Shown piece by piece: positions 1 to 64,000 of a DNA stretch of 64,000 bases. The position numbers and the translations under genes are program-made. The notes beneath the pieces were generated by a model, which saw only the letters and a list, made by a program, of their open reading frames with translations, was not told where the DNA came from and searched no databases. This DNA comes from Brevibacterium sediminis (GTDB lineage: Bacteria > Actinomycetota > Actinomycetes > Actinomycetales > Brevibacteriaceae), in the NCBI RefSeq assembly GCF_013623905.1, contig NZ_JABKDD010000006.1, positions 62,001 through 126,000 of the forward strand. The letters run 5' to 3'. Each line of letters opens with the position of its first letter. The stretch's first letter is position 1.

Positions 1-184
1 TATCCCCATCGTAGGCCACGGTTCCGCGGAACCGGCCGGCCTCCTCGGCGAAAATTCCGCCTCGGCGAAAAATTTCTGCGAACACCGCGTGAGGATTCTC
101 ATCAGGCTGCGTCTGTACCTGTGTAAGCATCCTTCAGACGAAGGACTTGCGAACCGCATGCACCTCCAACGAAAAGGAAGAACG

Positions 185-655
185 ATGCCGGAACCCAAGC
201 AGTCCGATTCGAACCAGAAGGCCCAGACCACCCAGAACGATGACGTGCGCAGCCCGCTCGTCACCGAGATGGGCACCACCACCATCGCCGAGAACGTCGT
301 CGCCAAGCTCACCGGAATCGCCGCCCGCGAGGTCCCCGGCGTCTATGGAATGGGCAATGCCGCACGCCGCGCCTTCGACACCCTCACCGACCGCATCCCC
401 GGCTCGCAGACCAACGTCTCGGGCGGAGTGTCCGTGGAGAAGGGTGAGAAGCAGACCGCCATCGACCTCACCATCGTCGTCGAATACGGCACCTCCATCG
501 TCGACGTCGCCGAGGCGATCCGCCGCAACGTCGTGCGCGCCGTCGAACAGGGCACCGGACTCCAGGTCGTCGAGGTCAACATCGACGTCACCGACGTCCA
601 CCTGCCCGAGGACGACGAAGAGGCTCCGGCCAAGGATTCGCCGGAACTCAACTGA
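185..655 (+). CDS. Asp23/Gls24 family envelope stress protein
   Basis: This 156-residue protein belongs to the Asp23/Gls24 (alkaline shock) family, soluble proteins that gather under the membrane by binding the AmaP anchor. The core runs from about residue 25 (TEMGTTTIAENVVAKLTG) through REVPGVYGM to a C-terminal beta-alpha part ending near VNIDVTDVHLP, followed by an acidic tail. An in-frame upstream start at 89 exists, but AAGGAAG at 174-180 sits just before the ATG at 185, and the family fold begins after it. It is the first gene of a five-gene operon that also holds a second Asp23-like protein and two membrane-anchor proteins. A role in envelope or alkaline stress is inferred from the family. 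Confidence 0.9.
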   Translation: MPEPKQSDSNQKAQTTQNDDVRSPLVTEMGTTTIAENVVAKLTGIAAREVPGVYGMGNAARRAFDTLTDRIPGSQTNVSGGVSVEKGEKQTAIDLTIVVEYGTSIVDVAEAIRRNVVRAVEQGTGLQVVEVNIDVTDVHLPEDDEEAPAKDSPELN

Positions 656-692
656 CCCTCATCCGCTGCACCACCTCGGCAGAAGGAATGCC

Positions 693-875
693 ATGTCGAA
701 AACTCTCATCGGACTCCTCGTCGGCCTGACGCTGGGAATCGTCGCCTACTTCGGCGGTTTCCTCGCGTTCCTCGTCGTCGCCATCTGCGGCGGGCTCGGC
801 CTGGTCGTCGGCCTCGTCCTCGACGGACGCCTCGACCTGTCCGCGCTGAGCTCACGCTCGACCACGCGGAGGTAG
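693..875 (+). CDS. DUF2273-like small membrane protein
   Basis: A 60-residue hydrophobic protein starting MSKTLIGLLVGLTLG, with one long or two short membrane segments across residues 4-45 and a basic, serine-rich end (SSRSTTRR). AGAAGGA precedes the ATG. Small DUF2273 proteins of this size commonly sit between Asp23 genes in Gram-positive operons, and the position here fits exactly. Its stop codon TAG is embedded in GGAGGTAG, which doubles as the ribosome binding site of the next gene, so the two are probably translationally coupled. A longer in-frame extension back to 147 overlaps the Asp23 gene and is not real. Confidence 0.8.
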   Translation: MSKTLIGLLVGLTLGIVAYFGGFLAFLVVAICGGLGLVVGLVLDGRLDLSALSSRSTTRR

Positions 876-879
876 CGCC

Positions 880-1269
880 GTGGCCCCGATACTCGACGAC
901 GCTCCAGCTCGCCGAGGCGGCCTGACGATCGCGGACAAGGTCGTGGAGCGCACCGCCGGGCAGGTGCTGAAAGACCTGCCCGGCGTCGGCGGCACGAGCT
1001 CGGGTCTCTTCGGAATCGGAGCGAGTTCCAGCCTCGACACGCGCCCGTCCGTGGATGTCACCCTGTCCGGGCGCAGCTGCACGCTCGCCGTCCAGCTGGG
1101 CCTGGCCTACCCCACCCCCATCGTCGAGGCGACCGAACACGTCCGCTCCACCCTGAGTCACGAAGTCGAACGCCTCACCGGTGTCACCGTCCGTCAGGTC
1201 GACATCAGCGTGCGGTGGCTCGCCCCGGAGTCCTCCGGTGCGAATCGAGGAAGGAATCGCCTGCAATGA
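880..1269 (+). CDS. Second Asp23/Gls24-like protein
   Basis: A 129-residue protein with the Asp23 layout: LTIADKVVERTAGQVLKDLPGVGG near the N-terminus (compare IAENVVAKLTGIAAREVPGVYG in the first gene) and a C-terminal VRQVDISVRWL strand. It lacks the acidic tail of its neighbour. The GTG start at 880 lies 4 bases after the previous stop, with GGAGG just upstream. Having two divergent Asp23 paralogues in one operon is common in Actinobacteria and suggests a hetero-oligomer at the membrane; that is inference. Its stop overlaps the next start (ATGA). Confidence 0.8.
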   Translation: MAPILDDAPARRGGLTIADKVVERTAGQVLKDLPGVGGTSSGLFGIGASSSLDTRPSVDVTLSGRSCTLAVQLGLAYPTPIVEATEHVRSTLSHEVERLTGVTVRQVDISVRWLAPESSGANRGRNRLQ

Positions 1270-1841
1270 GCACACGCCTGCTGCGCAAGCGGCCCTCCCG
1301 CATCGGTCCGGCCGTGGTCGTCGCCCTCATCCTGCTGCTCCTCGCCGTGGGACTCGGTTGGGCCGGCATCGCCGCATTCGTGAGCTTCGGATCCGTCGCA
1401 GCCGCACTGATCGAGGCGCCGGATTCCGCCATCGCCGAGGCGGCCGGGAACCTGCATTGGAATTCCGCGGTCGTCATCGCGGTCGGCATCGTCCTGGCTC
1501 TGCTCGGACTCATCGCCTTCATCCTCGGCATCTCTCCCGGAGCACGCCGGATCCTCGGCGTGAGCGCCGCTGGGTCAGAACACATCGGTGATTTCGAGGT
1601 CGCCCTGCCCACCTCGGCGCTGTCGCAGATCGCGGCCGCGGCCGCCGATGGGGTCGACGGCGTCAGCGGGGTCAAGGCCTCGTCGAACGCGAGGTCGACG
1701 ATCGTGACGTTCTCGACGCCGATCCGCGACGTTGAGCCGATCCGCGCCGAAGTCGAAGCCGCCGTCAGGGAACGCTTCGCCTCGATCTCATTCGACCGCA
1801 CCCCCACGGTGAAGGTCCAGGCCAGAAGGAGTCAGTCATGA
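1266..1841 (+). CDS. DUF6286-like Asp23-operon membrane protein
   Basis: A 191-residue protein with a basic N-terminus (STRLLRKRPSR), a first membrane helix at about residues 14-40 and a second at about 70-92, then a soluble C-terminal domain of about 95 residues ending in a basic tail. This matches actinobacterial DUF6286 proteins found in Asp23/AmaP operons. The chosen ATG overlaps the preceding stop as ATGA; an in-frame start at 1215 would overlap the preceding gene needlessly. It probably co-anchors Asp23 proteins together with the AmaP protein that follows, again by ATGA overlap. Confidence 0.8.
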   Translation: MSTRLLRKRPSRIGPAVVVALILLLLAVGLGWAGIAAFVSFGSVAAALIEAPDSAIAEAAGNLHWNSAVVIAVGIVLALLGLIAFILGISPGARRILGVSAAGSEHIGDFEVALPTSALSQIAAAAADGVDGVSGVKASSNARSTIVTFSTPIRDVEPIRAEVEAAVRERFASISFDRTPTVKVQARRSQS

Positions 1842-2434
1842 GACGCACGGCCGCCGCCGCCAACCGCACGGGACTGATCATCCTCGGCCTCATCGCGCTG
1901 ATCATCGGATTGGCAGTGCTCGCCATCGGGTTCGGTCTCACCGCCCCGGTCGACCCTGCCCTGGAGGCGGGAGCGGATCTCGGTCCGGTCGCCTCGGTGC
2001 TGGCGCTGCCCTATTCGGCGCTCATCGCCGTGGTCGTGGCCCTCATCCTGGCGATCATCGGGCTCCGCTGGCTGAGCGTGCAGGTCCCGCGCAAGGACTT
2101 CGCGAAGCCCTTCCGGATGCAGGCCGATGCCCGCACGGGTCTGACCACGGTGAATGCGGAGGTCATCGCCGAGGCGGTCGCCGCCGACCTCGAATCCACC
2201 GACGGAGTCTCCGACGCCACGGTGATTCTGCGCGGCACCGCGCGGAGTCCGGAGCTGCTCATCCACGTCGACGCCGATGAACGCGCCGACATCGATGCGA
2301 TCATCGCCGAAGTCGCCGAGCGCGCCGCCGGCAATGCGGCAATGGCACTCGGTGCTCCGCTGAGCGCGGTGGCCCTGGAGATCGGCATCGCCCGCACTCG
2401 CTCGCGCCGCCAGCGCAGCGTCAGCGTCCAGTAG
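1838..2434 (+). CDS. amaP: AmaP-like alkaline shock membrane anchor
   Basis: A 198-residue protein with two membrane helices (about residues 11-34 and 56-77) and a cytoplasmic C-terminal domain (residues 85-185) rich in Ala, Glu and Asp. In Staphylococcus, AmaP recruits Asp23 to the membrane. The layout, two helices then a soluble domain of this size, and the position as last gene of the Asp23 operon support the name, though sequence similarity to the Firmicutes protein is low. It overlaps the previous gene by four bases. No gene follows for 579 bases. Confidence 0.75.
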   Translation: MRRTAAAANRTGLIILGLIALIIGLAVLAIGFGLTAPVDPALEAGADLGPVASVLALPYSALIAVVVALILAIIGLRWLSVQVPRKDFAKPFRMQADARTGLTTVNAEVIAEAVAADLESTDGVSDATVILRGTARSPELLIHVDADERADIDAIIAEVAERAAGNAAMALGAPLSAVALEIGIARTRSRRQRSVSVQ

Positions 2435-2508
2435 CGCCGACATCCAAGAGCGCCGCAGTCGGCAGAAGCCGGCAGCTGCAGTTTCTGCTTCAGCAGCAGG
2501 CAGCGGCG

Positions 2509-2618
2509 AGGTCACCATCGGATGCGGCCACCGAATCCAGGTCACTATCGGATACTTTTCGCACGCAGAAGTATCCGATAGTGACCTAGATTCGAGTTCG
2601 GATGTCCGATAGTGACCT
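2509..2618. repeat. Palindromic repeat family A, locus 1
   Basis: A perfect inverted repeat with 19-base arms, AGGTCACTATCGGATACTT at 2539-2557 and its complement at 2569-2587, around an 11-base loop. A solo copy of the right arm (TCCGATAGTGACCT) follows at 2605-2618, and a diverged left-arm copy (AGGTCACCATCGGAT) precedes at 2509-2523. The same unit, again with an 11-base loop and a trailing solo copy, occurs at 56432-56519. Both loci lie between convergent genes, so a bidirectional terminator is the simplest reading, but the solo copies are not explained by that. Confidence 0.85.
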
Positions 2619-2662
2619 GAAGACAGGCAGGCGGTCGCGAAACACTGCTGTGAATGACAAGA

Positions 2663-2695
2663 ACCCCGGGGCGCGTAATCGCGACATCCCGGGGT
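2663..2695. terminator. GC-rich hairpin
   Basis: Arms ACCCCGGG (2663-2670) and CCCGGGGT (2688-2695) with an inner CGCG/CGCG pairing in the loop. There is no T tract on either side. It could terminate read-through from the Asp23 operon. Confidence 0.4.
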
Positions 2696-3013
2696 CCTCG
2701 CAGCACTCCCCTCGAGTACCCGGACGCATCCCCATACGTCCGTTATGTCCACCCGATCCCCACCGGGCGAACACATTAATTTGACCACACTTTCGTGTCG
2801 CTTGTAAAGAATCTCACGCTCCGTCTTGAATCCTGTCGGGCCCTATAGCACAGAAGCGATCAGAATAAAACCCCTGGTCACAGGCTCAGCCCCCGGTAGT
2901 TCAATCCTCAACTCAGTTGTGCCGCCCCTGCCGAAAATTGCATATAGGTCACATCCCGCGGTGAGCACACGACCACAGTTCGATGACCGCCGGCGCATCT
3001 CGCGAATCCCGAC

Positions 3014-3790
3014 TCAGTGATCGCGGGTGCGGGCGAAGGAGAATCCGGCCGACCCCCATCGCATGAGCGGACGCGGCACCACAGGGGCAACGAGCGCGGC
3101 AATGCGATATCCCCACCCCGGCACAGAGACGACCTTCCCCGCCCGCGCATCACGCAGCGACTCCCGCACCACCTGATCGACGCTGAGCCAGATCAGGCCG
3201 GGTCCCGGACGCTCCACGCCGAGGCGGCTGTGGAATTCCGTCCGGATGAAGCCAGGCAGAACGGCGGTGACCGTCACCGGGCCGCCCCTGAGTTCCCCGG
3301 CGAGCGCCTCGGTGAAGACCAGAGTCGAAGCTTTCGACGCGGCATACTGTCCCATCGTCGTCACCGCCGCCAGCGAGGAGACGTTGATGATTCCTCCGCG
3401 ACCGCGGGACTGCATGCGCCGAGCCGCTGCCAGCGACAGCTCTCTCACCGCCCCGGCGAGCACCCGATCGAGCGCATCGAGCTCAGCAGCATCGGTATCC
3501 AGCAGTGTCCCGCGCAGCCCGAAGCCGGCATTGTTGATGAGCACATCGATCGGCTGCGTCGCGATGATCTCGTTGACCGCGTCGATACCGTCACGGGTCG
3601 ACAGATCGGCCACGGCCGCCTCGGCGTGGGTACTCTGCGTGGTTCGCACCTGCTCGGCCAGCTGATTCAGCCGGTCCGCGTCCCTGGCGACCAGGACGAG
3701 GTCGTAGCCCTCGGCGGCCAGGGTGCGGGCATAGCCGCGCCCCAGCCCGGAGCTCGCCCCGGTGATGAGGGCACGCGGCCGCGGATTCAT
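3014..3790 (-). CDS. Short-chain dehydrogenase/reductase
   Basis: A 258-residue classical SDR. The cofactor loop GASSGLGRG lies at residues 11-19, the NNAG motif near 86, the catalytic serine in NVSSLAA near 137, and YAASK near 149-153. The C-terminal 60 residues, ending in RPLMRWGSAGFSFA, resemble the extended tail of membrane-associated SDRs acting on lipid-like substrates. It overlaps the upstream thioesterase gene by four bases, so the two are co-transcribed and translationally coupled. The substrate is unknown; pairing with an acyl-CoA thioesterase suggests fatty acyl metabolism. Confidence 0.88.
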   Translation of the reverse strand: MNPRPRALITGASSGLGRGYARTLAAEGYDLVLVARDADRLNQLAEQVRTTQSTHAEAAVADLSTRDGIDAVNEIIATQPIDVLINNAGFGLRGTLLDTDAAELDALDRVLAGAVRELSLAAARRMQSRGRGGIINVSSLAAVTTMGQYAASKASTLVFTEALAGELRGGPVTVTAVLPGFIRTEFHSRLGVERPGPGLIWLSVDQVVRESLRDARAGKVVSVPGWGYRIAALVAPVVPRPLMRWGSAGFSFARTRDH

Positions 3791-4611
3791 ACCGCGCCTT
3801 GACCTCGACGAACGGTCAGGGACTGAACTGCTGTGCCGATGGGTCCGTCGACGTCGCTGAGCACGCTCGTCGTCTGCCCCAGTCCGGTCGGCCCGAAGGC
3901 CACCTTGGTGTCGAAGCCGACCCAGCCGGCTTCGGGCACGCGAGTGAGGTGGATAGAGAGGTCGACGTTCGGGAAGAACGTCGTCTTCGGATCCTCACGG
4001 ACGGCCAGACCGTTGGCGGTGTCGACGAACTTCACGAAGGCCGCGGTCGGCGGGTCGATCTCACCGTCGACGAGAGGATAGGGACTGCGCACCCAGGACC
4101 GTGCGCAGCCGGGGTGGGCGTCCGCTCCCTGGCGCCCCTCGAGGGACGCAATGTAACCGCCGCCCCAACGGTTGGTGAAAGGAATCTCGGGCACTTCGGA
4201 CACGGGCGGCATCGCGGACCATTCGTCGCCTGCGACCGCCTCGGTGTCGGAGGCCTGCAGTCTCCACACCCGAGCGGTCACGCTGGTGCGCTCACCGTGG
4301 CGCATATGCGCTTCGACGAGTTCGATGGTGCGGCCGGGGCGGACGACGTCGACATCGATGGTGAACTCGCCGGAGTGGATGACGCCGAGGACGTCGAAGG
4401 TCACCCGGGAGATGAGCTTGTCGCTGGGCAGTCGACGTTCGATCTCGGCAAGCACCATCCCCGAGGCAGGCGCGAGGTGCTGCTCGCCGGGCTGCCAAGC
4501 GCCCTGGCTGTGCAGAGTCGAGACGAGGCGGTCCTCGGACAGCCGCACATAGTAGGAGTCCGGGTAGGCGGCACCGTCATGGCCGAGGTGTTCATTGGGA
4601 GCTTCAGGCAT
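3787..4611 (-). CDS. Acyl-CoA thioesterase-like double hotdog protein
   Basis: A 274-residue protein fitting the TesB-like thioesterase family (two fused hotdog folds). The N-terminal half carries LISRVTFDVLGVIHSGEFTI and DVVRPGRTIELVEAHM; the C-terminal half carries a WVGFDTKVAFGPTGLGQTTS strand pair typical of the second hotdog. The family hydrolyses acyl-CoA to free acid and CoA in the cytoplasm. The start ATG at 4611 has no ribosome binding site but a TAGGAT box (4619-4624, minus strand) seven bases upstream, so the mRNA is probably leaderless. It is divergent from xthA and coupled to the SDR downstream. Confidence 0.8.
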   Translation of the reverse strand: MPEAPNEHLGHDGAAYPDSYYVRLSEDRLVSTLHSQGAWQPGEQHLAPASGMVLAEIERRLPSDKLISRVTFDVLGVIHSGEFTIDVDVVRPGRTIELVEAHMRHGERTSVTARVWRLQASDTEAVAGDEWSAMPPVSEVPEIPFTNRWGGGYIASLEGRQGADAHPGCARSWVRSPYPLVDGEIDPPTAAFVKFVDTANGLAVREDPKTTFFPNVDLSIHLTRVPEAGWVGFDTKVAFGPTGLGQTTSVLSDVDGPIGTAVQSLTVRRGQGAV

Positions 4612-4680
4612 GGTCCCAATCCTATCGACCCGTCGAGACCCCGCTTTCTCCTCCGGCGCGGACGGCTTAGGGTGGGAGGG
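4612..4680. promoter_or_regulatory. Divergent leaderless promoter pair
   Basis: On the minus strand TAGGAT (4619-4624) is followed after seven bases by the thioesterase ATG. On the plus strand TAGGGT (4668-4673) is followed after six bases by the GTG of xthA. Neither start needs a leader, so transcription should begin at or next to the start codon in both directions. Confidence 0.6.
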
Positions 4681-5474
4681 TGAGAATCGCTACGTGGAAT
4701 GTGAACTCGATCCGTGCCCGCCATGACCGCATCGGGGCCTGGCTGGATCGTTCGGATGTCGATGTCCTGGCCATCCAGGAACTCAAGTGCAAGGACTCGC
4801 AGTTCCCCGAGGAGCTGTTCACCGAGCGCGGCTACGAGGTCAGCTATCACGGCCTCAACCAGTGGAACGGTGTCGCCATCGCCTCGCGCGTCGGACTGGC
4901 CGACGCCGAGATCGGGTTCAAGGACATCCCTGCCTTCGGTTCGGAAGAACCCGTCGTCGAAGCCCGGTCGCTGTCGGTGACCTGCAACGATGTACGCGTC
5001 TACTCGCTCTATGTGCCCAACGGCCGCGAACTCGACCACCCGCACTACGGCTACAAGTTGGAGTGGTACAAGGCGCTGACGGCCGATATCGCCGCCCAGC
5101 TGAGCGCCGAACCGGAGAAGAAGCTCGTCCTCTGCGGTGACTTCAACGTCGCTCCGCTCGACGAGGACGTCTGGGACATGGCCGAGTTCGACGGCGCCAC
5201 CCACGTCTCCGATGCCGAGCGTGCCGCTTTCGATGATCTCCTCGGCGCGGGCCTGAGCGAAGTCACCCGCCAGTTCACGCCCGGACCCGGCGTCTACACC
5301 TTCTGGGACTACCAGAAGCTGCGCTTCCCGAAGAAGCAGGGCATGCGCATCGACTTCCAGCTCGCCTCGCAGGCGCTGGCGAAGACAGCGACCGCAGGCG
5401 AGATCGACCGTGAGGAGCGCAAGGGCAAAGGCGCGTCCGATCACGCTCCCGTCATCGTCGACTACGACCTCTGA
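4680..5474 (+). CDS. xthA: Exodeoxyribonuclease III
   Basis: A 264-residue enzyme of the exonuclease III/AP endonuclease family, which cuts DNA at abasic sites and trims 3' ends in base-excision repair. Visible motifs are RIATWNVNSIRAR at the N-terminus (metal-binding Asn), IQELKCKD (metal Glu), YSLYVPNGR (catalytic Tyr region), CGDFNVAP (Asp/Asn pair), and the C-terminal RIDFQLAS plus SDHAPVIVDYDL (catalytic Asp-His). Length matches the family. The GTG start is supported by the leaderless promoter TAGGGT-N6-GTG. Confidence 0.95.
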   Translation: MRIATWNVNSIRARHDRIGAWLDRSDVDVLAIQELKCKDSQFPEELFTERGYEVSYHGLNQWNGVAIASRVGLADAEIGFKDIPAFGSEEPVVEARSLSVTCNDVRVYSLYVPNGRELDHPHYGYKLEWYKALTADIAAQLSAEPEKKLVLCGDFNVAPLDEDVWDMAEFDGATHVSDAERAAFDDLLGAGLSEVTRQFTPGPGVYTFWDYQKLRFPKKQGMRIDFQLASQALAKTATAGEIDREERKGKGASDHAPVIVDYDL

Positions 5475-5584
5475 GGCACCTTCGTCTCACCTTTCGGCAC
5501 CCCGGCGCAACTTCAGCGTCGAAGCCATAGACATCTCCCCTCTCTTCTGGTGAAGTTGAATCAGGAGCTAGGAAGGTGACGAGG

Positions 5585-6499
5585 ATGTCAGCAACTGTCC
5601 GCGAATTGGTCGACGAAGCCTACGACCGGCGTGAGTCCACCTGGAGGGCCGCCCTCGAGACGGTCAATGACTGGGTCGAGTCCGTCCGCGCTCCATCCGC
5701 ACTGCTCTCCGGAGATCGAGTGCGCGTCGTCGACGGTCGGATCAAGGATCGACTGCGCACCGGCGAGAAGCTGCGCCGCAAGCTCGCCGATGCCAACGAC
5801 GAGATCCACGAATCCGTCGAGGTCGAGAACCAGGTCATCGATGTCGTCGGTGCCCGCGTCATCTGCCGCACCGAACGCGAACAGTCGGCCCTGTGGGACC
5901 TGCTCACCGAGGTGAGCGACGATACGAACCTCTCCATCGCCGAGGTGCGCGACTATTCCGCGACCCCGAAGCCCTCTGGGTACCGCGGCCGCCACCTCAT
6001 CGTCGAGGTTCCCTTCGATTCCGAGCCTTCCGTCCTCGTCGAACTCCAGCTGCGCACGATCATGCAGGACGCGTGGTGCGTGCTCGCCGAGGAGCACCTC
6101 TTCAAACCCGGGCAGGCCCTGAAATCCGATGCCCAGCAGGAACGGCTGTCGGTGATCCTCGCAGGTCTGATGGCGCAGGCCGACTCCGTGGCCGGCTACA
6201 TCGCCGATGACGTCGGCGCGTATCTGGGCATGGGCAATTCCGCCCCGCCCCGCGCCTTCGCCGAGGCGGACGAACCGACAGATCCGGCCATCGAGGTCAC
6301 GATCCGCGAACTCAACCACTCCTATGTCCTCGCCGCCGACGAGGTGGGCCGCCACGGCATCATCCGCTTGGAGACGCTCGGACTGACCCCCGACAACCCG
6401 GAGCGCTCTGCGTTCCCTCATCCGGGCGACAAGTTGCAGGTGCGCATGGACGAGTCGAACAACACGCGCTACTTCATCCCCGTCGGCCACGACCGCTGA
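5585..6499 (+). CDS. Small alarmone synthetase (GTP pyrophosphokinase family)
   Basis: A 304-residue RelA/SpoT-domain protein without an HD hydrolase domain or TGS/ACT regions, so a stand-alone (p)ppGpp synthetase. Motifs include GRIKDRLRTGEKLRRK, VVGARVICRTE, PSGYRGRHLIVE and the VELQLRTIMQDAW segment that carries the catalytic Glu-x-Gln and Arg. About 85 residues after the synthetase fold may mediate oligomerisation. It would transfer pyrophosphate from ATP to GDP/GTP in stress. AGGAAG at 5570-5575 fits the ATG at 5585; an in-frame GTG at 5576 is an alternative. Confidence 0.87.
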   Translation: MSATVRELVDEAYDRRESTWRAALETVNDWVESVRAPSALLSGDRVRVVDGRIKDRLRTGEKLRRKLADANDEIHESVEVENQVIDVVGARVICRTEREQSALWDLLTEVSDDTNLSIAEVRDYSATPKPSGYRGRHLIVEVPFDSEPSVLVELQLRTIMQDAWCVLAEEHLFKPGQALKSDAQQERLSVILAGLMAQADSVAGYIADDVGAYLGMGNSAPPRAFAEADEPTDPAIEVTIRELNHSYVLAADEVGRHGIIRLETLGLTPDNPERSAFPHPGDKLQVRMDESNNTRYFIPVGHDR

Positions 6500-6567
6500 G
6501 TCGAGTACGACGGCTGAGTCGAGCACGTCAGCTGAGCTGACTGCGACAGGCAGTGGCTGCTGTTCGG

Positions 6568-7419
6568 TCAGTCGCGTTTGACGCGCTTGAGCCCGTCAAG
6601 GGTCCAGGCGAAGGAATCCGGCCCGTCCCAGATCAACACCAGCCATTCGTCAGCGGTCAGGTCATAGCCGATATCGAGCTGATGCGACTGCGTGTTCTTG
6701 CTGAGTTCGGACTTCACTTCATCGTGCAGAGCGGCTACGTCGACAGCTGGGATCTCGGCGGGTCTGAGCCATTTGTCTGACGGACTCTGGCTCGTGTCGG
6801 TGTCGACCGTCGGACGAAAGCCCTTCCGGAAGCGGACCGTGATCCACTCGTCGTTCTCGTTCGACCCCTTGACCGTGACGTCGTCTCCTCCGCCCTGAAT
6901 CCGCCCGACCATGGTCAGCCCGAGTGCCGTCGCATGTTCGATTGCTGAGGGCACAGTGTCCTTGCGCCAGTTCAGCACCTGCACGAGATCAGTGGGAACG
7001 GTCTCCTCATAGTCGTCCTCAGACTCGGAAGAATCAGACTCAGAGGACGCCGAGTTCGACCCCACTTCGCCTCCACCGCCTCGGACAGTCGCCTCGGCGC
7101 CGTCTCCGCTCTTCACCCACGCTCGGGTGCCGACCCACGATGCGGCAGTGATGCCGACCAATGCCCCGATGCCGAGCACGAACCGCCGGCGGTCGGTCGT
7201 CTGCGTCCGTTCGAACTTCTCGTCATGCCATTCGAAGGGCAGATCGGCGACGAGGCCGTCGAGGGTGGTGAAACTGGTGGCCGCCTCGGCGGAAGCGATC
7301 CGCTCGTCGTGTTCGTCGACGCTGAGCCGTTCGTCGGCGAGCGCCTCATTGAGCGCGGAGATATAGGGCGCGCGTTCGTCACGGGAGGGGCGCCAATCGT
7401 CCTTCTTCTTCTCGGCCAT
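6568..7419 (-). CDS. DUF1707 domain membrane protein (downstream copy)
   Basis: A 283-residue protein: an N-terminal DUF1707-type module (residues 8-60, SRDERAPYISALNEALADER, SVDEHDERI, DLPFEW), one membrane helix at about residues 75-95 after RRRFVLGIG, a Gly/Ser/acidic linker, and a C-terminal extracytoplasmic domain of about 150 residues with several Trp (DEWITVRFR, DEWLVLIWDG). The start at 7419 has AAGGGG six bases upstream; an ATG at 7434 overlaps the previous stop. It is the second gene of a pair with a paralogue of the same layout. Function unknown. Confidence 0.75.
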   Translation of the reverse strand: MAEKKKDDWRPSRDERAPYISALNEALADERLSVDEHDERIASAEAATSFTTLDGLVADLPFEWHDEKFERTQTTDRRRFVLGIGALVGITAASWVGTRAWVKSGDGAEATVRGGGGEVGSNSASSESDSSESEDDYEETVPTDLVQVLNWRKDTVPSAIEHATALGLTMVGRIQGGGDDVTVKGSNENDEWITVRFRKGFRPTVDTDTSQSPSDKWLRPAEIPAVDVAALHDEVKSELSKNTQSHQLDIGYDLTADEWLVLIWDGPDSFAWTLDGLKRVKRD

Positions 7420-7430
7420 TTCGATCCCCT

Positions 7431-8339
7431 TCATTCCTCGCCCGTGCGATGGATGGAGATGAGCTCTCTCCCGTCAGCAGTCCAGCGCAGTTCGCCTCCG
7501 CCATCGCCGTAGTCGCCGCCCGCCACCACCACAGAGATCACCGGTTCCGCTTTGCTGTTGGACGCGTCGCTCTCGGTCCGCAGCTCCACTCGCAGGCCCT
7601 GCCCGCTGCCGAGTTTCTTCGCTGCCGCCTGGGCCATCGCCGGGATGAGGCCGAGAGCGAAGTCGTCGAGTGTGAAGAGCCTGTCGCCTTCGCCCAAGCG
7701 ACTGCTGGGGGTGATGTCTGGCTCTGCACGCCCGTAGACGATGACGCTGTCGATGCCGCGAGACGATTTCAGACTGCGGGCACCGGCCTGGAACACATCC
7801 GGATCGATAGAGATCTCACGGAAATGCGTGTACCCCTTGTCCTTCACCTTTGTCAGCACATCTTCGAGGGCAGCAGGATCAGCGATGAAGTCGACCTCAG
7901 GCGAGTCCGAGCCCGAAGTTTCGACTGCCTTTGAGTCCACGCCGAAGAGCCGAGAGGCTCCGCCGGCGACGACGAAGCCCAAGGCAGCGGCACCACCGGC
8001 GAGCAGGAGGCGGCGGCTGACCGCCGGGGCGCCGGAAGTCCGCAGCGAACGGCGCCGCTTGAGCGCCTCGGCGCGGGTAAGTGTGGTCGGGAACTCGACC
8101 TCGGGTCGGGGCAGATCGGCCAGGGCTCGCTGCAGGTCCGCGGCATGGTTCCCGGTTTCGATGAGAGTGGAGCGGCGCTCGAACTCTTCATCGTCGATGC
8201 GCCCGTCGGCATAGGCCGACGACAGAGCGGTGCGAAAGGCGTCGCGTTCGACGAATGAAGGGCGCAATTCTTTCCGGGCGGCTCCGGCTGTATCGGACCG
8301 GTCGTCTGGGTTCCCGGTCGACGTCTGCAGAATAGCCAC
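7431..8339 (-). CDS. DUF1707 domain membrane protein (upstream copy)
   Basis: A 303-residue paralogue of the next gene: DUF1707-like module (RPSFVERDAFRTALSSAYAD, RIDDEEFERRSTLI, DLPRP), a short basic stretch, a membrane helix (RRLLLAGGAAALGFVVAGG), then a secreted-side domain of about 180 residues ending in GELRWTADGRELISIHRTGE. I prefer the GTG at 8339, which has a CATCAT box six bases upstream and would be leaderless; the open frame reaches 8375. The stop overlaps the alternative start of the downstream paralogue. Function unknown. Confidence 0.7.
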   Translation of the reverse strand: MAILQTSTGNPDDRSDTAGAARKELRPSFVERDAFRTALSSAYADGRIDDEEFERRSTLIETGNHAADLQRALADLPRPEVEFPTTLTRAEALKRRRSLRTSGAPAVSRRLLLAGGAAALGFVVAGGASRLFGVDSKAVETSGSDSPEVDFIADPAALEDVLTKVKDKGYTHFREISIDPDVFQAGARSLKSSRGIDSVIVYGRAEPDITPSSRLGEGDRLFTLDDFALGLIPAMAQAAAKKLGSGQGLRVELRTESDASNSKAEPVISVVVAGGDYGDGGGELRWTADGRELISIHRTGEE

Positions 8340-8449
8340 GGATAAATGATGCCACCGTTGCCAAGCGTGGGCCACTTCAACTCACCGTGCTGCGCGGGCC
8401 GTCGCACTGGATGATGCACCGATGACTCCACCGACTAGACTTGCGTCCC

Positions 8450-9328
8450 ATGGGAAAGAAGTCGAAGCGCTCCAAGGAAGAACTCATCGCCAAACGCCTC
8501 GCCAGGGCGCAGGCCACGGCATTCGTCGCGCGTCCGTTCGCGGACCTGCCGTTCGAAGCCGACCTCATCTGCCTGCGTGAACTCGTGCCCGCGGCCACCG
8601 CGACCGCGAAGCTCACCGAGGAATACGGCGGCCACGAGGTGACCATCACGTCCCTGCTGCCCGCCGCATGGCAGGCCTGGCGCCGCGACGACGGTGAGAT
8701 CCTGGCCGGAATGCAGGTGCCCGTGTCCTCGACAGACGCCTCCCGCGACGTCGCCCGCGGTCTGCTGGCCGCCGTCGACGCCGAACCCGGCACCTCCATC
8801 GAGGCGACCACCGAACCCGGTGAGGGCCCGCGTCTGCAGGACATCCTCGACACCTCTCACCCGTTCGACGTCCGCGTGCTCGAGAACTTCGACTACTGGG
8901 CCCTGCCCGAAGCCGAGTCCGATGCCGACGTCGCCGCCGCCCTCCAGCGGGCCAACGACTCCGTGGCCCCGACCGAGAAGCTCGCCTCCGTCGCCTCAGC
9001 CTACTGGACCGAGATGTCCGGCCGCACCTACGTCCGGTGGGCCCGCCCCGAAGGTGAGGACCGCGTCGTCGATGCGATGGCCCGCCTGCAGGCCGAGAAC
9101 GCCAACGACCTCAGCGGAATCGGCACCTTCCTCGGCTACTTCCGCGCCCACGGCATCATCGTCCCCGTCTGGGAACTCGAGTTCGGGACCCAGGTCGACG
9201 ACGTCGAAGAGCCCATCGCCGCGTTCGGCAAGCGCCTCGACGAGGCGCTGAACACGACCGAGCCGATGAGCACCGAGGCCCGCCGCGTCCGCTCGGGCAT
9301 CGTGTCCCGCCAGCTGACCATCCACTGA
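8450..9328 (+). CDS. DUF5926 family protein
   Basis: A 292-residue protein recognised as the actinobacterial DUF5926 family: a lysine-rich start (MGKKSKRSKEELIAKRLARA), then FADLPFEADLICLRELVPAAT and a C-terminal WARPEGEDRVVDAMARL plus IVPVWELEFGTQVDDVE. No signal peptide or membrane segment. The basic tail resembles SEC-C-like or nucleic-acid-associated proteins, but no function is established. The start ATG follows TAGACT (8436-8441) by eight bases, consistent with a leaderless transcript; an in-frame TTG at 8441 would lie inside that box. Confidence 0.85.
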   Translation: MGKKSKRSKEELIAKRLARAQATAFVARPFADLPFEADLICLRELVPAATATAKLTEEYGGHEVTITSLLPAAWQAWRRDDGEILAGMQVPVSSTDASRDVARGLLAAVDAEPGTSIEATTEPGEGPRLQDILDTSHPFDVRVLENFDYWALPEAESDADVAAALQRANDSVAPTEKLASVASAYWTEMSGRTYVRWARPEGEDRVVDAMARLQAENANDLSGIGTFLGYFRAHGIIVPVWELEFGTQVDDVEEPIAAFGKRLDEALNTTEPMSTEARRVRSGIVSRQLTIH

Positions 9329-9346
9329 TATCCGTCACCACCCCAT

Positions 9347-9385
9347 CACCGAGGCGGGCCCCGAAAAGGGTGCCCCGCCTCGGTG
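9347..9385. terminator. Terminator after the DUF5926 gene
   Basis: Perfect 12-base arms CACCGAGGCGGG (9347-9358) and CCCGCCTCGGTG (9374-9385), with further pairing of CCC and GGG around a GAAAA loop. No T tract. Both arms contain the CGAGGCGG word that recurs across the window. Confidence 0.6.
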
Positions 9386-9409
9386 CCGGTGACGGACAGG
9401 AGAACCGAC

Positions 9410-10258
9410 ATGAGCGCACAGCCGCACCCCGCCCCCGAGGCGGTCGCCGCCATCATCCCCGCGATGAACGAATCCCAGCGGATCGGTGCCACCGTCGCTG
9501 CGGCCAAGCAGATCCCCGGGGTCGACATGGTCCTCGTCGTCGACGACGGATCGGCTGACGATACGGGGACTCGGGCCCGCCGCGCCGGCGCCGAGGTCAT
9601 CACCCACCCGAAGAACAAAGGCAAGGCTGCGGCCATGATGACCGGAGCCTTCGCACTGCGCAATCGGGAGATCTCCGACGCCGATCCGGGCGTCGACCCG
9701 CACCACCGGGCGCTGCTGTTCATCGACGGCGACCTCGAAGACTCCGCCATCAACACCGCTCCCCTGGCCGAGCCTGTGCTCGCTGGTCGGGCGGACATGA
9801 CGATCGCGATCCTGCCCGCGCAGAAGCGCAAGGGCGGAGGCTTCGGCTTCGTCGTCGGACTGGCGAAGAAGGGCATCGCCGAACTCTCCGGATTCGACGC
9901 CACCCATCCGCTGTCGGGCATGCGCTGCCTGTCGCGGGAGGCCTTCGACGCGGCCCTGCCGTTCGCCGCCGGATGGGGCGTCGAGGCGGCCATGACCATC
10001 GATGTCGTCAACGCCGGACTGCGCGTGGAAGAGGTCGAATGCGACCTCCACCACCGCGTCACCGGTCGCGATCTGAAAGCCCAGCTGCACCGTGCCGCCC
10101 AGTACCGCGACGTCGCCCGCGCGATCCTCGTCCGCCGCCTCCGTGCGAAGCGGAAAGGCGGGACGCCGGCCGGCGGCGTCTCCTCCACCCCCGCCGATTC
10201 CGGGTCGTCCGAATCCACGCAGAATTCCTCCGACCCACACAAGGAGACCGACAAGTGA
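9410..10258 (+). CDS. Family 2 glycosyltransferase
   Basis: A 282-residue GT-A fold glycosyltransferase. It begins AAIIPAMNESQRIGATV, followed by the nucleotide-binding VLVVDDGSADDTG, a KNKGKAAAMMTG stretch typical of polyprenyl-phosphate hexose synthases, and the metal-binding FIDGDLED. No C-terminal membrane helices are present. It resembles dolichyl-phosphate mannose synthase or glucosyl-3-phosphoglycerate synthase; acceptor and sugar are unknown. ACAGGAG sits eight bases before the ATG. Its stop overlaps the GTG of pheA, so the two genes are coupled despite unrelated roles. Confidence 0.85.
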   Translation: MSAQPHPAPEAVAAIIPAMNESQRIGATVAAAKQIPGVDMVLVVDDGSADDTGTRARRAGAEVITHPKNKGKAAAMMTGAFALRNREISDADPGVDPHHRALLFIDGDLEDSAINTAPLAEPVLAGRADMTIAILPAQKRKGGGFGFVVGLAKKGIAELSGFDATHPLSGMRCLSREAFDAALPFAAGWGVEAAMTIDVVNAGLRVEEVECDLHHRVTGRDLKAQLHRAAQYRDVARAILVRRLRAKRKGGTPAGGVSSTPADSGSSESTQNSSDPHKETDK

Positions 10259-11193
10259 GCCTCAACCGTTTCGCGTACCTCGGCCCTGAGGCCACTTTCA
10301 CCGAGGCGGCCCTGCTCAGCTTCCTCGACTCCCGAAACCTGCGCGCCGAAGCCACGACTCATCCGATGCGCAATGCCCCCTCGGCACTCGACGCGGTGCT
10401 CGAGGGTGACTGCGATGCCGCGGTCGTGCCGATCGAGAACTCCCTCGAAGGCGGAGTGCCCGCCACGATCGATGCGCTCACCGAGAACGGGCGTCTGCAG
10501 ATCATCGCCGAGGTGGTCGTGCCCGTCCGCTTCGTCCTCGCCGTCAAGCCCGGCACCACCAGGGAGGAGATCTCCTCCTTCGGTTCGCACCCGCACGGCG
10601 AGGCGCAGGTGCGGGCGTTCATGAACGAGAACTTCCCCGAAGCCGTCTACCTGCCGACGTCCTCGACTGCCGCAGCCGCCAGGGACCTGGCCAATGACGC
10701 CGGCGACCATATGGCCGCCGTCTGCCCGGCACTGGCCGCGCAGCGCTATGGACTCGAGATCGTCGCCGAGGACATCGGCGACCGAAAGGACGCCGTCACC
10801 CGATTCGTCGTGGTCACCCGCCCGGGCCCTCTGCCCGCCCCGACCGGCGCGGACAAGACGACCGTCGTGGCAGCCCTGCGCTCAGACCGGGCGGGTTCGC
10901 TGCTCGAACTGCTCGAACAGTTCTCCAGCCGCGGGATCAATATGTCCCGCATCGAATCCCGGCCGACCGGTGACGGGTTGGGCCTCTACCAGTTCTCGAT
11001 CGACCTGCTCGGACACATCCACGAGGCCCGCATGGCCGAGGCCCTGCAGGGTGTCCACCGGGCGGCCCTCAAGCTGCACTTCCTCGGCAGCTACCCGAGC
11101 TCCGACGGAGCAGTGGTGCCGGTCGACCCGACGACGACGGACGAGTCCTTCGCCGCCGCCGCCGATTGGCTGGAACGCACCCTCGAAGGCTGA
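10255..11193 (+). CDS. pheA: Prephenate dehydratase
   Basis: A 312-residue monofunctional prephenate dehydratase, converting prephenate to phenylpyruvate in phenylalanine synthesis. The catalytic domain starts FAYLGPEATFTEAAL and includes DAAVVPIENSLEGGV and the Thr-bearing DRKDAVTRFVVV. A C-terminal ACT domain begins near residue 205 (VVAALRSDRAGSLLELLEQF) and holds the phenylalanine-binding ESRP motif, so feedback inhibition by phenylalanine is expected. The GTG start overlaps the previous stop (GTGA) with AAGGAG upstream. A long in-frame extension into the upstream gene is not real. Confidence 0.95.
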   Translation: MSLNRFAYLGPEATFTEAALLSFLDSRNLRAEATTHPMRNAPSALDAVLEGDCDAAVVPIENSLEGGVPATIDALTENGRLQIIAEVVVPVRFVLAVKPGTTREEISSFGSHPHGEAQVRAFMNENFPEAVYLPTSSTAAAARDLANDAGDHMAAVCPALAAQRYGLEIVAEDIGDRKDAVTRFVVVTRPGPLPAPTGADKTTVVAALRSDRAGSLLELLEQFSSRGINMSRIESRPTGDGLGLYQFSIDLLGHIHEARMAEALQGVHRAALKLHFLGSYPSSDGAVVPVDPTTTDESFAAAADWLERTLEG

Positions 11194-11281
11194 TGGACAC
11201 CGACCGAAATTGCGCGTGACTACGGACCGCTTGCGCCTCTTCACACCGGGAAAATCTGCAATACTGAAACCTACTGGTAGG

Positions 11282-11336
11282 TAAGTGTGCGCAGATTGCC
11301 AGGAACCCGCCGGTTTTGGGCAATCTGCGCACACTT
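11282..11336. repeat. Palindromic repeat family B, locus 1
   Basis: Perfect 18-base arms, AAGTGTGCGCAGATTGCC at 11283-11300 and its complement at 11319-11336, with an 18-base loop that has a small inner AACC/GGTT stem. The left arm and its flanks are repeated identically at 59472-59492. Here the element lies between two genes read in the same direction (pheA and the FAD dehydrogenase) and may end the pheA transcript. Confidence 0.85.
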
Positions 11337-11379
11337 GACGTCGGTTCACTAGCCGACAGAGACGACAGAGGAGTCGACG

Positions 11380-13218
11380 ATGAGTTCTTTCGACAGCACG
11401 GGCTCGTCCCACGCACCTGGTGACGGCGGAGATATTTCCGAACCCGGTGATCGTTCCACCCCGGATCGCCGCTCTCCCGATGCGATCGTCGTCGGGGCCG
11501 GGCTCGCCGGTCTCGTCGCCGCCCACGAACTCACCCAGGCCGGCAAACGCGTGCTCATCCTCGACCAGGAGAACCGCGCGAACCTCGGCGGACAGGCGTT
11601 CTGGTCCCTCGGCGGACTCTTCCTCATCGACTCCCCCGAACAGCGGCGACTGCGCATCCACGATTCGCTCGAGCTCGCCAAAGACGACTGGGCCACCTCG
11701 GCGGGCTTCGACCGAGATGAGGATCATTGGCCGCGGAAGTGGGCGGAGGCGTACCTCGAGTTCGCGGCCAGGGAGAAGCGCCAGTACCTGCGTGACCTCG
11801 GCTTACGCCTGACACCGATCGTCGGTTGGGCCGAGCGCGGCGGTTCCGGTGCGGGTGATCACGGCAATTCCGTGCCCCGGTTCCACCTCACCTGGGGCAC
11901 CGGCCCCGAGGTGGTCCGGGTCTTCCGTGAACCCGTCGAGACCGCGGAGGCCGCCGGACTCGTCGAGTTCGCCTTCCGTCACCGCGTCGACGAACTCATC
12001 ACCGAGGATGGGACCGTCGTCGGCGTCCGCGGGCGGACGCTCGCCCCCAGTCACACGGCCCGCGGAGTCGAATCGAACCGCGACGAACTCGCCGACTTCG
12101 AACTCCGGGCACCCGCCGTCATCGTCACCACCGGCGGCATCGGACACAATTTCGAACTGATGAAGAAGTACTGGCCGGTCGACCGCCTCGGCGAGTTCCC
12201 GGACACGATGCTCGCCGGAGTGCCCGCTCATGTGGACGGGCGGATGCTGCAGATCGCCGAGGATGCCGGAGCCAGCCTCATCAACCGGGACCGGATCTGG
12301 GCGTATACGGAGGGCATCGAGAACTGGAATCCGATCTGGCCGGGGCACGGGATCCGCATCATTCCGGGGCCGTCGTCGATGTGGTTCGATGCCGAGGGCA
12401 ATCGTTTCCCGGCGCCGAACTATCCCGGCTTCGATACGAATCGGACGATGCGCACGATCCTTGAGACCGGGCACGACTATTCGTGGTTCGTGCTCAACGA
12501 GTCGATCATCCGCAAGGAATTCGCGCTCTCCGGTTCGGAGCAGAACCCGGATCTCACCGAGAAGGACATTCGGATCACGCTCGATCGGGTGCGCTCCTCC
12601 GATGCTCCGGGACCGATCGAGGCCTTCAAGAAGTACGGCTCCGACTTCGTCGTGGCCGAGACCACCGAGGAACTGGTGGCGGGAATGAACGAACGCTCCC
12701 GCGGGCCGGTCATCGACCACGACCACCTCGTTGAGCAGATCCGGCAGCGGGACCGGCAGACCGAACACGCTTTCTCGAAGGACGCGCAGGTCCAGGCCAT
12801 CCACAATGCGCGGTCCTACCTCGGTGACAAGATCGTGCGCGCGGTCAAACCGCACAAGATCCTCGACCCGGCACACGGTCCGCTCATCGCGGTGCGTCTG
12901 AGCCTGCTGTCACGCAAGACCCTCGGAGGGCTGGAGACGAACCTCGACGGGCAGGTGCTGGCGGGATCCGGCGCTGGTGAAGAGGGAGGTCGCGAGGCTG
13001 AGCGCACACCGATCCCGGGCCTCTACGCCGCCGGCGAGGTCACCGGTTTCGGGGGCGGCGGAATGCACGGGTACAACGCGCTCGAGGGAACGTTCCTCGG
13101 CGGGTGCATCTTCTCCGGCCTCCGCGCCGGACGCGCTGCCGCCGAGCAGGCCGGCCGTGCGGTGACCTCTCTGCGACCGGAAAGCGGGTCTGCTAGAGGC
13201 GAAGCAGCGCACTCGTGA
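11380..13218 (+). CDS. FAD-binding dehydrogenase (ketosteroid-dehydrogenase-like)
   Basis: A 612-residue flavoprotein of the FAD-dependent oxidoreductase 2 superfamily. After a polar, Ser/Gly-rich leader of about 30 residues the dinucleotide fold reads DAIVVGAGLAGLVAAHEL, followed by DQENRANLGGQAFWSLGG; a C-terminal FAD segment reads PGLYAAGEVTGFGGGGMHGYNALEG. The closest group I know is the predicted FAD-binding dehydrogenases related to 3-ketosteroid delta-1-dehydrogenases and fumarate reductases; substrate unknown. A strong AGAGGAG precedes the ATG. The stop overlaps the GTG of the following SDR, so the two likely act on one substrate or redox couple. Confidence 0.85.
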   Translation: MSSFDSTGSSHAPGDGGDISEPGDRSTPDRRSPDAIVVGAGLAGLVAAHELTQAGKRVLILDQENRANLGGQAFWSLGGLFLIDSPEQRRLRIHDSLELAKDDWATSAGFDRDEDHWPRKWAEAYLEFAAREKRQYLRDLGLRLTPIVGWAERGGSGAGDHGNSVPRFHLTWGTGPEVVRVFREPVETAEAAGLVEFAFRHRVDELITEDGTVVGVRGRTLAPSHTARGVESNRDELADFELRAPAVIVTTGGIGHNFELMKKYWPVDRLGEFPDTMLAGVPAHVDGRMLQIAEDAGASLINRDRIWAYTEGIENWNPIWPGHGIRIIPGPSSMWFDAEGNRFPAPNYPGFDTNRTMRTILETGHDYSWFVLNESIIRKEFALSGSEQNPDLTEKDIRITLDRVRSSDAPGPIEAFKKYGSDFVVAETTEELVAGMNERSRGPVIDHDHLVEQIRQRDRQTEHAFSKDAQVQAIHNARSYLGDKIVRAVKPHKILDPAHGPLIAVRLSLLSRKTLGGLETNLDGQVLAGSGAGEEGGREAERTPIPGLYAAGEVTGFGGGGMHGYNALEGTFLGGCIFSGLRAGRAAAEQAGRAVTSLRPESGSARGEAAHS

Positions 13219-14054
13219 CCGGCAGCGCGCGTTCAGCCCTCACAGTCTTGGTCACCGGCGGCACCTCGGGAATCGGTCGAGCCGTCGCCGAGGCGCTGGC
13301 GGCGAAAGGCTGCACGGTGCTGGCAACCAGCCGGAACCCGGACCGCATCTCCCCTGCCGACCGGATCCCCGGTGTCAGGTATCTTCCGCTGGACCTCGCC
13401 GACCCGGATGGTCCGGACCGACTGGCCACAGAGCTCGAGGAACTCGGCCTGCTCGACGGCATCGACGTGCTCATCAACAATGCCGGTGAGAGCCAGTCGG
13501 GTCCGTTCGAAGAGCTGCCGGCCGATGCCGTCGAACGGCTCTTCCGTACGAACGTGTTCGGACCGGTTCGACTGAGCCAACTCGTCCTGCCCGGGATGCG
13601 TGCGCGACGGGCGGGGCGCATCATCATGGTCGGGTCGATGCTCGCCAGCTTCCCTTTGGCCCACCGCAGTTCGTACTCTGCGGCGAAGGCGGCTCTGCGC
13701 GCTTTCGCCACGGCGGCTCGGCAGGAGCTCTCCCCCTTCGGCGTATGGGTGAGCACCGTCGAACCGGGATCGATCGCCACGGGTATCGGGCTGCGGCGGA
13801 CGAAGTACCTCGAAGAGGGGTCGCCCTATACGCAGGACGTGACGACGATGCTCGAGCACCTCGACGCCAACGAGCGCGGCGGCATTCCGGCCGCCAAGGT
13901 TGCGGCCACGATCGTCGATGCGATCATTGCGCCGAGGCCGCGGGAGTTCTACGCCGTCGGCAGCAGAGCACCGCTGCCGTTCCTGCTGGGGCGTGCGCTC
14001 CCGCGCGAACTCGTGTCGAAGATCGTCGCCGCCCAGCACGGGCTCAAGCGGTAA
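13215..14054 (+). CDS. Short-chain dehydrogenase/reductase
   Basis: A 279-residue SDR with GGTSGIGRA at residues 15-23, NNAGESQSG near 91, catalytic Ser in MVGSMLAS and YSAAK near 156-160. The C-terminal region (RPREFYAVGSRAPLPFLLGRALPRELVSKIV) is longer than in basic SDRs and resembles the tail of lipid or retinol-type reductases. GTG overlaps the stop of the flavoprotein gene (GTGA), so translation is coupled. Substrate unknown. Confidence 0.87.
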   Translation: MTGSARSALTVLVTGGTSGIGRAVAEALAAKGCTVLATSRNPDRISPADRIPGVRYLPLDLADPDGPDRLATELEELGLLDGIDVLINNAGESQSGPFEELPADAVERLFRTNVFGPVRLSQLVLPGMRARRAGRIIMVGSMLASFPLAHRSSYSAAKAALRAFATAARQELSPFGVWVSTVEPGSIATGIGLRRTKYLEEGSPYTQDVTTMLEHLDANERGGIPAAKVAATIVDAIIAPRPREFYAVGSRAPLPFLLGRALPRELVSKIVAAQHGLKR

Positions 14055-14121
14055 GCGTCTCAGTCGCCGGGTCCGGCGGATTGCTGTACCGCTGGTGTCC
14101 GGTTGAAGCGCTGAACCTGGT

Positions 14122-14137
14122 CGCTGGGGGCCCAGCG
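14122..14137. terminator. Short convergent hairpin
   Basis: CGCTGG (14122-14127) pairs with CCAGCG (14132-14137) around GGGC, three bases before the convergent epimerase gene ends. No T tract. Confidence 0.4.
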
Positions 14138-14139
14138 CC

Positions 14140-15072
14140 CTACTGCAGGCGGGACGGGATGAGGTGCTGGGTCGTCGAGATGCCGAGCACCCGCTGCTGC
14201 CGGGACAGGTTGTACGTCCGATCCGACTGCAGGTATCTGACGAGGAAGAGCTTCGCGCGGTCCCCGCGCTTGAACACGCCCTTGATCTTGAGTCCGAGCT
14301 TCGCCGACACCAGCGCCTTGTCCTTCGCGACACCCTCGATGACGACCTGGTCATAGCCCATCCGAGCGAAGTGAGTGACCACAGCCTCTTTGAGCCGGTA
14401 CGGAATCGGATCACCGATATTGAAGGGACCCGCCGCCGACGGCACGTCGAGGCAGGCGAGCGCGGCCCGCACCACATTGTCGACATGCGTCAGGGTGATC
14501 TTCTGCCTGCCGCCGCCGGGCAGCCGCAGCACACCTCTCTTCGACATCCGCGACAGGAACGGCATGAGCATCGTCTCCCCCGGACCGTAGACAGCCGCGG
14601 GACGCAGGATCGCAGCATCGGGACGGAGCCTCATGACGAGTTGCTCGGCGAGAGCATGGGTGCGAGAGTACGCGTCGGCGAAGTCGTTGGGGTCCTTCGG
14701 ACCGGCTTCCTCCCACAGCTCGGCGTGGGGTTCGGACTCGGAGTACACCGTCGTCGAGGACACGTGCACGATGCGGGCCTTCGGAAACGCATCGAGGACA
14801 TGACGTGTGCCCGTCACCTTCACGTTGTAGAGAGCGTCGTCATCGGCGCTGACGGAGGCGATTCCGGCACAGTGGAAGACCGCGGTCACATTCTTGGCCA
14901 GGGAGGTCACCGAAGCGGACGCAGGTTCGGTGATGTCCCAGTGTTGGAAGTTCACCCCGGGGATCTCGGGATCTCGCCGGGACAGCGCGTAGACCGTTTC
15001 GTCCCTTTCGGCGAGCGCCCGTGCAATGGCACCACCGATGAAGCCGCTGGCTCCGGTCACTATCACCGCCAC
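14140..15072 (-). CDS. NAD-dependent epimerase/dehydratase family, catalytic Lys replaced
   Basis: A 310-residue extended SDR. The Rossmann motif TGASGFIGGA is at residues 6-15, a Ser-rich VSSTTVY at 104-110, and PAAVYGPGE follows as usual. At the catalytic YxxxK position the protein has Y135-S-R-T-H139; the codon is CAT, so the essential lysine is histidine here. Either it uses another base or it is a non-catalytic NAD-binding protein. GAGAGGGA lies before the GTG start. It is 34 bases upstream of the crotonase start region on the same strand only at the far side, so no operon is obvious. Confidence 0.8.
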   Translation of the reverse strand: MAVIVTGASGFIGGAIARALAERDETVYALSRRDPEIPGVNFQHWDITEPASASVTSLAKNVTAVFHCAGIASVSADDDALYNVKVTGTRHVLDAFPKARIVHVSSTTVYSESEPHAELWEEAGPKDPNDFADAYSRTHALAEQLVMRLRPDAAILRPAAVYGPGETMLMPFLSRMSKRGVLRLPGGGRQKITLTHVDNVVRAALACLDVPSAAGPFNIGDPIPYRLKEAVVTHFARMGYDQVVIEGVAKDKALVSAKLGLKIKGVFKRGDRAKLFLVRYLQSDRTYNLSRQQRVLGISTTQHLIPSRLQ

Positions 15073-15105
15073 GAGGTTCCCTCTCTCATCTTCACGCCCA
15101 CCGCC

Positions 15106-15885
15106 TCAGCGGCGGTGCTGCCACTGCGGCTCCCTCTTCGTCAGGAAGGCGTCGATCCCTTCCTGCGCATCGGCCGCGACGGCATTGTCCGCCATCACCT
15201 GCGACATCCGCGCATAGGCGTCGGCCACAGGCAGCTCCCGCTGTTCGTAGAATGCGGCCTTTCCTAGGGCAACTGTAGCCGACGAGGCGGACGCGACTTT
15301 GAGAGCCAATTCCAAGGTGGCGGATTCGAGGTCGGCGTCGGCGACGACATCGGAGACGAGACCGAACTTCAGCGCATCCTCGGCGGTCACGAAATCACCG
15401 GTCAGCAGCATCCGCATCGCCTGCTTCGCCGGCACCGCACGGGAGAGGGCCACCATCGGAGTCGAACAGAACAGACCGATCTTCACTCCCGGAGTTGCGA
15501 ATCTGGCGGACTCGGCGGCAACGGCCAGATCGCAGGTCGCCACCAGCTGGCAGCCGGCCGCCGTGGCCACGCCCTGCACCTGCGCGATGACCGGCTGTGG
15601 GATGGATCGGATGAGCTGCATCAGTCGGGCACAGGCGTCGAACGTGGTCTGCTGCGTCTCCAGATCCGCCCCGCGGATCTCGGTGAGGTCATGACCGGAG
15701 CTGAACACATGACCGGCGGTGATGAGGATGACCGCGCGTACTTCGGTACGCTGCCCCACCTCGGTGAGGGTGTCGATGAGGTCTTCCATGACCGTCAGCG
15801 ACAGCGCGTTGCGCGTGGACGGCCGGTTGATCGTCACGGAGACGACTCCGTCGTCGAGCTGCGCGAATACAATTGATTCCGACAT
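15106..15885 (-). CDS. Enoyl-CoA hydratase/isomerase (crotonase) family
   Basis: A 259-residue crotonase. VTINRPSTRNALSL opens the fold, VFSSGHDLTEI forms the first oxyanion-hole strand and GVATAAGCQLVATCDLAVAAESARFATPGVKIG the second. The motif region has no Glu pair typical of hydratase 1 (ATPGVKIGLF), which argues for an isomerase or another crotonase reaction rather than classical hydration. The frame stays open far upstream over the antiporter, but the protein clearly begins at 15885 (MSESIVFAQL). It precedes the epimerase-like gene by 33 bases on the same strand and may be co-transcribed. Confidence 0.87.
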   Translation of the reverse strand: MSESIVFAQLDDGVVSVTINRPSTRNALSLTVMEDLIDTLTEVGQRTEVRAVILITAGHVFSSGHDLTEIRGADLETQQTTFDACARLMQLIRSIPQPVIAQVQGVATAAGCQLVATCDLAVAAESARFATPGVKIGLFCSTPMVALSRAVPAKQAMRMLLTGDFVTAEDALKFGLVSDVVADADLESATLELALKVASASSATVALGKAAFYEQRELPVADAYARMSQVMADNAVAADAQEGIDAFLTKREPQWQHRR

Positions 15886-15993
15886 AGCCTCATTCTGCCA
15901 AAGGTCGCCGGGCCCGGCGCGGAATCTGCGCAGACGATTTCCGCCCGCCTCCGGACACATCTGCCCCGGTGGGAGCGATTCGGAGGGACTGGC

Positions 15994-17571
15994 ATGACCA
16001 CACTGCTGATGATCATCGGATTCGGTGCCGCCACCTCGGTGGTGGTCGGATTGGGGCAGAAGCTCAAGCTCCCGTGGCCGGCGCTCATGGTCCTCATCGG
16101 CATCGCCGGTGCGTTCATCCCCACCTTCGCCGAGGTGGCCATCGATCCGGAGCTCGTCCTCCCTCTCTTCCTGCCGCCCCTGCTCTTCGCCGCCGCACAG
16201 AAGACATCGTGGGCGCTGTTCGCGATCCGGTGGCGCACGATCCTCGGCATGTCCGTAGCTCTCGTCGGTGTCACCGTGGCCGCCGTCGCCGGGTCCGCGG
16301 TCTTCCTCGTCCCCGGAATCACCATCGCCGCGGCCATCGCGCTCGGCGCCATGCTCGCCCCACCCGACCCAGTCGCTGTCGAAGCCGTGGCCAGCACCGT
16401 GTCGATCCCCCGCCGCATCATGTCGACCCTGCAGAGCGAAGGCCTGTTCAACGATGCCGCCTCCCTGGTCATCTTCCAGACCGCGATGGCCGCGGTATTG
16501 GCCGGCACCGAGGTGGACTACGCAGATCTGGCCGTGTCGTTCGTCGTCTCCGCCGTCGTGGCGATCATCGTCGGCCTGGTGCTGTCCTTCGCCGCCTGGT
16601 GGGTGATGGAGAAGATCGATCACACGATCGCTCGGTCCTCCCTCATGCTCGTCCTGCCCTTCGGCGTCTACCTCGTGGCCGAGCACTTCCACGCCAGCGG
16701 GGTCATCGCCGTCGTCGTGGCCGCCCTCGAAGTGCGGCGCCGCGATGTCGAGGGGAACTCGGCGGAGCGGGTGACGCAGAACTCGACGTGGCAGGTCCTC
16801 GAGATGCTCATCACCGGAATCGCCTTCGGACTCATCGGCCTCGATCTGCGTCTCATCGTCGAATCCGAACACGCCGACCTCGGGCGAGCGCTGCTCGTCG
16901 GCGCGCTCATCGCTCTCATCGTCGTCGCCGTCCGCTTCGTATGGCTGCTGCTCGGCACTGTCATCGAACGCAAGAGACGCGAGGAGGATCCGGATGCCGC
17001 ACCGTTGAGCGTCCGCGATGCCACGCTGATGACCTGGGGCGGGATGCGCGGCCTCGCCACGGTCGCCTTGGCGCTGTCGATCCCGGCCACGACGAGCTCC
17101 GGTGCCCCGTTCCCCGGGCGGTCCTATGTCGTCGTCGCGGCCGCGGTGGTCCTGCTGGTCACTCTGGTGCTGGCGGGCCTGAGCTTTCCGACCGTCGTCG
17201 CTATCCTCGGCATCGACGACGAGGCGGAGAAGGAACATCAGGCGACCAGGGACATCGCTCTGCGTGCCTACAAGGCTGCGATGCGCGAGATCAAGAACGA
17301 TGACAGTCTGCCCGACGACGTCATCGAACCCCTGCGGGCGAGGTTCAAAGTCCTGCACGATCAGCTCAGCGGAACCACCGATGACCAGGCGAGCTCGGAG
17401 CAGGCGATGGCGTTCAAGGAACACCGGGAGCAGATGCTGGCCGTGCAGAAGAAGGCCATGCAGTCCGCCCGTGCCGAGGTGCTCAAGGCCCGGCGCGAAC
17501 GCGGCACCGATCCGGAGATCGCCGACCGCGTGCTCCACCGCTTCGACCTCCAGTCGGTCATCACGAGGTAG
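15994..17571 (+). CDS. CPA1 family Na+/H+ antiporter
   Basis: A 525-residue membrane protein with about 12 helices in residues 1-410, then a charged cytoplasmic tail of about 110 residues with coiled-coil character (EKEHQATRDIALRAYKAAMREIKND, QMLAVQKKAMQSARAEV). Diagnostic motifs are LAPPDPVAVEAV, with the ion-binding Asp, and SEGLFNDAASLV, typical of NhaP/CPA1 exchangers. It exports Na+ (or K+) for protons in pH and salt homeostasis. GGAGGGA precedes the ATG. It is divergent from the crotonase gene. Confidence 0.92.
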   Translation: MTTLLMIIGFGAATSVVVGLGQKLKLPWPALMVLIGIAGAFIPTFAEVAIDPELVLPLFLPPLLFAAAQKTSWALFAIRWRTILGMSVALVGVTVAAVAGSAVFLVPGITIAAAIALGAMLAPPDPVAVEAVASTVSIPRRIMSTLQSEGLFNDAASLVIFQTAMAAVLAGTEVDYADLAVSFVVSAVVAIIVGLVLSFAAWWVMEKIDHTIARSSLMLVLPFGVYLVAEHFHASGVIAVVVAALEVRRRDVEGNSAERVTQNSTWQVLEMLITGIAFGLIGLDLRLIVESEHADLGRALLVGALIALIVVAVRFVWLLLGTVIERKRREEDPDAAPLSVRDATLMTWGGMRGLATVALALSIPATTSSGAPFPGRSYVVVAAAVVLLVTLVLAGLSFPTVVAILGIDDEAEKEHQATRDIALRAYKAAMREIKNDDSLPDDVIEPLRARFKVLHDQLSGTTDDQASSEQAMAFKEHREQMLAVQKKAMQSARAEVLKARRERGTDPEIADRVLHRFDLQSVITR

Positions 17572-17578
17572 AGGCGGG

Positions 17579-17592
17579 CCGGTCCCGACCGG
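17579..17592. terminator. Hairpin after the antiporter gene
   Basis: CCGGTC (17579-17584), two bases, GACCGG (17587-17592), eight bases after the antiporter stop; too tight as a full stem, but surrounding GC-rich sequence allows a larger fold. Confidence 0.3.
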
Positions 17593-17671
17593 GCGGGTTT
17601 CCGAGCCGGCCCCGGCTGGGCAGGGACACGTATCCGAGCGGGCCGCCTCGGCGAGATTCTTCTCGATTTCC

Positions 17672-17698
17672 AAAGTTGAGCGGAATAGACTCAACTTT
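17672..17698. promoter_or_regulatory. HAIR-type HspR operator of clpB
   Basis: AAAGTTGAG (17672-17680) and CTCAACTTT (17690-17698) form a perfect 9-base inverted repeat with a 9-base spacer. Its core TTGAG-N9-CTCAA equals the core of the HAIR element CTTGAGT-N7-ACTCAAG bound by the heat-shock repressor HspR in Streptomyces and mycobacteria. It lies about 60-85 bases before the clpB start. Repression of clpB by HspR (not in this window) is the expected control. Confidence 0.75.
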
Positions 17699-17758
17699 GT
17701 CGGTGTTGTTCTTTTCGAGAGCTGAAATCAGCACAGAATTTGAGAAGGAGATGCGTAC

Positions 17759-20365
17759 ATGGACGCACAGATGACAACCAAATCCCGGGAGGCGCTGCAG
17801 ACTGCGGTCAACGACGTCGTCGCCCGGAAGAACAATCAGATCGAACCGGCCCACCTCGTCGCGGCCCTGCTCGGCCAGCCCGATTCGCTCGCCGCGACCC
17901 TGCTGACGAAGGTCGGTGCCGACCCGCAGACCGTGCTGCGGTCCATCGAGTCCGTGATCAGCGGGTTCCCCACCGTCAGCGGATCCTCCGTCAGCCAGCC
18001 GGGACTCTCCCGCGCCGGCCTGGAGATGATGAACCTCGCGCAGGAGGAGATGACGGCCCTCGGCGACCAGTTCGTCTCGACCGAACACCTGCTGCTCGCC
18101 GCTGCGGCCGGCAAGGACGGCGCCGGTGAGGCGCTGCGCGCGAATGGGGCCAACAGGGACGCGCTGCTCGCGGCCCTGCCCGAACTGCGTGCCGGAAAGA
18201 AGGTCACTTCGGAGAACCCCGAGGAGACGATGCAGTCGCTGGAGAAGTTCGGCATCGATCTCACCGCCGTCGCCCGGGAAGGCAAGCTCGACCCGGTGAT
18301 CGGCCGCGACAAAGAGGTTCGCCGCGTCGTCCAGGTGCTCTCGCGGAGGACGAAGAACAACCCCGTCCTCATCGGTGAACCCGGCGTCGGCAAGACCTCC
18401 GTCGTCGAAGGCCTGGCCCAGCGGATCGTGGCCGGAGACGTGCCCGAATCGCTGCGCGACAAGACGCTCATCAGCCTCGACCTGTCCGCCATGGTCGCCG
18501 GGGCGAAGTACCGCGGTGAGTTCGAGGAGCGGTTCAAGGCCGTGCTCGAGGAGATCAAGAACGCCGACGGTCGGATCATCACCTTCATCGACGAGCTCCA
18601 CACGATCGTCGGTGCCGGTGCCGGCGGAGACTCCTCGATGGACGCAGGCAATATGCTCAAGCCGATGCTCGCCCGCGGTGAGCTGCGGATGATCGGTGCC
18701 ACCACGTTGGACGAGTACCGCGAGAACATCGAGAAGGATCCCGCTCTGGAGCGCCGGTTCCAGCAGGTCTTCGTCGGTGAGCCCAGCGTCGAGGACACGA
18801 TCGCGATTCTGCGCGGGCTCAAGGAACGCTACGAAGCTCACCACAAGGTCTCGATCAACGACGGCGCCCTGGTCGCGGCCGCAACGATGTCGAACCGGTA
18901 CATCACCGGCAGGCAGCTGCCGGACAAGGCCATCGACCTCGTCGACGAGGCGGCTTCCCGCCTGCGGATGGAGATCGATTCGGCTCCGGTCGAGATCGAT
19001 GAGCTCCGCCGCGCCGTGGACCGCCTGAAGATGGAGGACATGGCCCTGGCTAAGGAGACAGACTCCGCGTCGATCGAGCGGTTGAGCGCCCTGCGTGCCG
19101 ATCTCGCCGACAAGGAGGAGGAGCTGCGCGGACTCGAGGCCACCTGGGAGTCCCAGCGTGCCGGCCTCAACCGGGTCGGTGAGCTGAAGACGAAGCTCGA
19201 CGAGCTGCGTTCGGCCGCCGAGAAAGCTCAGCGCGACACGGATCTCGAGACCGCGTCCCGTCTGCTCTACGGCGAGATCCCTGCCGTGCAGAAGGAGATC
19301 GCCGAGGCCGAAGCCGCCGAGGCCCAGGCCGAGGCGGGAGCGAATTCCGATCAGATGGTCTCGGACAAGGTCTCGAGCAACGACATCGCCGAGGTGGTCT
19401 CCTCGTGGACGGGCATCCCCGCCGGACGCCTCGTCCAGGGCGAGGTCGAGAAGCTGCTGGGAGCCGAGGGCATCCTCGGTGAGCGTCTCATCGGGCAGAA
19501 GAACGCCGTCGCCGCGGTCTCCGACGCCATCCGCCGTTCGCGGGCCGGGGTCGCCGACCCGGATCGCCCGACCGGTTCGTTCCTGTTCCTCGGACCCACC
19601 GGCGTCGGCAAGACGGAGCTCGCGAAATCTCTCGCGGACTTCCTCTTCGACGACGAGAAAGCCCTGATCAGGATCGATATGAGCGAATACGGTGAGAAGC
19701 ACACCGTGTCCCGCCTCGTCGGTGCACCTCCGGGCTACGTCGGATACGACGAGGGCGGCCAACTCACCGAGGCGGTCCGCCGTCGCCCGTACTCCGTCGT
19801 GCTGCTCGACGAGGTCGAGAAGGCGCACCCGTCCGTGTTCGACATCCTGCTGCAGGTCCTCGATGACGGTCGGCTCACCGACGGTCAGGGACGCACGGTC
19901 GACTTCAGGAACACCATCCTGATCCTGACCTCGAACCTCGGTTCGCAGTTCCTCGTCGACAAGAGCCTGTCGACCGAAGAGCAGCGGTCCAAGGTGCTCG
20001 ATGTCGTGCATGCGACGTTCAAGCCCGAGTTCCTCAACCGTCTCGATGACATCGTGCTCTTCGACGCGCTCAGCCAGACCGAGCTCGCGTCGATCGTCGA
20101 TCTGCAGATCTCGCACATGTCGCGACGGCTCTCCGACCGTCGAGTCTCGCTCGAGGTCACTCAGGGAGCCGAGGACTGGTTGGCGCTCGAAGGCTACGAT
20201 CCGGCGTTCGGTGCCCGGCCGCTGCGCAGGCTGGTCCAGCGCGAGATCGGCGACAAACTGGCCCGCGCTCTGCTCGCCGGGGACATCGTCGACGGGGACA
20301 CTGTGGTCGTCGACCTGCCCGAAGACCCCGAGGCCACTGGCCTGGAGCTGCGCCCCAAGCGGTAA
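17759..20365 (+). CDS. clpB: ATP-dependent chaperone ClpB
   Basis: An 868-residue Hsp100 disaggregase. The N-domain (residues 1-145) is followed by AAA-1 with Walker A GEPGVGKT at 206-213 and Walker [10 protein letters not shown], a ClpB-type coiled-coil middle domain (about 405-530), and AAA-2 with GPTGVGKT at 612-619 and [11 protein letters not shown]. The pore loops KYRGEFEER and GYVGYDEGG are present and no ClpP-binding IGF/L loop is seen, consistent with disaggregation together with DnaK. GAGAAGGAGAT precedes the ATG. A HAIR operator upstream indicates HspR control. It ends before a pair of long hairpins. Confidence 0.96.
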
Positions 20366-20396
20366 GGCTCCCGGCTGGGGCGTGCTGCGCGGAATC

Positions 20397-20456
20397 AGCC
20401 CAGTTTGAGTTGAATAGCACCTATTTGAACATGGGCTATTCAACTCAAACTGGGCT
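20397..20456. terminator. Palindromic repeat family C, locus 1 (22-base arms)
   Basis: Perfect 22-base arms at 20397-20418 (AGCCCAGTTTGAGTTG...) and 20435-20456, with a 16-base loop. The right arm and flank (CTGGGCTGTTTCGC) and the loop (CCCATGTT on the minus strand) resemble the element at 26071-26177. It lies between clpB and the convergent HTTM gene and probably terminates both. Confidence 0.8.
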
Positions 20457-20486
20457 GTTTCGCTGACCGCAGCGCGGCACAGCACA

Positions 20487-20556
20487 GAAATGGGACACCC
20501 TGCTCTGGATCGCTCACTTTCTTCGGTGAGCATTCCAGAGCAGGGTGTCCCATTTC
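20487..20556. terminator. Second long hairpin, 23-base arms
   Basis: Perfect 23-base arms at 20487-20509 (GAAATGGGACACCCTGCTC...) and 20534-20556, with an inner GCTCAC/GTGAGC stem (20512-20517, 20526-20531) closing on a TTTCTTCG loop. Thirty bases after the family C element, in the same convergent gap. Its arms match no other place I found in the window. Confidence 0.8.
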
Positions 20557-20591
20557 AGCATCTGCCGGTTGCTGAGCGCTATGCGCGACGG

Positions 20592-21926
20592 TTACTTGCC
20601 GCGAGAGCCTGCGGACGACCGCGTACGAGTCTTCGCAGGCCCGCCCTTGGCAGCACCCGAACCGCCGCGGCCACCGGCGGAACCGCCACCAGCCCCACCA
20701 GCACCCCGCGGGGCCGATGAGGTCCACCAATGCCGCAGGTAGGCGCTGACCTTCGCGAATGAACGATCGCGGATGAAGATCGCATCGACGGCGATCATCG
20801 TCAGCGAGAACCACGGCAGGCCCATGAGCAGCGCGATGCCCAAGTGGAAGGAAAGGATGCCCAGCAGCGCGATGACGCGGGTGTAGCGGTTGAAGAGCAT
20901 GAACGGGAAGGCGCACTGGAAGAGGATCGATCCCCACGAGATCGCCACGACCATCGGCCCCCACGCCGTCATCAGATCCGACAGCACCGGCCACGTGCCG
21001 AACTGCTGAGTGTGCAGCGGGTTGTACACGGCGAATCCGTGCTGCCAGGCCTCGCCTCCGGCCTTGTACAGACCGCCGGACATGTAGATTGCGCACACCT
21101 GGAACGCGAGCACGACGATGGCGAGATTGTTGGCCATGATGAGCGCCCAGCGCCACTGCCCGCCGTCGTTGTCCGGGAACTCCGGGTTCCGCGCGCGCCG
21201 CCTGGCGTCGAGGGACCATCTGCGGGTCGTATCGGCGAAGAGCATGGCGATCATGAACATCCGGTAGGCGTTGTCGCCCTGATCCCCTGCCCCGTCGTTG
21301 AGCTCGATGAAGCTCACCCACAGCACGAGGTAGATCGGCAGGACGATCCTTGTGCGCCACCCGAGGATGACGACGATCGCCAGCAGCGCGAGCCCGATCA
21401 TCATCGCCGTGAACAGCGGCGGCGTCGTCACCGCTCGGTGGAAGAGGGAGAAGAGCCAGATGGTCGGGAAATCGCTCTTGGGTTCGGCGATCTCCCCGTT
21501 CCAGGCCGATCCCACACCGAAGGTGTAATGCCGAGCGCTGAAGTTCGTGAGGATGAGGCCGAGACCGGCGAATCCGATGAGGATCCGTGTCACCGCCAGC
21601 CCGTATGTCGCGTGGTACCGGCCGGTGAGCATCTCCTCGAGCCAGTTCCACCCCTGCGCGAGCTTCGTCCGCACGAGGGTCGTCACCGGGACCAGCCCGA
21701 ATTCAGGAGCCGAATCACTCGCCGAGGCGGTCCCATCGTTTCCGCGGCCGGCGGAGTCCGAACCGTGGTCCTTCTCCGGTTTCCGCGCCGAGGCGGTGCC
21801 GGCGTTCGCGTGGCCCGCGGAGTCCTTCACCCGGCCCTGCGCCGAGGCGGCCGTGCCGGTCCGCTGGTCAGTGACCTCTGCATCGTGGTCGTCCCCGCCT
21901 GTGCGGGTCGTGTCATCACTGTTCAC
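20592..21926 (-). CDS. HTTM domain membrane protein
   Basis: A 444-residue protein: a disordered N-terminal 75 residues rich in Ala, Ser, Gly and Asp, then a multi-helix HTTM (vitamin K-dependent carboxylase-like) domain from about residue 105 to 400, starting GLAVTRILIGFAGLGLIL and including SGGLYKAGGEAWQHG and PLHTQQFG, and a C-terminal low-complexity Gly/Ala tail of basic character. HTTM proteins are integral membrane proteins of mostly unknown chemistry. The GTG start lies inside the end of the DUF5819 gene (11-base overlap), the usual partner in Actinobacteria, so a complex is likely. Confidence 0.83.
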   Translation of the reverse strand: MNSDDTTRTGGDDHDAEVTDQRTGTAASAQGRVKDSAGHANAGTASARKPEKDHGSDSAGRGNDGTASASDSAPEFGLVPVTTLVRTKLAQGWNWLEEMLTGRYHATYGLAVTRILIGFAGLGLILTNFSARHYTFGVGSAWNGEIAEPKSDFPTIWLFSLFHRAVTTPPLFTAMMIGLALLAIVVILGWRTRIVLPIYLVLWVSFIELNDGAGDQGDNAYRMFMIAMLFADTTRRWSLDARRRARNPEFPDNDGGQWRWALIMANNLAIVVLAFQVCAIYMSGGLYKAGGEAWQHGFAVYNPLHTQQFGTWPVLSDLMTAWGPMVVAISWGSILFQCAFPFMLFNRYTRVIALLGILSFHLGIALLMGLPWFSLTMIAVDAIFIRDRSFAKVSAYLRHWWTSSAPRGAGGAGGGSAGGRGGSGAAKGGPAKTRTRSSAGSRGK

Positions 21927-22704
21927 CGACGCACCTCACTTCGTCCGAGGCACAGAAGTACTTCGTGAATTCCTCTTGGGACTGATGATCTTCGACGACG
22001 AGTGCGCGCCATCCCACGGGGACGGGTTGGATGTTCGGACGCTTCGCGTCTTTGTCGTTGCGTTCGGCGAACGGCACGACGTTCTGACGGGCGGCCTGGT
22101 ATTGGACGCGCTGGACGTCGTCGCCCCAGATGGCCTTCGCCACCTGCGTCGCATACGCCGTGGCCAGATGTTCGCTCTCCAGGTAGGCGGGAATCGCGTT
22201 CTCCGGGTCGTCGTATTCCCCCAGCTTCGTCTCCAGCCGGTCGACGGAATCGTCGCCCTTGAAGTAGTCGAGTTTGACGATCGCCTTCTGATCGTCGGGC
22301 AGATCTTCCCACGAACCTTTGATGTCCGAGGCCACTCCGATGCCCAGCCCCGCCGACCGCGGCGGGAACAGCTTGTATGTCGAGTGGTCGAGTTCGACAT
22401 CGGTGGCCCGCACCCATTGAGTGATCTCTTCGCCGCTGTCGGTCTTGATCACCGCGCGCACATCGAAGTAGTAGTCGCCGTTGATCGGTTCGGGGGCGAA
22501 CACGCTCCACGACTGTCCCCACAGCGGGATCATGTATTTGGAGAGCAGGTCACCGGGAATCACCTCCCTCGCCGTCGAGGCAGGGGCGATCCACAGGAAG
22601 CTGGCGAAGATATGGAACCCTGTGATCGCCATCGCGATGACCATCAGGGTCCGTTTCACCGCCGAACGTCTCCGAGGTGTGACCTCGGTCGGCTCATTGT
22701 CCAT
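21916..22704 (-). CDS. DUF5819 family protein, HTTM partner
   Basis: A 262-residue protein with one N-terminal membrane helix (residues 17-40, KRTLMVIAMAITGFHIFASF) and a large domain facing outside. YMIPLWGQSWSVFAPEPINGDYYF is the hallmark of this family, which is typically encoded beside an HTTM membrane protein. Other conserved-looking parts are AIWGDDVQRVQYQ and the C-terminal KYFCASDEVRC with two cysteines that may form a disulfide. Translation is coupled to the HTTM gene. Function unknown. Confidence 0.82.
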   Translation of the reverse strand: MDNEPTEVTPRRRSAVKRTLMVIAMAITGFHIFASFLWIAPASTAREVIPGDLLSKYMIPLWGQSWSVFAPEPINGDYYFDVRAVIKTDSGEEITQWVRATDVELDHSTYKLFPPRSAGLGIGVASDIKGSWEDLPDDQKAIVKLDYFKGDDSVDRLETKLGEYDDPENAIPAYLESEHLATAYATQVAKAIWGDDVQRVQYQAARQNVVPFAERNDKDAKRPNIQPVPVGWRALVVEDHQSQEEFTKYFCASDEVRCVGEQ

Positions 22705-22919
22705 CTCGGTTCCGGAATTCTCTTGGGAATACGACTGCTGTCACCGCAGGTCCCGCGCCTCATCGGTCGCTTGGCAGATCTCTCGGTGACAACGCACAGT
22801 GACTAGGGTACTTCAGCTGTGGCACTGCCCGCCCGGGCAGCGGCAGAATCATTCGCGGTCATCAGACGCACGATGACTTCCGCACGACGACTTGCCGATT
22901 CGCGGCGCACGCCCGAGGT

Positions 22920-24089
22920 CTACTCGGCCGCCCGCAGCCAGGCCTTGACCGCTTCCGTGGAATCGCCGAGCGTCGGCGGTGCCAGTTCGTAGCTGGGCGG
23001 GGTCTCGGACAACCGGATCGGGTTGCGGACCGTGGGGATGACGCGATCACCCTGACCCGCCTCGGCGACGGGCTCGAGGCCCAGCGACGATGCCAGGTCC
23101 ACACCTTGGGCGATCGAGTTGATCGGCGCGCAGGGCAGCCCCGCCTCGGTGAGGATGTCGAACCATTCCTGGTTCGTCTTCTCACTCAGCGCGGCGATGA
23201 GCTCGGGTTCGAGGTCATCGCGGTTGACGTTGCGGTCGGCGAAGTTCGCGAACCGTTCATCGGCCGCCCATTCGGGGTGGCCGAGCACCTCGGCCAGCCG
23301 GGCGAACTGTTTGTCGTTGCCACACGCGATGATGATCTGGCCCTCGGCAGTGGGCATCGGCTGGTACGGGTAGAGGCTCGGGTGCTTGTTGCCCATCGCC
23401 TGCGGAACCACGCCGCCGGCCACGTATGCCGAGGTCTGATTCGCCAGCCCGGACAGCGCCGAGGACAGCAGATTTGTCTCGACCAGCTGACCGGCCCCGG
23501 TGTCCTTCCGGTGATTGAGCGCGCCGAGGATGCCGACGGCCGTGTGCAGTCCCGTGATCACGTCGACGACGGCGACACCCGCCTTGACCGGGCCCGACTC
23601 CTCGGAGCCGGTGACCGACATGAATCCGGACAGACCCTGGATGAGCAGATCGTAGCCCGGCTGCGGATTGTCGCGGCCGAAACCCGTCACCGAGGCGTAG
23701 ACGATGCCCGGATTGACCGCGCTGACCGTCTCATAGTCGAGGCCGTACTTCGCCAGTCCCCCGGCCTTGAAGTTCTCCACGAGTACGTCCGCACGAGCGG
23801 CGAGCTGCTGGGCGCAGGCGAGGTCGTCGGAGTCCTTGAAATCGAGGACCACGGAGTGCTTGTTCCGGTTCGCCGTGAGGAAATACGTCGCATCATCCCC
23901 TCGCCGAGGCGGCGCCCAGTGACGTGTATCGTCCCCGGTCTTCCCCTCCACCTTGATGACCGTGGCACCCAGATCCGCAAGCATCATCGTCGCGTAGGGG
24001 CCGGCGAGGACTCGGGAGAAATCGGCCACGATGGTTCCGGCCAGCGGCCCCGTCCCCTGCCGTCCGAATGCTGCGTCTGCTGCTGACAC
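22920..24089 (-). CDS. CaiB/BaiF family CoA-transferase
   Basis: A 389-residue class III CoA-transferase, moving CoA between carboxylic acids through an aspartyl-CoA thioester. The N-terminal GTIVADFSRVLAGPYATMMLADLGATVIKVE and DLLIQGLSGFMSVTG are typical; the nucleophilic Asp is expected in the YDLLIQGLSG region. AAAGGAGG lies seven bases before the GTG at 24089, a very strong ribosome binding site. It stands alone, divergent from the agmatine deiminase gene; the substrate is not indicated by context. Confidence 0.9.
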   Translation of the reverse strand: MSAADAAFGRQGTGPLAGTIVADFSRVLAGPYATMMLADLGATVIKVEGKTGDDTRHWAPPRRGDDATYFLTANRNKHSVVLDFKDSDDLACAQQLAARADVLVENFKAGGLAKYGLDYETVSAVNPGIVYASVTGFGRDNPQPGYDLLIQGLSGFMSVTGSEESGPVKAGVAVVDVITGLHTAVGILGALNHRKDTGAGQLVETNLLSSALSGLANQTSAYVAGGVVPQAMGNKHPSLYPYQPMPTAEGQIIIACGNDKQFARLAEVLGHPEWAADERFANFADRNVNRDDLEPELIAALSEKTNQEWFDILTEAGLPCAPINSIAQGVDLASSLGLEPVAEAGQGDRVIPTVRNPIRLSETPPSYELAPPTLGDSTEAVKAWLRAAE

Positions 24090-24289
24090 TTGATGCCTCC
24101 TTTGGCACGTTCTGCTTGCCTGTTCTTCGCCTGACTATACGGAATCGACATGGCCGCCCTGGCCTGTGGGGTGAGCGTCCGCGGAAACGAGCCGAGAGCC
24201 GGGCGGGCGGCAACGAAATCCGTCGACCGCCTCGGCGAGATTCTGGCTACACTCGGCTCAGCGACAGTCCACCAGCGAAGGGACGAACG

Positions 24290-25324
24290 ATGACGTTGCA
24301 CATGCCGGCGGAGACCGCCGCCCAGGACCGAGTCTGGATGGCGTTCCCGTCCTCTGGCTACGCGCTCGGCGACACGGAAGCCGAGGCCGAGGCGGCACGC
24401 GCCACGTGGGCCGCAGTTGCCCGCGCCACCAGCGAATTCACCCCTGTCACGGTCGTCGTGACCAGTGCACAGACCGATCATGCCAAGCGCCACCTCGGCG
24501 AGGGGATCAACCACGAGATCACGCTCGTCAACGCCGAACTCGATGATGCGTGGATGCGCGATATCGGGCCGAGCTTCGTCGTCGACGAGGCGGGTGCGCT
24601 GCACGCTGTGGACTGGGTGTTCAACGGGTGGGGCGCGCAGGAGTGGGCGACGTGGGATCACGATGAGCGCATCGGAGAATTCGTCGCGGGCCTCGCCGGG
24701 ACTCCCGTGGTGTCCTCGGATCTGCGCAACGAAGGCGGCGGATTCCACGTCGACGGTCAGGGCACGGTGCTCGCCACGCGCAGCGTCCAGCTCGACCCCG
24801 GCCGCAATCCGGGACTGACCGAAGCCGATGTGGAAGCCGAATTCGCGCGCACGATCGGGGCGAAGAAGGTCATCTGGCTCGACCGCGGACTCCACCGGGA
24901 CAATCAGACCTTCGGCACCCGTGGACACGTCGACATAGTCGCCGCGATGCCCAGCCCCGGCGTCGTCCTCGTCCACGATCAGCGCAATCCCGAACATCCG
25001 GACTTCGAATTCAGTCGCGCACTCAAGGAGCAGTTCGCGGCCGAGACCGCCGCCGACGGCACGCCCTTCGAGGTGGTGCCGATCCCGGCTCCCGAGGTGC
25101 TGCGTGACGAAGAAGGGTGGGTCGACTACTCGTATGTCAATCACCTCGTCACCAATGGCGGGGTCATCGCCTGCACCTTCGACGATCCGATGGACGCCGA
25201 GGCGGCAGCCGTGCTCGAGCGCGTCTACCCGGGGCGGAAGGTCGTCGGGGTCGATGCACGCGAACTCTTCGCCCGCGGCGGCGGAATCCACTGCATCACC
25301 CAGCAGCAGCCGAGCCTCGGCTGA
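24290..25324 (+). CDS. aguA: Agmatine deiminase
   Basis: A 344-residue guanidine-modifying enzyme of the agmatine deiminase family, converting agmatine to N-carbamoylputrescine and ammonia. Motifs are MPAETAAQDRVWMAFP at the start, DDAWMRDIGPSFVV, NEGGGFHVDGQGT, DRGLHRDNQTFGTRGHVD (catalytic His) and the C-terminal GGGIHCITQQQP with nucleophile C335. Length fits the family. GAAGGGACGAACG precedes the ATG. No carbamoylputrescine amidase is adjacent. Confidence 0.92.
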   Translation: MTLHMPAETAAQDRVWMAFPSSGYALGDTEAEAEAARATWAAVARATSEFTPVTVVVTSAQTDHAKRHLGEGINHEITLVNAELDDAWMRDIGPSFVVDEAGALHAVDWVFNGWGAQEWATWDHDERIGEFVAGLAGTPVVSSDLRNEGGGFHVDGQGTVLATRSVQLDPGRNPGLTEADVEAEFARTIGAKKVIWLDRGLHRDNQTFGTRGHVDIVAAMPSPGVVLVHDQRNPEHPDFEFSRALKEQFAAETAADGTPFEVVPIPAPEVLRDEEGWVDYSYVNHLVTNGGVIACTFDDPMDAEAAAVLERVYPGRKVVGVDARELFARGGGIHCITQQQPSLG

Positions 25325-25348
25325 GTCGAGTCTCGGCTGAGTCGAGCT

Positions 25349-25427
25349 GGGACCTGCTGCAGGTCCCACTTTCCAACCCCGGGCCGCGCGTGCCGAGCCG
25401 GGATCCCGCGTGCCGAACCCGGGATCG
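25349..25427. repeat. Hairpin plus 20-base direct repeat
   Basis: GGGACCTGC (25349-25357), one base, GCAGGTCCC (25359-25367): a tight hairpin after the deiminase gene. It is followed by two adjacent copies of CGCGTGCCGA(G/A)CC(C)GGGATC beginning at 25387 and 25407. Confidence 0.55.
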
Positions 25428-25597
25428 TCGAGAATCTGCGATGACGGCGCGGGTGAATCCATACCCGTACGAGCACGACTCGGTATAAGCTGGATCTTGA
25501 GGGCACAGTGCCCGTGCGCTGCCACATCGTTGCCCGGACCTGCGTCGCACAGCAGAGCCGAATACGGTGACGTCGAGTTGCGAAGAGGAGCAAGACC

Positions 25598-26038
25598 ATG
25601 AAGAAGAGATTGATTCTCCTGGCCGGTCTCGGAGTCGGATTCATTCTGGGATCACGCACCGGGCGCCAGAGCTACGAACGGCTGAAGGCCCAGGCTCAGG
25701 ATCTGTGGACCGACCCGCGCGTCCAGGACACCGTCGAGAAGGCCAACCAGTCTATCCGCGAGAAGTCGCCGGCAGTCGCCGATGCCGTTCAGACCGCGGC
25801 CGACAAGGTCAACGCCGCCGCTGCCACGAACACTCCCGTCTCCGAATTCGACGGCGACGAGGACTCGACTGGTGCGAAGGCAGACACGACCGCGAAGAGC
25901 ACCACCGCCGCGCAGGAAGCAGCGAAGTCGAACACCACGGCTAAGCACAAACCGTCGCCGAAGGCCCAGGATTCGATCACCGATCCGGAGCGTCACCTCG
26001 ACGACGAAGGACCGGCAGGAGCCGCCGACGACGACTGA
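25598..26038 (+). CDS. YtxH-like protein
   Basis: A 146-residue protein with a short basic start (MKKR), one membrane helix at residues 5-20 (LILLAGLGVGFILGSRTGR, the YtxH signature) and an amphipathic helical stretch with the repeated DTVEKANQSI and AVQTAADKV patterns, ending in a disordered Thr/Lys/Asp tail. YtxH proteins are general-stress membrane-associated proteins of unclear activity. GAAGAGGAGCAAGACC precedes the ATG. A TATAAG box at 25484-25489 may serve a leadered promoter. Confidence 0.75.
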   Translation: MKKRLILLAGLGVGFILGSRTGRQSYERLKAQAQDLWTDPRVQDTVEKANQSIREKSPAVADAVQTAADKVNAAAATNTPVSEFDGDEDSTGAKADTTAKSTTAAQEAAKSNTTAKHKPSPKAQDSITDPERHLDDEGPAGAADDD

Positions 26039-26070
26039 GCAACGGCAGACGGGCTGAGTCAGTCGGCAAC

Positions 26071-26177
26071 AGCCCAGGAAAAGGTGAACAGCCCATGTTT
26101 GAAACAGGGCTGTTCACCTTTTTCTGGGCTGTTCGCAGAATCCGCCGCTTTCTGGGCTGTTCGCAGAATCCGCCGCT
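26071..26177. repeat. Palindromic repeat family C, locus 2, with 28-base tandem duplication
   Basis: Arms at 26071-26094 and 26107-26130 pair over 24 bases with one mismatch (AGCCCAGGAAAAGG opposite CCTTTTTCTGGGCT), loop ATGTTTGAAACA. The right arm runs into two exact adjacent 28-base units, 26122-26149 and 26150-26177, each starting TTCTGGGCTGTTCGCAGAAT. It lies between convergent genes (YtxH and cardiolipin synthase). Confidence 0.85.
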
Positions 26178-26190
26178 GGTGGGCCGGTGC

Positions 26191-27687
26191 CTACAGCAGC
26201 GAGCTCGTCAGGCGGGCCACGTTCTCCAGATACTTCTTCAGCAGCGGCCGCGCCTGCCACTCCTCCGCATTGAGCTCGACCGAATTCGGTGCATAGCGTT
26301 CGGCTTCGAGGTCGTACATGCGCTGCGTGAATTCCTTGTTGACGATGAAGAGCGTGACCTCGAGGTTCATTGCGAAGGACCTCTCGTCCATATTCGACGA
26401 GCCGATGATCGAGACCTCGTCGTCGATCATGAGGAACTTCGAGTGCAGCACCGTCGGAGCGTGGTACATGAAGATCCGCACCCCGGCGCGCACCAACTCG
26501 TCATAGTACGACTGCTGCGCCTTGTGGGTCAGCCAATGGTCGCTCGTCTCGCCGACGTACAGACGCACATCGACTCCCGATCTGGCCTCGGTCGTCAGCG
26601 CGTGCAGCAGGGACTCGTCGGGCACGAAATACGGCGAGCAGACGACGACGCGACGATTCGCGTTGTAGATGAGGTGGTTGAACAGGCGCAGATTGTTCTC
26701 GTCCTCGAAGCCCGGACCCGACGGCACGATCTGCGCCTGGACGCCGCCGAATTCGGGGGCCTCGAGCTCGAAGCTGTCGGGTTCGTCGAGGATCTCGTCG
26801 GTCTCCGAATACCAGTCGGTGATGAACACGGCATCGAGCTCTTCGACGACCGGCCCACGACATTCCACCGACAGGTCCTTCCACTGGAAGCCCTTCCTGC
26901 GGTTGCGGGCCTTGTTGTAGGTGCGGTCGATGATGTTCTGCGAACCGGTGAACGCGACCTCCCCGTCGACGACGAGGATCTTGCGGTGATTGCGCAGGTC
27001 GGGCCGCTGGTATTCGCCCCTCCAGGGGCGGATCGGCAGGGCACGGCGCCAGCTGATGCCCGAACCGTCGAGCTTCTTCACCAGTTCCGAGTAGCCCGGG
27101 TAGCCCAGCGATCCCACATGGTCGATGAGGACCCGCACACTCACACCGCGCCGGTGCGCGGCCAGCAGCGATTCGAGCAGCCGCCTCGTCGTGTCATCGA
27201 TGGCGACGATGTAGAACTCGAAGTGGACGAACCGCTGTGCTCGGTCGACGGCATCGGCCATCGCCTCCATGCAGGCGTGGTTGTCGACGTGGAGGTCGAA
27301 GGAGTTGCCGTGGGTCATCGGCAGGGCACCGAGATCGAAGTTGAGCTGCGCTGCGGTGCTCAGCGGTTCGGGCATATGGTCCTGGCGTCCGACGATCGCC
27401 TGGTGGCGGATCTGATCGCGGAAGAGGTCATTCATCTTCGACTGTTTGTCCCGCCGCCGCTTCGGCAGCTTCGACGATCCCAGCAGCAGGAACGCCGCAA
27501 TGCCCACATAAGGGATGAGGAAGATCGCAAGCAGCCAGCCCAGCGCGACCGACGGCCTGCGATTGTGCGGAATCCACCCGAGCGCGATGATGCGGATGAT
27601 CATGTCGACCAACAGCAGGATGACGATCAGCCAGTTCGGCCAAGCCTGATTGATGTTGAAGAACGGATAGATCCCGAAACTGCTCAT
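26191..27687 (-). CDS. cls: Cardiolipin synthase (phospholipase D type)
   Basis: A 498-residue ClsA-like enzyme joining two phosphatidylglycerols into cardiolipin. Two membrane helices lie at about residues 15-35 and 45-68, followed by two HKD domains: NHRKILVVDGEVAFTGSQN and HSKFLMIDDEVSIIGSSNMDERSF. Length and order match the family. The start ATG at 27687 gives MSSFGIYPFF directly before the first helix; the frame stays open upstream across the NUDIX gene but that part is antisense shadow. It is divergent from the NUDIX gene. Confidence 0.93.
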   Translation of the reverse strand: MSSFGIYPFFNINQAWPNWLIVILLLVDMIIRIIALGWIPHNRRPSVALGWLLAIFLIPYVGIAAFLLLGSSKLPKRRRDKQSKMNDLFRDQIRHQAIVGRQDHMPEPLSTAAQLNFDLGALPMTHGNSFDLHVDNHACMEAMADAVDRAQRFVHFEFYIVAIDDTTRRLLESLLAAHRRGVSVRVLIDHVGSLGYPGYSELVKKLDGSGISWRRALPIRPWRGEYQRPDLRNHRKILVVDGEVAFTGSQNIIDRTYNKARNRRKGFQWKDLSVECRGPVVEELDAVFITDWYSETDEILDEPDSFELEAPEFGGVQAQIVPSGPGFEDENNLRLFNHLIYNANRRVVVCSPYFVPDESLLHALTTEARSGVDVRLYVGETSDHWLTHKAQQSYYDELVRAGVRIFMYHAPTVLHSKFLMIDDEVSIIGSSNMDERSFAMNLEVTLFIVNKEFTQRMYDLEAERYAPNSVELNAEEWQARPLLKKYLENVARLTSSLL

Positions 27688-27867
27688 ATAGTGCCCGTTC
27701 AGCCCCGCCCTGTTCGTCACCGGTTGGGTTATCGGCCTCAGATGGAGGATGTCAGATTGCCATCCATCGTATCCTGCCCGCCCCGCGCGCACTCGCCCCA
27801 CCCCGCCATCGGCCCTCTGCCCGAGCCCGGGCATACTGGAAGCAGACATCAATTGCTGAGAGCGAAG

Positions 27868-28578
27868 GTGCTGAATGTGATTCGAGACATCAACCCCGAA
27901 GGCTCCGACCGTTCGGATACCGCCGACAGCGCGAGCCGCGGTCCCGATATCGCCGACGCCGAGGCGGTCCCGATCAGGCCTGCCGTCAGCGTGCTCATGC
28001 TCCGCGACGGGGAAGAGGGTGTCGAGGTGTTCGTCCAGCACCGGGTGTCGACGATGGATTTCGCCGCCGGCGTCGTCGTCTTCCCCGGCGGTCGCGTCGA
28101 CCCTGTCGATGCGACGATCGCACCGACCATCGCCGTCCCCGATCCGCAGGTGCACACCTCCGCATGGTCCGATTCGACCATCGCCGAGGATGCCGAGGGT
28201 TGGCGCGTCCTGCTCGCCACCGCTGTGCGCGAGGTCGAGGAGGAGACGGGCGCGGTCCTCGACCCGGCCGGGCTCAAGCCGTGGGCGAACTGGGTGACTC
28301 CCTTGGGCCGGCCCAAACGCTTCGATACGTACTTCTATACGATCGCGGCTCCCGAGCTCGCCGCCGCCCAGCATCAGACGACGGAGGCGCACACGAGCGA
28401 GTGGCGCTCGGTGACCGGGATCCTCGCAGACGAGGGAGCCGGACGGCTGAAGCTCATGCGTCCGACGTTCGTGCTGCTGCGTGAGCTCGCGGAATTCTCC
28501 ACCGTCGCCGAGGCGATCACCGCCGAGAGGATCATCGATCCAGTCCGCCCGGAGTTCCCCTCCAACCGCGGTTCTTAG
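27868..28578 (+). CDS. NUDIX hydrolase with interrupted Nudix box
   Basis: A 236-residue protein. Residues 35-55 (IRPAVSVLMLRDGEEGVEVF) open a NUDIX fold; FPGGRVDPVD carries the first part of the Nudix box, and after an insertion of about 45 residues AVREVEEETGAVLD supplies REVxEExG. This spacing is that of the NUDT19/RP2-like coenzyme A diphosphatase group, so hydrolysis of CoA esters is a reasonable guess. GTG at 27868 or GTG at 27877 (GAAGG eight bases upstream) may be the start. The large upstream in-frame extension is a shadow of cls. Confidence 0.82.
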   Translation: MLNVIRDINPEGSDRSDTADSASRGPDIADAEAVPIRPAVSVLMLRDGEEGVEVFVQHRVSTMDFAAGVVVFPGGRVDPVDATIAPTIAVPDPQVHTSAWSDSTIAEDAEGWRVLLATAVREVEEETGAVLDPAGLKPWANWVTPLGRPKRFDTYFYTIAAPELAAAQHQTTEAHTSEWRSVTGILADEGAGRLKLMRPTFVLLRELAEFSTVAEAITAERIIDPVRPEFPSNRGS

Positions 28579-28618
28579 GTCACCTCATTCGCCTGAGTCC
28601 GACTTCCCGCGCCTGAGT

Positions 28619-28650
28619 CCAGGATCCCGCTGTTCGCAGCAGGACCCTGG
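28619..28650. terminator. Convergent hairpin with TTCG loop
   Basis: CCAGGATCCCGCTG (28619-28632) pairs with CAGCAGGACCCTGG (28637-28650) with two G-U type mismatches around TTCG. GCCTGAGTCC is duplicated at 28591-28600 and 28611-28620. It sits between the NUDIX and crotonase genes. Confidence 0.6.
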
Positions 28651-28661
28651 CGATCTCGACC

Positions 28662-29546
28662 TCAGCCCTTGGCGCGGGCCTTCATCGCGGCCAGGCGAGA
28701 GGCGACGACCTGCTTCTGCTCGTCGGTGCCCAACAGCGCGGCGAGCGCTTCCTGTTCGGCGTCGAGTCCGGTGCTGAAGTCGGAGTCATAGGACAGGTCG
28801 ACGAGCCGCTTCGCCCACACCAGTGCCGACCGTGGCTGGCCCGCGATCTGCCTTGCCAGTTCGAGAGCACGAGCCAGAGGGTCCTCGGCGATCTCTTCGA
28901 CGAGGCCGATGCGCAGGGCTTCTTCGGCACCGATCGTGTCGGCGGTGACGATGAGCTTCTTCGCCTGAGCCGGTCCCACGAGTCGCGGCAGCAGCTGGGT
29001 GCCGCACATATCGGGGATGATCCCCCAATTGAGTTCCATGAGTGAGAGCTTCGCATCTGGTCCGGCCACACGCATGTCCGCGCCGAGGGCGATCTGCAGC
29101 CCGCCGCCGAGCGCCGCCCCGCGTACCGCCGCGATGACCGGAACCTCGACGAGCGACCATACGTGCACGGCTTTCTGCGCCAGGGCCCGGGCCGAACCGA
29201 GCCGCTCGCCGATATCGACGGCGGTGGCCACGGAACCCGCCGCTTCCGGTTCACCGGCACCGGCGGCCTGCTCGGCCGCTTCCTCAGCGAATGAGCGGGT
29301 CGCTGCTCCGGCCTCGGCGATCCGGGCCATCTCGGTGAAGTCGAGACCGGCGCTGAAGGCACGACCGCGACCGGACAGGACCACGGCCTTGACTTCGCTC
29401 GAACCTTTAAGTGCCAGCCCCGCCTCGACGAGGTCTTCGAAGACCTCGCGGGTGAGCGAATTGAGCTTGTCGGCACGGTCGATCTCGACGTGGGCGACGC
29501 CGTCGGTGATCGCGTAGACGACGGTCGAGTTGGTGGTCTCGGACAT
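28662..29546 (-). CDS. Crotonase/enoyl-CoA hydratase family protein
   Basis: A 294-residue crotonase. AHVEIDRADKLNSLTREVFEDLV starts the fold, AFSAGLDFTEMARI is the first oxyanion strand, AVRGAALGGGLQIALGADMRVAGPDAKLSLMELNWGIIPD the second, with Glu and Asp in MELNWGIIPD placed like the dienoyl-CoA isomerase acids. A 40-residue Ala/Glu-rich insertion (about 85-120) separates the strands. AAAGG precedes the ATG. The MFS gene lies 107 bases upstream on the same strand. Confidence 0.88.
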   Translation of the reverse strand: MSETTNSTVVYAITDGVAHVEIDRADKLNSLTREVFEDLVEAGLALKGSSEVKAVVLSGRGRAFSAGLDFTEMARIAEAGAATRSFAEEAAEQAAGAGEPEAAGSVATAVDIGERLGSARALAQKAVHVWSLVEVPVIAAVRGAALGGGLQIALGADMRVAGPDAKLSLMELNWGIIPDMCGTQLLPRLVGPAQAKKLIVTADTIGAEEALRIGLVEEIAEDPLARALELARQIAGQPRSALVWAKRLVDLSYDSDFSTGLDAEQEALAALLGTDEQKQVVASRLAAMKARAKG

Positions 29547-29653
29547 GAACTGGCCTTTCGACGACGATGCCGGCGCGGAAGCCACCGGCGGATGAGCAAC
29601 ACGACGAAACCGCAGGCGACAGGCCACCGACGCCAGCGGCCCTGAACGAGCGA

Positions 29654-31045
29654 TCAGCTGCGTTTCCTGAAGCCTATCGGAGCACCGGTCAGGGTCAAGA
29701 CGAAGACCACGATGAGGGAGCTCGCGCACATGGCGACGACTCCCGGCCAAGCGAAGTCGGCGAAGAGGACCGCCGAGAGCCAGGCGCCGAGGCTCGTGCC
29801 CAGGTAGTAGACGGTGAGGTAGATGGCTGCAGAACGGGTCGAGTCGACTCCCGGCCGGGCGGCACTCGCCGCCGCGGAGGCACCCGTATGTCCGAGGAAG
29901 AATCCGGCGGTGAGCAGCGACATGCCGATGATGATCACCACGAGCGAATCGACCAGAGTCAGCCCCGCACCGGCGAGCGCGATGACCATTCCCGCCAGGG
30001 TGATCCGAGTGCGTGGGTACTTCGTGGCCAAGCGGCCGTAATACGTGGTGACGACGGTGCCGACGAGGTAGATGAGGAAGAACAGCGCGACTGCGCCCTC
30101 GCTCAGGTGCCACGGATCCTGCTGGAGGCGGGTGCCGAGCATCGTGAACGATCCGCCGAAGACGATCATGCACAGGAACCCGGTGAGGTAGATCCTCCAC
30201 AGACCTCCGCGCAGCGGAATCGCTCGCCGAGGCGGCTGCGCGCTCCCAGCCCCACCGTCGTCGGCGGCGTCGCCGGAAGAGTCGGCATCGCCGTCGACGG
30301 ACCCATCGGTGGCGGCCGGGACGCCGTCACCGTCGGCGAGAGCATTGCTGGCACTGCCGTCACCTTCGGTGACAGCGTCAGGGTCGGCCGCCTCGGCGAG
30401 GGTGGGATTCGTGTCGGACGGAATGGAGTCGTCCGTGTCGAGGACAGCCCGGCTGCGGGCGGTGGAGAAGAGATCGTGGCGCAGCAGCCAGACGACGATG
30501 AGCCCGAAGATCAGCGACACGACCGCGGTGAACGCAAGCCCACCGTGCCAGCCGAGGAATTCCGACGCCAGCCCGGTGAGCAACCTCGAGCAGAGCCCGC
30601 CGATCGTGTTGCCGGCGATGTAGACCCCGATCGCCCCGGGCAGCGCGGCCGGCGGCAGACGAAGCGACAGATAGGCCATGGCCGTGGCCGGCACCGAGGC
30701 GATCGCCAGTCCCTGGAGGAACCGGACGACGATGAGCAGCTCCGGGGTCGGAGTGAAGGGAAGGACGAGCGCGAGGATCGCCGCGACGATCACCCCAGCA
30801 CCGATCTGGCGGGCGTGGCCGATCCGCGGGGCGAGCATGGAGAAGGGAATGAGGAAACAGGCCATGGCCACGTTCGTCGCGGACACGGTCAGGCTCGCCG
30901 TCGGACCGTCGATTCCGTAGGCGTCGCGGATCGCCGGCAGCAGGCCCTGGGTCTCGTAGAGGACGAGGAAGACGGAGACTCCCGCGAGGAAGACCGCGGC
31001 TACGGTACGCCGAGTGCTCGTCGGACTCGGCTCACCTGTGCTCAT
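29654..31045 (-). CDS. MFS transporter
   Basis: A 463-residue major facilitator with 12 predicted helices. The first begins TVAAVFLAGVSVFLVLYETQGLLPAI; PATAMAYLSLRLPP and GVYIAGNTIGGLCSRLLTG resemble the YnfM/AraJ type of drug or sugar-phosphate exporter. The central cytoplasmic loop is unusually long (about residues 205-270) and rich in Asp, Ala, Gly and Ser. No substrate can be assigned. The start at 31045 gives a short hydrophilic leader before helix 1; the open frame reaches 31306. It diverges from the TM2 gene across 218 bases. Confidence 0.85.
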   Translation of the reverse strand: MSTGEPSPTSTRRTVAAVFLAGVSVFLVLYETQGLLPAIRDAYGIDGPTASLTVSATNVAMACFLIPFSMLAPRIGHARQIGAGVIVAAILALVLPFTPTPELLIVVRFLQGLAIASVPATAMAYLSLRLPPAALPGAIGVYIAGNTIGGLCSRLLTGLASEFLGWHGGLAFTAVVSLIFGLIVVWLLRHDLFSTARSRAVLDTDDSIPSDTNPTLAEAADPDAVTEGDGSASNALADGDGVPAATDGSVDGDADSSGDAADDGGAGSAQPPRRAIPLRGGLWRIYLTGFLCMIVFGGSFTMLGTRLQQDPWHLSEGAVALFFLIYLVGTVVTTYYGRLATKYPRTRITLAGMVIALAGAGLTLVDSLVVIIIGMSLLTAGFFLGHTGASAAASAARPGVDSTRSAAIYLTVYYLGTSLGAWLSAVLFADFAWPGVVAMCASSLIVVFVLTLTGAPIGFRKRS

Positions 31046-31263
31046 GAGCCCTACGCTATGCCTCCGGCATTCGCGGCTCAAACGATTCCGGGTCCCGGAC
31101 CGTGTGAGTCCGGACACCGCGGGTGGCTGTGGGCACCCGACGCCGGTGTGCCCCGCGTGTACCTGCGGGATCGCACAACACCGCGGGGATGCGGAGGATA
31201 ACCCCATCGCGGAGGCGGCCCTGCGACTTCTAGGCTGAAGACCATAAGTTCGACGAGCAGTGA

Positions 31264-31758
31264 ATGGACGTGCCAGCGATGACGGCGACCAGCGAGATTC
31301 CCGCACTCAGCGCAGACCCCGCGAACCGCTCTGCCGCACCCTCTGACTCACCCTTTGCTCCACAGAACCCAGCCGCGCCCTCCCCCGGTGACCCCACCTC
31401 GTCCCTGGAATCGCTTGCGCCTTCCGAAAGCCAGCCCGCGGACGTGCCCGGCAACCGCTCCTTCGTCATCACCTGGCTGCTGTCGATGCTCTTCGGGGTC
31501 CTCGGTCTTGATCGGTTCTACACCGGCCGATACCTCACGGGCGCGCTCAAGCTGCTCAGCCTCGGCGGGTTGGGGATCTGGTGGCTCATCGATCTCGGCA
31601 TCGTTCTCGCCGGCGGCCTGCGTTATCGGCGGGAGCCGCTGCGCGGTTACGCGCAGGACAAGGAGATCGCGTGGATTGCCACCGGATTCACCCTCATCGT
31701 CGCCTATTCGATGCAGGTCGACGAGCTCGTGACAACGCTGCTCGGCAGCCTCTTCTGA
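31264..31758 (+). CDS. TM2 domain protein
   Basis: A 164-residue protein with a 65-residue Pro/Ser/Ala-rich disordered N-terminus, then a TM2 domain (about 67-120): VITWLLSMLFGVLGLDRFYTGRYLTGALKLL and GIWWLIDLGIVLAGG, with the conserved DRFYxG between two helices, and a third hydrophobic stretch near 135-155. TM2 proteins are small membrane proteins of unknown role. An in-frame ATG at 31279 is an alternative start. TAGGCT at 31231-31236 is a likely -10 box. Confidence 0.8.
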   Translation: MDVPAMTATSEIPALSADPANRSAAPSDSPFAPQNPAAPSPGDPTSSLESLAPSESQPADVPGNRSFVITWLLSMLFGVLGLDRFYTGRYLTGALKLLSLGGLGIWWLIDLGIVLAGGLRYRREPLRGYAQDKEIAWIATGFTLIVAYSMQVDELVTTLLGSLF

Positions 31759-31836
31759 GACGATCCAGCCTCCGGTTCTGATGCGTCTCGGCAGCCTGTT
31801 CTGAGACGGTTCGCCGACAGTTCACGACTGTCTCAG
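31741..31836. repeat. Duplicated 3' end of the TM2 gene and hairpin
   Basis: The last codons and stop of the TM2 gene, CTCGGCAGCCTCTTCTGAGA (31741-31760), recur 46 bases later as CTCGGCAGCCTGTTCTGAGA (31787-31806). The second copy's CTGAGAC (31801-31807) pairs with GTCTCAG (31830-31836), giving a possible terminator. Confidence 0.6.
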
Positions 31837-31904
31837 GTCTGCCTTTCCTGAAAACTGCACGTTCTCGGTCTAGGCTCGAGATCAGGACAGTCCAAGGAGG
31901 CACA

Positions 31905-33488
31905 ATGAAACGGCAATTCCCCATTGTCCGGATGGTCACCGGCGACACGGCAGGCAAGCAGATCGCCGGAGCGGCGGCGGCCGCCTCGGCGCTCGGACTC
32001 GGCGCGCTGGCAGCATGGGATCTCACGCAGAAGAAGCACTCGATCCTGCGCAACTATCCGATCGCCGGGCACGCTCGATTCCTGTTGGAGTCGATCCGAC
32101 CGGAGATCCAGCAGTACTTCATCGAACGCAATTGGGACGGGCGCCCGTTCAATCGCGACACCCGCACCACCATCTACGAACGAGCCAAAGGCACCCACTC
32201 GGAACACGCGTTCGGCACCGAGCACGATGTCGACCGCGCCGGCTACGAGGCGCTCATGCACTCGAACATGCCGATCCCCAATCCGCCCAGGCCACCGCGC
32301 GTGCGCATCGGCGGTGACGAGTGCACTCAGCCCTACGACATCTCGCTGCTCAACGTCTCGGCCATGAGCTTCGGCTCACTGAGCAACAACGCCATCCGAG
32401 CCCTGAACAAGGGTGCGGCGCTGGGCGGATTCGCCCACGACACCGGTGAGGGATCGATCTCGCCGTATCACCGTGAGCACGGCGGCGACCTCATCTGGGA
32501 GCTCGGCACCGGATACTTCGGCGCCCGCACCCCCGAAGGAGAATTCTCCCCCGAGATCTTCGCCGAGAAGGCGCAGGACCCGCAGGTGAAGATGGTCTCG
32601 CTCAAGCTCTCCCAGGGTGCGAAGCCGGGCATCGGCGGCGTGCTGCCCGGGCCGAAGGTCACCGAGGAGATCTCCGAGATCCGCGGCATCCCCGTCGGCC
32701 AGACCTGTATCAGCCCTCCCGGACACACGGTGTTCTCGACTCCGATCGAGCTGCTCGAGTTCATCCGGCAGATGCGTGAGCTCTCCGGCGGCAAACCCGC
32801 CGGATTCAAACTGTGCATCGGCTCGCGCACGGAGTTCCTCTCGATCGTCAAGGCTATGGTGGAGACGAAAATCCTGCCGGACTTCATCATCGTCGACGGC
32901 TCCGAGGGCGGCACGGGTGCTGCACCATTGGAGTTCGAGGACAATGTCGGTCTGCCTCTGACCCAGGGGCTGATGATCGTCCACAACGCGCTCGTCGGCG
33001 CGGGCCTGCGGAAGCAGATCAAGGTCGGCGCCTCGGGCAAGATCGCCACCGGCACTGATATCGTCAAACGCCTCATCCAGGGTGCGGACTTCACGAACTC
33101 CGCCCGCGCGATGATGATGGCAGTCGGCTGCATCCAGGCCCAGGCCTGCCACACGGGCAAATGCCCCGTCGGCGTCGCCACACAGGATCCGCGGCGAGCG
33201 CGCGCCATCGACGTGCCCACCAAGGCCGATCGTGTGCGCAACTACCACGACGGAGTCGTCGCCGAGGCGGTCCGCCTCATGGCATCGATGGGTGCGGCCG
33301 CACCGGACGAGCTGGAGCCGACGATGCTGCGACGCAATGTCTCGGCCTCGGAATCCTGGTCCTATGCTCGCCTCTACGACTGGCTGAAGCCCGGCGAGCT
33401 CCTTGATGACACCCCCTCGGAGTGGGCCGACGACTGGGCTACGGCCCGCGCGGACACGTTCTCGATCCCCCGCGGACACAGCCGCTGA
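31905..33488 (+). CDS. FMN-binding glutamate synthase family protein, membrane-anchored
   Basis: A 527-residue protein equal to the FMN/iron-sulfur synthase half of glutamate synthase, without the amidotransferase half. One N-terminal hydrophobic stretch (about 20-40) may anchor it. Synthase motifs include YDISLLNVSAMSFGSLS, DTGEGSISPYH, DFIIVDGSEGGTGAAP and KVGASGKIATG. The 3Fe-4S cysteines are C409, C415 and C420 (CIQAQACHTGKC). Family members are called archaeal-type glutamate synthases, but many act as unknown flavoenzymes. AAGGAGG precedes the ATG and TAGGCT (31871-31876) is a likely -10. Confidence 0.88.
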   Translation: MKRQFPIVRMVTGDTAGKQIAGAAAAASALGLGALAAWDLTQKKHSILRNYPIAGHARFLLESIRPEIQQYFIERNWDGRPFNRDTRTTIYERAKGTHSEHAFGTEHDVDRAGYEALMHSNMPIPNPPRPPRVRIGGDECTQPYDISLLNVSAMSFGSLSNNAIRALNKGAALGGFAHDTGEGSISPYHREHGGDLIWELGTGYFGARTPEGEFSPEIFAEKAQDPQVKMVSLKLSQGAKPGIGGVLPGPKVTEEISEIRGIPVGQTCISPPGHTVFSTPIELLEFIRQMRELSGGKPAGFKLCIGSRTEFLSIVKAMVETKILPDFIIVDGSEGGTGAAPLEFEDNVGLPLTQGLMIVHNALVGAGLRKQIKVGASGKIATGTDIVKRLIQGADFTNSARAMMMAVGCIQAQACHTGKCPVGVATQDPRRARAIDVPTKADRVRNYHDGVVAEAVRLMASMGAAAPDELEPTMLRRNVSASESWSYARLYDWLKPGELLDDTPSEWADDWATARADTFSIPRGHSR

Positions 33489-33502
33489 GCGAGAGGATTC
33501 CT

Positions 33503-34072
33503 ATGACCACGCTTGTCCTTCTCCACTCGGCGCTGGGGCGGACGTCCGGGATGGACGCCATCGCCGAACGCTTCGCCCTCGCCGGGCATGCCGTCCACAC
33601 TCCCGACGTCTACGCAGGCAGGACCTTCGACGACGCAGAATCGGGAGTCGCCCACTCCCAGGAGCTCGGGTTCTCGACCCTCGTCGATCGGGTGAAGGAC
33701 GCCTGCGAGGACCTCGGCGACGATCTCGTCTTCGGCGGATTCTCGCTGGGGGCCGCCCTCGCTCAGCAGATGGGCAAGAACGATCCGCGTGCCCGCGGCG
33801 TCCTGCTCTTCCACGGCGGCGGCTTCCCGAAGCCGACGCGCTGGCAGGCCGGGGTTCCGGTGCAGGCTCATTTCGCCGTCGATGACTCCTGGCGCAGCCC
33901 GGGAACGATTGAGACGCTCATGGAGTCTGCGACCAAGGCGGGTGCGCAGGCGGAGTACTTCCTCTACCCGGGCAGCACCCACCTGTTCAGCGACCCGACC
34001 ACCCCGGACTACCGCGAAGACAGCGCAGAACTGCTCTACGAACGAGCTTTGGCTTTCCTCGACCGTTTCTGA
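33503..34072 (+). CDS. Dienelactone hydrolase family protein
   Basis: A 189-residue alpha/beta hydrolase of dienelactone hydrolase type: LVLLHSALGRTSGMDAI at the start, the nucleophile elbow FGGFSLGAALAQQ with Ser where classical dienelactone hydrolases have Cys, Asp in HFAVDDSW and His in YPGSTHLFSD, where the family's usual GxxHxF is seen. GAGAGGA lies before the ATG, 14 bases after the glutamate synthase-like gene, so co-transcription is likely. Substrate unknown. Confidence 0.83.
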   Translation: MTTLVLLHSALGRTSGMDAIAERFALAGHAVHTPDVYAGRTFDDAESGVAHSQELGFSTLVDRVKDACEDLGDDLVFGGFSLGAALAQQMGKNDPRARGVLLFHGGGFPKPTRWQAGVPVQAHFAVDDSWRSPGTIETLMESATKAGAQAEYFLYPGSTHLFSDPTTPDYREDSAELLYERALAFLDRF

Positions 34073-34174
34073 AGTCCACTTCCCGGCTCCGGGACGCCCT
34101 TGCACGCAGACCATCGGTTGTCCAGCCTCGTCCACGCTGGCGGGCGCGGCCCGCCCATGTCACAGTCGGCCGCC

Positions 34175-34978
34175 TCACCCCATGACGAGGCCGTTGTCGA
34201 CGATGAGGTTCTGGCCGGTCACCGCACGCGAGGCGGGAGAGGCGAAGAACACCACCGCCGAGGCGAAGTCCTCCGGAGTCGTCACCCGTCGCAGCGCACT
34301 GGCGGCCGCGATCTGGTCGAAGACCTCTTCGGGTGTCGCCGAGGACGCATCGGTGGTGCGCAGCAATCCGCCGGAGACCATGTTCACCCGCACCCCGGCC
34401 GGGCCGAGATCCTTCGCGAACGTCCTGGTCAGCGACAGCAGCGCCGCCTTGCCTGCCGTGTAGTCGTGGTACGGCACGACCGGGTCCTGGAACAGGTTGG
34501 TGCCGATGTTGATGACGCGGCCGGAACCGAGCTCGCGGAAACCGTGCATCGCGGCCTGGATCGTGTTGACCGCACCTTCGACCGAACCGCGGAACTGATC
34601 GGCGAAATCCGAATAGTCGATCTCGTCGGCCGGTTGGCGTTCATCGCCGTTGAACGAGAAATCTGCGAGAGCGTTGTTGACCACAGTGGATACGGGAGTA
34701 CCGAACTCGGCGGCCGCGGTTTCGAACATGGCATCGACGGCGCGGGAGTCCGTGACATCGGCCTCGATGGCCACGGCACGTCCACCGCGAGCGCGGACCG
34801 CCTCGGCGAGCTCTTCTGCAGTCTCGGCAGAGTACCGGTAGTTGATGACCAGGGCCGCACCCTCGGGCGCGAAGGCCTTCGCGATCGCAGCGCCCAGGCC
34901 GCGTCCGGACCCGGTGACGAGCACGACCTGCTCATCGAGTGGCAGAGCCTCGGAGGTGAATGCCTGTGGGTTGCTCAT
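34175..34978 (-). CDS. SDR, 3-oxoacyl-ACP reductase-like
   Basis: A 267-residue FabG-like SDR: VVLVTGSGRGLGAAIAKAF at residues 18-36, VVNNAL in place of NNAG, INIGTNLF with the catalytic Ser position occupied by Gly-Thr, and YTAGK. The C-terminus is SRAVTGQNLIVDNGLVMG, as in 3-oxoacyl reductases. The altered NNAG and Ser motifs suggest a variant enzyme. AAGGAGA precedes the ATG. It ends convergently with the hydrolase gene. Confidence 0.83.
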   Translation of the reverse strand: MSNPQAFTSEALPLDEQVVLVTGSGRGLGAAIAKAFAPEGAALVINYRYSAETAEELAEAVRARGGRAVAIEADVTDSRAVDAMFETAAAEFGTPVSTVVNNALADFSFNGDERQPADEIDYSDFADQFRGSVEGAVNTIQAAMHGFRELGSGRVINIGTNLFQDPVVPYHDYTAGKAALLSLTRTFAKDLGPAGVRVNMVSGGLLRTTDASSATPEEVFDQIAAASALRRVTTPEDFASAVVFFASPASRAVTGQNLIVDNGLVMG

Positions 34979-35087
34979 CGCGTGTCTCCTTCGGACGTCG
35001 GTGGGCGGATCCTGACCCCACCATACCCAGGAACCGCCAGCACCGAGGCCGAGCGCCGCGAGACGGTCTGCAGCGCGACAGATGTTG

Positions 35088-35133
35088 GGTCGATCCACGG
35101 TGATGTCGCGGCTCAGAACACCGTGGATCGACC
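35088..35133. repeat. Inverted repeat in a divergent promoter region
   Basis: Perfect 15-base arms GGTCGATCCACGGTG (35088-35102) and CACCGTGGATCGACC (35119-35133), 16-base loop, with an outer GCAGCG/CGCTGC pair (35070-35075, 35141-35146). It lies between divergent genes, so it may be an operator or mRNA leader structure rather than a terminator. Confidence 0.65.
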
Positions 35134-35244
35134 AGCAAATCGCTGCGAACCGCGCGCACATGGGCCACGGAACGTGCTCTGAGCGGCATGAGTCCATAGA
35201 CTGAAAAGAAGACCACCGTTGTCCATCCCCAGGAAGTCACCCTT

Positions 35245-36273
35245 ATGAACGAGCTCGGCGCCGGCATCTCCATCGGAGTCCTCGCGGCTCTCGTCGTCTT
35301 CGTCATCTACTTCATCGGAGCGAAGCTCGGACGATGGCAGCCCAGGAACCCCGCCAGTGGAGGCGGCGCCCAGGGCGGCTACCCGCAGACTCAGGGATAC
35401 GGCCAAAACCCCTACGGCCAGCCCGGCTACAACCAGTCCGGTCGCCCGTGGAGCAGCGAGGATGAGACCCGCGTTCTTCCCAGCAACGCGCAGGGCTACA
35501 ACGCACAGGGCTACGACGACGACGCCGATCTGCCGCGAGCGACGAAGAACGAACTCGCCGCCAACGTCCAGCACTCCGGCCAGATGATCGAGGCCAACCG
35601 ACGGGCTGCCACCGCGGCCAACGGCGACACCGTCGCAGTGTTCACCTACATCCTCGGTGCCGCACTCATCGCCGTCGTCGCCTTCGTGTTCTTCAACAAC
35701 CTGCTGCTGCCGGCCACCATCGGCGCGTTGACAGGCGCGATCATCTGCGTGGCTCTCTCGGCGACCTACACGATCAAGCACCTGGACTTCTGGCCGGACA
35801 ATGCGACGATCTCGATCGTCAACCTGCTCGTCGCCCTGGCCGCGTCGATCTTCATGTACATCGGGTCCGTGCAGACGGTGCGCGACAACATCAGCCTGTC
35901 CACGATCACCGACTCGTTCGACGCCCTGCCCTTCGGCGACGGCTTCTCCGCCTTCGCCGTGGCCATCGGCGACCGGGTGGTGACGTTCTTCAAGGACTTC
36001 GGCTTCTTCGGCTTCGTGTTCCTGCTGTTCATGGGCATCGGCTGCATCATCGTCTTCACCCTCGCCGCTAAGTCGCTCGTCGACGTCATGGATTGGCGGA
36101 TCTTCGCCCAGTTCGGCCACAACGTCACCGATCGTCCTATGTCGTATTCGCGTGCCGTGCGCTTCCAGACGTCGAAGGTCTCGCACACTGTGACCTCGCT
36201 CGTTCTCGCCGTCATCGCTGTGCTCGCCGCCACAGGATTGCTCTATGACGGCTTCACTTGGTTCACACGCTGA
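35245..36273 (+). CDS. Polytopic membrane protein with GYGQ/PYGQ-rich segment
   Basis: I do not recognise a family for this 342-residue protein. It has a helix at residues 5-26, a low-complexity Gly/Tyr/Gln/Asn segment (about 38-92: GYPQTQGYGQNPYGQPGYNQ, then NAQGYNAQGYDDD), and five or so helices from residue 130 to 335. AGGAAG lies eight bases before the ATG, and TAGACT (35197-35202) is a likely -10. It is read toward the olefin genes but separated from oleA by 124 bases. Confidence 0.75.
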   Translation: MNELGAGISIGVLAALVVFVIYFIGAKLGRWQPRNPASGGGAQGGYPQTQGYGQNPYGQPGYNQSGRPWSSEDETRVLPSNAQGYNAQGYDDDADLPRATKNELAANVQHSGQMIEANRRAATAANGDTVAVFTYILGAALIAVVAFVFFNNLLLPATIGALTGAIICVALSATYTIKHLDFWPDNATISIVNLLVALAASIFMYIGSVQTVRDNISLSTITDSFDALPFGDGFSAFAVAIGDRVVTFFKDFGFFGFVFLLFMGIGCIIVFTLAAKSLVDVMDWRIFAQFGHNVTDRPMSYSRAVRFQTSKVSHTVTSLVLAVIAVLAATGLLYDGFTWFTR

Positions 36274-36397
36274 TGAACATCTCAGAAACCGGGCGGTAAG
36301 ATAGGTCCGGAATTCCCCCGTCGTGACGCGTCACGCGCGCGCCTCTGCGGCCGATATCGACACCGACGAACGACCCGAAAAGGGATGAGTACTTCAA

Positions 36398-37426
36398 TTG
36401 GCGAATGGCAATGCAACATTTCGGCACTCGAACGTGGCCCTGCTCGGCCTGACCGAGACCCTGGCCCCGAACGAAGTGACCTCGCAGGAATTCGACGAGC
36501 GCCTCGCCGATACGCTGTCATCCCTCAACCTGCCGCAGGGTCTGCTCCAACGAGTCGCCGGTGTGTACGCCCGCCGCAACTGGGATGAGCCCCACCAGTT
36601 CGCCGATGGTGCGATCACGGCCGGAAAGAAGGCCCTCGCCGAGGCGGGGGTCCCTCCCGACGCCATCGGACTGATGGTCAACACCTCCGTGACCCGCGAA
36701 CACCTGGAACCGTCCGTGGCCGTCGGCGTCCACGCCGGCATCGGACTCGGCCCCCAGGCGATGAACTTCGACATCGCCAACGCCTGCCTCGGATTCGTCA
36801 ACGGAATGACCCTGGCCGCGAACATGATCGACGCCGGGCAGATCGAATACGCCCTCATCGTCGCCGGCGAAGACGCCTCCCGTGTTCAGGAGGCGACGCT
36901 GCGTCGCCTCAACCGTCCGGACATCACCCGCGAGGAATACCTCAACGAATTCGCGTCTCTGACCCTGGGTTCCGGCGCTGCCGCCGCCGTCCTCGGCCCT
37001 GCCGACAAACATCCGGAGGGCCACCGCATCCTCGGCGGCATCACCCGTGCGGCCACCCAGCATCACGAACTGTGCGTCGGCGACCACAACGGAATGTTCA
37101 CCGACACGAAGGGCCTGCTCTCCGGCGGCATGGAACTCGTCGTCGCCGCGTGGGAGGAAGCCCACGAGACCGGTTGGGACTGGCGGGAGATGGACCGCTA
37201 CGTCATGCACCAGGTCTCCGATGTGCACACGAATTCGATCACGAAGGCCGCGAACCTCGATCCCGACCGGATCCCCGTGAGCTATCCGGAGCTGGGCAAC
37301 GTCGGCCCCGCTTCCCTGCCCATCACCCTGTCCCGTGAGGCCGAGAACCTCAAACCCGGCGACCGCATCCTGTGCATGGGCGTCGGCTCCGGACTCAACA
37401 CCGCCATGACCGAGATCGAGTGGTAG
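36398..37426 (+). CDS. oleA: OleA, acyl-CoA head-to-head condensing enzyme
   Basis: A 342-residue thiolase-fold enzyme of KAS III type that joins two fatty acyl-CoAs head to head into a 2-alkyl-3-ketoacid. The catalytic Cys is C130 (NACLGF); H271 (MHQVS) and N301 (GNVGPAS) complete the triad. E104 (REHLEPS) lies 26 residues before the Cys, the same spacing as the catalytic Glu117/Cys143 of Xanthomonas OleA as I recall it. The start is TTG at 36398; AAAAGGGA lies upstream and no in-frame ATG exists before the fold. The position directly before oleBC fixes the name. Confidence 0.92.
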   Translation: MANGNATFRHSNVALLGLTETLAPNEVTSQEFDERLADTLSSLNLPQGLLQRVAGVYARRNWDEPHQFADGAITAGKKALAEAGVPPDAIGLMVNTSVTREHLEPSVAVGVHAGIGLGPQAMNFDIANACLGFVNGMTLAANMIDAGQIEYALIVAGEDASRVQEATLRRLNRPDITREEYLNEFASLTLGSGAAAAVLGPADKHPEGHRILGGITRAATQHHELCVGDHNGMFTDTKGLLSGGMELVVAAWEEAHETGWDWREMDRYVMHQVSDVHTNSITKAANLDPDRIPVSYPELGNVGPASLPITLSREAENLKPGDRILCMGVGSGLNTAMTEIEW

Positions 37427-37433
37427 AGACTTC

Positions 37434-40208
37434 ATGAGATTTCCTGCACGGCCGGCCACGACTCCCCCGCAGCTGCCCGAGTGGGACCCCGCCTGGTCCC
37501 GAATCGTCGAGGCGGAAACCTCCGATGGGACGCACGCGTTCCATGTGCTCGACACACTGCCCGCCCTGACCGCTGCCGGGGTGGAGCCGGCGGGCACGAT
37601 CGTCGCCCTCCACGGCAACCCGACCTGGTCGTATCTGTGGCGCAGGCTGGCGCAGGCCACCATCGATGCCGCGCAGTCCGGCGGCCGCGCTTGGCGGCTC
37701 ATCGCCCCCGACCAGCTCGAGATGGGCTTCTCCGAACGGCTCGCCCACTCCTCGATGCCGGCCCCGAAATCCGCAGAGGTCCGTCGCATCGCCGATCGCA
37801 TCAGCGATTTCGATGCGGTCGTCTCAAACCTGTTCGCCGAGGTGGCCGCCACCGGATCCGCCACCCACCCGATCGTGACGATCGGTCACGACTGGGGCGG
37901 AGTCCTCTCCCTCGGCTGGGCCGCCAGGAACACCGAACTGGTGTCCGCGGCGATCAGCCTCAACACGGCCGTCCACCAGCCCGAGGACGCCCCGGTGCCC
38001 GCGCCGCTGCGCGCGACCCTGGCCGGGCCCATGCTGCCTGCGGCCACCGTTCTCACCGACGGTTTCCTGCGCGTCACCCTCGCCTTGGGTGACCTCGATC
38101 CCGGGACCAAGGACGCCTTCCGTGCCCCGTACCGGAGGGCAGAGGACCGGTGGGCGATCGGCAACTTCGTCGCCGATATCCCCGTCGATGACACTCATGC
38201 CTCCGATCCCGAACTCCAGCGCATCGGCCAGGACATCGCTGCCTTCGACAAGCCGGCCCTGCTCGTCTGGGGCCCGAAGGATCCGGTGTTCCTCGAACGC
38301 TATCTGCGCGACCTGCGCGAGCGCCTGCCGCAGGCCGATGTGCACCGATTCGAAACGGCCTCCCACCTCGTCAGCGAAGACCACGACGTGCCCGGTCTCG
38401 TCCTCGACTGGTTGAGCGCCCAGTTCGATGCGCCCACCACCGCGAACACCCCCACCGAGGCGGCCCCCGCGAAGGGATCGTCCGAGCGGAAGGGCACGGC
38501 CGCCTCGGCGACGGGATCGATCCCTGCCGCCGCCGGCTCAGCGTCCGAGGCTGATATCCGCGCGGTGACGGCGATCCTCGATGCCCGCCGTGACGACGAG
38601 GCGATCGCCTCGGTCGACTTCGCCCAGAATCCGGCGCAGCAGATCACGTGGCGCCACCTGTGGCACGTCACCACGTCGATCGCGAACGGGCTGCTCGACC
38701 TCGGGGTGAAGCCCGGGGACCGGGTGTCCATGCTTGTGCCTCCGGGCAACAATCTCACCGCTGCCCTCTATGCGTGCCTGAAGATCGGTGCGGTCGCCGT
38801 CGTCGCCGATGCCGGACTCGGCCCGAAGGGAATGACTCGGGCGATCACCTCGGCCGATCCGCAGTGGATCATCGGCGAACTGCCCGGACTCGCTCTGGCC
38901 CGCGCCTTCGGCTGGCCGGGACGACGCATCTCCGTGCGTCCGCTCGGACCTGTGCGCTCGCGGTTGTTCAAGGCGGAGACGAGCCTGACGGAACTCTCCC
39001 GCACCCCGCACCGGGCCGAGCTGCCGACCCCGTCACCGGATGCCGATGCGGCGATCCTCTTCACCTCCGGGTCGACAGGACCGGCGAAGGGCGTGCGCTA
39101 TACGCATGCGGACATCTCCGCGTTGGCGGCCGTGCTGACCAGGACCTTCAATGTCACCGAAGGCACCGGTCTGGTGGCTGGGTTCCCACCGTTCGCCCTG
39201 TTGGGACCGGCCATCGGGGCCACCTCGGTGACACCGGACATGTCGGTGACGAAACCGAAGACGCTCACGGCCGCTGCGATCGCCGATGCGATCATCGCCG
39301 GACGGGCCACCATGGTCTTCGCCTCCCCTGCCGCATACACGAATGTCGCCGCGACCGCCGGCGAGCTCGACGAGCAGCAGCGGGAAGCGTGCGCCGGGGT
39401 CGAACTCGTGCTCTCGGCGGGTGCGCCCGTGCCGCTGGAGCTTATGGATGCCATTGCCGAGGTGTTCCCGAACGCGTCCATCCACTCCCCCTATGGCATG
39501 ACCGAGGGGCTCCTGCTCACCGACATCGACCGTGGCGGCGTGGCTGCCGCCGATGCCACCGGTGGTCTCGGGGTCTGCGTGGGGCAGCCGATCGACGGCG
39601 TCGAACTCGCCCTGGCCCCCATCGATGAGTCGGGACGTTCGGCCGATGAGCTGCTGCAGGGCGCGGCCGTACAGGGCCGCCTCGGCGAATTCGTCGTCAG
39701 TGCCGCCCATATCAAGTCCGGCTACGACAATCTGTGGCACACGACTGCGGATTCGGCGCGTGATGATCTGCACGGTCTGACATGGCACCGCACGAACGAC
39801 ATCGGCCACATCGATGAGAACGGTCGTGTGTGGCTCGAGGGACGTCTGCAGCATGTCGTCACGACCCCGCGCGGGCCGGTCGGGCCCGGAGGCCTTGAAG
39901 CGCTCATCGACGCCGATGCGCAAGTCAGCCGCAGCTCCGTCGTCGGCATCGGTCCCGTCGGCACCCAGGCGCTTGTGGCCGTGCTCGATGCCGAGGGCAC
40001 CTCGCTGTCTCCCGGTCTGGCGCCCTTGGACCTGACGGCGCGCCTGCGGGAGAAGGTCGCCGAGGCGGTCGGTCATGATCTGACCGCTGTGCTCGTGGCA
40101 CCCGAGTTCCCCACCGACATCCGCCACAATTCGAAGATCGACCGCTCCCGCCTCGCCGCCTGGGCCGACAGCGTCCTGGCTGGTGGGCCGGTGCGGGGAA
40201 GCGTCTGA
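37434..40208 (+). CDS. oleBC: OleBC fusion: beta-lactone decarboxylase + beta-lactone synthetase
   Basis: A 924-residue two-domain enzyme. Residues 1-335 are OleB, an alpha/beta hydrolase close to haloalkane dehalogenases: HGNPTWSYLW (H60, N62), nucleophile D153 in GHDWGG and His at about 311 (ASHLVSED). A flexible Ala/Thr/Pro linker (about 336-378) leads to OleC, an AMP-forming ligase-fold enzyme with TSGSTGPAKG at 544-553 and SPYGMTEG. OleC closes the beta-hydroxy acid to a beta-lactone with ATP; OleB removes CO2 to give the cis-alkene. The fusion is known from Actinobacteria. Seven bases separate it from oleA and from oleD. Confidence 0.93.
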   Translation: MRFPARPATTPPQLPEWDPAWSRIVEAETSDGTHAFHVLDTLPALTAAGVEPAGTIVALHGNPTWSYLWRRLAQATIDAAQSGGRAWRLIAPDQLEMGFSERLAHSSMPAPKSAEVRRIADRISDFDAVVSNLFAEVAATGSATHPIVTIGHDWGGVLSLGWAARNTELVSAAISLNTAVHQPEDAPVPAPLRATLAGPMLPAATVLTDGFLRVTLALGDLDPGTKDAFRAPYRRAEDRWAIGNFVADIPVDDTHASDPELQRIGQDIAAFDKPALLVWGPKDPVFLERYLRDLRERLPQADVHRFETASHLVSEDHDVPGLVLDWLSAQFDAPTTANTPTEAAPAKGSSERKGTAASATGSIPAAAGSASEADIRAVTAILDARRDDEAIASVDFAQNPAQQITWRHLWHVTTSIANGLLDLGVKPGDRVSMLVPPGNNLTAALYACLKIGAVAVVADAGLGPKGMTRAITSADPQWIIGELPGLALARAFGWPGRRISVRPLGPVRSRLFKAETSLTELSRTPHRAELPTPSPDADAAILFTSGSTGPAKGVRYTHADISALAAVLTRTFNVTEGTGLVAGFPPFALLGPAIGATSVTPDMSVTKPKTLTAAAIADAIIAGRATMVFASPAAYTNVAATAGELDEQQREACAGVELVLSAGAPVPLELMDAIAEVFPNASIHSPYGMTEGLLLTDIDRGGVAAADATGGLGVCVGQPIDGVELALAPIDESGRSADELLQGAAVQGRLGEFVVSAAHIKSGYDNLWHTTADSARDDLHGLTWHRTNDIGHIDENGRVWLEGRLQHVVTTPRGPVGPGGLEALIDADAQVSRSSVVGIGPVGTQALVAVLDAEGTSLSPGLAPLDLTARLREKVAEAVGHDLTAVLVAPEFPTDIRHNSKIDRSRLAAWADSVLAGGPVRGSV

Positions 40209-40215
40209 GGCTGAA

Positions 40216-41181
40216 ATGAGAATCACCGTCACCGGAGCCTCTGGGCTGCTCGGTTCGTCCGTCGCGCGTGCGCTCGTCACCGCCGGTCACGAGGTCACCA
40301 CTCTGCAGCGTCGCCCCTCAGGGGTTGACCGTGCCGTCGATGTCATTGGTTCGGTGACCGATGCGGCCGCCGTCGATCAGGCCGTCACCGGCGCCGAGGC
40401 AGTCGTGCATTTGGCCGCGAAAGTGTCCATGATGGGTGATCCCAAGGATTTCGAGGCCGTGAACATCGGCGGGACCCGCACACTCGTCGATGCGGCGCGG
40501 GCCGCCGGCGTGCAGCGGCTGGTCCATATCTCGTCGCCGTCGGTGGCACATACCGGTGAGTCGATCATCGGCGACGGTGCCGAACCGGCGTCTCCGGAGT
40601 CAGCGCGCGGCGAGTATGCGCGGACGAAGGGCGCCGGTGAGCGGATCGCTCTGGGCGCGGACTCGTCCGACTTCCGGGTGCTCGTCCTGCGTCCGCACCT
40701 CATGTGGGGTCCGGGTGATACCCAGCTCACTGAACGGGTCATCGACCGTGCCCGATCTGGACGAATGCCGGTGCTCAGTTCGGGAGCGGCGCTGGTCGAC
40801 ACCCTGTTCGTCGACAATGCGGTGGAGGCGATCGTCGCGGCGGTGACCGCGGTCGATTCCACCCATGGTGAGGCATTGGTGGTGACGAACGGTCAGCCTC
40901 GGCCGATCGGTGAGCTGATGTCACGCATCGCGATCGCCGGCGGTGCGGCGGAGCCGAAGCTGCGCATTCCGGTGGCACCGGCGCTGGCAGCAGGGTCTGT
41001 GGTCGAAAAGGTGTGGGAGTTCGGAGAGCATGACGACGAACCGCCGTTGACGAGGTTCCTCGCCGAACAGCTGTCGACCGCGCATTGGTTCGATCAGCGG
41101 CGGACGCAGGAAGTCCTCGGCTGGACTCCCCGCGTCAGCATCGAAGAGGGCCTGCAGATCCTCGCCGCGCACTACGCCTGA
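40216..41181 (+). CDS. oleD: OleD, 2-alkyl-3-ketoacid reductase
   Basis: A 321-residue extended SDR (3-beta-HSD-like): RITVTGASGLLGSS at the start, AVVHLAAKVSMMGDP, HISSPSVAHTG and the catalytic YARTK. In the olefin pathway OleD reduces OleA's beta-keto acid to the beta-hydroxy acid with NADPH. The start at 40216 is seven bases after the oleBC stop; the open frame begins inside oleBC. Convergent with the next gene, only 12 bases apart, leaving no room for a separate terminator. Confidence 0.9.
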   Translation: MRITVTGASGLLGSSVARALVTAGHEVTTLQRRPSGVDRAVDVIGSVTDAAAVDQAVTGAEAVVHLAAKVSMMGDPKDFEAVNIGGTRTLVDAARAAGVQRLVHISSPSVAHTGESIIGDGAEPASPESARGEYARTKGAGERIALGADSSDFRVLVLRPHLMWGPGDTQLTERVIDRARSGRMPVLSSGAALVDTLFVDNAVEAIVAAVTAVDSTHGEALVVTNGQPRPIGELMSRIAIAGGAAEPKLRIPVAPALAAGSVVEKVWEFGEHDDEPPLTRFLAEQLSTAHWFDQRRTQEVLGWTPRVSIEEGLQILAAHYA

Positions 41182-41193
41182 GGGTGTGCCGGC

Positions 41194-42537
41194 TCAGAGC
41201 CGGTACTGGTTGTTCTCCTCGGCCGACGGTTCCTCGCTCTCACGTGCCCGGTCGTCCGCAGTCTCGTCTTCGGCAGGCTCTTCCTCGGCCGAGTCGGCGG
41301 CCTCCTCGGCCTCATCGGGCATCTTGCCGGAGAGCGCGTCAGCCGACATTCCGGGTTCACCGGTCGGCGGTGCATCGAGGGAGGAGCCGCTGGCGGATTC
41401 GTCGAATTCCTCCGGGTCGAGCGTCGCCGGGTCTTCGGCGGGTCCTTCGAGTTCGAGGTCGGACGCCGAGGCGGACCCGCTGTCACTGACATCGTCCTTA
41501 TTCAGCGACGGAGCTGCAGTCATGGTCTCGTCAGCCGTATCCGCAGCCTGTGGTGCGGCGGTGGGCTGAGCCGGGAACGCCGGCGGCATCGGTGGAGGCG
41601 GAGGCAGTTCGGACGAATCGCCTGACTGCGCGGCTGGCTTCTCAGCGGGCCGAGCCGGTTCATCATCGACAGCGGCTGTGCCGCCGGTTTCGGCGTCACC
41701 GACGCGGGTGGTTCCCGCTTCGGTGTCTGCGACGCTGGCGTCGGCGGCTTCGGAGCCACCGGACGGCGCAGAGGCGGATGGCTGTGCGGGAGCGACGGGT
41801 GCTGCCGGCTGTGCGGGCTTCACCACCACTGCGGGCTTCGAAGAATCCGTGGGTCGCTCCTCATCTTTCGAGGCCTCGCCGCCTTCGGTTCCGTCCGACT
41901 CCAGGGACGAATCCGTCTCACCGTTCTGCTCAGCCGCGTGCTCGGTCGCGTCGGTCTCAGGCGCCTCGTCCGACCCAACGGTCGTCGCCTCGTTCGGCGA
42001 AGCGGTCGCCGCACCGTCGGCAGCGGCGCTGGTCCCAGCCGATTCCTCGCCCTCGGTCGTCGCCGCGGCCCCAGCCGCGTCCGAGCCTTCAGCTGGCGCA
42101 CTGCCGGCGGACTCGCTCGCAGTCGGAACCGTTTCGGTGGGTGTCGACTGAGCCGATGCACCCTCGGTGGAGGCCTCCTCGGCTGACCCATCGGACGAGG
42201 CCGCCTCCGACGATTGGGCGGTCGACCCCGGCAGGGCACCGTCGATGCCTTCGAGGCTCACTCCCGCCTCGGCGGCGAGTCGGGCACGTCGTTCGGCACG
42301 GGCCTTCGCCCGCTCGTCTTCGCTCTTCTGCGCCTTCGCCTTGGCCTTCGCCGATTCGCCCTTCGGCTGGGTCGGGCGCACGGCCTCCCAGATGAGCAGG
42401 ACGACGAGCATTGTCAGCCCGACGATGACGCCCATGAGGATCGAACCCCACGGTCGCGCCATCGCGAAGAAGTCGAAGATGGCGTTCAGACCGAACATGA
42501 CGGCGAGGCCGAGGATCAGTGCAACCAGGAATCTCAT
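41194..42537 (-). CDS. Two-helix membrane protein with long acidic low-complexity tail
   Basis: A 447-residue protein of unknown family. Two helices (about 3-22 and 30-51, RFLVALILGLAVMFGLNAIFD and GSILMGVIVGLTMLVVLLIW) are followed by a Lys/Ala/Glu-rich charged stretch (about 60-95) and then some 350 residues rich in Ser, Ala, Glu, Thr and Pro with no fold visible. The likely leaderless start follows CACAAT (42544-42549, minus strand) by six bases. It diverges from prpE. The tail may be intrinsically disordered and cytoplasmic. Confidence 0.72.
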   Translation of the reverse strand: MRFLVALILGLAVMFGLNAIFDFFAMARPWGSILMGVIVGLTMLVVLLIWEAVRPTQPKGESAKAKAKAQKSEDERAKARAERRARLAAEAGVSLEGIDGALPGSTAQSSEAASSDGSAEEASTEGASAQSTPTETVPTASESAGSAPAEGSDAAGAAATTEGEESAGTSAAADGAATASPNEATTVGSDEAPETDATEHAAEQNGETDSSLESDGTEGGEASKDEERPTDSSKPAVVVKPAQPAAPVAPAQPSASAPSGGSEAADASVADTEAGTTRVGDAETGGTAAVDDEPARPAEKPAAQSGDSSELPPPPPMPPAFPAQPTAAPQAADTADETMTAAPSLNKDDVSDSGSASASDLELEGPAEDPATLDPEEFDESASGSSLDAPPTGEPGMSADALSGKMPDEAEEAADSAEEEPAEDETADDRARESEEPSAEENNQYRL

Positions 42538-42659
42538 ATCCCCATTGTGCCCTCTCCTGGTCCGAGTGCAGGGAAATGGGTCCACTTTCGTGCCGGTGGC
42601 GATCCCCGAGGATGAGCCCCACCTCGGCACACAACTGTGCTATGCGTCACAATGGGAGC
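42538..42659. promoter_or_regulatory. Divergent promoter with matched CACAATGGG boxes
   Basis: Both divergent starts follow the same word: CACAAT, GGG-N3, start codon. On the plus strand CACAAT is 42648-42653 with ATG at 42660; on the minus strand 42544-42549 with ATG ending at 42537. CACAAT may be a variant -10 box of leaderless promoters, or the shared word may be a co-regulation site. Confidence 0.5.
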
Positions 42660-44591
42660 ATGAATACCACCATCGAGAACTCCGCTGAAAGCTACGACGA
42701 CGTCGTGGCCCGCATCGCCGAGGACGCGCACGGCTTCTGGCTCGAGCAGGCCAAGAACCACATCGACTGGGTCACCGAACCGACGAAGGCCGTCGACGAT
42801 TCGAATGCGCCGATCTATCGCTGGTTCCCCGACGGCGAGCTCAACGTCTGTTACAACGCGCTCGACCGACATGTCGCGAACGGCCGCGGCGACCAGGCCG
42901 CCATCATCTACGATTCGCCGGTCACCGACACCGTCCGTTCGATCAACTACGCCGAGCTTCTCGACGAGGTCTCCCGCTTCGCTCGGGCCCTGGCGGACAG
43001 AGGTGTGACCAAGGGCGATCGCGTCGTCATCTACATGCCGATGATCCCCGAGGCGGCCGTGGCCATGCTCGCGTGCGCCCGCCTCGGCGCGATCCACTCG
43101 GTCGTCTTCGGCGGCTTTGCTCCGAACGAGCTCGCCGTGCGCATCGACGACACCGCCCCGAAAGCCGTCATCTCCACTTCCTGCGGAGTCGAGAAGAGCC
43201 GAGTCCTCGAATACAAACCGATGCTCGATGAGGCCATCGAGATCGCCGAGAACAAACCTGACTTCACCGTCATCGTCCAACGCGACGAACATCGCTGCGA
43301 ACTCGGCGAGAACGACCTCGACTACGCCGAACTGCTCGACCAGACACCCGAGGGCATCGACCCGGTGACCGTGAAGGCCACCGACGAGCTCTACGTCCTC
43401 TACACCTCGGGCACCACCGGCAAACCGAAGGGAATCGTCCGCGATTCCGGCGGATATGCGGTGGCCGGAGCGTTCTCGATGCCGACCGTCTTCGGCCTCC
43501 ACCCGGGCGACACGATGTTCACCGCCTCCGACGTCGGGTGGGTCGTCGGGCACACGTACATCATCTACGCGCCCCTGTTGGCCGGCGTCACCTCAGTGCT
43601 CTATGAGGGCAAACCCGTGGGCACACCCGATGCCGGAGCCTTCTTCCGCGCCATCGAGCAGCACAAGGTCAACGTCCACTTCACCGCCCCGACCGCCATG
43701 CGCGTGGTGCGCAAGGAGGACCCGAACGGCGAGCTGATGAAGAAGTACGATCTGTCGAGTCTGCGTGCGGAATTCCTCGCCGGCGAGCGCCTCGATCCCG
43801 ACACGTATGAGTGGACGACGAAGATCCTCGCCGAGGCGACCGGACGCGACGTCCCCGTCGTCGACAATTGGTGGCAGACGGAGACCGGCTGGCCGATCAC
43901 GGCGAATCCGCTGGGACTGACCCGGTTCCCGCTCAAGGCGGGATCCTCGACGAAGCCGACTCCCGGCTTCCACGTCGAGGTCGTCGACCCCGGCGGTCAG
44001 CCAGTTCCGGCCGGGGAGGAAGGACTCATCGTCATCCGGCTGCCGCTGCCTCCGGGCACCATGGCCACGGTGTGGGGTGACGACGAGAGGTTCATCTCCT
44101 CCTACCTCGCCGCCTTCGACGGCTATTACCTCACCGGCGATTCCGGCTATCTCGATGAGGATGGGTACGTCTTCGTCATGGGTCGCACCGACGATGTCAT
44201 CAACGTCGCCGGCCACCGCCTGTCCACCGGCATCATCGAGGCGGTCGTCGCCTCCCACCCGGCCGTGGCCGAGGCCGCTGTCATCGGCGTCCACGATGAT
44301 ATGAAGGGACAGATCCCACGTGCGCTGGTCGTGCTCGGGGATTCCGCCGAGGCGGCCGACCCGGACACCGTCATCGACGAACTCGTGGCGCTCGTCCGCA
44401 AAGAGATCGGACCGGTCGCCGCATTCAAACGCGTCGACATCGTCGCGGGTCTGCCGAAGACCCGGTCGGGCAAGATCCTGCGCAAGACGATGCGGCAGAT
44501 CGCCGATGGCGCCGACGACCCGGCAGTGCCGTCGACGATCGAGGATCGCAGCGTGCTCGATGACCTCGGGGCGGTGCTCTCCCGCAGCTGA
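42660..44591 (+). CDS. prpE: Propionyl-CoA synthetase (acetyl-CoA synthetase family)
   Basis: A 643-residue AMP-forming acyl-CoA synthetase. The AMP-binding loop is YTSGTTGKPKGIVRD; NWWQTETGWPI and the C-terminal KTRSGKILRKTMR (acetylatable Lys) are present. The region HFTAPTAMRVVRKEDPNGEL and FLAGERLDPDTYEW is typical of PrpE/ACSS3 rather than acetyl-CoA synthetase, so propionate is the preferred guess. It activates the acid in the cytoplasm using ATP and CoA. The start at 42660 gives MNTTIENS; the frame opens earlier without support. Confidence 0.85.
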   Translation: MNTTIENSAESYDDVVARIAEDAHGFWLEQAKNHIDWVTEPTKAVDDSNAPIYRWFPDGELNVCYNALDRHVANGRGDQAAIIYDSPVTDTVRSINYAELLDEVSRFARALADRGVTKGDRVVIYMPMIPEAAVAMLACARLGAIHSVVFGGFAPNELAVRIDDTAPKAVISTSCGVEKSRVLEYKPMLDEAIEIAENKPDFTVIVQRDEHRCELGENDLDYAELLDQTPEGIDPVTVKATDELYVLYTSGTTGKPKGIVRDSGGYAVAGAFSMPTVFGLHPGDTMFTASDVGWVVGHTYIIYAPLLAGVTSVLYEGKPVGTPDAGAFFRAIEQHKVNVHFTAPTAMRVVRKEDPNGELMKKYDLSSLRAEFLAGERLDPDTYEWTTKILAEATGRDVPVVDNWWQTETGWPITANPLGLTRFPLKAGSSTKPTPGFHVEVVDPGGQPVPAGEEGLIVIRLPLPPGTMATVWGDDERFISSYLAAFDGYYLTGDSGYLDEDGYVFVMGRTDDVINVAGHRLSTGIIEAVVASHPAVAEAAVIGVHDDMKGQIPRALVVLGDSAEAADPDTVIDELVALVRKEIGPVAAFKRVDIVAGLPKTRSGKILRKTMRQIADGADDPAVPSTIEDRSVLDDLGAVLSRS

Positions 44592-44688
44592 GCGTTCAGC
44601 GGCCCGTGCTGCCGCATGATCGCTGCGCCGGCAGAAGTGCCGTGGATACGCCTGTGCACCGCGCGGGGAGTCTCGGCGCACAGACGCA

Positions 44689-44733
44689 GACGCGATCCGG
44701 TGCGAACCGTGGAGGTTCGCACCGGATCGCGTC
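44689..44733. terminator. Perfect 20-base hairpin
   Basis: Arms GACGCGATCCGGTGCGAACC (44689-44708) and its exact complement (44714-44733) around GTGGA. It lies about 100 bases after prpE in a convergent gap of 279 bases that has no gene. Confidence 0.75.
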
Positions 44734-44870
44734 GATGTTTCACGGTGCCGTTCTGTTGATGGACAGCGCGGATGTGCGGGCCGGCATCGCGTTCTCGGGT
44801 GGTCGGGAGAGTGTCTTCGCACGACCCAACGGTCGGCCGCCGGCGGAGAGCACTCCACCGGCGGCGTCGC

Positions 44871-45818
44871 TTACGAGTTGCGTCCCTGTTCGAAGCCCGC
44901 GGCGAATCCGCGCTCGAAGGCCTCTTGGACCTCCTGTTCGCGGCTGCGGCGCTCATCGGCCCAGCCGAAGGGGTCGAATCCTCGTCGGCCCGGACCGAAG
45001 CCGGGACCGAAGTTCGGGCCGAATCCGCGCCGTCCGCGGCCTCCCCCGCGGCGGCGGTCGTGGTCGCCGTTCCCACCACGGGGTCCATGAGCCTCGTGAC
45101 GGTCAGGGCCGCCTCGGTGATCGTCATGGTCGTGGGGGTGTTCGCGGTCGTACGGTCCGTTATGGCGGGCCGAGTCGTCGCCGCAGCGATCGGGGCCGAA
45201 GTTGTCGACGATCTTCGCCAGCGAGGCCTTGAGGTTCTCGAATTCTTCGGAGGTGAGCACCTCTTCGATGCGATCGCCGACTCCGTCGCGCATATCGCGG
45301 AAGCGCTGGCGCAGCTCTTCGGGATCGATGTTCTTCGATGGCCCCCATCCACCTCGGCCGCGCGGCGGACCGTAGGTCACAGGCTCTTCCGGGTAGGCGG
45401 CACCGTCGGCGACGACCTCATCGGAGTCCCAGCGGCGACGTCCTCGCCGCATACGCCCGAAGTCGCGAGGGTCGAATCCGGAGTCGACCGCAGCCGAGCG
45501 GAATTCGCGACGCAGCACGTGGCTGAACTCGCGCAGCAGCTGCGGCAGATCGGTGTCGGTGTCATCGCCCTTGCCGTCGCCGGAATCGGCACCGTTCACG
45601 GGCTCAGTGCGTGCGGCCGAATCATTCTCCGCCGCATCGGTCTTGCCCGCTTCGCCCGGCTGTTCGCGATCGGAGCCGAGACTCGAGGCGCTGCCGGCGA
45701 CGGTGTTCTCGTCGGTGTTCGGCGAGTCTGTCCGGCCATCGGCACCTGTTGCGCCGGCTCCTCCGGTCGGGGTGGTGAAGTCGTCGTTGTCATCGTTGAA
45801 GTCTTTGTTTTCAGTCAT
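44871..45818 (-). CDS. Low-complexity acidic/RGG-type protein divergent from MarR
   Basis: A 315-residue protein without a recognised domain. Residues 1-90 are acidic and disordered; 90-200 contain two short helical segments (LLREFSHVLRREFRSAAV and DPEELRQRFRDMRDGVG, then EEVLTSEEFENLKASLAKIV); from about 215 it is rich in His, Asp, Gly and Arg (HPHDHDDHRGG) and then in GRGRRGFGPNFGPGFGPGRR. The end (EQEVQEAFERGFAAGFEQG) is helical. AAGGAG precedes the ATG. It is divergent from a MarR with similar glycine-rich repeats, so the two probably act together; nucleic-acid or metal binding are possible. Confidence 0.7.
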   Translation of the reverse strand: MTENKDFNDDNDDFTTPTGGAGATGADGRTDSPNTDENTVAGSASSLGSDREQPGEAGKTDAAENDSAARTEPVNGADSGDGKGDDTDTDLPQLLREFSHVLRREFRSAAVDSGFDPRDFGRMRRGRRRWDSDEVVADGAAYPEEPVTYGPPRGRGGWGPSKNIDPEELRQRFRDMRDGVGDRIEEVLTSEEFENLKASLAKIVDNFGPDRCGDDSARHNGPYDREHPHDHDDHRGGPDRHEAHGPRGGNGDHDRRRGGGRGRRGFGPNFGPGFGPGRRGFDPFGWADERRSREQEVQEAFERGFAAGFEQGRNS

Positions 45819-45842
45819 GTCATCTCCTTAGTTGTCATCTGA

Positions 45843-45891
45843 CATGTACATGCAGAATGACATGCAATTCGATTGCATGTCAAGTGGCATG
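45843..45891. promoter_or_regulatory. CATG palindrome cluster, likely MarR operator
   Basis: GACATGCAAT-TCG-ATTGCATGTC (45859-45881) is a perfect palindrome with 10-base arms. CATGTACATG (45843-45852) and GGCATG (45886-45891) add further half sites. The cluster overlaps the MarR promoter (TAAAAT 45892-45897) and precedes the divergent gene's ribosome binding site, so one regulator could control both. Confidence 0.7.
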
Positions 45892-45903
45892 TAAAATCGA
45901 ATC

Positions 45904-46491
45904 ATGAGCACGAACGATGACATTCAGGCGATCGCCGAGGCGCTCACCCGCCTGCAGTGGCGGCGCGGGCCCGGCGGTCCGCGTGGATTCGGCCCCTTCG
46001 GCGGGCTCGGTGAGCACGGCGGCCCTGGCCAGCGCGGGGGCTTCGGTGAACGCGGTGGATTCGGAGACCGTGGTGGATTCGGTGGCGGTCGGAACTCAGA
46101 CGATTTCCCCTTCGGCGGCAGGCGTCATCCCGGTGGGCCGTTCGCCGCACACGGCCGTGGGCGTGCGCTCATCCGTCTGCTCGTCTCACTCGTCCAGGCG
46201 GGCACGGCGCTGGGAGTCAGCGCACTCGGCGATGCGATCGGCGTCGATCAGCCGCGCGCGTCCAGGCTCGTGTCCCAAGGCGTCGAGCTCGGACTACTGC
46301 GTCGCGAGGCAGACCCGGATGATGCCCGGCGAACCCTCATCGCGCTGACGGACAAGGGCCGCGCGATCACCAACAGATTCCGCGGCGCCCAGCGTGACAA
46401 CGTCGATCAGGCATTGAGCACATTCACCGAGGACGAGCGGGCACAGCTGGCATCGCTGCTCACGCGTCTCGCCGACGCCTGGCCGAAATGA
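45904..46491 (+). CDS. MarR-family regulator with glycine-rich N-terminal segment
   Basis: A 195-residue protein. A first helix (residues 4-18) is followed by a Gly/Phe/Arg-rich segment (about 19-85) with GGFGERGGFGDRGGFGGG, and then a MarR winged helix: RALIRLLVSLVQAGTALGVSALGDAIGVDQPRASRLVSQGVELGLLRREADPDDARRTLIALTDKG, with a C-terminal dimerisation helix. The insert resembles the RGG-like stretches of some actinobacterial PadR regulators. TAAAAT six bases before the ATG indicates a leaderless mRNA, and CATG palindromes overlap the promoter, so autoregulation is likely. Confidence 0.82.
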   Translation: MSTNDDIQAIAEALTRLQWRRGPGGPRGFGPFGGLGEHGGPGQRGGFGERGGFGDRGGFGGGRNSDDFPFGGRRHPGGPFAAHGRGRALIRLLVSLVQAGTALGVSALGDAIGVDQPRASRLVSQGVELGLLRREADPDDARRTLIALTDKGRAITNRFRGAQRDNVDQALSTFTEDERAQLASLLTRLADAWPK

Positions 46492-46598
46492 GTGCCTCTA
46501 TCCGTCTGTTCTGACCGGACTGCTGTCCCGGCGGGACGGTCACTCGGACGCGGTAAGCAGTCAGGCCTCGGCCGCGGCTGTCTGCCAGGCGCCTGATC

Positions 46599-47084
46599 TC
46601 AGCCTTCGGCGAGCTGCTTGAGTCTCTTGAGCGAGGCGAGCAGATTAGCCGCGGTCGTCGACTGCGCCCGCGACAGACGCTTCGGATCGCGCAGCTCGGT
46701 CCAGTCATAGGTGTGACGAACCAGGACCGAGTCGTCTCCGGTCGGTTCGATCTCCCACACCCACTTCTGACCGAACGGCTCTCCACCCACTTCGGAGGGC
46801 TTCCAGGCGATGAGCCTGCCCTCGGCGAAGTCGACGATGTGGTTCTCCCGGTCCACGCCCTTGGTCAGAGTCGTGACGAACGAGCTCCCGGCCCCCTGCA
46901 CTCGCTGGCCCTCGACGGCCGAGCCGAGGTTGTCATTGCCGTCCCATTCCGGCTGACGCTGCGGGTCGGCGATGAGTTCGAAGACCGCCTCGGCGGGAGC
47001 TGAGATCTCGATCTCGGCGGTGACGACCTTGAGGACCGGATCGATCGAATCGAAGACGGAAGCATCGGGGGTCTGGTCGGTCAT
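46599..47084 (-). CDS. SRPBCC family protein
   Basis: A 161-residue START/Bet v1-like lipid- or ligand-binding protein of the SRPBCC fold: VTAEIEISAPAEAVFELIADPQRQPEWDGNDNL is the usual opening, followed by WVWEIEPTGDDSVLVRHTYDW and a C-terminal helix (AANLLASLKRLKQLAEG). No membrane segment. AGGCAGGA precedes the ATG at 47084; the frame stays open to 47267 without support. Ligand unknown. It ends convergently with the MarR gene. Confidence 0.83.
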   Translation of the reverse strand: MTDQTPDASVFDSIDPVLKVVTAEIEISAPAEAVFELIADPQRQPEWDGNDNLGSAVEGQRVQGAGSSFVTTLTKGVDRENHIVDFAEGRLIAWKPSEVGGEPFGQKWVWEIEPTGDDSVLVRHTYDWTELRDPKRLSRAQSTTAANLLASLKRLKQLAEG

Positions 47085-47232
47085 GGAGTCCTGCCTTCGT
47101 GTGTGGTCCAGCCTCGGCGTCGAGCTGAAGTGCGGAGTGGATCGGACACGGTCAGAATACACGGACCCGCCACCCCGGGCCCTGCGGGCGGGAACCCGCC
47201 GCCCCGTTCCTCGCGGGTGGGAACCCGCCGCG

Positions 47233-48702
47233 TCAGTCCTCGAGGGCGCGGTCCTGTCGTTCGGCACGCAGGGCTGCGGTGCTGAAGCGGGTGAACATCC
47301 GGGAGGAGTCGCTCGACAGCGCCAGCAGCACCGCCACCTGCATGGCGATGGTCGTCAGCGCATACATGTTCGTCGCCAGGTCGCGGTCTCCGGTGAAGTA
47401 GTTCGTCATCGACACGATCACGGAGATCGTCGAGAGCGTGAGGATCCACAGCCTGGCCCGGTTGCTGCCGCGGAACACCGACGTCGAAGCGATGACCTGC
47501 AGACAACCGATGAGGAGGCTGACGCCGACGAGCACTCCAGCGACGATGCGCGTGGCCGTGTCATCGCTGATGGCCGCGATGTCCGAGCTGTAGCCGACGA
47601 CTTCGGAGCGCAGTCCGTTCCAATCGAGGAGCATACTGATCACATCCCACGCTTGGAAGAGCAGCAGGACGAGCACGAGGGCGGCCCCGACGACGGTCTG
47701 CAGCGGGCGCTGTCGCCACAGCGTCTTCGTCACTTCGGACACGCTGCGTGAATCGGAGTAGATGCGGGTGGCGTCGAGCGCCAGCTCCAGGCGTTCGGGA
47801 TGGTCGGCTTCGTCGGCGACCACCTCGGTGACGTCCACGATCGGCAGGTGCCCGTCGGTGATGATCGCATCGCCGCCGCCGTTGCGGGAGTGGTATCCGG
47901 TGGAGAAGTCCTTGATCCGATCGACCGCGATCACTTCATTGGCACGGGTGACTGTATCGACGATGTGGTCTCGTTCGACGTCGGTGTTCTCTTCGATCTT
48001 GTGGGTGAACTGGAGGGTGAACAGGGAGATGCCGACGGCTTTGTCATAGGTTCCGGCGGCCAGCCAATCGGCCTGATGTCCGCCGGGCAGCAGCCATCCG
48101 CGCGGGCATTTCCAGAACCGCACATGGTGGCGCTGGCCCGGATCTCCATCGACTTCCTGCTGGTAGGCGAAGTCCTGACGGCGGCCGAACAACAGCAGCG
48201 GGGACACCGGCGCCTGCGGGTAGCTGCGCTTCGTCACCGTCGACCGGATGATCTCCCACGTCGATGCGGGAGTGATGCTGTCGGCGAGGATCCATCCGGC
48301 TTCGCGCATCGCATGGTGGATCTGCGCTTCCTCACCACGCCAGGCGAGATTGACCGGATCGCCGAGCAGACCGTCAGAGGTGCGAGTGCGGCCGATGAAG
48401 TAGTTCGGCACATAGATCTGGGACAGGATGCGGTGCAGCCTGGGCAGAGCCAGATAGGACACGACTCCCCAGAACACGAGCAGCGTGAGCACCTGCCACC
48501 AGCCGAGGCTGAATCCCTTGAGCAGGATGAGCAGCGCCAGCCAAGTCGAGGCCGCACCGGCGAACAGGAAGAACAGGTAGTCGAGCACTCCGGTGGGCGT
48601 GAAGTGGTGTCGCCGATAGACGAACGGCTGCCTCAGCCGCCGCTTCTGCCCGACCGCCGCACCGGCCGCATCCGTTCCGTCCGTCGTCCCGCCCGTTGTC
48701 AT
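47233..48702 (-). CDS. LssY C-terminal domain membrane protein
   Basis: A 489-residue protein. Two helices (about 38-60 and 66-85) precede an LssY_C-type soluble domain (about 105-310) with YFIGRTRTSDGLLGDPVNLAWRGEE, AMREAGWILADSITPAS and ARFWK-like HHVRFWKCPRGW; four further helices lie at about 345-470. LssY-type domains are often fused to DedA or PAP2 phosphatases, absent here. Function unknown, membrane location clear. TAAACT (48710-48715, minus strand) seven bases before the ATG suggests a leaderless transcript. Confidence 0.77.
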   Translation of the reverse strand: MTTGGTTDGTDAAGAAVGQKRRLRQPFVYRRHHFTPTGVLDYLFFLFAGAASTWLALLILLKGFSLGWWQVLTLLVFWGVVSYLALPRLHRILSQIYVPNYFIGRTRTSDGLLGDPVNLAWRGEEAQIHHAMREAGWILADSITPASTWEIIRSTVTKRSYPQAPVSPLLLFGRRQDFAYQQEVDGDPGQRHHVRFWKCPRGWLLPGGHQADWLAAGTYDKAVGISLFTLQFTHKIEENTDVERDHIVDTVTRANEVIAVDRIKDFSTGYHSRNGGGDAIITDGHLPIVDVTEVVADEADHPERLELALDATRIYSDSRSVSEVTKTLWRQRPLQTVVGAALVLVLLLFQAWDVISMLLDWNGLRSEVVGYSSDIAAISDDTATRIVAGVLVGVSLLIGCLQVIASTSVFRGSNRARLWILTLSTISVIVSMTNYFTGDRDLATNMYALTTIAMQVAVLLALSSDSSRMFTRFSTAALRAERQDRALED

Positions 48703-48759
48703 GAGGGCCAGTTTAGTGATCCGGCAACAGCCACCGGAATGAGGAAGACCCGACATCCC

Positions 48760-48868
48760 TTCGCCGAGGCGGCCGGAACGCAGATTCCCACCGCCCCTTC
48801 ACCGAGGCGGTCGGAACGCGGATTCCCGTCTTCCCCTCACCGAGGCGGCCCGACCGAAATCGGCCAGG
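48760..48868. repeat. Three direct repeats with 38-base period
   Basis: CGAGGCGG occurs at 48765, 48803 and 48841, exactly 38 bases apart. Copies one and two share CCTTC(G/A)CCGAGGCGG, CGGAACGC and GATTCCC; copy three keeps the first part only. It lies between the MerR-HEAT stop and the LssY start. Confidence 0.75.
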
Positions 48869-48869
48869 T

Positions 48870-49934
48870 TCACTCCTTGTCCGATGTCTGCTCCCGTCGT
48901 CGGCGATCGAGTGCGGCGAGCGCGGTGGCTGCGAGCTCCGGGCTGTCATCGCCGCTGAGCTCGGCAATGAGGTCACTGCTGCGGTTGCCGGAGATCTCGA
49001 GGAGGACTTGGAGCACCCGGAACCGTATCTGGGGATCGTGCGAGTCCGCTTGTCGGTGCAGTTCGATGAGAACCTTTTCTCCGATGTCGGCAGTCGGTCC
49101 GGTCGCGTCGACGATGAAGCCGAGGGTCTCGGCTGCCTCGATGTCCCTCGGTCCATTCATCGCCATGTCGAGCAGCACAGGAACAGCTTTCTCGTCACCT
49201 GAGCGGCCGAGGGTGAGCGCGGCGATGCTGCGGATATCAGAGTCGACATCGTCGAGTCCCTTGTCCAGTGCCTGACGGATCATCGATATCGAGCGTGAGT
49301 CGAGTTTCTCGTCCGGTGTGGTTCTGCGGATCTCGTCGAGGGCGAGCAGGGCATTGCGACGCACTTGGGCCGATGCGTCGTCCATTCCGACCACCACATG
49401 GGGCACGGCCTCGGCACCGGCTTGGGCGAGCGCCCACCGCATGGCCCCGGCCGCGTTGAGCACGGTCTCCTGCAGGACCGCCTGCGCCAAGGCCTCGATC
49501 GGCATTCCTCCGTCGACTCCGCTGCCGAGTGCGGCTTTGTGCCGTTGGATGACATCGCCGGATTCGAGAGAGCGCATGAGTTCGATGGTGTACAGGAGAG
49601 ACTCGCCGTCGGCTCGACCGAGCCGAGCGACGGACTGGAGGTGGTCGAGCAGACGCTGCTCGGCCGCGATCCGCTCACGTGCCTGGTCGATGAGGTCCCC
49701 GAGCACTGTGCCGGGGTCGAAGTCCGGCTCGGACAGCACCCGACCGACTTCGGTCAGAGACATCCCGAGTTTGCGCAGACCTTCGATATGGAAGATGCGC
49801 CCGATGTCGGCGTCGGAGTACTCCCGGTAGCCGCCGGGCGTCCGCTGGCTGGGCGAGACGAGGCCCAATGATTCGTAGTGGCGCAGCATGCGTGCGCTCA
49901 CACCGGAGCGCCGGGCCACTTCGCCGATGAGCAT
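48870..49934 (-). CDS. MerR-family regulator fused to HEAT repeats
   Basis: A 354-residue protein. Residues 1-70 form a MerR DNA-binding domain (MLIGEVARRSGVSARMLRHYESLGLVSPSQR, GGYREYSDADI), followed by the coiled dimerisation helix (about 75-118). The rest is not an effector domain of known type but helical HEAT-like repeats: VLNAAGAMRWALAQAGAEAVPHVV, QVRRNALLALDEIRR, DVDSDIRSIAALTLGRSGDEKAVPVLL and ASDPQIRFRVLQVLLEI-like units. GTAGCAAT precedes the start at 49934. A HEAT-only protein is encoded upstream on the same strand, with a MerR-type operator at its promoter. Confidence 0.83.
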   Translation of the reverse strand: MLIGEVARRSGVSARMLRHYESLGLVSPSQRTPGGYREYSDADIGRIFHIEGLRKLGMSLTEVGRVLSEPDFDPGTVLGDLIDQARERIAAEQRLLDHLQSVARLGRADGESLLYTIELMRSLESGDVIQRHKAALGSGVDGGMPIEALAQAVLQETVLNAAGAMRWALAQAGAEAVPHVVVGMDDASAQVRRNALLALDEIRRTTPDEKLDSRSISMIRQALDKGLDDVDSDIRSIAALTLGRSGDEKAVPVLLDMAMNGPRDIEAAETLGFIVDATGPTADIGEKVLIELHRQADSHDPQIRFRVLQVLLEISGNRSSDLIAELSGDDSPELAATALAALDRRRREQTSDKE

Positions 49935-50169
49935 TGCTACCTCTTCTCTGCTGTCAGCCACTCTATGCCGCAATAGTGGCGCTCCGGGTGCATTGTTCCG
50001 AAGTTCTTCGATGCCTGGGACCTTTCGGACGTCGTTCAACGGTCGCAGGCGAATTTCGCACAGGTGCTGGAACCGCAAACTGAAGGAAGGGATCCGAGAC
50101 CTCGGCCGTGCGCCGGCGGGCTTGCCCCACCCGTCGGCACACGCACGATCAGACCTTCCCTGTGCCGAT

Positions 50170-50859
50170 CTAGACCGTGGCCTCGGACCCCAGTGCGACC
50201 ACCCGCTTGGCTGCGTCCAAGGCGTGGGCGAAGCCGGCATCCGGGTCATCGAACATGTCCCGAGTCGCCATGGCGTGAGCCCGCACTGTGTCGTCCTCTG
50301 CATGAAGCCTCTCATCGACCACTGACACGAGATCCTCGCCGAGGGACACAATCGCTCGACTGAGGCTCTTCTGCATCTCGAGATCCCCTCGACCCAACTG
50401 TGTCACCAGGGCGGATGCCAGTTCTTCACGATCTTCACCGGGCACAAGGGCAACGGCGGCTCTCCACGCACTGCGGGCCACCTCGGTGTCGGTATGGGCG
50501 ATGAGCGCGGTGCCGATCCGGGCCGGGTCCATGGGCGGCCAGGCACGCACGTCACCGATCTTCGACAGGGTGTGCAGGGATTGGCTGATCGCCTGCGACA
50601 GCGGCGAGTCGAGTTCGGCGACGAGGCGGGGAACGGTGTCGCCGGCGGGCAGCCGAGTGAGCGCCCAGGTGAGCATGTCGCGGACGAAGAAGTCCGGTTC
50701 GATGCGGCACCGGGCGATGAGCACGTCGAGGTCACGGGGCTCGGCTCGTGTGCCGATGGCCATCGCCGCCTGCAGGCGCTGCTGCGGGGTCGACGCACTC
50801 AGCGCTTCGATCATGGGGTCGCCGGTGTCGGTCCGGTGGTGTTTGAGTGGATGTGTCAT
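50170..50859 (-). CDS. HEAT-repeat protein, partner of MerR-HEAT
   Basis: A 229-residue all-helical protein with four to five HEAT-like repeats: RLQAAMAIGTRAEPRDLDVLIAR, FFVRDMLTWALTRLPAGDTVPRLV, SQAISQSLHTLSKIGD, VARSAWRAAVALVPG, EMQKSLSRAIVSLGED. No signal peptide. The repeats resemble those in the C-terminal part of the MerR protein 235 bases downstream. AAGGAGGTGGAG precedes the ATG, and a MerR-type palindrome lies about 30-50 bases upstream. Direct interaction with the MerR-HEAT protein, perhaps as anti-activator, is inference. Confidence 0.8.
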   Translation of the reverse strand: MTHPLKHHRTDTGDPMIEALSASTPQQRLQAAMAIGTRAEPRDLDVLIARCRIEPDFFVRDMLTWALTRLPAGDTVPRLVAELDSPLSQAISQSLHTLSKIGDVRAWPPMDPARIGTALIAHTDTEVARSAWRAAVALVPGEDREELASALVTQLGRGDLEMQKSLSRAIVSLGEDLVSVVDERLHAEDDTVRAHAMATRDMFDDPDAGFAHALDAAKRVVALGSEATV

Positions 50860-50887
50860 GGTCTCCACCTCCTTGCCACCCAGTGAA

Positions 50888-50910
50888 GACCCTGACATCG
50901 TGTCAAGGTC
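50888..50910. promoter_or_regulatory. MerR-type operator between HEAT and GyrI-like genes
   Basis: GACCCTGACA-TCG-TGTCAAGGTC: 10-base arms with one mismatch. The ACCTTGACA half with a complementary half is typical of MerR-family promoters, where the site sits between -35 and -10. It lies 28 bases before the HEAT gene (minus) and 47 bases before the GyrI-like gene (plus), so it could serve both. Confidence 0.7.
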
Positions 50911-50957
50911 AAGCGGATCAGACTCATCTCATTCCCAACCCTGGAGCGGAGCCTCGT

Positions 50958-51587
50958 ATGGACAAGATCGATTTCAAGAGATCGCTGCCTGGTTTCCGCG
51001 CGAAGCAGGGGCGATTCGACCTCATCGAGGTGCCGGAATCGCAGTACCTCATGATCGATGGCCACGGAGACCCGAACACCTCGCCGGATTTCGCATCGGC
51101 GCTGACGAGCCTCTATCCGCTCGCCTATGGGCTGAAGTTCTTCAGCAAGCTCGAACTCGGCCGCGACTATGTCGTGCCTCCGCTCGAAGGGCTGTGGTGG
51201 GCTGATGATATGGCGGCGTTCACGAGTGCTCGGGACAAGTCAGCGTGGGACTTCACGCTCATGCTGCTCGTCCCGGACTGGTTGGACGCAGGCCACGTCG
51301 ACGGCGTCAACGGCACGGTCCGGGCGAAGGGATCGGCGCCCCGCCTCGGCGAGATCCGATTCGACACACTGCGGGAGGGAACGTGCGTCCAGACCCTGCA
51401 TATCGGTCCCTTCGACGACGAAGGGCCCGTCCTCGAGCGCATGCACACCGATGTCATTCCCGAGGCAGGGATGACGATGGCGGGCAAGCATCACGAGATC
51501 TACCTCAGCGATGTTCGCCGGACCGCGCCGGAGAAGCTGCGCACGATCCTCCGCCAGCCGGTGATCCCGCAGGATCACCGAGGCTGA
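50958..51587 (+). CDS. GyrI-like small-molecule-binding protein
   Basis: A 209-residue protein with a GyrI/SbmC-type ligand-binding fold: FDLIEVPESQYLMIDGHGDPN near residue 20, LYPLAYGLKFFS, PPLEGLWWADD, the internal FTLMLLVPDWLDAGHV and HIGPFDDEGPVLERMHTDVIPEAGM, ending KHHEIYLSDVRRTAPEKLRTILRQPV. This is the group often annotated GyrI-like domain-containing protein. GyrI-like folds are also the effector domains of BmrR-type MerR activators, so its location opposite a MerR operator is suggestive. CTGGAGCGGAG precedes the ATG. Confidence 0.83.
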   Translation: MDKIDFKRSLPGFRAKQGRFDLIEVPESQYLMIDGHGDPNTSPDFASALTSLYPLAYGLKFFSKLELGRDYVVPPLEGLWWADDMAAFTSARDKSAWDFTLMLLVPDWLDAGHVDGVNGTVRAKGSAPRLGEIRFDTLREGTCVQTLHIGPFDDEGPVLERMHTDVIPEAGMTMAGKHHEIYLSDVRRTAPEKLRTILRQPVIPQDHRG

Positions 51588-51663
51588 TTCGGATCGGTGA
51601 TCTGGACGGGCGCCGACGATGCTGCTCGCCCGTCCTACCAGGGACTCAGCCGCGGCCCGAGAC

Positions 51664-51930
51664 TCAGCCTCCGCTCGTCCAGCCTCCGGACACCGGGGCA
51701 GTGGTGCTCGGACCGGGGCCGCCGTCCGAATCGGAATCGGAGGATGAGGATCCGATCGACGAGGAGTCCGAGGTCGGCGATGAACCTGTCGACGACGACT
51801 CCGCGGAGAGGAAGATGATGGCGACGAGGATGCCGGCAACGGTCAGGATGCCGACGGCGACGAAGGAGAAGACCACAATGAGGCAGGTCATCAGAGGTGG
51901 GCGGTTGTTGCGCCGAACGATTCTCACCAT
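51664..51930 (-). CDS. Small membrane protein with Ser/Asp-rich tail
   Basis: An 88-residue protein: basic start (MVRIVRRNNRPP), one helix at about 14-42, then a tail of Ser, Gly, Asp and Thr repeats ending PVSGGWTSGG. No family recognised. TAGGCT (51937-51942, minus strand) is six bases before the ATG and no ribosome binding site is visible, so the mRNA is likely leaderless, which supports this being a real gene. Confidence 0.65.
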   Translation of the reverse strand: MVRIVRRNNRPPLMTCLIVVFSFVAVGILTVAGILVAIIFLSAESSSTGSSPTSDSSSIGSSSSDSDSDGGPGPSTTAPVSGGWTSGG

Positions 51931-52081
51931 GGTTCAAGCCTAAGCTGTGCGGGGCCCTCCGAGACGAGCTCACGCTCGGCTCCGCCCTCCCCCTCACCGC
52001 CGCCCGGCCGTGACCTTCCTGTGATAAAAACCTCGGCGTTGCCCCATGCACTCTTAAGTTTGTTGCATTATCGTTATATTC

Positions 52082-52669
52082 ATGCCTCGTCTGACCTCAT
52101 CTCGCAAGGGCCGCCGGTCCGTGCTCACTGGTGCCCTCATCGGGCTCGGGGCTGCAGTGATGGCACTGGTCGTGGGCGCCGTCATCATCCTCAATTCCCC
52201 CATTTCGTTCGGTTCCACGAAGATCAGGCAGATGCAGATGGCTTCGGTCAACCAGCTCAGTCAGCAGCAGATCGACAATGCTCGGCTCATCATCGGCGTC
52301 GGCCGCGGGGGCAACTTCGACGACCATGCGATCAGGATCGCGCTCATGACAGCGCTGCAGGAGTCCTCGCTGCGCAATCTGGATTCCGGCGACCGTGATT
52401 CAGTCGGCCTGTTCCAGCAGCGTCCTTCACAGGGCTGGGGCGAGCCCCATCAGCTCACCGATCCCATCTACGCTGCCAAGGCGTTCTATGGGATCAATCC
52501 CGAGGTCGAGAACCCCGGCCTCAACCAGATCGACGGCTGGGATTCGATGTCACCGACCGAAGCGGCACAGTCCGTGCAGCGGTCGGCACTGCCGGACGCC
52601 TACGGTCAGTGGGAGTCCTTGGCCGATGACCTCCTCGGCTCGCAGGCCGACGTCGAAGCCCTCGACTGA
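52082..52669 (+). CDS. Membrane-anchored lysozyme-like (putative transglycosylase) protein
   Basis: A 195-residue protein with an N-terminal membrane helix (about residues 15-37, preceded by SRKGRRS) and an outside domain containing IRIALMTALQESSLRNLDSGDRDSVGLFQQRPSQGWG. The TALQESSL and DSVGLFQQRP motifs match actinobacterial lysozyme-like peptidoglycan hydrolases, with the first Glu as candidate catalytic acid. The domain is shorter than classical SLT. The start follows TATCGT (52069-52074) by seven bases in an A/T-rich promoter; leaderless reading is likely. Confidence 0.75.
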   Translation: MPRLTSSRKGRRSVLTGALIGLGAAVMALVVGAVIILNSPISFGSTKIRQMQMASVNQLSQQQIDNARLIIGVGRGGNFDDHAIRIALMTALQESSLRNLDSGDRDSVGLFQQRPSQGWGEPHQLTDPIYAAKAFYGINPEVENPGLNQIDGWDSMSPTEAAQSVQRSALPDAYGQWESLADDLLGSQADVEALD

Positions 52670-52769
52670 GGCGCTGGCGGTCCCGACCGCCCGAACCCCG
52701 CGACTGCCGCGACCGCCTCACGGTGCCGGATATCGCATGACCACGCCGGTTGTCCGGTAATCTGCACTC

Positions 52770-53129
52770 ATGGCTTCCATTCCCGATTCCGTCCCCGTCA
52801 ATGACGATGTCGAGCAGCTCCTGCTCAACCCCGAGGACCATCTCGAAGCCATCACCGAGACCGCCGACCTCTTCAAGGCACTCGCCACACCCTCCCGGCT
52901 GAAGATGCTGCTCGTCCTCACCCACGGCGAGGCCACTGTCACCCACATCGTCGAGGCGACCGGACTGTCCCAGCCGCTGGTGTCCCAGCACCTGAAGTTC
53001 CTCCGCGGACTCCACCTCGTCGGAGTCAATCGGATCGGCCGCGAAGCCTACTATTCGCTCAAGGACGACCACGTCGCCCACATCATCGTCGACGCCATCG
53101 CCCACACGATCGAGGCCCACGAACACTGA
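52770..53129 (+). CDS. ArsR/SmtB-family regulator with complete alpha-5 zinc site
   Basis: A 119-residue winged-helix repressor: LFKALATPSRLKMLLVL, then the recognition part ATGLSQPLVSQHLKFLRGLHLV. At the C-terminal helix D99, H101, H112 and E115 follow the spacing D-x-H-x10-H-x2-E of the SmtB/CzrA alpha-5 site that binds zinc or cobalt between subunits. H117 and H119 are extra. Zinc-responsive derepression is therefore expected. TAATCT (52758-52763) six bases before the ATG indicates a leaderless transcript. No metal transporter is adjacent; its targets are elsewhere or unclear. Confidence 0.87.
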   Translation: MASIPDSVPVNDDVEQLLLNPEDHLEAITETADLFKALATPSRLKMLLVLTHGEATVTHIVEATGLSQPLVSQHLKFLRGLHLVGVNRIGREAYYSLKDDHVAHIIVDAIAHTIEAHEH

Positions 53130-53227
53130 GTCCCGCCTGGGGCGGGGCTTCCACAGCGATTCCTTCGCCGAGGCGGCCCACCGTTCCCAGCCCACCGCAG
53201 CGCCCGGATCGCCGAGGCAGTCCGCCC

Positions 53228-54163
53228 CTACCGACGTCGCCGACGTGTCAGGGCCGCGGGTCCTCCACCGACGATCCAGACGATGAGGGCCACGAGGACG
53301 GCGCCGATCCACTGTCCCGCCTGCAGCCGCTCCCCGGCGACGAGGGATCCGAGCACCACTGCGGACAGCGGTTGGAGCAGCATGAGCGCCGCGGTCATCG
53401 GCACCGGCACCAACGGGCTGGAGATGCTCAGCAGCACCCATGACAGGGCCTGACCGCAGACGGCCAGGGCGATCATCCAGCCCCAACCGGCCCAGCCGAG
53501 GTCGAAGTCGAGGCCGCCGAGGGTCAGCCCGGCGACCGCGGTCATCACCCCGGCGGAGATCGTGCCCACTTGGACCGGGGCGACGATGAAGTCTCCGGCG
53601 ACCTTCCGGCTGTGGTGGATGCCGAAGATGTAGACGCCGTAGAGCACACCGGACAGGACCCCGAAGATCGCTCCCCGCATCGGATTCGCCGCCGTCTCGT
53701 CGGCGCCGAACACTCCCCCGGTCAGCAGCATGCCGATGATCATGATCGGCACGCAGCCGATGAACAGCCATCCCGGCCGGGAACCGCCGAACGCCCACAC
53801 CAGCGCCGGGAACACGATCACTTGAACGCTGATGAGGACCGTGGACACGCCCAGACCGGCGTCGAGCACGCTCTGCGCCCACAGCACATAGTCGATTCCG
53901 AGCGCCGCTCCGGAGACCGCGGCGATGAGGATCGCCTTCGGCGGGAAACGGCCGTACCGTCGCAGCTCGAGCCACGCCAACGGGGCGAGCACAATGACCG
54001 CGATCCAACACCGCAGGAAGGCGGCGGTGGGGGCGGTCGCCTCGGCGAGGATGACGAACAGTCCGGCCGATCCGAGCAGGACGGCGGCCAGGATGATGCC
54101 GAGCACCGGCAGGGCCTTCGGGGGCGGAGGCGGCCCGCCCGCTCGCACATCCTCGGCGCTCAT
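53228..54163 (-). CDS. EamA/DMT family transporter
   Basis: A 311-residue drug/metabolite transporter with ten predicted helices in two EamA repeats (about 15-150 and 165-305). The first begins LPVLGIILAAVLLGSAGLFVILAEA; the second includes QPLSAVVLGSLVAGERLQAGQWIGAVLVAL, a typical DMT ending. Such proteins export amino acids, metabolites or drugs. GAGGGG precedes the ATG. It is the third gene of an operon after an AhpD-like protein and an aminotransferase, 40 bases after the latter. Confidence 0.88.
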   Translation of the reverse strand: MSAEDVRAGGPPPPPKALPVLGIILAAVLLGSAGLFVILAEATAPTAAFLRCWIAVIVLAPLAWLELRRYGRFPPKAILIAAVSGAALGIDYVLWAQSVLDAGLGVSTVLISVQVIVFPALVWAFGGSRPGWLFIGCVPIMIIGMLLTGGVFGADETAANPMRGAIFGVLSGVLYGVYIFGIHHSRKVAGDFIVAPVQVGTISAGVMTAVAGLTLGGLDFDLGWAGWGWMIALAVCGQALSWVLLSISSPLVPVPMTAALMLLQPLSAVVLGSLVAGERLQAGQWIGAVLVALIVWIVGGGPAALTRRRRR

Positions 54164-54203
54164 CGGATCCCCTCGGAAGGGCTCATCTCACGACGTTCAG
54201 GGC

Positions 54204-55412
54204 TCATCCCATGAAGTTGAGGATGCGGTCGATGGCTTCGGCCGTGCGGTCCGCTCCGACGGCCAGCGACAGGCGCACCGAACGGGAGCCGTCGACGGAG
54301 TCGAAGTCGTCACCGGGGGCGAGCGCGACGCCGGTGGCCTCGAGCACCCGCGCGCACCACTGGCCGGCAGTGGCAATTCCCGCGCGGTCGAGGATGTCGT
54401 CGATGCGGGCGTACATGTAGAAGGCGCCGTCGGGTGGGGCCATCTCGCCGAAGCCGAGGTCCGCGCGGGCGCCCAGGACATGTTCGCGTGCACCGGCGAA
54501 CGAGGCCACTGCGGCCTCGCATTCGGCATAGGATTCGTCTGCAAAGGCCGCGACCGCCGCGTACTGCGCCGGCACCGGGGCGCACAGGGAGAGGTTGCCC
54601 GTGACGTTCTGGGCCGGCGCGACGAGCGCTTCGGGCAGGATCGCCCAGCCGAGTCGCCACCCGGTCATGCCCCAGTATTTGGAGAACGAGGAGATGACGA
54701 CGGCAGAGTCGTCGTGGGCGAGTGCGCATTCGCCGCGGGTGCCGATATAGCTGATGCCGTGGTAGATCTCATCGGAGATCACCTGCACCCCGTTGGCCCG
54801 GCACCAGTCGACGATCCGGCCGAGCGCCTCGGGGCCGATCATCGTGCCGGTCGGGTTCGCAGGTGAGGCGAGCATGAGCCCCTTGAGAGGGGCCTTCGCA
54901 TGGGCGGCGGCCAAGAGGTCGACGGTGGGCTGGAACCCTTCATCGGCACCGCAGTCGAGTTCGACGACCTCACAGCCGAGTGCCGCGAGGATGTTCTTGT
55001 ACGCCCCATACCCGGGTCGGGCCAGAGCCACCCGGTCACCGACGTCGAAGCAGGTGAGGAACGTCGTCTGGAAGGCGCCGGAGGATCCGGTCGTCACGGC
55101 GATGCGGTCGGGTGCGATGTCGAGTCCGTACCAGTCGCGGTAGTGGGAGGCGATGGCTTCGCGCAGTTCGGGGATGCCGAAGATCGGCGAGTATCCGAGT
55201 CCGGTGCCGTCGGTCATGACCTCGGCGGCACGGGCGAGCACGGGGCCGGGCGCGCCCTGGGTCGGTTCGCCCAGGCACATGGCGATGGTGTCACGGCCGG
55301 CGCGCTGCATCTGCCCGACGGTGGCGACGATGCCCATCGCGGCGAACGGTTTGACGAGCCCGGATCGGGCGGAGGCGGCCGGGAGGGTTTCGGCGGGGGT
55401 GGATGAGGTCAT
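54204..55412 (-). CDS. PLP-dependent aminotransferase (class I/II)
   Basis: A 402-residue fold-type I aminotransferase. Motifs are LGEPTQGAPGPVL, GYSPIFGIPELREAIASHY, the ASPANPTGTMI loop with the conserved Asn, SDEIYHGISY with the cofactor Asp, and the PLP lysine in SSFSKYWGMTGWRLGW. It transfers an amino group between amino and keto acids; substrate not assigned (aspartate/aromatic/alanine type). The start at 55412 is four bases after the AhpD-like gene's stop; the frame opens six codons earlier. Confidence 0.9.
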   Translation of the reverse strand: MTSSTPAETLPAASARSGLVKPFAAMGIVATVGQMQRAGRDTIAMCLGEPTQGAPGPVLARAAEVMTDGTGLGYSPIFGIPELREAIASHYRDWYGLDIAPDRIAVTTGSSGAFQTTFLTCFDVGDRVALARPGYGAYKNILAALGCEVVELDCGADEGFQPTVDLLAAAHAKAPLKGLMLASPANPTGTMIGPEALGRIVDWCRANGVQVISDEIYHGISYIGTRGECALAHDDSAVVISSFSKYWGMTGWRLGWAILPEALVAPAQNVTGNLSLCAPVPAQYAAVAAFADESYAECEAAVASFAGAREHVLGARADLGFGEMAPPDGAFYMYARIDDILDRAGIATAGQWCARVLEATGVALAPGDDFDSVDGSRSVRLSLAVGADRTAEAIDRILNFMG

Positions 55413-55416
55413 CGGT

Positions 55417-55989
55417 TCACTTCTTCTCACGCGGGAGGCGGCCGAGGGTGTAGAACTCCGGGTTCGGGAGCATTCCGGAGATGTGGGCTATGCGGTTGGA
55501 CAGGCCGAAGAAGCCGGTGATCGCGGCGATGTCCCAGGCGTCTTCGGCGTCGAATCCGTGGTCGGCAAGCCTCTGGTGGTCGGCGTCTCCTACGGCCCAC
55601 GGCTCCTCGCAGACCTTGACGGCGAAGTCGAGCATAGCCATCTGACGTGGGCTGATATCGGCTTGGCGATAGTTCGTGGCGACGACATCGGCGATGAGCG
55701 CGTCTTTCTGGAAGATCCGCAGCATCGCTCCGTGCGCGACGACGCAGTAGAGGCAGTGATTGATCGCCGAGGTGGCCACGACGATCATCTCCCGATCGGC
55801 CTTGGTCAGGTTCCCCGTCTCCTTCTCCATGAGCGCGTCGTAGTAGGCGAAGAAGGCGCGGAATTCGTCCGGTCGGCGGGCCAGTGCGAGGAAGACATTG
55901 GGCACGAACCCCGACTTCTCGGCGACCTCGAGGATCTGGGCGCGAATGTCATCGTCGACGTTGTCGATGTCAGCAAGTGGGTATCGCAT
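55417..55989 (-). CDS. AhpD-like/carboxymuconolactone decarboxylase family protein
   Basis: A 190-residue peroxidase-related protein of the carboxymuconolactone decarboxylase superfamily. The redox motif HCLYCVVAHG gives CxxC followed by His, as in AhpD. The rest is helical (DREMIVVATSAINHC, FAVKVCEEPWAVG, DAWDIAAITGFFGLSNR). It may reduce peroxides via a disulfide. TAGCAT (55997-56002, minus strand) seven bases before the ATG at 55989 supports a leaderless start there; in-frame ATGs at 55998 and 56022 are alternatives. First gene of the operon with the aminotransferase and EamA exporter. Confidence 0.86.
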   Translation of the reverse strand: MRYPLADIDNVDDDIRAQILEVAEKSGFVPNVFLALARRPDEFRAFFAYYDALMEKETGNLTKADREMIVVATSAINHCLYCVVAHGAMLRIFQKDALIADVVATNYRQADISPRQMAMLDFAVKVCEEPWAVGDADHQRLADHGFDAEDAWDIAAITGFFGLSNRIAHISGMLPNPEFYTLGRLPREKK

Positions 55990-56109
55990 ATCCCTCATGC
56001 TAGCCCGGGTGGATCGGTTCAAGTCGAGCCCGCTCAGGGCGATACAGTGAGGGCGTCAGGTCCGTCCCGGCTTCTGCCGCAGGCCGCTCGCGTATCGAAG
56101 GAGATCACC

Positions 56110-56415
56110 ATGACCGCAGACAATACAGAAGACACCGGTTCGACCGGCGAGGTCCAGCTCGACAACGGAGTGTTCCGGGTGACGAAGTGGACGATCCGCC
56201 CCGACGGCGTCATCCCGATGCACAAGCACGAGTACGAATACGTCGTCGTGCCGATGGTCACGGACACGATGCTCGTGCGCAATTCGGATGGCACCGAGAT
56301 CCGCGCCGAACTCGAGGCCGGCGTCTCCTACACGCGTCCGGCAGGATCCGAGCATGAGGTCTCGAACCCCGGAGGCAGCGCCGACGTCGTCTTCGTCGAG
56401 GTCGAACGTCTCTGA
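56110..56415 (+). CDS. Small cupin-domain protein
   Basis: A 101-residue single-domain cupin. GVFRVTKWTIRPDGVIPMHKHEYEYVVVPMV carries the first cupin motif with H38 and H40 and a Glu as metal ligands; the second motif is in YTRPAGSEHEVSNPG with the last His. Metal-dependent small-molecule binding or dioxygenase-like chemistry is possible but not assigned. GAAGGAGATCACC precedes the ATG. It ends convergently with the glutamate-cysteine ligase gene. Confidence 0.85.
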   Translation: MTADNTEDTGSTGEVQLDNGVFRVTKWTIRPDGVIPMHKHEYEYVVVPMVTDTMLVRNSDGTEIRAELEAGVSYTRPAGSEHEVSNPGGSADVVFVEVERL

Positions 56416-56431
56416 GGCTCGTCGCCTGAGC

Positions 56432-56519
56432 CCAAAACTAGGTCGCTATCGGATACTTTCTGCGTCGCGAAGTATCCGATAGCGACCTAGTTTTGGCGCT
56501 GAGTATCCGATAGTGACCT
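56432..56519. repeat. Palindromic repeat family A, locus 2
   Basis: Perfect 27-base arms at 56432-56458 and 56470-56496, with an 11-base loop; the inner part GTATCCGATAGCGACCT is the family A arm (one base different from 2571-2587). A solo copy, AGTATCCGATAGTGACCT, follows at 56502-56519, as at the first locus. It lies between the convergent cupin and glutamate-cysteine ligase genes. Confidence 0.88.
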
Positions 56520-56540
56520 GCATTTGGTGCCGAACGGCCA

Positions 56541-58022
56541 TCAGCGAGTGGGGATCTCCCAGGTGTGGACGGGCTTCCCTGTCGCCTGGTTCGCGAGGTA
56601 GGCATCCATCATCGCCGTGATGCCCTCGGCGCGTTCGGGCGAGTCCTGGCGGCTGCCGGGCGCGAGGCTCTCGAGGGCCTTCAGCTGCCAGGTCGCACCA
56701 TTGACGCGGCTTTCGGCACGGCCTTCGATGATCGACATGTATTCGTCGATGACGTCCTTGTCGATGTTCAGTCGCGAGAGTCCGCGCCTGGCCTGCGGCG
56801 CGAGCACATCGGTGACGAGGTCGGCCACGCCGATGCGTCCGATCTTCGGCCAGGTCACCCGGGCCTCGATCCCATCCTTGGCGCAGGCATTGAAGTTCTC
56901 CTCCGCCTCGGCGAATGACATCCGCGACCACACGGGACGGTTCTCCCCGACGAGGAACTCGGCCAGGCCGTAGTAGAAAGCGGCGTCGGCAACCATGTCG
57001 ACCGGGGTCGGACCGGCCGGAAGCAGGCGGTTCTCGACACGGATGTGCGCGCCGCCGTCGCCGGAGTTGTAGATGGGGCGGTTCCAACGCCACACCGTGC
57101 CGTTGTGCAGATTGAGTTCGAAGAGCTTCGGAGCGTCGGCGGCACGGAATTCGACGAAGTCCTTGATCTCGGGCAGCAGCGGCGGGAAGTAGCGGACGTT
57201 CTCCTCGAAGAGGTCGAAGACGCTGGTGATCCACCGTTCGCCGAACCATACACGGGGACGCACGCCCTGGTTGACGAGTTCGGGCGTGCGGGTGTCGATG
57301 GACTGCGCGAAGATCGGGATCCGGGATTCGTGCCACAGCTTGCGGCCGACGAACAGCGGTGAGTTCGCTGCCATCGCCACCTGCGCCCCGGCGATCGCCT
57401 GCGAGGCGTTCCACGCGTCGGCGAAACGGTTCGGCGCCACCTGCAGGTGCAGCTGCATCGACGTGCAGGAGGATTCCGGAGCGATATCGGCGAACTCCGC
57501 CTTGTACCGCTCTTCACGACCGAGCTCGATGCGGACGTACTCGCCGCGGGCGTCGATGACCGAGTTGCTCAGCGCCTCGTAGCGGTTCTCCTCCGTCATC
57601 CACTTCTCGTCGGTGAGGAATTCGGTGGTCAGGGTCGGCAGGGTGCCGATCGACACCACCTTGAGTCCGTCTTCCTCGGCGGCCTTCTGCGCTTTCTCCA
57701 AGCGATGAGCGACACCGGCCTCCAAGGTCTTCAGCCCCCGCCCGGCCACTTGGAGCACCGGATGGTTGAGTTCGAGGTTGAAGCCGCCGATCTCGGACTG
57801 ATACTCGTCATCGAGTCGATCGAGCACCTCCTTGTTCCGCAGGCTCGGCTGATTGCCCTCGCCGACGAGGTTGAGCTCGAGTTCGAGCCCGATCGTGCCC
57901 GCCGATTTGAAATCCGCATGACGAAGGTAGGTATCGAAGAGCTCGAGATTCTCCGCGAGCTTCTCCCGATACAGTGTGCGTTCCTCCGGCGTGTACCGCT
58001 TCGAGCTGACTGCCTCACCCAT
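56541..58022 (-). CDS. Glutamate-cysteine ligase family protein
   Basis: A 493-residue GCS2-type carboxylate-amine ligase. TIGLELELNLVGEGNQPSL has the metal-binding Glu cluster, IGGFNLELNHPVLQ and SCTSMQLHLQVAPNRF follow, and LFELNLHNGTVWRWNRPIYN and HIRVENRLLPAGPTPVDMVAD complete the active site. The family joins glutamate to cysteine with ATP. Actinobacteria usually make mycothiol instead of glutathione, so the product may feed ergothioneine (EgtA-like) or another gamma-glutamyl compound; no egtBCD genes are near. The start ATG at 58022 gives MGEAVSS; the frame opens to 58118. Confidence 0.85.
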   Translation of the reverse strand: MGEAVSSKRYTPEERTLYREKLAENLELFDTYLRHADFKSAGTIGLELELNLVGEGNQPSLRNKEVLDRLDDEYQSEIGGFNLELNHPVLQVAGRGLKTLEAGVAHRLEKAQKAAEEDGLKVVSIGTLPTLTTEFLTDEKWMTEENRYEALSNSVIDARGEYVRIELGREERYKAEFADIAPESSCTSMQLHLQVAPNRFADAWNASQAIAGAQVAMAANSPLFVGRKLWHESRIPIFAQSIDTRTPELVNQGVRPRVWFGERWITSVFDLFEENVRYFPPLLPEIKDFVEFRAADAPKLFELNLHNGTVWRWNRPIYNSGDGGAHIRVENRLLPAGPTPVDMVADAAFYYGLAEFLVGENRPVWSRMSFAEAEENFNACAKDGIEARVTWPKIGRIGVADLVTDVLAPQARRGLSRLNIDKDVIDEYMSIIEGRAESRVNGATWQLKALESLAPGSRQDSPERAEGITAMMDAYLANQATGKPVHTWEIPTR

Positions 58023-58217
58023 AGGACTAGCAAACCACAGACGGCCGGGTTTGTGCGCGGCCGCGGTCCACAGGCCATTCCGCACGGAGACCGCGATCCT
58101 TCCCACGGCGCACCGCACACCGATTCGGCCGCGGTGCGGACAAGCTGCGCATCGGGTCCGTCCTGCATCATTCGGACACCTGCGATGTCGGCAACCGGCC
58201 TTCCGTAGACTCGCCCT

Positions 58218-59390
58218 ATGACTTCGACCACATCATCTGCGCCCCAGCCCGCTGACTTCGTCGAACAGGCGAAGCGACGTCTGCCCGACATGCTCGCCGA
58301 CATCGAACGGGTCATCTCCATCGAGACCCCCTCACACGACAAGGCGGCCGTGGCCGCAGGAGCACGGGACTTCGCCGCGCTCCTGGGGGACCGCCTCGGC
58401 GCGGAGGCGGAACTGCTCGAGGTCGACGGCACCGCCCACCTGCGTCTGCGCTTCGGCACCGGGCCGGCCCGCGTCGTCCTGCTCAACCACCAGGACACGG
58501 TGTGGCCGCACGGCACCCTCGAACGCATCCCCTTCTCCACCGAGGACGGCATCCTCCGCGGTCCCGGCAGCTTCGACATGCTCACCGGGGCGATCATGAG
58601 CGTGCACGCGACCGCGATGGTGGCCGACCACCTCGGCGAGGGCGGACTGGACGGTCTGTCGATCCTCGTCACCGGCGATGAGGAGATCGGATCCGTGTCC
58701 TCGTCGGACCTCATCCGCGCCGAGGCGGCCGAGGCGAAGGCTGTGTTCGTCATGGAGGCGAGCGCTGACGGGGCGCTCAAACTCGAGCGGAAGGGCACGA
58801 GCAACTACGTGCTGAAGTTCACCGGCAAGGCCTCGCACGCGGGGCTCGAACCGGAGAAGGGCATCAACGCGGGAATGGCCCTGGCTCTGACTCTGCCGTT
58901 GGTGGCCGACCTGGCCGACGCCGAGGCGGGGACGACGGTGGTGCCGACCGTGATCAGCGCGGGGACCACGTCGAACACCGTGCCGGCCGAGGCCCGGGTG
59001 GACATCGATGTGCGAGCCCGGACTGCGGCTGAGCTCGAACGCGTGGATGCGCAGATCCGTGAGTTGGCTGCGAAGCCGCAGGTGGAGGGCTCGATGACGG
59101 AGGTGCTCGGCGGAATCAACCGGCCTCCTTTCGAACCTGAGCAGTCGGCTGTGCTCTTCGAACGGGCGACGGCCCTCGCCGGCGAACTCGGGCTGCCCGC
59201 GCCGCAGGGAGTGTCCGTGGGCGGCGCCTCGGACGGGAACTTCACCGCCGGTGACGGCATCGCCACCCTCGACGGTCTGGGCGCCGTCGGCGATGGGGCG
59301 CACGCCGAACACGAACACGCCGTCGTCGATGAGATCGCCCCGCGCACCGCGCTGCTGGCCGCTCTCATCGCCGATCAGCTGCAGGGCTGA
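58218..59390 (+). CDS. M20 family metallopeptidase (carboxypeptidase G2-like)
   Basis: A 390-residue zinc peptidase. Metal ligands are seen in LLNHQDTVWPHG (HxD), RGPGSFDML (bridging Asp), VTGDEEIGS (catalytic and ligand Glu), VMEAS (ligand Glu) and GAHAEHEHAVV (last His). The dimerisation domain (SNYVLKFTGKASHAGLEPEKG) lies in the middle. The resemblance is to glutamate carboxypeptidase/CPG2, which removes C-terminal glutamate. TAGACT (58206-58211) six bases before the ATG indicates a leaderless mRNA. Divergent from the glutamate-cysteine ligase gene. Confidence 0.9.
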   Translation: MTSTTSSAPQPADFVEQAKRRLPDMLADIERVISIETPSHDKAAVAAGARDFAALLGDRLGAEAELLEVDGTAHLRLRFGTGPARVVLLNHQDTVWPHGTLERIPFSTEDGILRGPGSFDMLTGAIMSVHATAMVADHLGEGGLDGLSILVTGDEEIGSVSSSDLIRAEAAEAKAVFVMEASADGALKLERKGTSNYVLKFTGKASHAGLEPEKGINAGMALALTLPLVADLADAEAGTTVVPTVISAGTTSNTVPAEARVDIDVRARTAAELERVDAQIRELAAKPQVEGSMTEVLGGINRPPFEPEQSAVLFERATALAGELGLPAPQGVSVGGASDGNFTAGDGIATLDGLGAVGDGAHAEHEHAVVDEIAPRTALLAALIADQLQG

Positions 59391-59471
59391 AGCGGAGCGG
59401 CGAGCTGCTGCCTTTCGCTGCTGCCGTAGTTCCCAGACACCGACAGTGCGCCGGGGCCTTCCCTCCTTAGT

Positions 59472-59526
59472 TAAGTGTGCGCAGATTGCCAGTTTCGAGC
59501 CGAAAATGTGCAATCTGCGCACAGTT
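59472..59526. repeat. Palindromic repeat family B, locus 2
   Basis: Left arm AAGTGTGCGCAGATTG (59473-59488) pairs with CAATCTGCGCACAGTT (59511-59526) with one mismatch. The left arm and its flanks (59472-59492) are identical to 11282-11302, and both right arms run into TTGAC. It separates the convergent M20 and FkbM genes. Confidence 0.85.
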
Positions 59527-59545
59527 GACTGTCGGCAGCAGGACT

Positions 59546-60556
59546 TCAGTCGACCGGGTAGCCCGCCGCGCGCATCTGATCCGGTGATTTCAGCGTGAAC
59601 AGCCAGTCACGCAGGCGCGGATCCGGCCGAATCGTCGTCCGCGCGTACAGTCGATCTTCGCCGACGAGGTAATAGCGGTAGCCGTGCTCGCCGAGGTGGC
59701 CCATGAGCTCCCGCGGTTTCGCGCGGTCATCGAGGACTTCGCAGAGAATGTCCGGGTGCAGCGCAGCGAGGAAGTCCTGCCCGTGCGCGAAGACGTCGTT
59801 CTCACCGCCCTCGACATCGATCTTCACCGTCACGCGCGGTGCCTCTCCTCGATTTGAAACGTCAGGAACACCTTCACCGGCGTGCAGCTGCGGATCTCGC
59901 TCCGACGCCTCGGCCAGCACCTCGGGCAGGAGTGCGTCGAGGGAAGTGAAGCGCACCTCGGCGTCGGAGTCGAAGCGCATATCGGAGGAGTAGAACGACG
60001 GCAGCGCCGACCCTCCGTCCCCGATGGGCACCTTCATCCAGGTGTCGGGGCTGCCGACCCCGGTCGGGTGGACGGTCACGCGGCTGTTGAAGCCGTTGCG
60101 TTCGACGTTCTTCTCCACACCCGCGACGACGGCGGGGATGATCTCGAAGACGTGAGCGCGCACATGCTCGTTCGCGGCGAGGACGGCCATGGTGAAGACC
60201 CCGGTGTAGGCGCCGATGTCGAGGAATACATCGGCATCGGCGCTGAGCGCGACCATGAGGTCGAGGGCGAACGCGTCTTCGGGTTCGGTGCGTCTGCCCC
60301 TTCCCCAGTAGAACTCCTTGGCGATCTCGCAGCGGAAGGGCTCGACGAGGATGAAGTCCGCTCCGCCCGCTCTCCCGCGGATTTCGGTGAGTTCGATGGG
60401 GGCGGGGAGACGACCGATCTTCAGCCCCCTGATCCGGGGCGCGATCGTTCGCAGCAGCGGGTGGAGCGCCGGTTGCGCGAGAGCGGTCTTGACCGGCAGC
60501 TTGAGGCCGAACCAGGACTGTCTGCGCGCGGTGAAAGTGCGCAGGTGATCATTCAC
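59546..60556 (-). CDS. FkbM family methyltransferase
   Basis: A 336-residue protein with a SAM-dependent methyltransferase domain of FkbM type: ADVFLDIGAYTGVFTMAVLAAN is the SAM-binding motif, VKIDVEGGENDVFA the FkbM signature, and CEVLDDR follows. The first 100 residues precede the Rossmann fold. FkbM enzymes O-methylate sugars or polyketides. I place the start at the GTG at 60556 because AAGGGGG lies about eight bases upstream; the frame begins at 60595. It diverges from the racemase gene. Confidence 0.83.
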   Translation of the reverse strand: MNDHLRTFTARRQSWFGLKLPVKTALAQPALHPLLRTIAPRIRGLKIGRLPAPIELTEIRGRAGGADFILVEPFRCEIAKEFYWGRGRRTEPEDAFALDLMVALSADADVFLDIGAYTGVFTMAVLAANEHVRAHVFEIIPAVVAGVEKNVERNGFNSRVTVHPTGVGSPDTWMKVPIGDGGSALPSFYSSDMRFDSDAEVRFTSLDALLPEVLAEASERDPQLHAGEGVPDVSNRGEAPRVTVKIDVEGGENDVFAHGQDFLAALHPDILCEVLDDRAKPRELMGHLGEHGYRYYLVGEDRLYARTTIRPDPRLRDWLFTLKSPDQMRAAGYPVD

Positions 60557-60729
60557 GACGGTGGCCCCCTTGCTGACAGGAAGACTTTTGTTCACACTAT
60601 CAATCGCCGGCCCGCCGCTCCAGGGTTCTTCCGGACCTGATTCGCGATACTCGCCGCCTCTTCGCGGACCACTGGCATAAGGTGGAAGCGAAGACCCACC
60701 CGCCCCGTTGCAAAGCAGGAGCCCGGCAT

Positions 60730-61854
60730 ATGAAGCTCAAGTCAGTCACCCTCCACCAAGTCTCGATTCCTCTCGTCACCCCGTTCGAGACCTCGTTCAT
60801 GCGGGAGACGGAGAAGGACTGCTACCTCGTCGAGGCTGTCTTCGACACCCCGCAGGGTGAGATCACCGGGTGGGGAGAGTCCGTGGCGATGATCTCTCCG
60901 CTCTACTCCTCCGAATATGTGGCCGCCGGCATCGACGTCACTCGCCGCTGGCTGGCACCGCTGCTCTTCGACGTCGAAAATCTCACTGCGGAGACCGTCG
61001 GCTGGCACCTGCGTCATGTCATCGGCCACCCGATGGCGAAGTCGGCTCTGGAGATGGCCGTCATCGAGGCCCAGCTCAAGCTCAACAACCAGTCGTTCAA
61101 GGACTACCTCGGCGGAGTCGTCGACTCCGTGCCTTCAGGAGTGTCGGTGGGCATTCAGGATTCCGTCGAGGAGACCGTCAAGGTCATCGGCGGCTACCTC
61201 GAAGAGGGCTACGCCCGGATCAAGCTGAAGATCAAACCCGGCAAGGACATCGCCCCGGTGGCCGCCGTGCGCAAGGCCTTCGGCGACGATTTCGGCTTCC
61301 AGGTCGACGCGAACGCCGCCTACACCCTCGTCGATGCCGCACACCTGCGTCGCCTCGACGACTACGGTCTCCTGCTCATCGAACAGCCCCTCGGCGAAGC
61401 CGACATCCGCCAGCACGCCGAGCTCGCCAAGCTCATGGACACCCCGATGTGCCTCGATGAGTCGATCGTCTCCGCCGAGGCTGCCGCGGACGCGATCATG
61501 CTCGGCGCCACCTCGGTGATCAACATCAAGCCCGGAAGGGTCGGCGGGTTCATCGAAGCGAAGAAGATCCACGATCTCGCCGCCGCCCACGGCGTCGCCG
61601 TCTGGCACGGGGGAATGGTCGAAACCGGTCTGGGTCGGGCGGCGAATGCGGCCTTGGCTTCGCTGCCGGGCTTCACCCTGCCCGGCGATATCTCCGGATC
61701 GAATCGGTTCTTCCACGAGGACATCACCGAGGAGATCGTCATGTACGACGGCAAGGTCGACGTGCCCACCGGCATAGGCTTCGGCGTCTCCATCGACCCG
61801 GCCAAGCTCGAACGCTTCCGCACCGAATCAGTGGAGATCCTGCCCGCCCAGTAG
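60730..61854 (+). CDS. menC: o-Succinylbenzoate synthase / N-succinylamino acid racemase family
   Basis: A 374-residue enolase-superfamily enzyme. Catalytic parts are RIKLKIKPG (KxK base), DANAAYT and EQPL and DES (Mg ligands) and the second lysine in NIKPGRVGG; the WHGGMVETGLGRAANAALASLPGFTLPGDISGS ending marks the MenC/NSAR branch. It may make o-succinylbenzoate for menaquinone or racemise N-succinylamino acids; no other men genes are near, so the racemase reading is open. Start at 60730 gives MKLKSVTLHQ; AGGAGCCCGGC precedes it. Confidence 0.85.
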   Translation: MKLKSVTLHQVSIPLVTPFETSFMRETEKDCYLVEAVFDTPQGEITGWGESVAMISPLYSSEYVAAGIDVTRRWLAPLLFDVENLTAETVGWHLRHVIGHPMAKSALEMAVIEAQLKLNNQSFKDYLGGVVDSVPSGVSVGIQDSVEETVKVIGGYLEEGYARIKLKIKPGKDIAPVAAVRKAFGDDFGFQVDANAAYTLVDAAHLRRLDDYGLLLIEQPLGEADIRQHAELAKLMDTPMCLDESIVSAEAAADAIMLGATSVINIKPGRVGGFIEAKKIHDLAAAHGVAVWHGGMVETGLGRAANAALASLPGFTLPGDISGSNRFFHEDITEEIVMYDGKVDVPTGIGFGVSIDPAKLERFRTESVEILPAQ

Positions 61855-61869
61855 GACAAGATTCGCCGA

Positions 61870-61914
61870 GGCGGCCCTCCCCTCACCGGTCACCGACCGG
61901 CAGCTTGGGCCGCC
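61870..61914. terminator. Bidirectional GC hairpin
   Basis: GGCGGCCC (61870-61877) pairs with GGGCCGCC (61907-61914), enclosing an inner CCGGT/ACCGG stem, between the convergent racemase and SLC13 genes. Confidence 0.5.
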
Positions 61915-61942
61915 TTCACTGCAGGATCCCGCCGGCGCGACC

Positions 61943-63574
61943 TCACTGACCGAGGCCGACGACCCCGATCATCACCGGCACCAGTGCCACGATGAGGATG
62001 GCTCCGGCGATGTCGAAGGAGAATCCGGTGCGGATCATCTTCGTGATCGGCACGGCTCCGGTGCCGTAGACGATCGCGTTCTGCGGCGTCGAGACCGGGA
62101 GCATGAAACCGAATGACGCTGCGAAGGTCGCGGCCATCGCCGGCACGAACGGATCGATGCCCGCCGCCTGGCACAGCGGGATGACGATCGGCACGATCAC
62201 GGCCGCCGCTGCGGTGTTCGACGTCGTCTCCGAGATGAGGATCGCCAGCACAACAGACACTGCGGTGATGGCGAGCAGACTCGTCACGCCCAGGCCGTCG
62301 GCGAATCCTGTGCCGATCGTCTCGGCCAGACCGGTGTCGGCCAGCAGGGCTCCGAAGATGATGCCGCAGCCGAAGAGGATGATCGTGCCCCAATCGATCT
62401 TCGCCGCTTGTGTCCAGGTCAGCGTGGGCTCGCGACGCTTCCAGTCGACGGGAAGAATGAAGAGCAGCGAGGCGCCGATGACGGCGACGATCCCTTCGTC
62501 GAGGCGGGAGTCGAGGAACTCGTAGATCGCCGAATCGGTGCCTGTGAACAGGGCCGCGAATGCCGGCAGAAGCCACAGCACCACGGTGACTCCGAAAGCG
62601 AAGAGGGTGTTCTTCTCCGCACGGGACACGGGACCGAGGTCGGCGAGCTCCTTCTTCACATACTCTTCGACGCCTTCGATCTTCCGGATCTCCGGCTTGT
62701 TGAGCAGGAACAGCACGACGGCGAGGATGACGAACATCGCCACGCAGATCGGCAGGGCCACAGCCATCCACTGGCCGAAGGAGATCTTCGTCCCCGTCGC
62801 CTCCTCGATGAGTCCGCGTCCGATGAGGTTCGGAGGTGAACCGACTGGAGTGAGCAGCCCGCCGACGCTCGCGCCGTAGGCCAGCATGAGCAGCAGTGCC
62901 GCACCGACCCGGAGCCGCAGCGGGTCGAAGTCCTTCTTCACGATGCCGCGCTCCTGCATGAGCTCGGCGATCACGGCGAGGATGCCCAACGCCGTGGGCA
63001 TGAGCATCGCCACAGTCGCCGTGTTCGACACGAAGGCGGAGAGCACACAGGTGATGAGGCCGAAGGCGAGGATCACGCGGTAGACCGACTTCCCGACACC
63101 GGGCAGTGCGAGAACGGTCAATGCCAGCCTTTGGGCGATTCCGTGGTGGAGCATCGCTTGGGCGAGGATGAACGCACCGATGAAGGTGAAGATCGTCGAA
63201 GAGCCGAAGGGCCCGACCGCATCTGCGGCCGGCACGATCCCGAGGACGACGACTGCGCCGACACCGATGAGACCGCCGATGGGGATCGGCACCGGTTCGG
63301 TGATCCAGAGGACGATGACGCCGAGGAGGATCGCCGCCAGCATGTGCTGCTGATAGCTCAGCCCCATCGGGATGAGTGCGAAGACGATCGTCACAAGCGG
63401 AGCAAGGATGAAACCCGAAGTCATCCGAGCCCGTTCGAACTTCTCCTCCCGCGGAGAGAGCTTCTGCTCGCTCAGACTTCGAAATGTCTTGCCGCCCAGC
63501 AGGGCCTCACGCACATCGGTCATCAGCCCTGACGCACCGTTGCTGCCGTATTTCTGCGAAGTACTCACCGTCAT
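61943..63574 (-). CDS. SLC13/DASS family carboxylate transporter
   Basis: A 543-residue membrane protein with about 12 helices after a 45-residue soluble start. The two Ser-Asn-Thr motifs of divalent anion:Na+ symporters are present: AFVSNTATVAMLMPTALG and ETTSNTAAAAVIVPIVIPL; PVGSPPNLIGRG and PVSTPQNAIVYGTG are the paired re-entrant loops. It imports dicarboxylates or related anions, probably with Na+. AAAGGACC precedes the ATG at 63574; an ATG at 63586 is possible. A LysR regulator is divergent. Confidence 0.91.
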   Translation of the reverse strand: MTVSTSQKYGSNGASGLMTDVREALLGGKTFRSLSEQKLSPREEKFERARMTSGFILAPLVTIVFALIPMGLSYQQHMLAAILLGVIVLWITEPVPIPIGGLIGVGAVVVLGIVPAADAVGPFGSSTIFTFIGAFILAQAMLHHGIAQRLALTVLALPGVGKSVYRVILAFGLITCVLSAFVSNTATVAMLMPTALGILAVIAELMQERGIVKKDFDPLRLRVGAALLLMLAYGASVGGLLTPVGSPPNLIGRGLIEEATGTKISFGQWMAVALPICVAMFVILAVVLFLLNKPEIRKIEGVEEYVKKELADLGPVSRAEKNTLFAFGVTVVLWLLPAFAALFTGTDSAIYEFLDSRLDEGIVAVIGASLLFILPVDWKRREPTLTWTQAAKIDWGTIILFGCGIIFGALLADTGLAETIGTGFADGLGVTSLLAITAVSVVLAILISETTSNTAAAAVIVPIVIPLCQAAGIDPFVPAMAATFAASFGFMLPVSTPQNAIVYGTGAVPITKMIRTGFSFDIAGAILIVALVPVMIGVVGLGQ

Positions 63575-63617
63575 TGGTCCTTTCATCGCCGTCGTTTCAG
63601 CCTGACGGACCTGGCTC

Positions 63618-63656
63618 AAATAGTCCAAGGCTATTTCTCGATGCAATCGATAGTCT
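63618..63656. promoter_or_regulatory. LysR-type operator and leaderless promoter
   Basis: AAATAG-N7-CTATTT (63618-63636) holds a T-N11-A LysR box, and TAGTCT (63651-63656) lies six bases before the LysR ATG. Control of both the transporter and the regulator from this gap is likely. Confidence 0.6.
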
Positions 63657-63662
63657 TGACCT

Positions 63663-64000
63663 ATGGATATTCGTCAGATCCGCCATTTCCTCGCCGTCGT
63701 CGACACCGGCAGCTTCACGAAAGCTGCGGAGTCACTCCTCGTCGCCCAGCCCTCCCTGTCGCAGACGGTCAAAGGGCTCGAGAGGGAGCTCGGCGTGACA
63801 CTCTTCCACCGGGTCGGACGTCGCATCACGCTCAGCGAAGCGGGCAGGGAACTCGAGGGACCGGCCAGGCTCGTCATCCGCGACCTCGAGACGGCGGAAG
63901 CGCACGTGCGAGGCCTACGCGGACTGAGGTCGGGTCGGATCCAGATCGCGGCGATGCCCACCCCGAGCATCGAGCCGCTGACGTCTCTGCTGTCGACTTT
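63663..64000 (+). CDS. LysR-family regulator (cut by window end)
   Basis: The first 112 residues of a LysR regulator: MDIRQIRHFLAVVDTGSFTKAAESLLVAQPSLSQTVKGLERELGVTLFHR is a standard winged helix-turn-helix, followed by the linker helix and the start of the effector domain (GRIQIAAMPTPS). The gene continues beyond position 64000. The leaderless promoter TAGTCT-N6-ATG supports this start. Divergence from the SLC13 transporter suggests it controls carboxylate uptake. Confidence 0.9.
   Translation, partial: MDIRQIRHFLAVVDTGSFTKAAESLLVAQPSLSQTVKGLERELGVTLFHRVGRRITLSEAGRELEGPARLVIRDLETAEAHVRGLRGLRSGRIQIAAMPTPSIEPLTSLLST

Follow-up and report, generated by a model that had tools for sequence, protein, structure and literature searches.

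A clade-specific, dispersed palindromic element of Brevibacterium with phased units that may be protein recognition sites

The window analysed here, a stretch of 64,000 nucleotides from Brevibacterium sediminis to which all positions below refer, carries two arrays of a palindromic repeat, family A, which apparently represents small non-coding elements dispersed in Brevibacterium and undescribed so far. A literature search returned no paper that treats Brevibacterium palindromes, and a paper on the B. aurantiacum mobilome is silent on them. The arrays have a constant architecture and spacing, a conserved motif, and a bias towards gene ends; they are restricted to a clade and have been copied recently. 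They are best explained as a REP/MITE-like dispersed element whose units are on balance probably the recognition sites of a putative sequence-specific DNA-binding protein.

With up to three mismatches, GTATCCGATAGNGACCT matches the window seven times, against 0.24 matches expected by chance from dinucleotide shuffles (none of 100 shuffles reached seven). The matches start at 2509 and 2539 (minus strand) and 2571 and 2602 (plus strand) in locus 1, and at 56440 (minus), 56472, and 56503 (both plus) in locus 2. Locus 1 (2509-2618) consists of four arms in the nested order << >>: a left accessory arm (2509-2525, minus) with the motif TCCGATGGTGACC and 10/10 fixed bases, a central left arm (2539-2555, minus) and a central right arm (2571-2587, plus), both with the motif TCCGATAGTGACC, and a right accessory arm (2602-2618, plus) located 31 bp from the central right arm. 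Its central inverted pair, a hairpin with a loop of 7-11, is matched by the covariance model R1 at 2532-2594, and folding allows two nested stems to form from the four arms. Locus 2 (56440-56519) has three arms in the order < >>, namely a central left (56440-56456, minus) and a central right arm (56472-56488, plus) with the motif TCCGATAGCGACC, and a right accessory arm (56503-56519, plus) with TCCGATAGTGACC, again 31 bp from the central right arm. The perfect hairpins with 11-base loops that an earlier note had read at 2539-2587 and 56432-56496 are borne out by the arm coordinates (2539-2557/2569-2587, 19 bp; 56432-56458/56470-56496, 27 bp). Its description of each locus as an inverted pair plus a solo copy is accurate for locus 2, but locus 1 contains a fourth copy on the left (the minus-strand arm at 2509-2525).

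Convergent ORFs flank both loci, with their 3' ends towards the element. Locus 1 lies between a 198-aa gene without a Pfam hit (1838-2434, plus), the last of an Asp23/DUF6286 cluster, and a short-chain dehydrogenase gene (3014-3790, minus), and locus 2 between a Cupin_2-like gene just below the Pfam cut-off (56110-56415, plus) and a GCS2 glutamate-cysteine ligase-like gene (56541-58118, minus). Immediately to the right of locus 1, about 128 nt of intergenic sequence (2648-2775, minus) are almost identical in about 25 species of Brevibacterium. Its minus-strand fold (-77.3 kcal/mol, z -6.6) comprises four stable hairpins, three of them with GGGGA-type loops, and ends with CCCCGGGGUUCUUGU; it has no Rfam match and is a candidate for a conserved small RNA gene. 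For the window as a whole, Rfam gives 0 hits above the gathering threshold and only a chance hit at a permissive threshold.

The earlier note had considered two related loci only, which proved to be wrong: family A is clade-wide, with about 14 loci in this genome. The covariance model R1, built from an alignment of 13 hairpins of the genome, finds strong matches at 14 loci, on both strands in every case; the possibility that only the two window copies exist thus fails, because the family is not confined to them. Beyond the 14 loci, C11:195927 was counted among the strong R1 matches, and one weak match has an E-value of 1.25, Infernal E-values being rough. R1 matches occur in 15 of the 59 genomes sampled first: the source genome, 13 congeners, and one genome of another genus, in which the match is weak and on one strand only. 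The count of copies in relatives that had been proposed as a check gives about 8-38 in each of ten other Brevibacterium genomes listed in full (about 38 in G034, 21 in G033, 19 in G007, 22 in G023, 13 in G008, and 20 in G077, and about 8-20 in each of five complete genomes), orthologous elements being counted in several species. As the copy number among congeners ranges from 0 to 38, the genus cannot depend on the function of the element. Of 57 Brevibacterium genomes, 16 contain a motif pair at 29-33 bp, against 0 hits for the reversed control pattern. The exact hairpin pattern, searched for in about 85,000 species, is found in Brevibacterium only (linens, permense, epidermidis, renqingii, sp. 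S111, S22, and a MAG) and nowhere outside the genus. Contig ends are found within about 350 bp of several family A elements (G007 C35 and C39; G034 C26, C31, and C38; G023 C82, C118, and C234; G033 C7); the long hairpins may break short-read assembly, or they may adjoin repeats.

The architecture is constrained. All of the 161 clusters compared contain a central inverted pair, with the arms ordered <> in 65, <>> in 50, <<> in 34, <<>> in 9, <<<> in 2, and <>>> in 1; the order >< never occurs among them. The core spacing is identical in 143 of the 161, with the motif centres of the central pair 34 bp apart, and 60% of the elements have one or more extra units outside, in the same outward orientation and 31 bp away (a few at 30 and 32). 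A distance of 31 bp amounts to about three helical turns; it could also be a duplication unit instead of a helical phasing. The motif is an asymmetric 13-mer with two fixed blocks, and the unit consensus, TCCGNNNGYGACC-N4-TTY, is asymmetric and about 20 bp long. Both central and solo units maintain T at +6 and a pyrimidine at +7 after GACC, so that recognition probably extends over about 20 bp. Strong conservation at arm positions 1-5 is confined to the central pair. In 488 kb, the exact motif occurs 353 times inside clusters and six times in isolation.

Accessory copies carry TCCGNNNGYGACC in an all-or-none manner and are not remnants. At the accessory offset of 29-33, the fixed bases are present 10/10 on 92 sides and 9/10 on 13, with the others near background; at the control offset, no side exceeds 8 of the 10. 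Solo copies differ from the neighbouring arm by 3.1% at fixed and by 38.9% at free bases (n=101). In the orthologous locus 1 of eight species, fixed-base divergence is 0% in the left, 0% in the right, and 5.6% in the solo arm, as opposed to 32% in the loops, 46% in the spacers, and 40% in the upstream flank. Since the fixed bases of the solo copy are conserved while loop, spacer, and flank diverge, this copy is functional or recently functional and not debris. Of the two causes previously put forward for the identity of distant arms, shared selection is supported by the all-or-none conservation, and spread by the genome-wide copies and by identical cores in unrelated flanks.

Such cores, about 58-67 bp long, are found within single genomes (G000 L040/L042, G033 L050/L160, and G077 L198). 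The pair L040/L042 and its G034 orthologues L226/L215 match within each genome and differ between the genomes, a sequence pattern that looks like concerted evolution, and L226 equals L040 plus exactly one left unit, i.e., a 31-bp gain or loss. Presence/absence and replacement of family A elements are seen at orthologous sites, and the gene junctions of the two window loci carry other palindromes or none in other Brevibacterium species. The orthologues of loci 1 and 2 (L076-L135) contain unrelated palindrome families depending on the species (e.g., GCATCAGCGGGTC..., CCTGTGGGTGGATCC..., and TAGGTGGGCGAAATGG...); the occurrence of different families at one junction suggests rapid replacement at gene ends.

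The arms of the central pair also covary in most genomes, with a concordance at free positions of 0.80 against 0.57 expected. Between solo copies and their neighbours the concordance is 0.69 against 0.58 expected, a small but significant excess, as tandem duplication would leave. Covariation of the central arms is not needed by a pure protein-site model and can be explained by inverted-repeat correction. On the sense strand in codirectional contexts, discordances between the central arms comprise 50 G-U and 46 A-C; as G-U is not preferred over A-C, RNA pairing is seemingly not what sets the sequence. This parity argues against selection for an RNA hairpin and is consistent with inverted-repeat correction of the DNA; given the covariation, selection for pairing in DNA or RNA may still play some part. 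The small-RNA idea raised in the earlier note gains no support from discordances that lack a G-U preference in the sense direction.

According to a crude GC3 gene call, which makes the assignments approximate, the 161 clusters are mostly intergenic, and the proposed mapping relative to gene ends reveals a preference for 3' ends. Genes flank 155 clusters on either side; of these clusters, 78 lie between convergent, 65 between codirectional, and 12 between divergent pairs, whereas the window's own gene pairs, taken as the null, number 13, 29, and 13 (about 24%/24% convergent/divergent). In six complete genomes (G077, G032, G019, G012, G066, and G072, with non-independent orthologues), all 81 elements lie outside the terminus-proximal fifth of the chromosome (KS p = 4e-7). 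The few copies of family B are origin-proximal as well. Because of this and of the non-independent orthologues, the origin-proximal bias of family A may mirror core-gene regions rather than function.

In the mechanism favoured here, a putative sequence-specific DNA-binding protein would recognise each unit and assemble on the phased array. At gene 3' ends RNA polymerase could be held or halted by the complex, or the array might simply be tolerated. Copies of the central hairpin would reach new sites, or pass between existing ones, and so spread through the genome, and outer units would be gained or lost when the 31-bp direct repeats recombine or slip. Intrinsic termination would perhaps be a side effect; termination leaves the solo copies unexplained. 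Family E palindromes (GnCCAnnnCGnCCACYTAAG; L089, L088, L084, and L192) count in favour of recognition by a protein: their motif is different and their inverted spacing is fixed at 41-42 bp, but in three cases accessory copies follow at a direct spacing of 31-32 bp, parallel to family A, so the architecture may represent a wider class. It is not general to palindromes, as 31-bp direct copies occur in families A and E only, with 116 other hairpins having copies at scattered distances. A second palindrome family (AAGTGTGCGCAGATTGCC) is present in the window at 11280-11339 and 59469-59530, with at least four copies in the genome; on C16, one copy and a family A element are about 90 bp apart.

Bidirectional intrinsic terminators share with family A a hairpin at convergent gene ends and A/T-rich flanks, and it is conceivable, though rather unlikely, that the central hairpin and its short T-rich tails stop RNA polymerase both ways, the outer copies being slippage by-products. 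The excess of convergent contexts (78 of 155, with 12 divergent), the arm covariation, and very stable folds near gene 3' ends (z about -9 to -10) agree with this, as does the tail TATATTCGG, with T at +5 in 75% and at +6 in 91%. However, the T-tract seems weak (a mean of 3.8 T in the 8 nt after GACC, the longest run usually 2-3), G-U is not preferred over A-C on the sense strand, and outer copies keep the same bases as the hairpin arms, yet are unpaired in three-arm elements. In codirectional contexts, the solo copy is found upstream about as often as downstream, and a terminator scan, which covers loops of 3-8 only and is weak evidence here, calls none at locus 2. The point made previously that a plain terminator needs no solo copy is upheld by the all-or-none conservation of unpaired solo copies. 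The window also contains a third family, long palindromes with a strong T-tract at 20392-20461 and 26068-26133, whose relatives read CACCTTTTTCTG after the inner stem; these are probably real bidirectional terminators, and after the one at 26068-26133 come direct copies at a spacing of 28 bp.

The units might instead be the transposase-binding sites of a DNA transposon that is now absent or unrecognised, with their bases kept by recent or ongoing transposition. This MITE-like origin is conceivable, though again rather unlikely, and is partly compatible with the preferred explanation, as the putative protein would then be the transposase. It would account for identical cores in unrelated flanks, for presence/absence and replacement at orthologous sites, and for the restriction to a clade. 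Against it, all 30 tandem-motif loci read from a double-motif search of 57 genomes belong to elements with an inverted partner, and none of them is an autonomous transposon with the motif at its ends; no clean target-site duplication is visible at locus 1 or around the copied cores, where clean empty sites are few; and, in contrast to idle copies, locus 1 is retained in eight species and its motifs are conserved.

Within the protein-site reading, a more specific and distinctly less probable version is that an undescribed actinobacterial protein on 31-bp phased asymmetric sites might form a roadblock at gene ends that works in either direction, or might organise the chromosome and be excluded from the terminus, parallel families such as family E being the sites of paralogous proteins.

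As for an extrachromosomal origin of family A, plasmids gave no match and viral contigs gave 0 matches to the hairpin pattern; the double motif has four viral matches, about the chance estimate, none with an inverted partner alongside. Among known arrays, bacterial interspersed mosaic elements (BIMEs) of enterobacteria combine inverted and direct palindromic units in mosaics at 3' gene ends. Family A shares this arrangement, but its unit and host phylum are different and its 31-bp geometry is fixed. Cluster A mycobacteriophages, another actinobacterial system, have stoperators, asymmetric 13-bp sites dispersed over short intergenic spaces, where a monomeric repressor that has two DNA-binding domains binds and stops elongation (PMC9283540). 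The likeness to the dispersed asymmetric 13-mers of family A may serve as an analogy of working only. Stoperators are repressor-bound and oriented with transcription, whereas family A is chromosomal, with inverted and direct arrays in which inverted pairs are always present, so that site orientation does not track transcription.

REPINs, described in Pseudomonas fluorescens, are hairpin-forming extragenic inverted doublets accompanied by extra single copies that decay (PMC3116915), and family A resembles them in its extragenic inverted doublets (present in all 161 clusters), higher-order clusters, clade specificity, and spread. Movement of family A as REP/REPIN sequences by a RAYT (Y1) transposase is nevertheless highly improbable, and excluded in the genomes searched, as Y1_Tnp (PF01797) occurs in 0 of 57 Brevibacterium genomes (control genomes were positive), the unit consensus lacks the GTAG/CGTC tag, and the solo copies, found either at 10/10 or at background and conserved at a fixed 31 bp, do not decay as single REPs do. 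By the tests run, family A is a member of neither the REPIN nor the stoperator class, and its arrangement resembles REPIN/BIME mosaics.

In the published surveys covered here, REP-type palindromic repeats are tied to RAYTs or to other phyla, and one of these papers (PMC3733652) does not mention Actinobacteria. Family A is a clade-specific family of Actinobacteria without a RAYT, in which the geometry is fixed and the motif is under selection in unpaired copies. That one palindrome family has taken the place of another at an orthologous gene junction points to a fast turnover of these elements at the gene ends of Brevibacterium. The consensus TCCGNNNGYGACC together with the 31-bp phase constitutes a concrete bait for finding the putative protein, and with family A protein recognition could be distinguished from the function of the hairpin.
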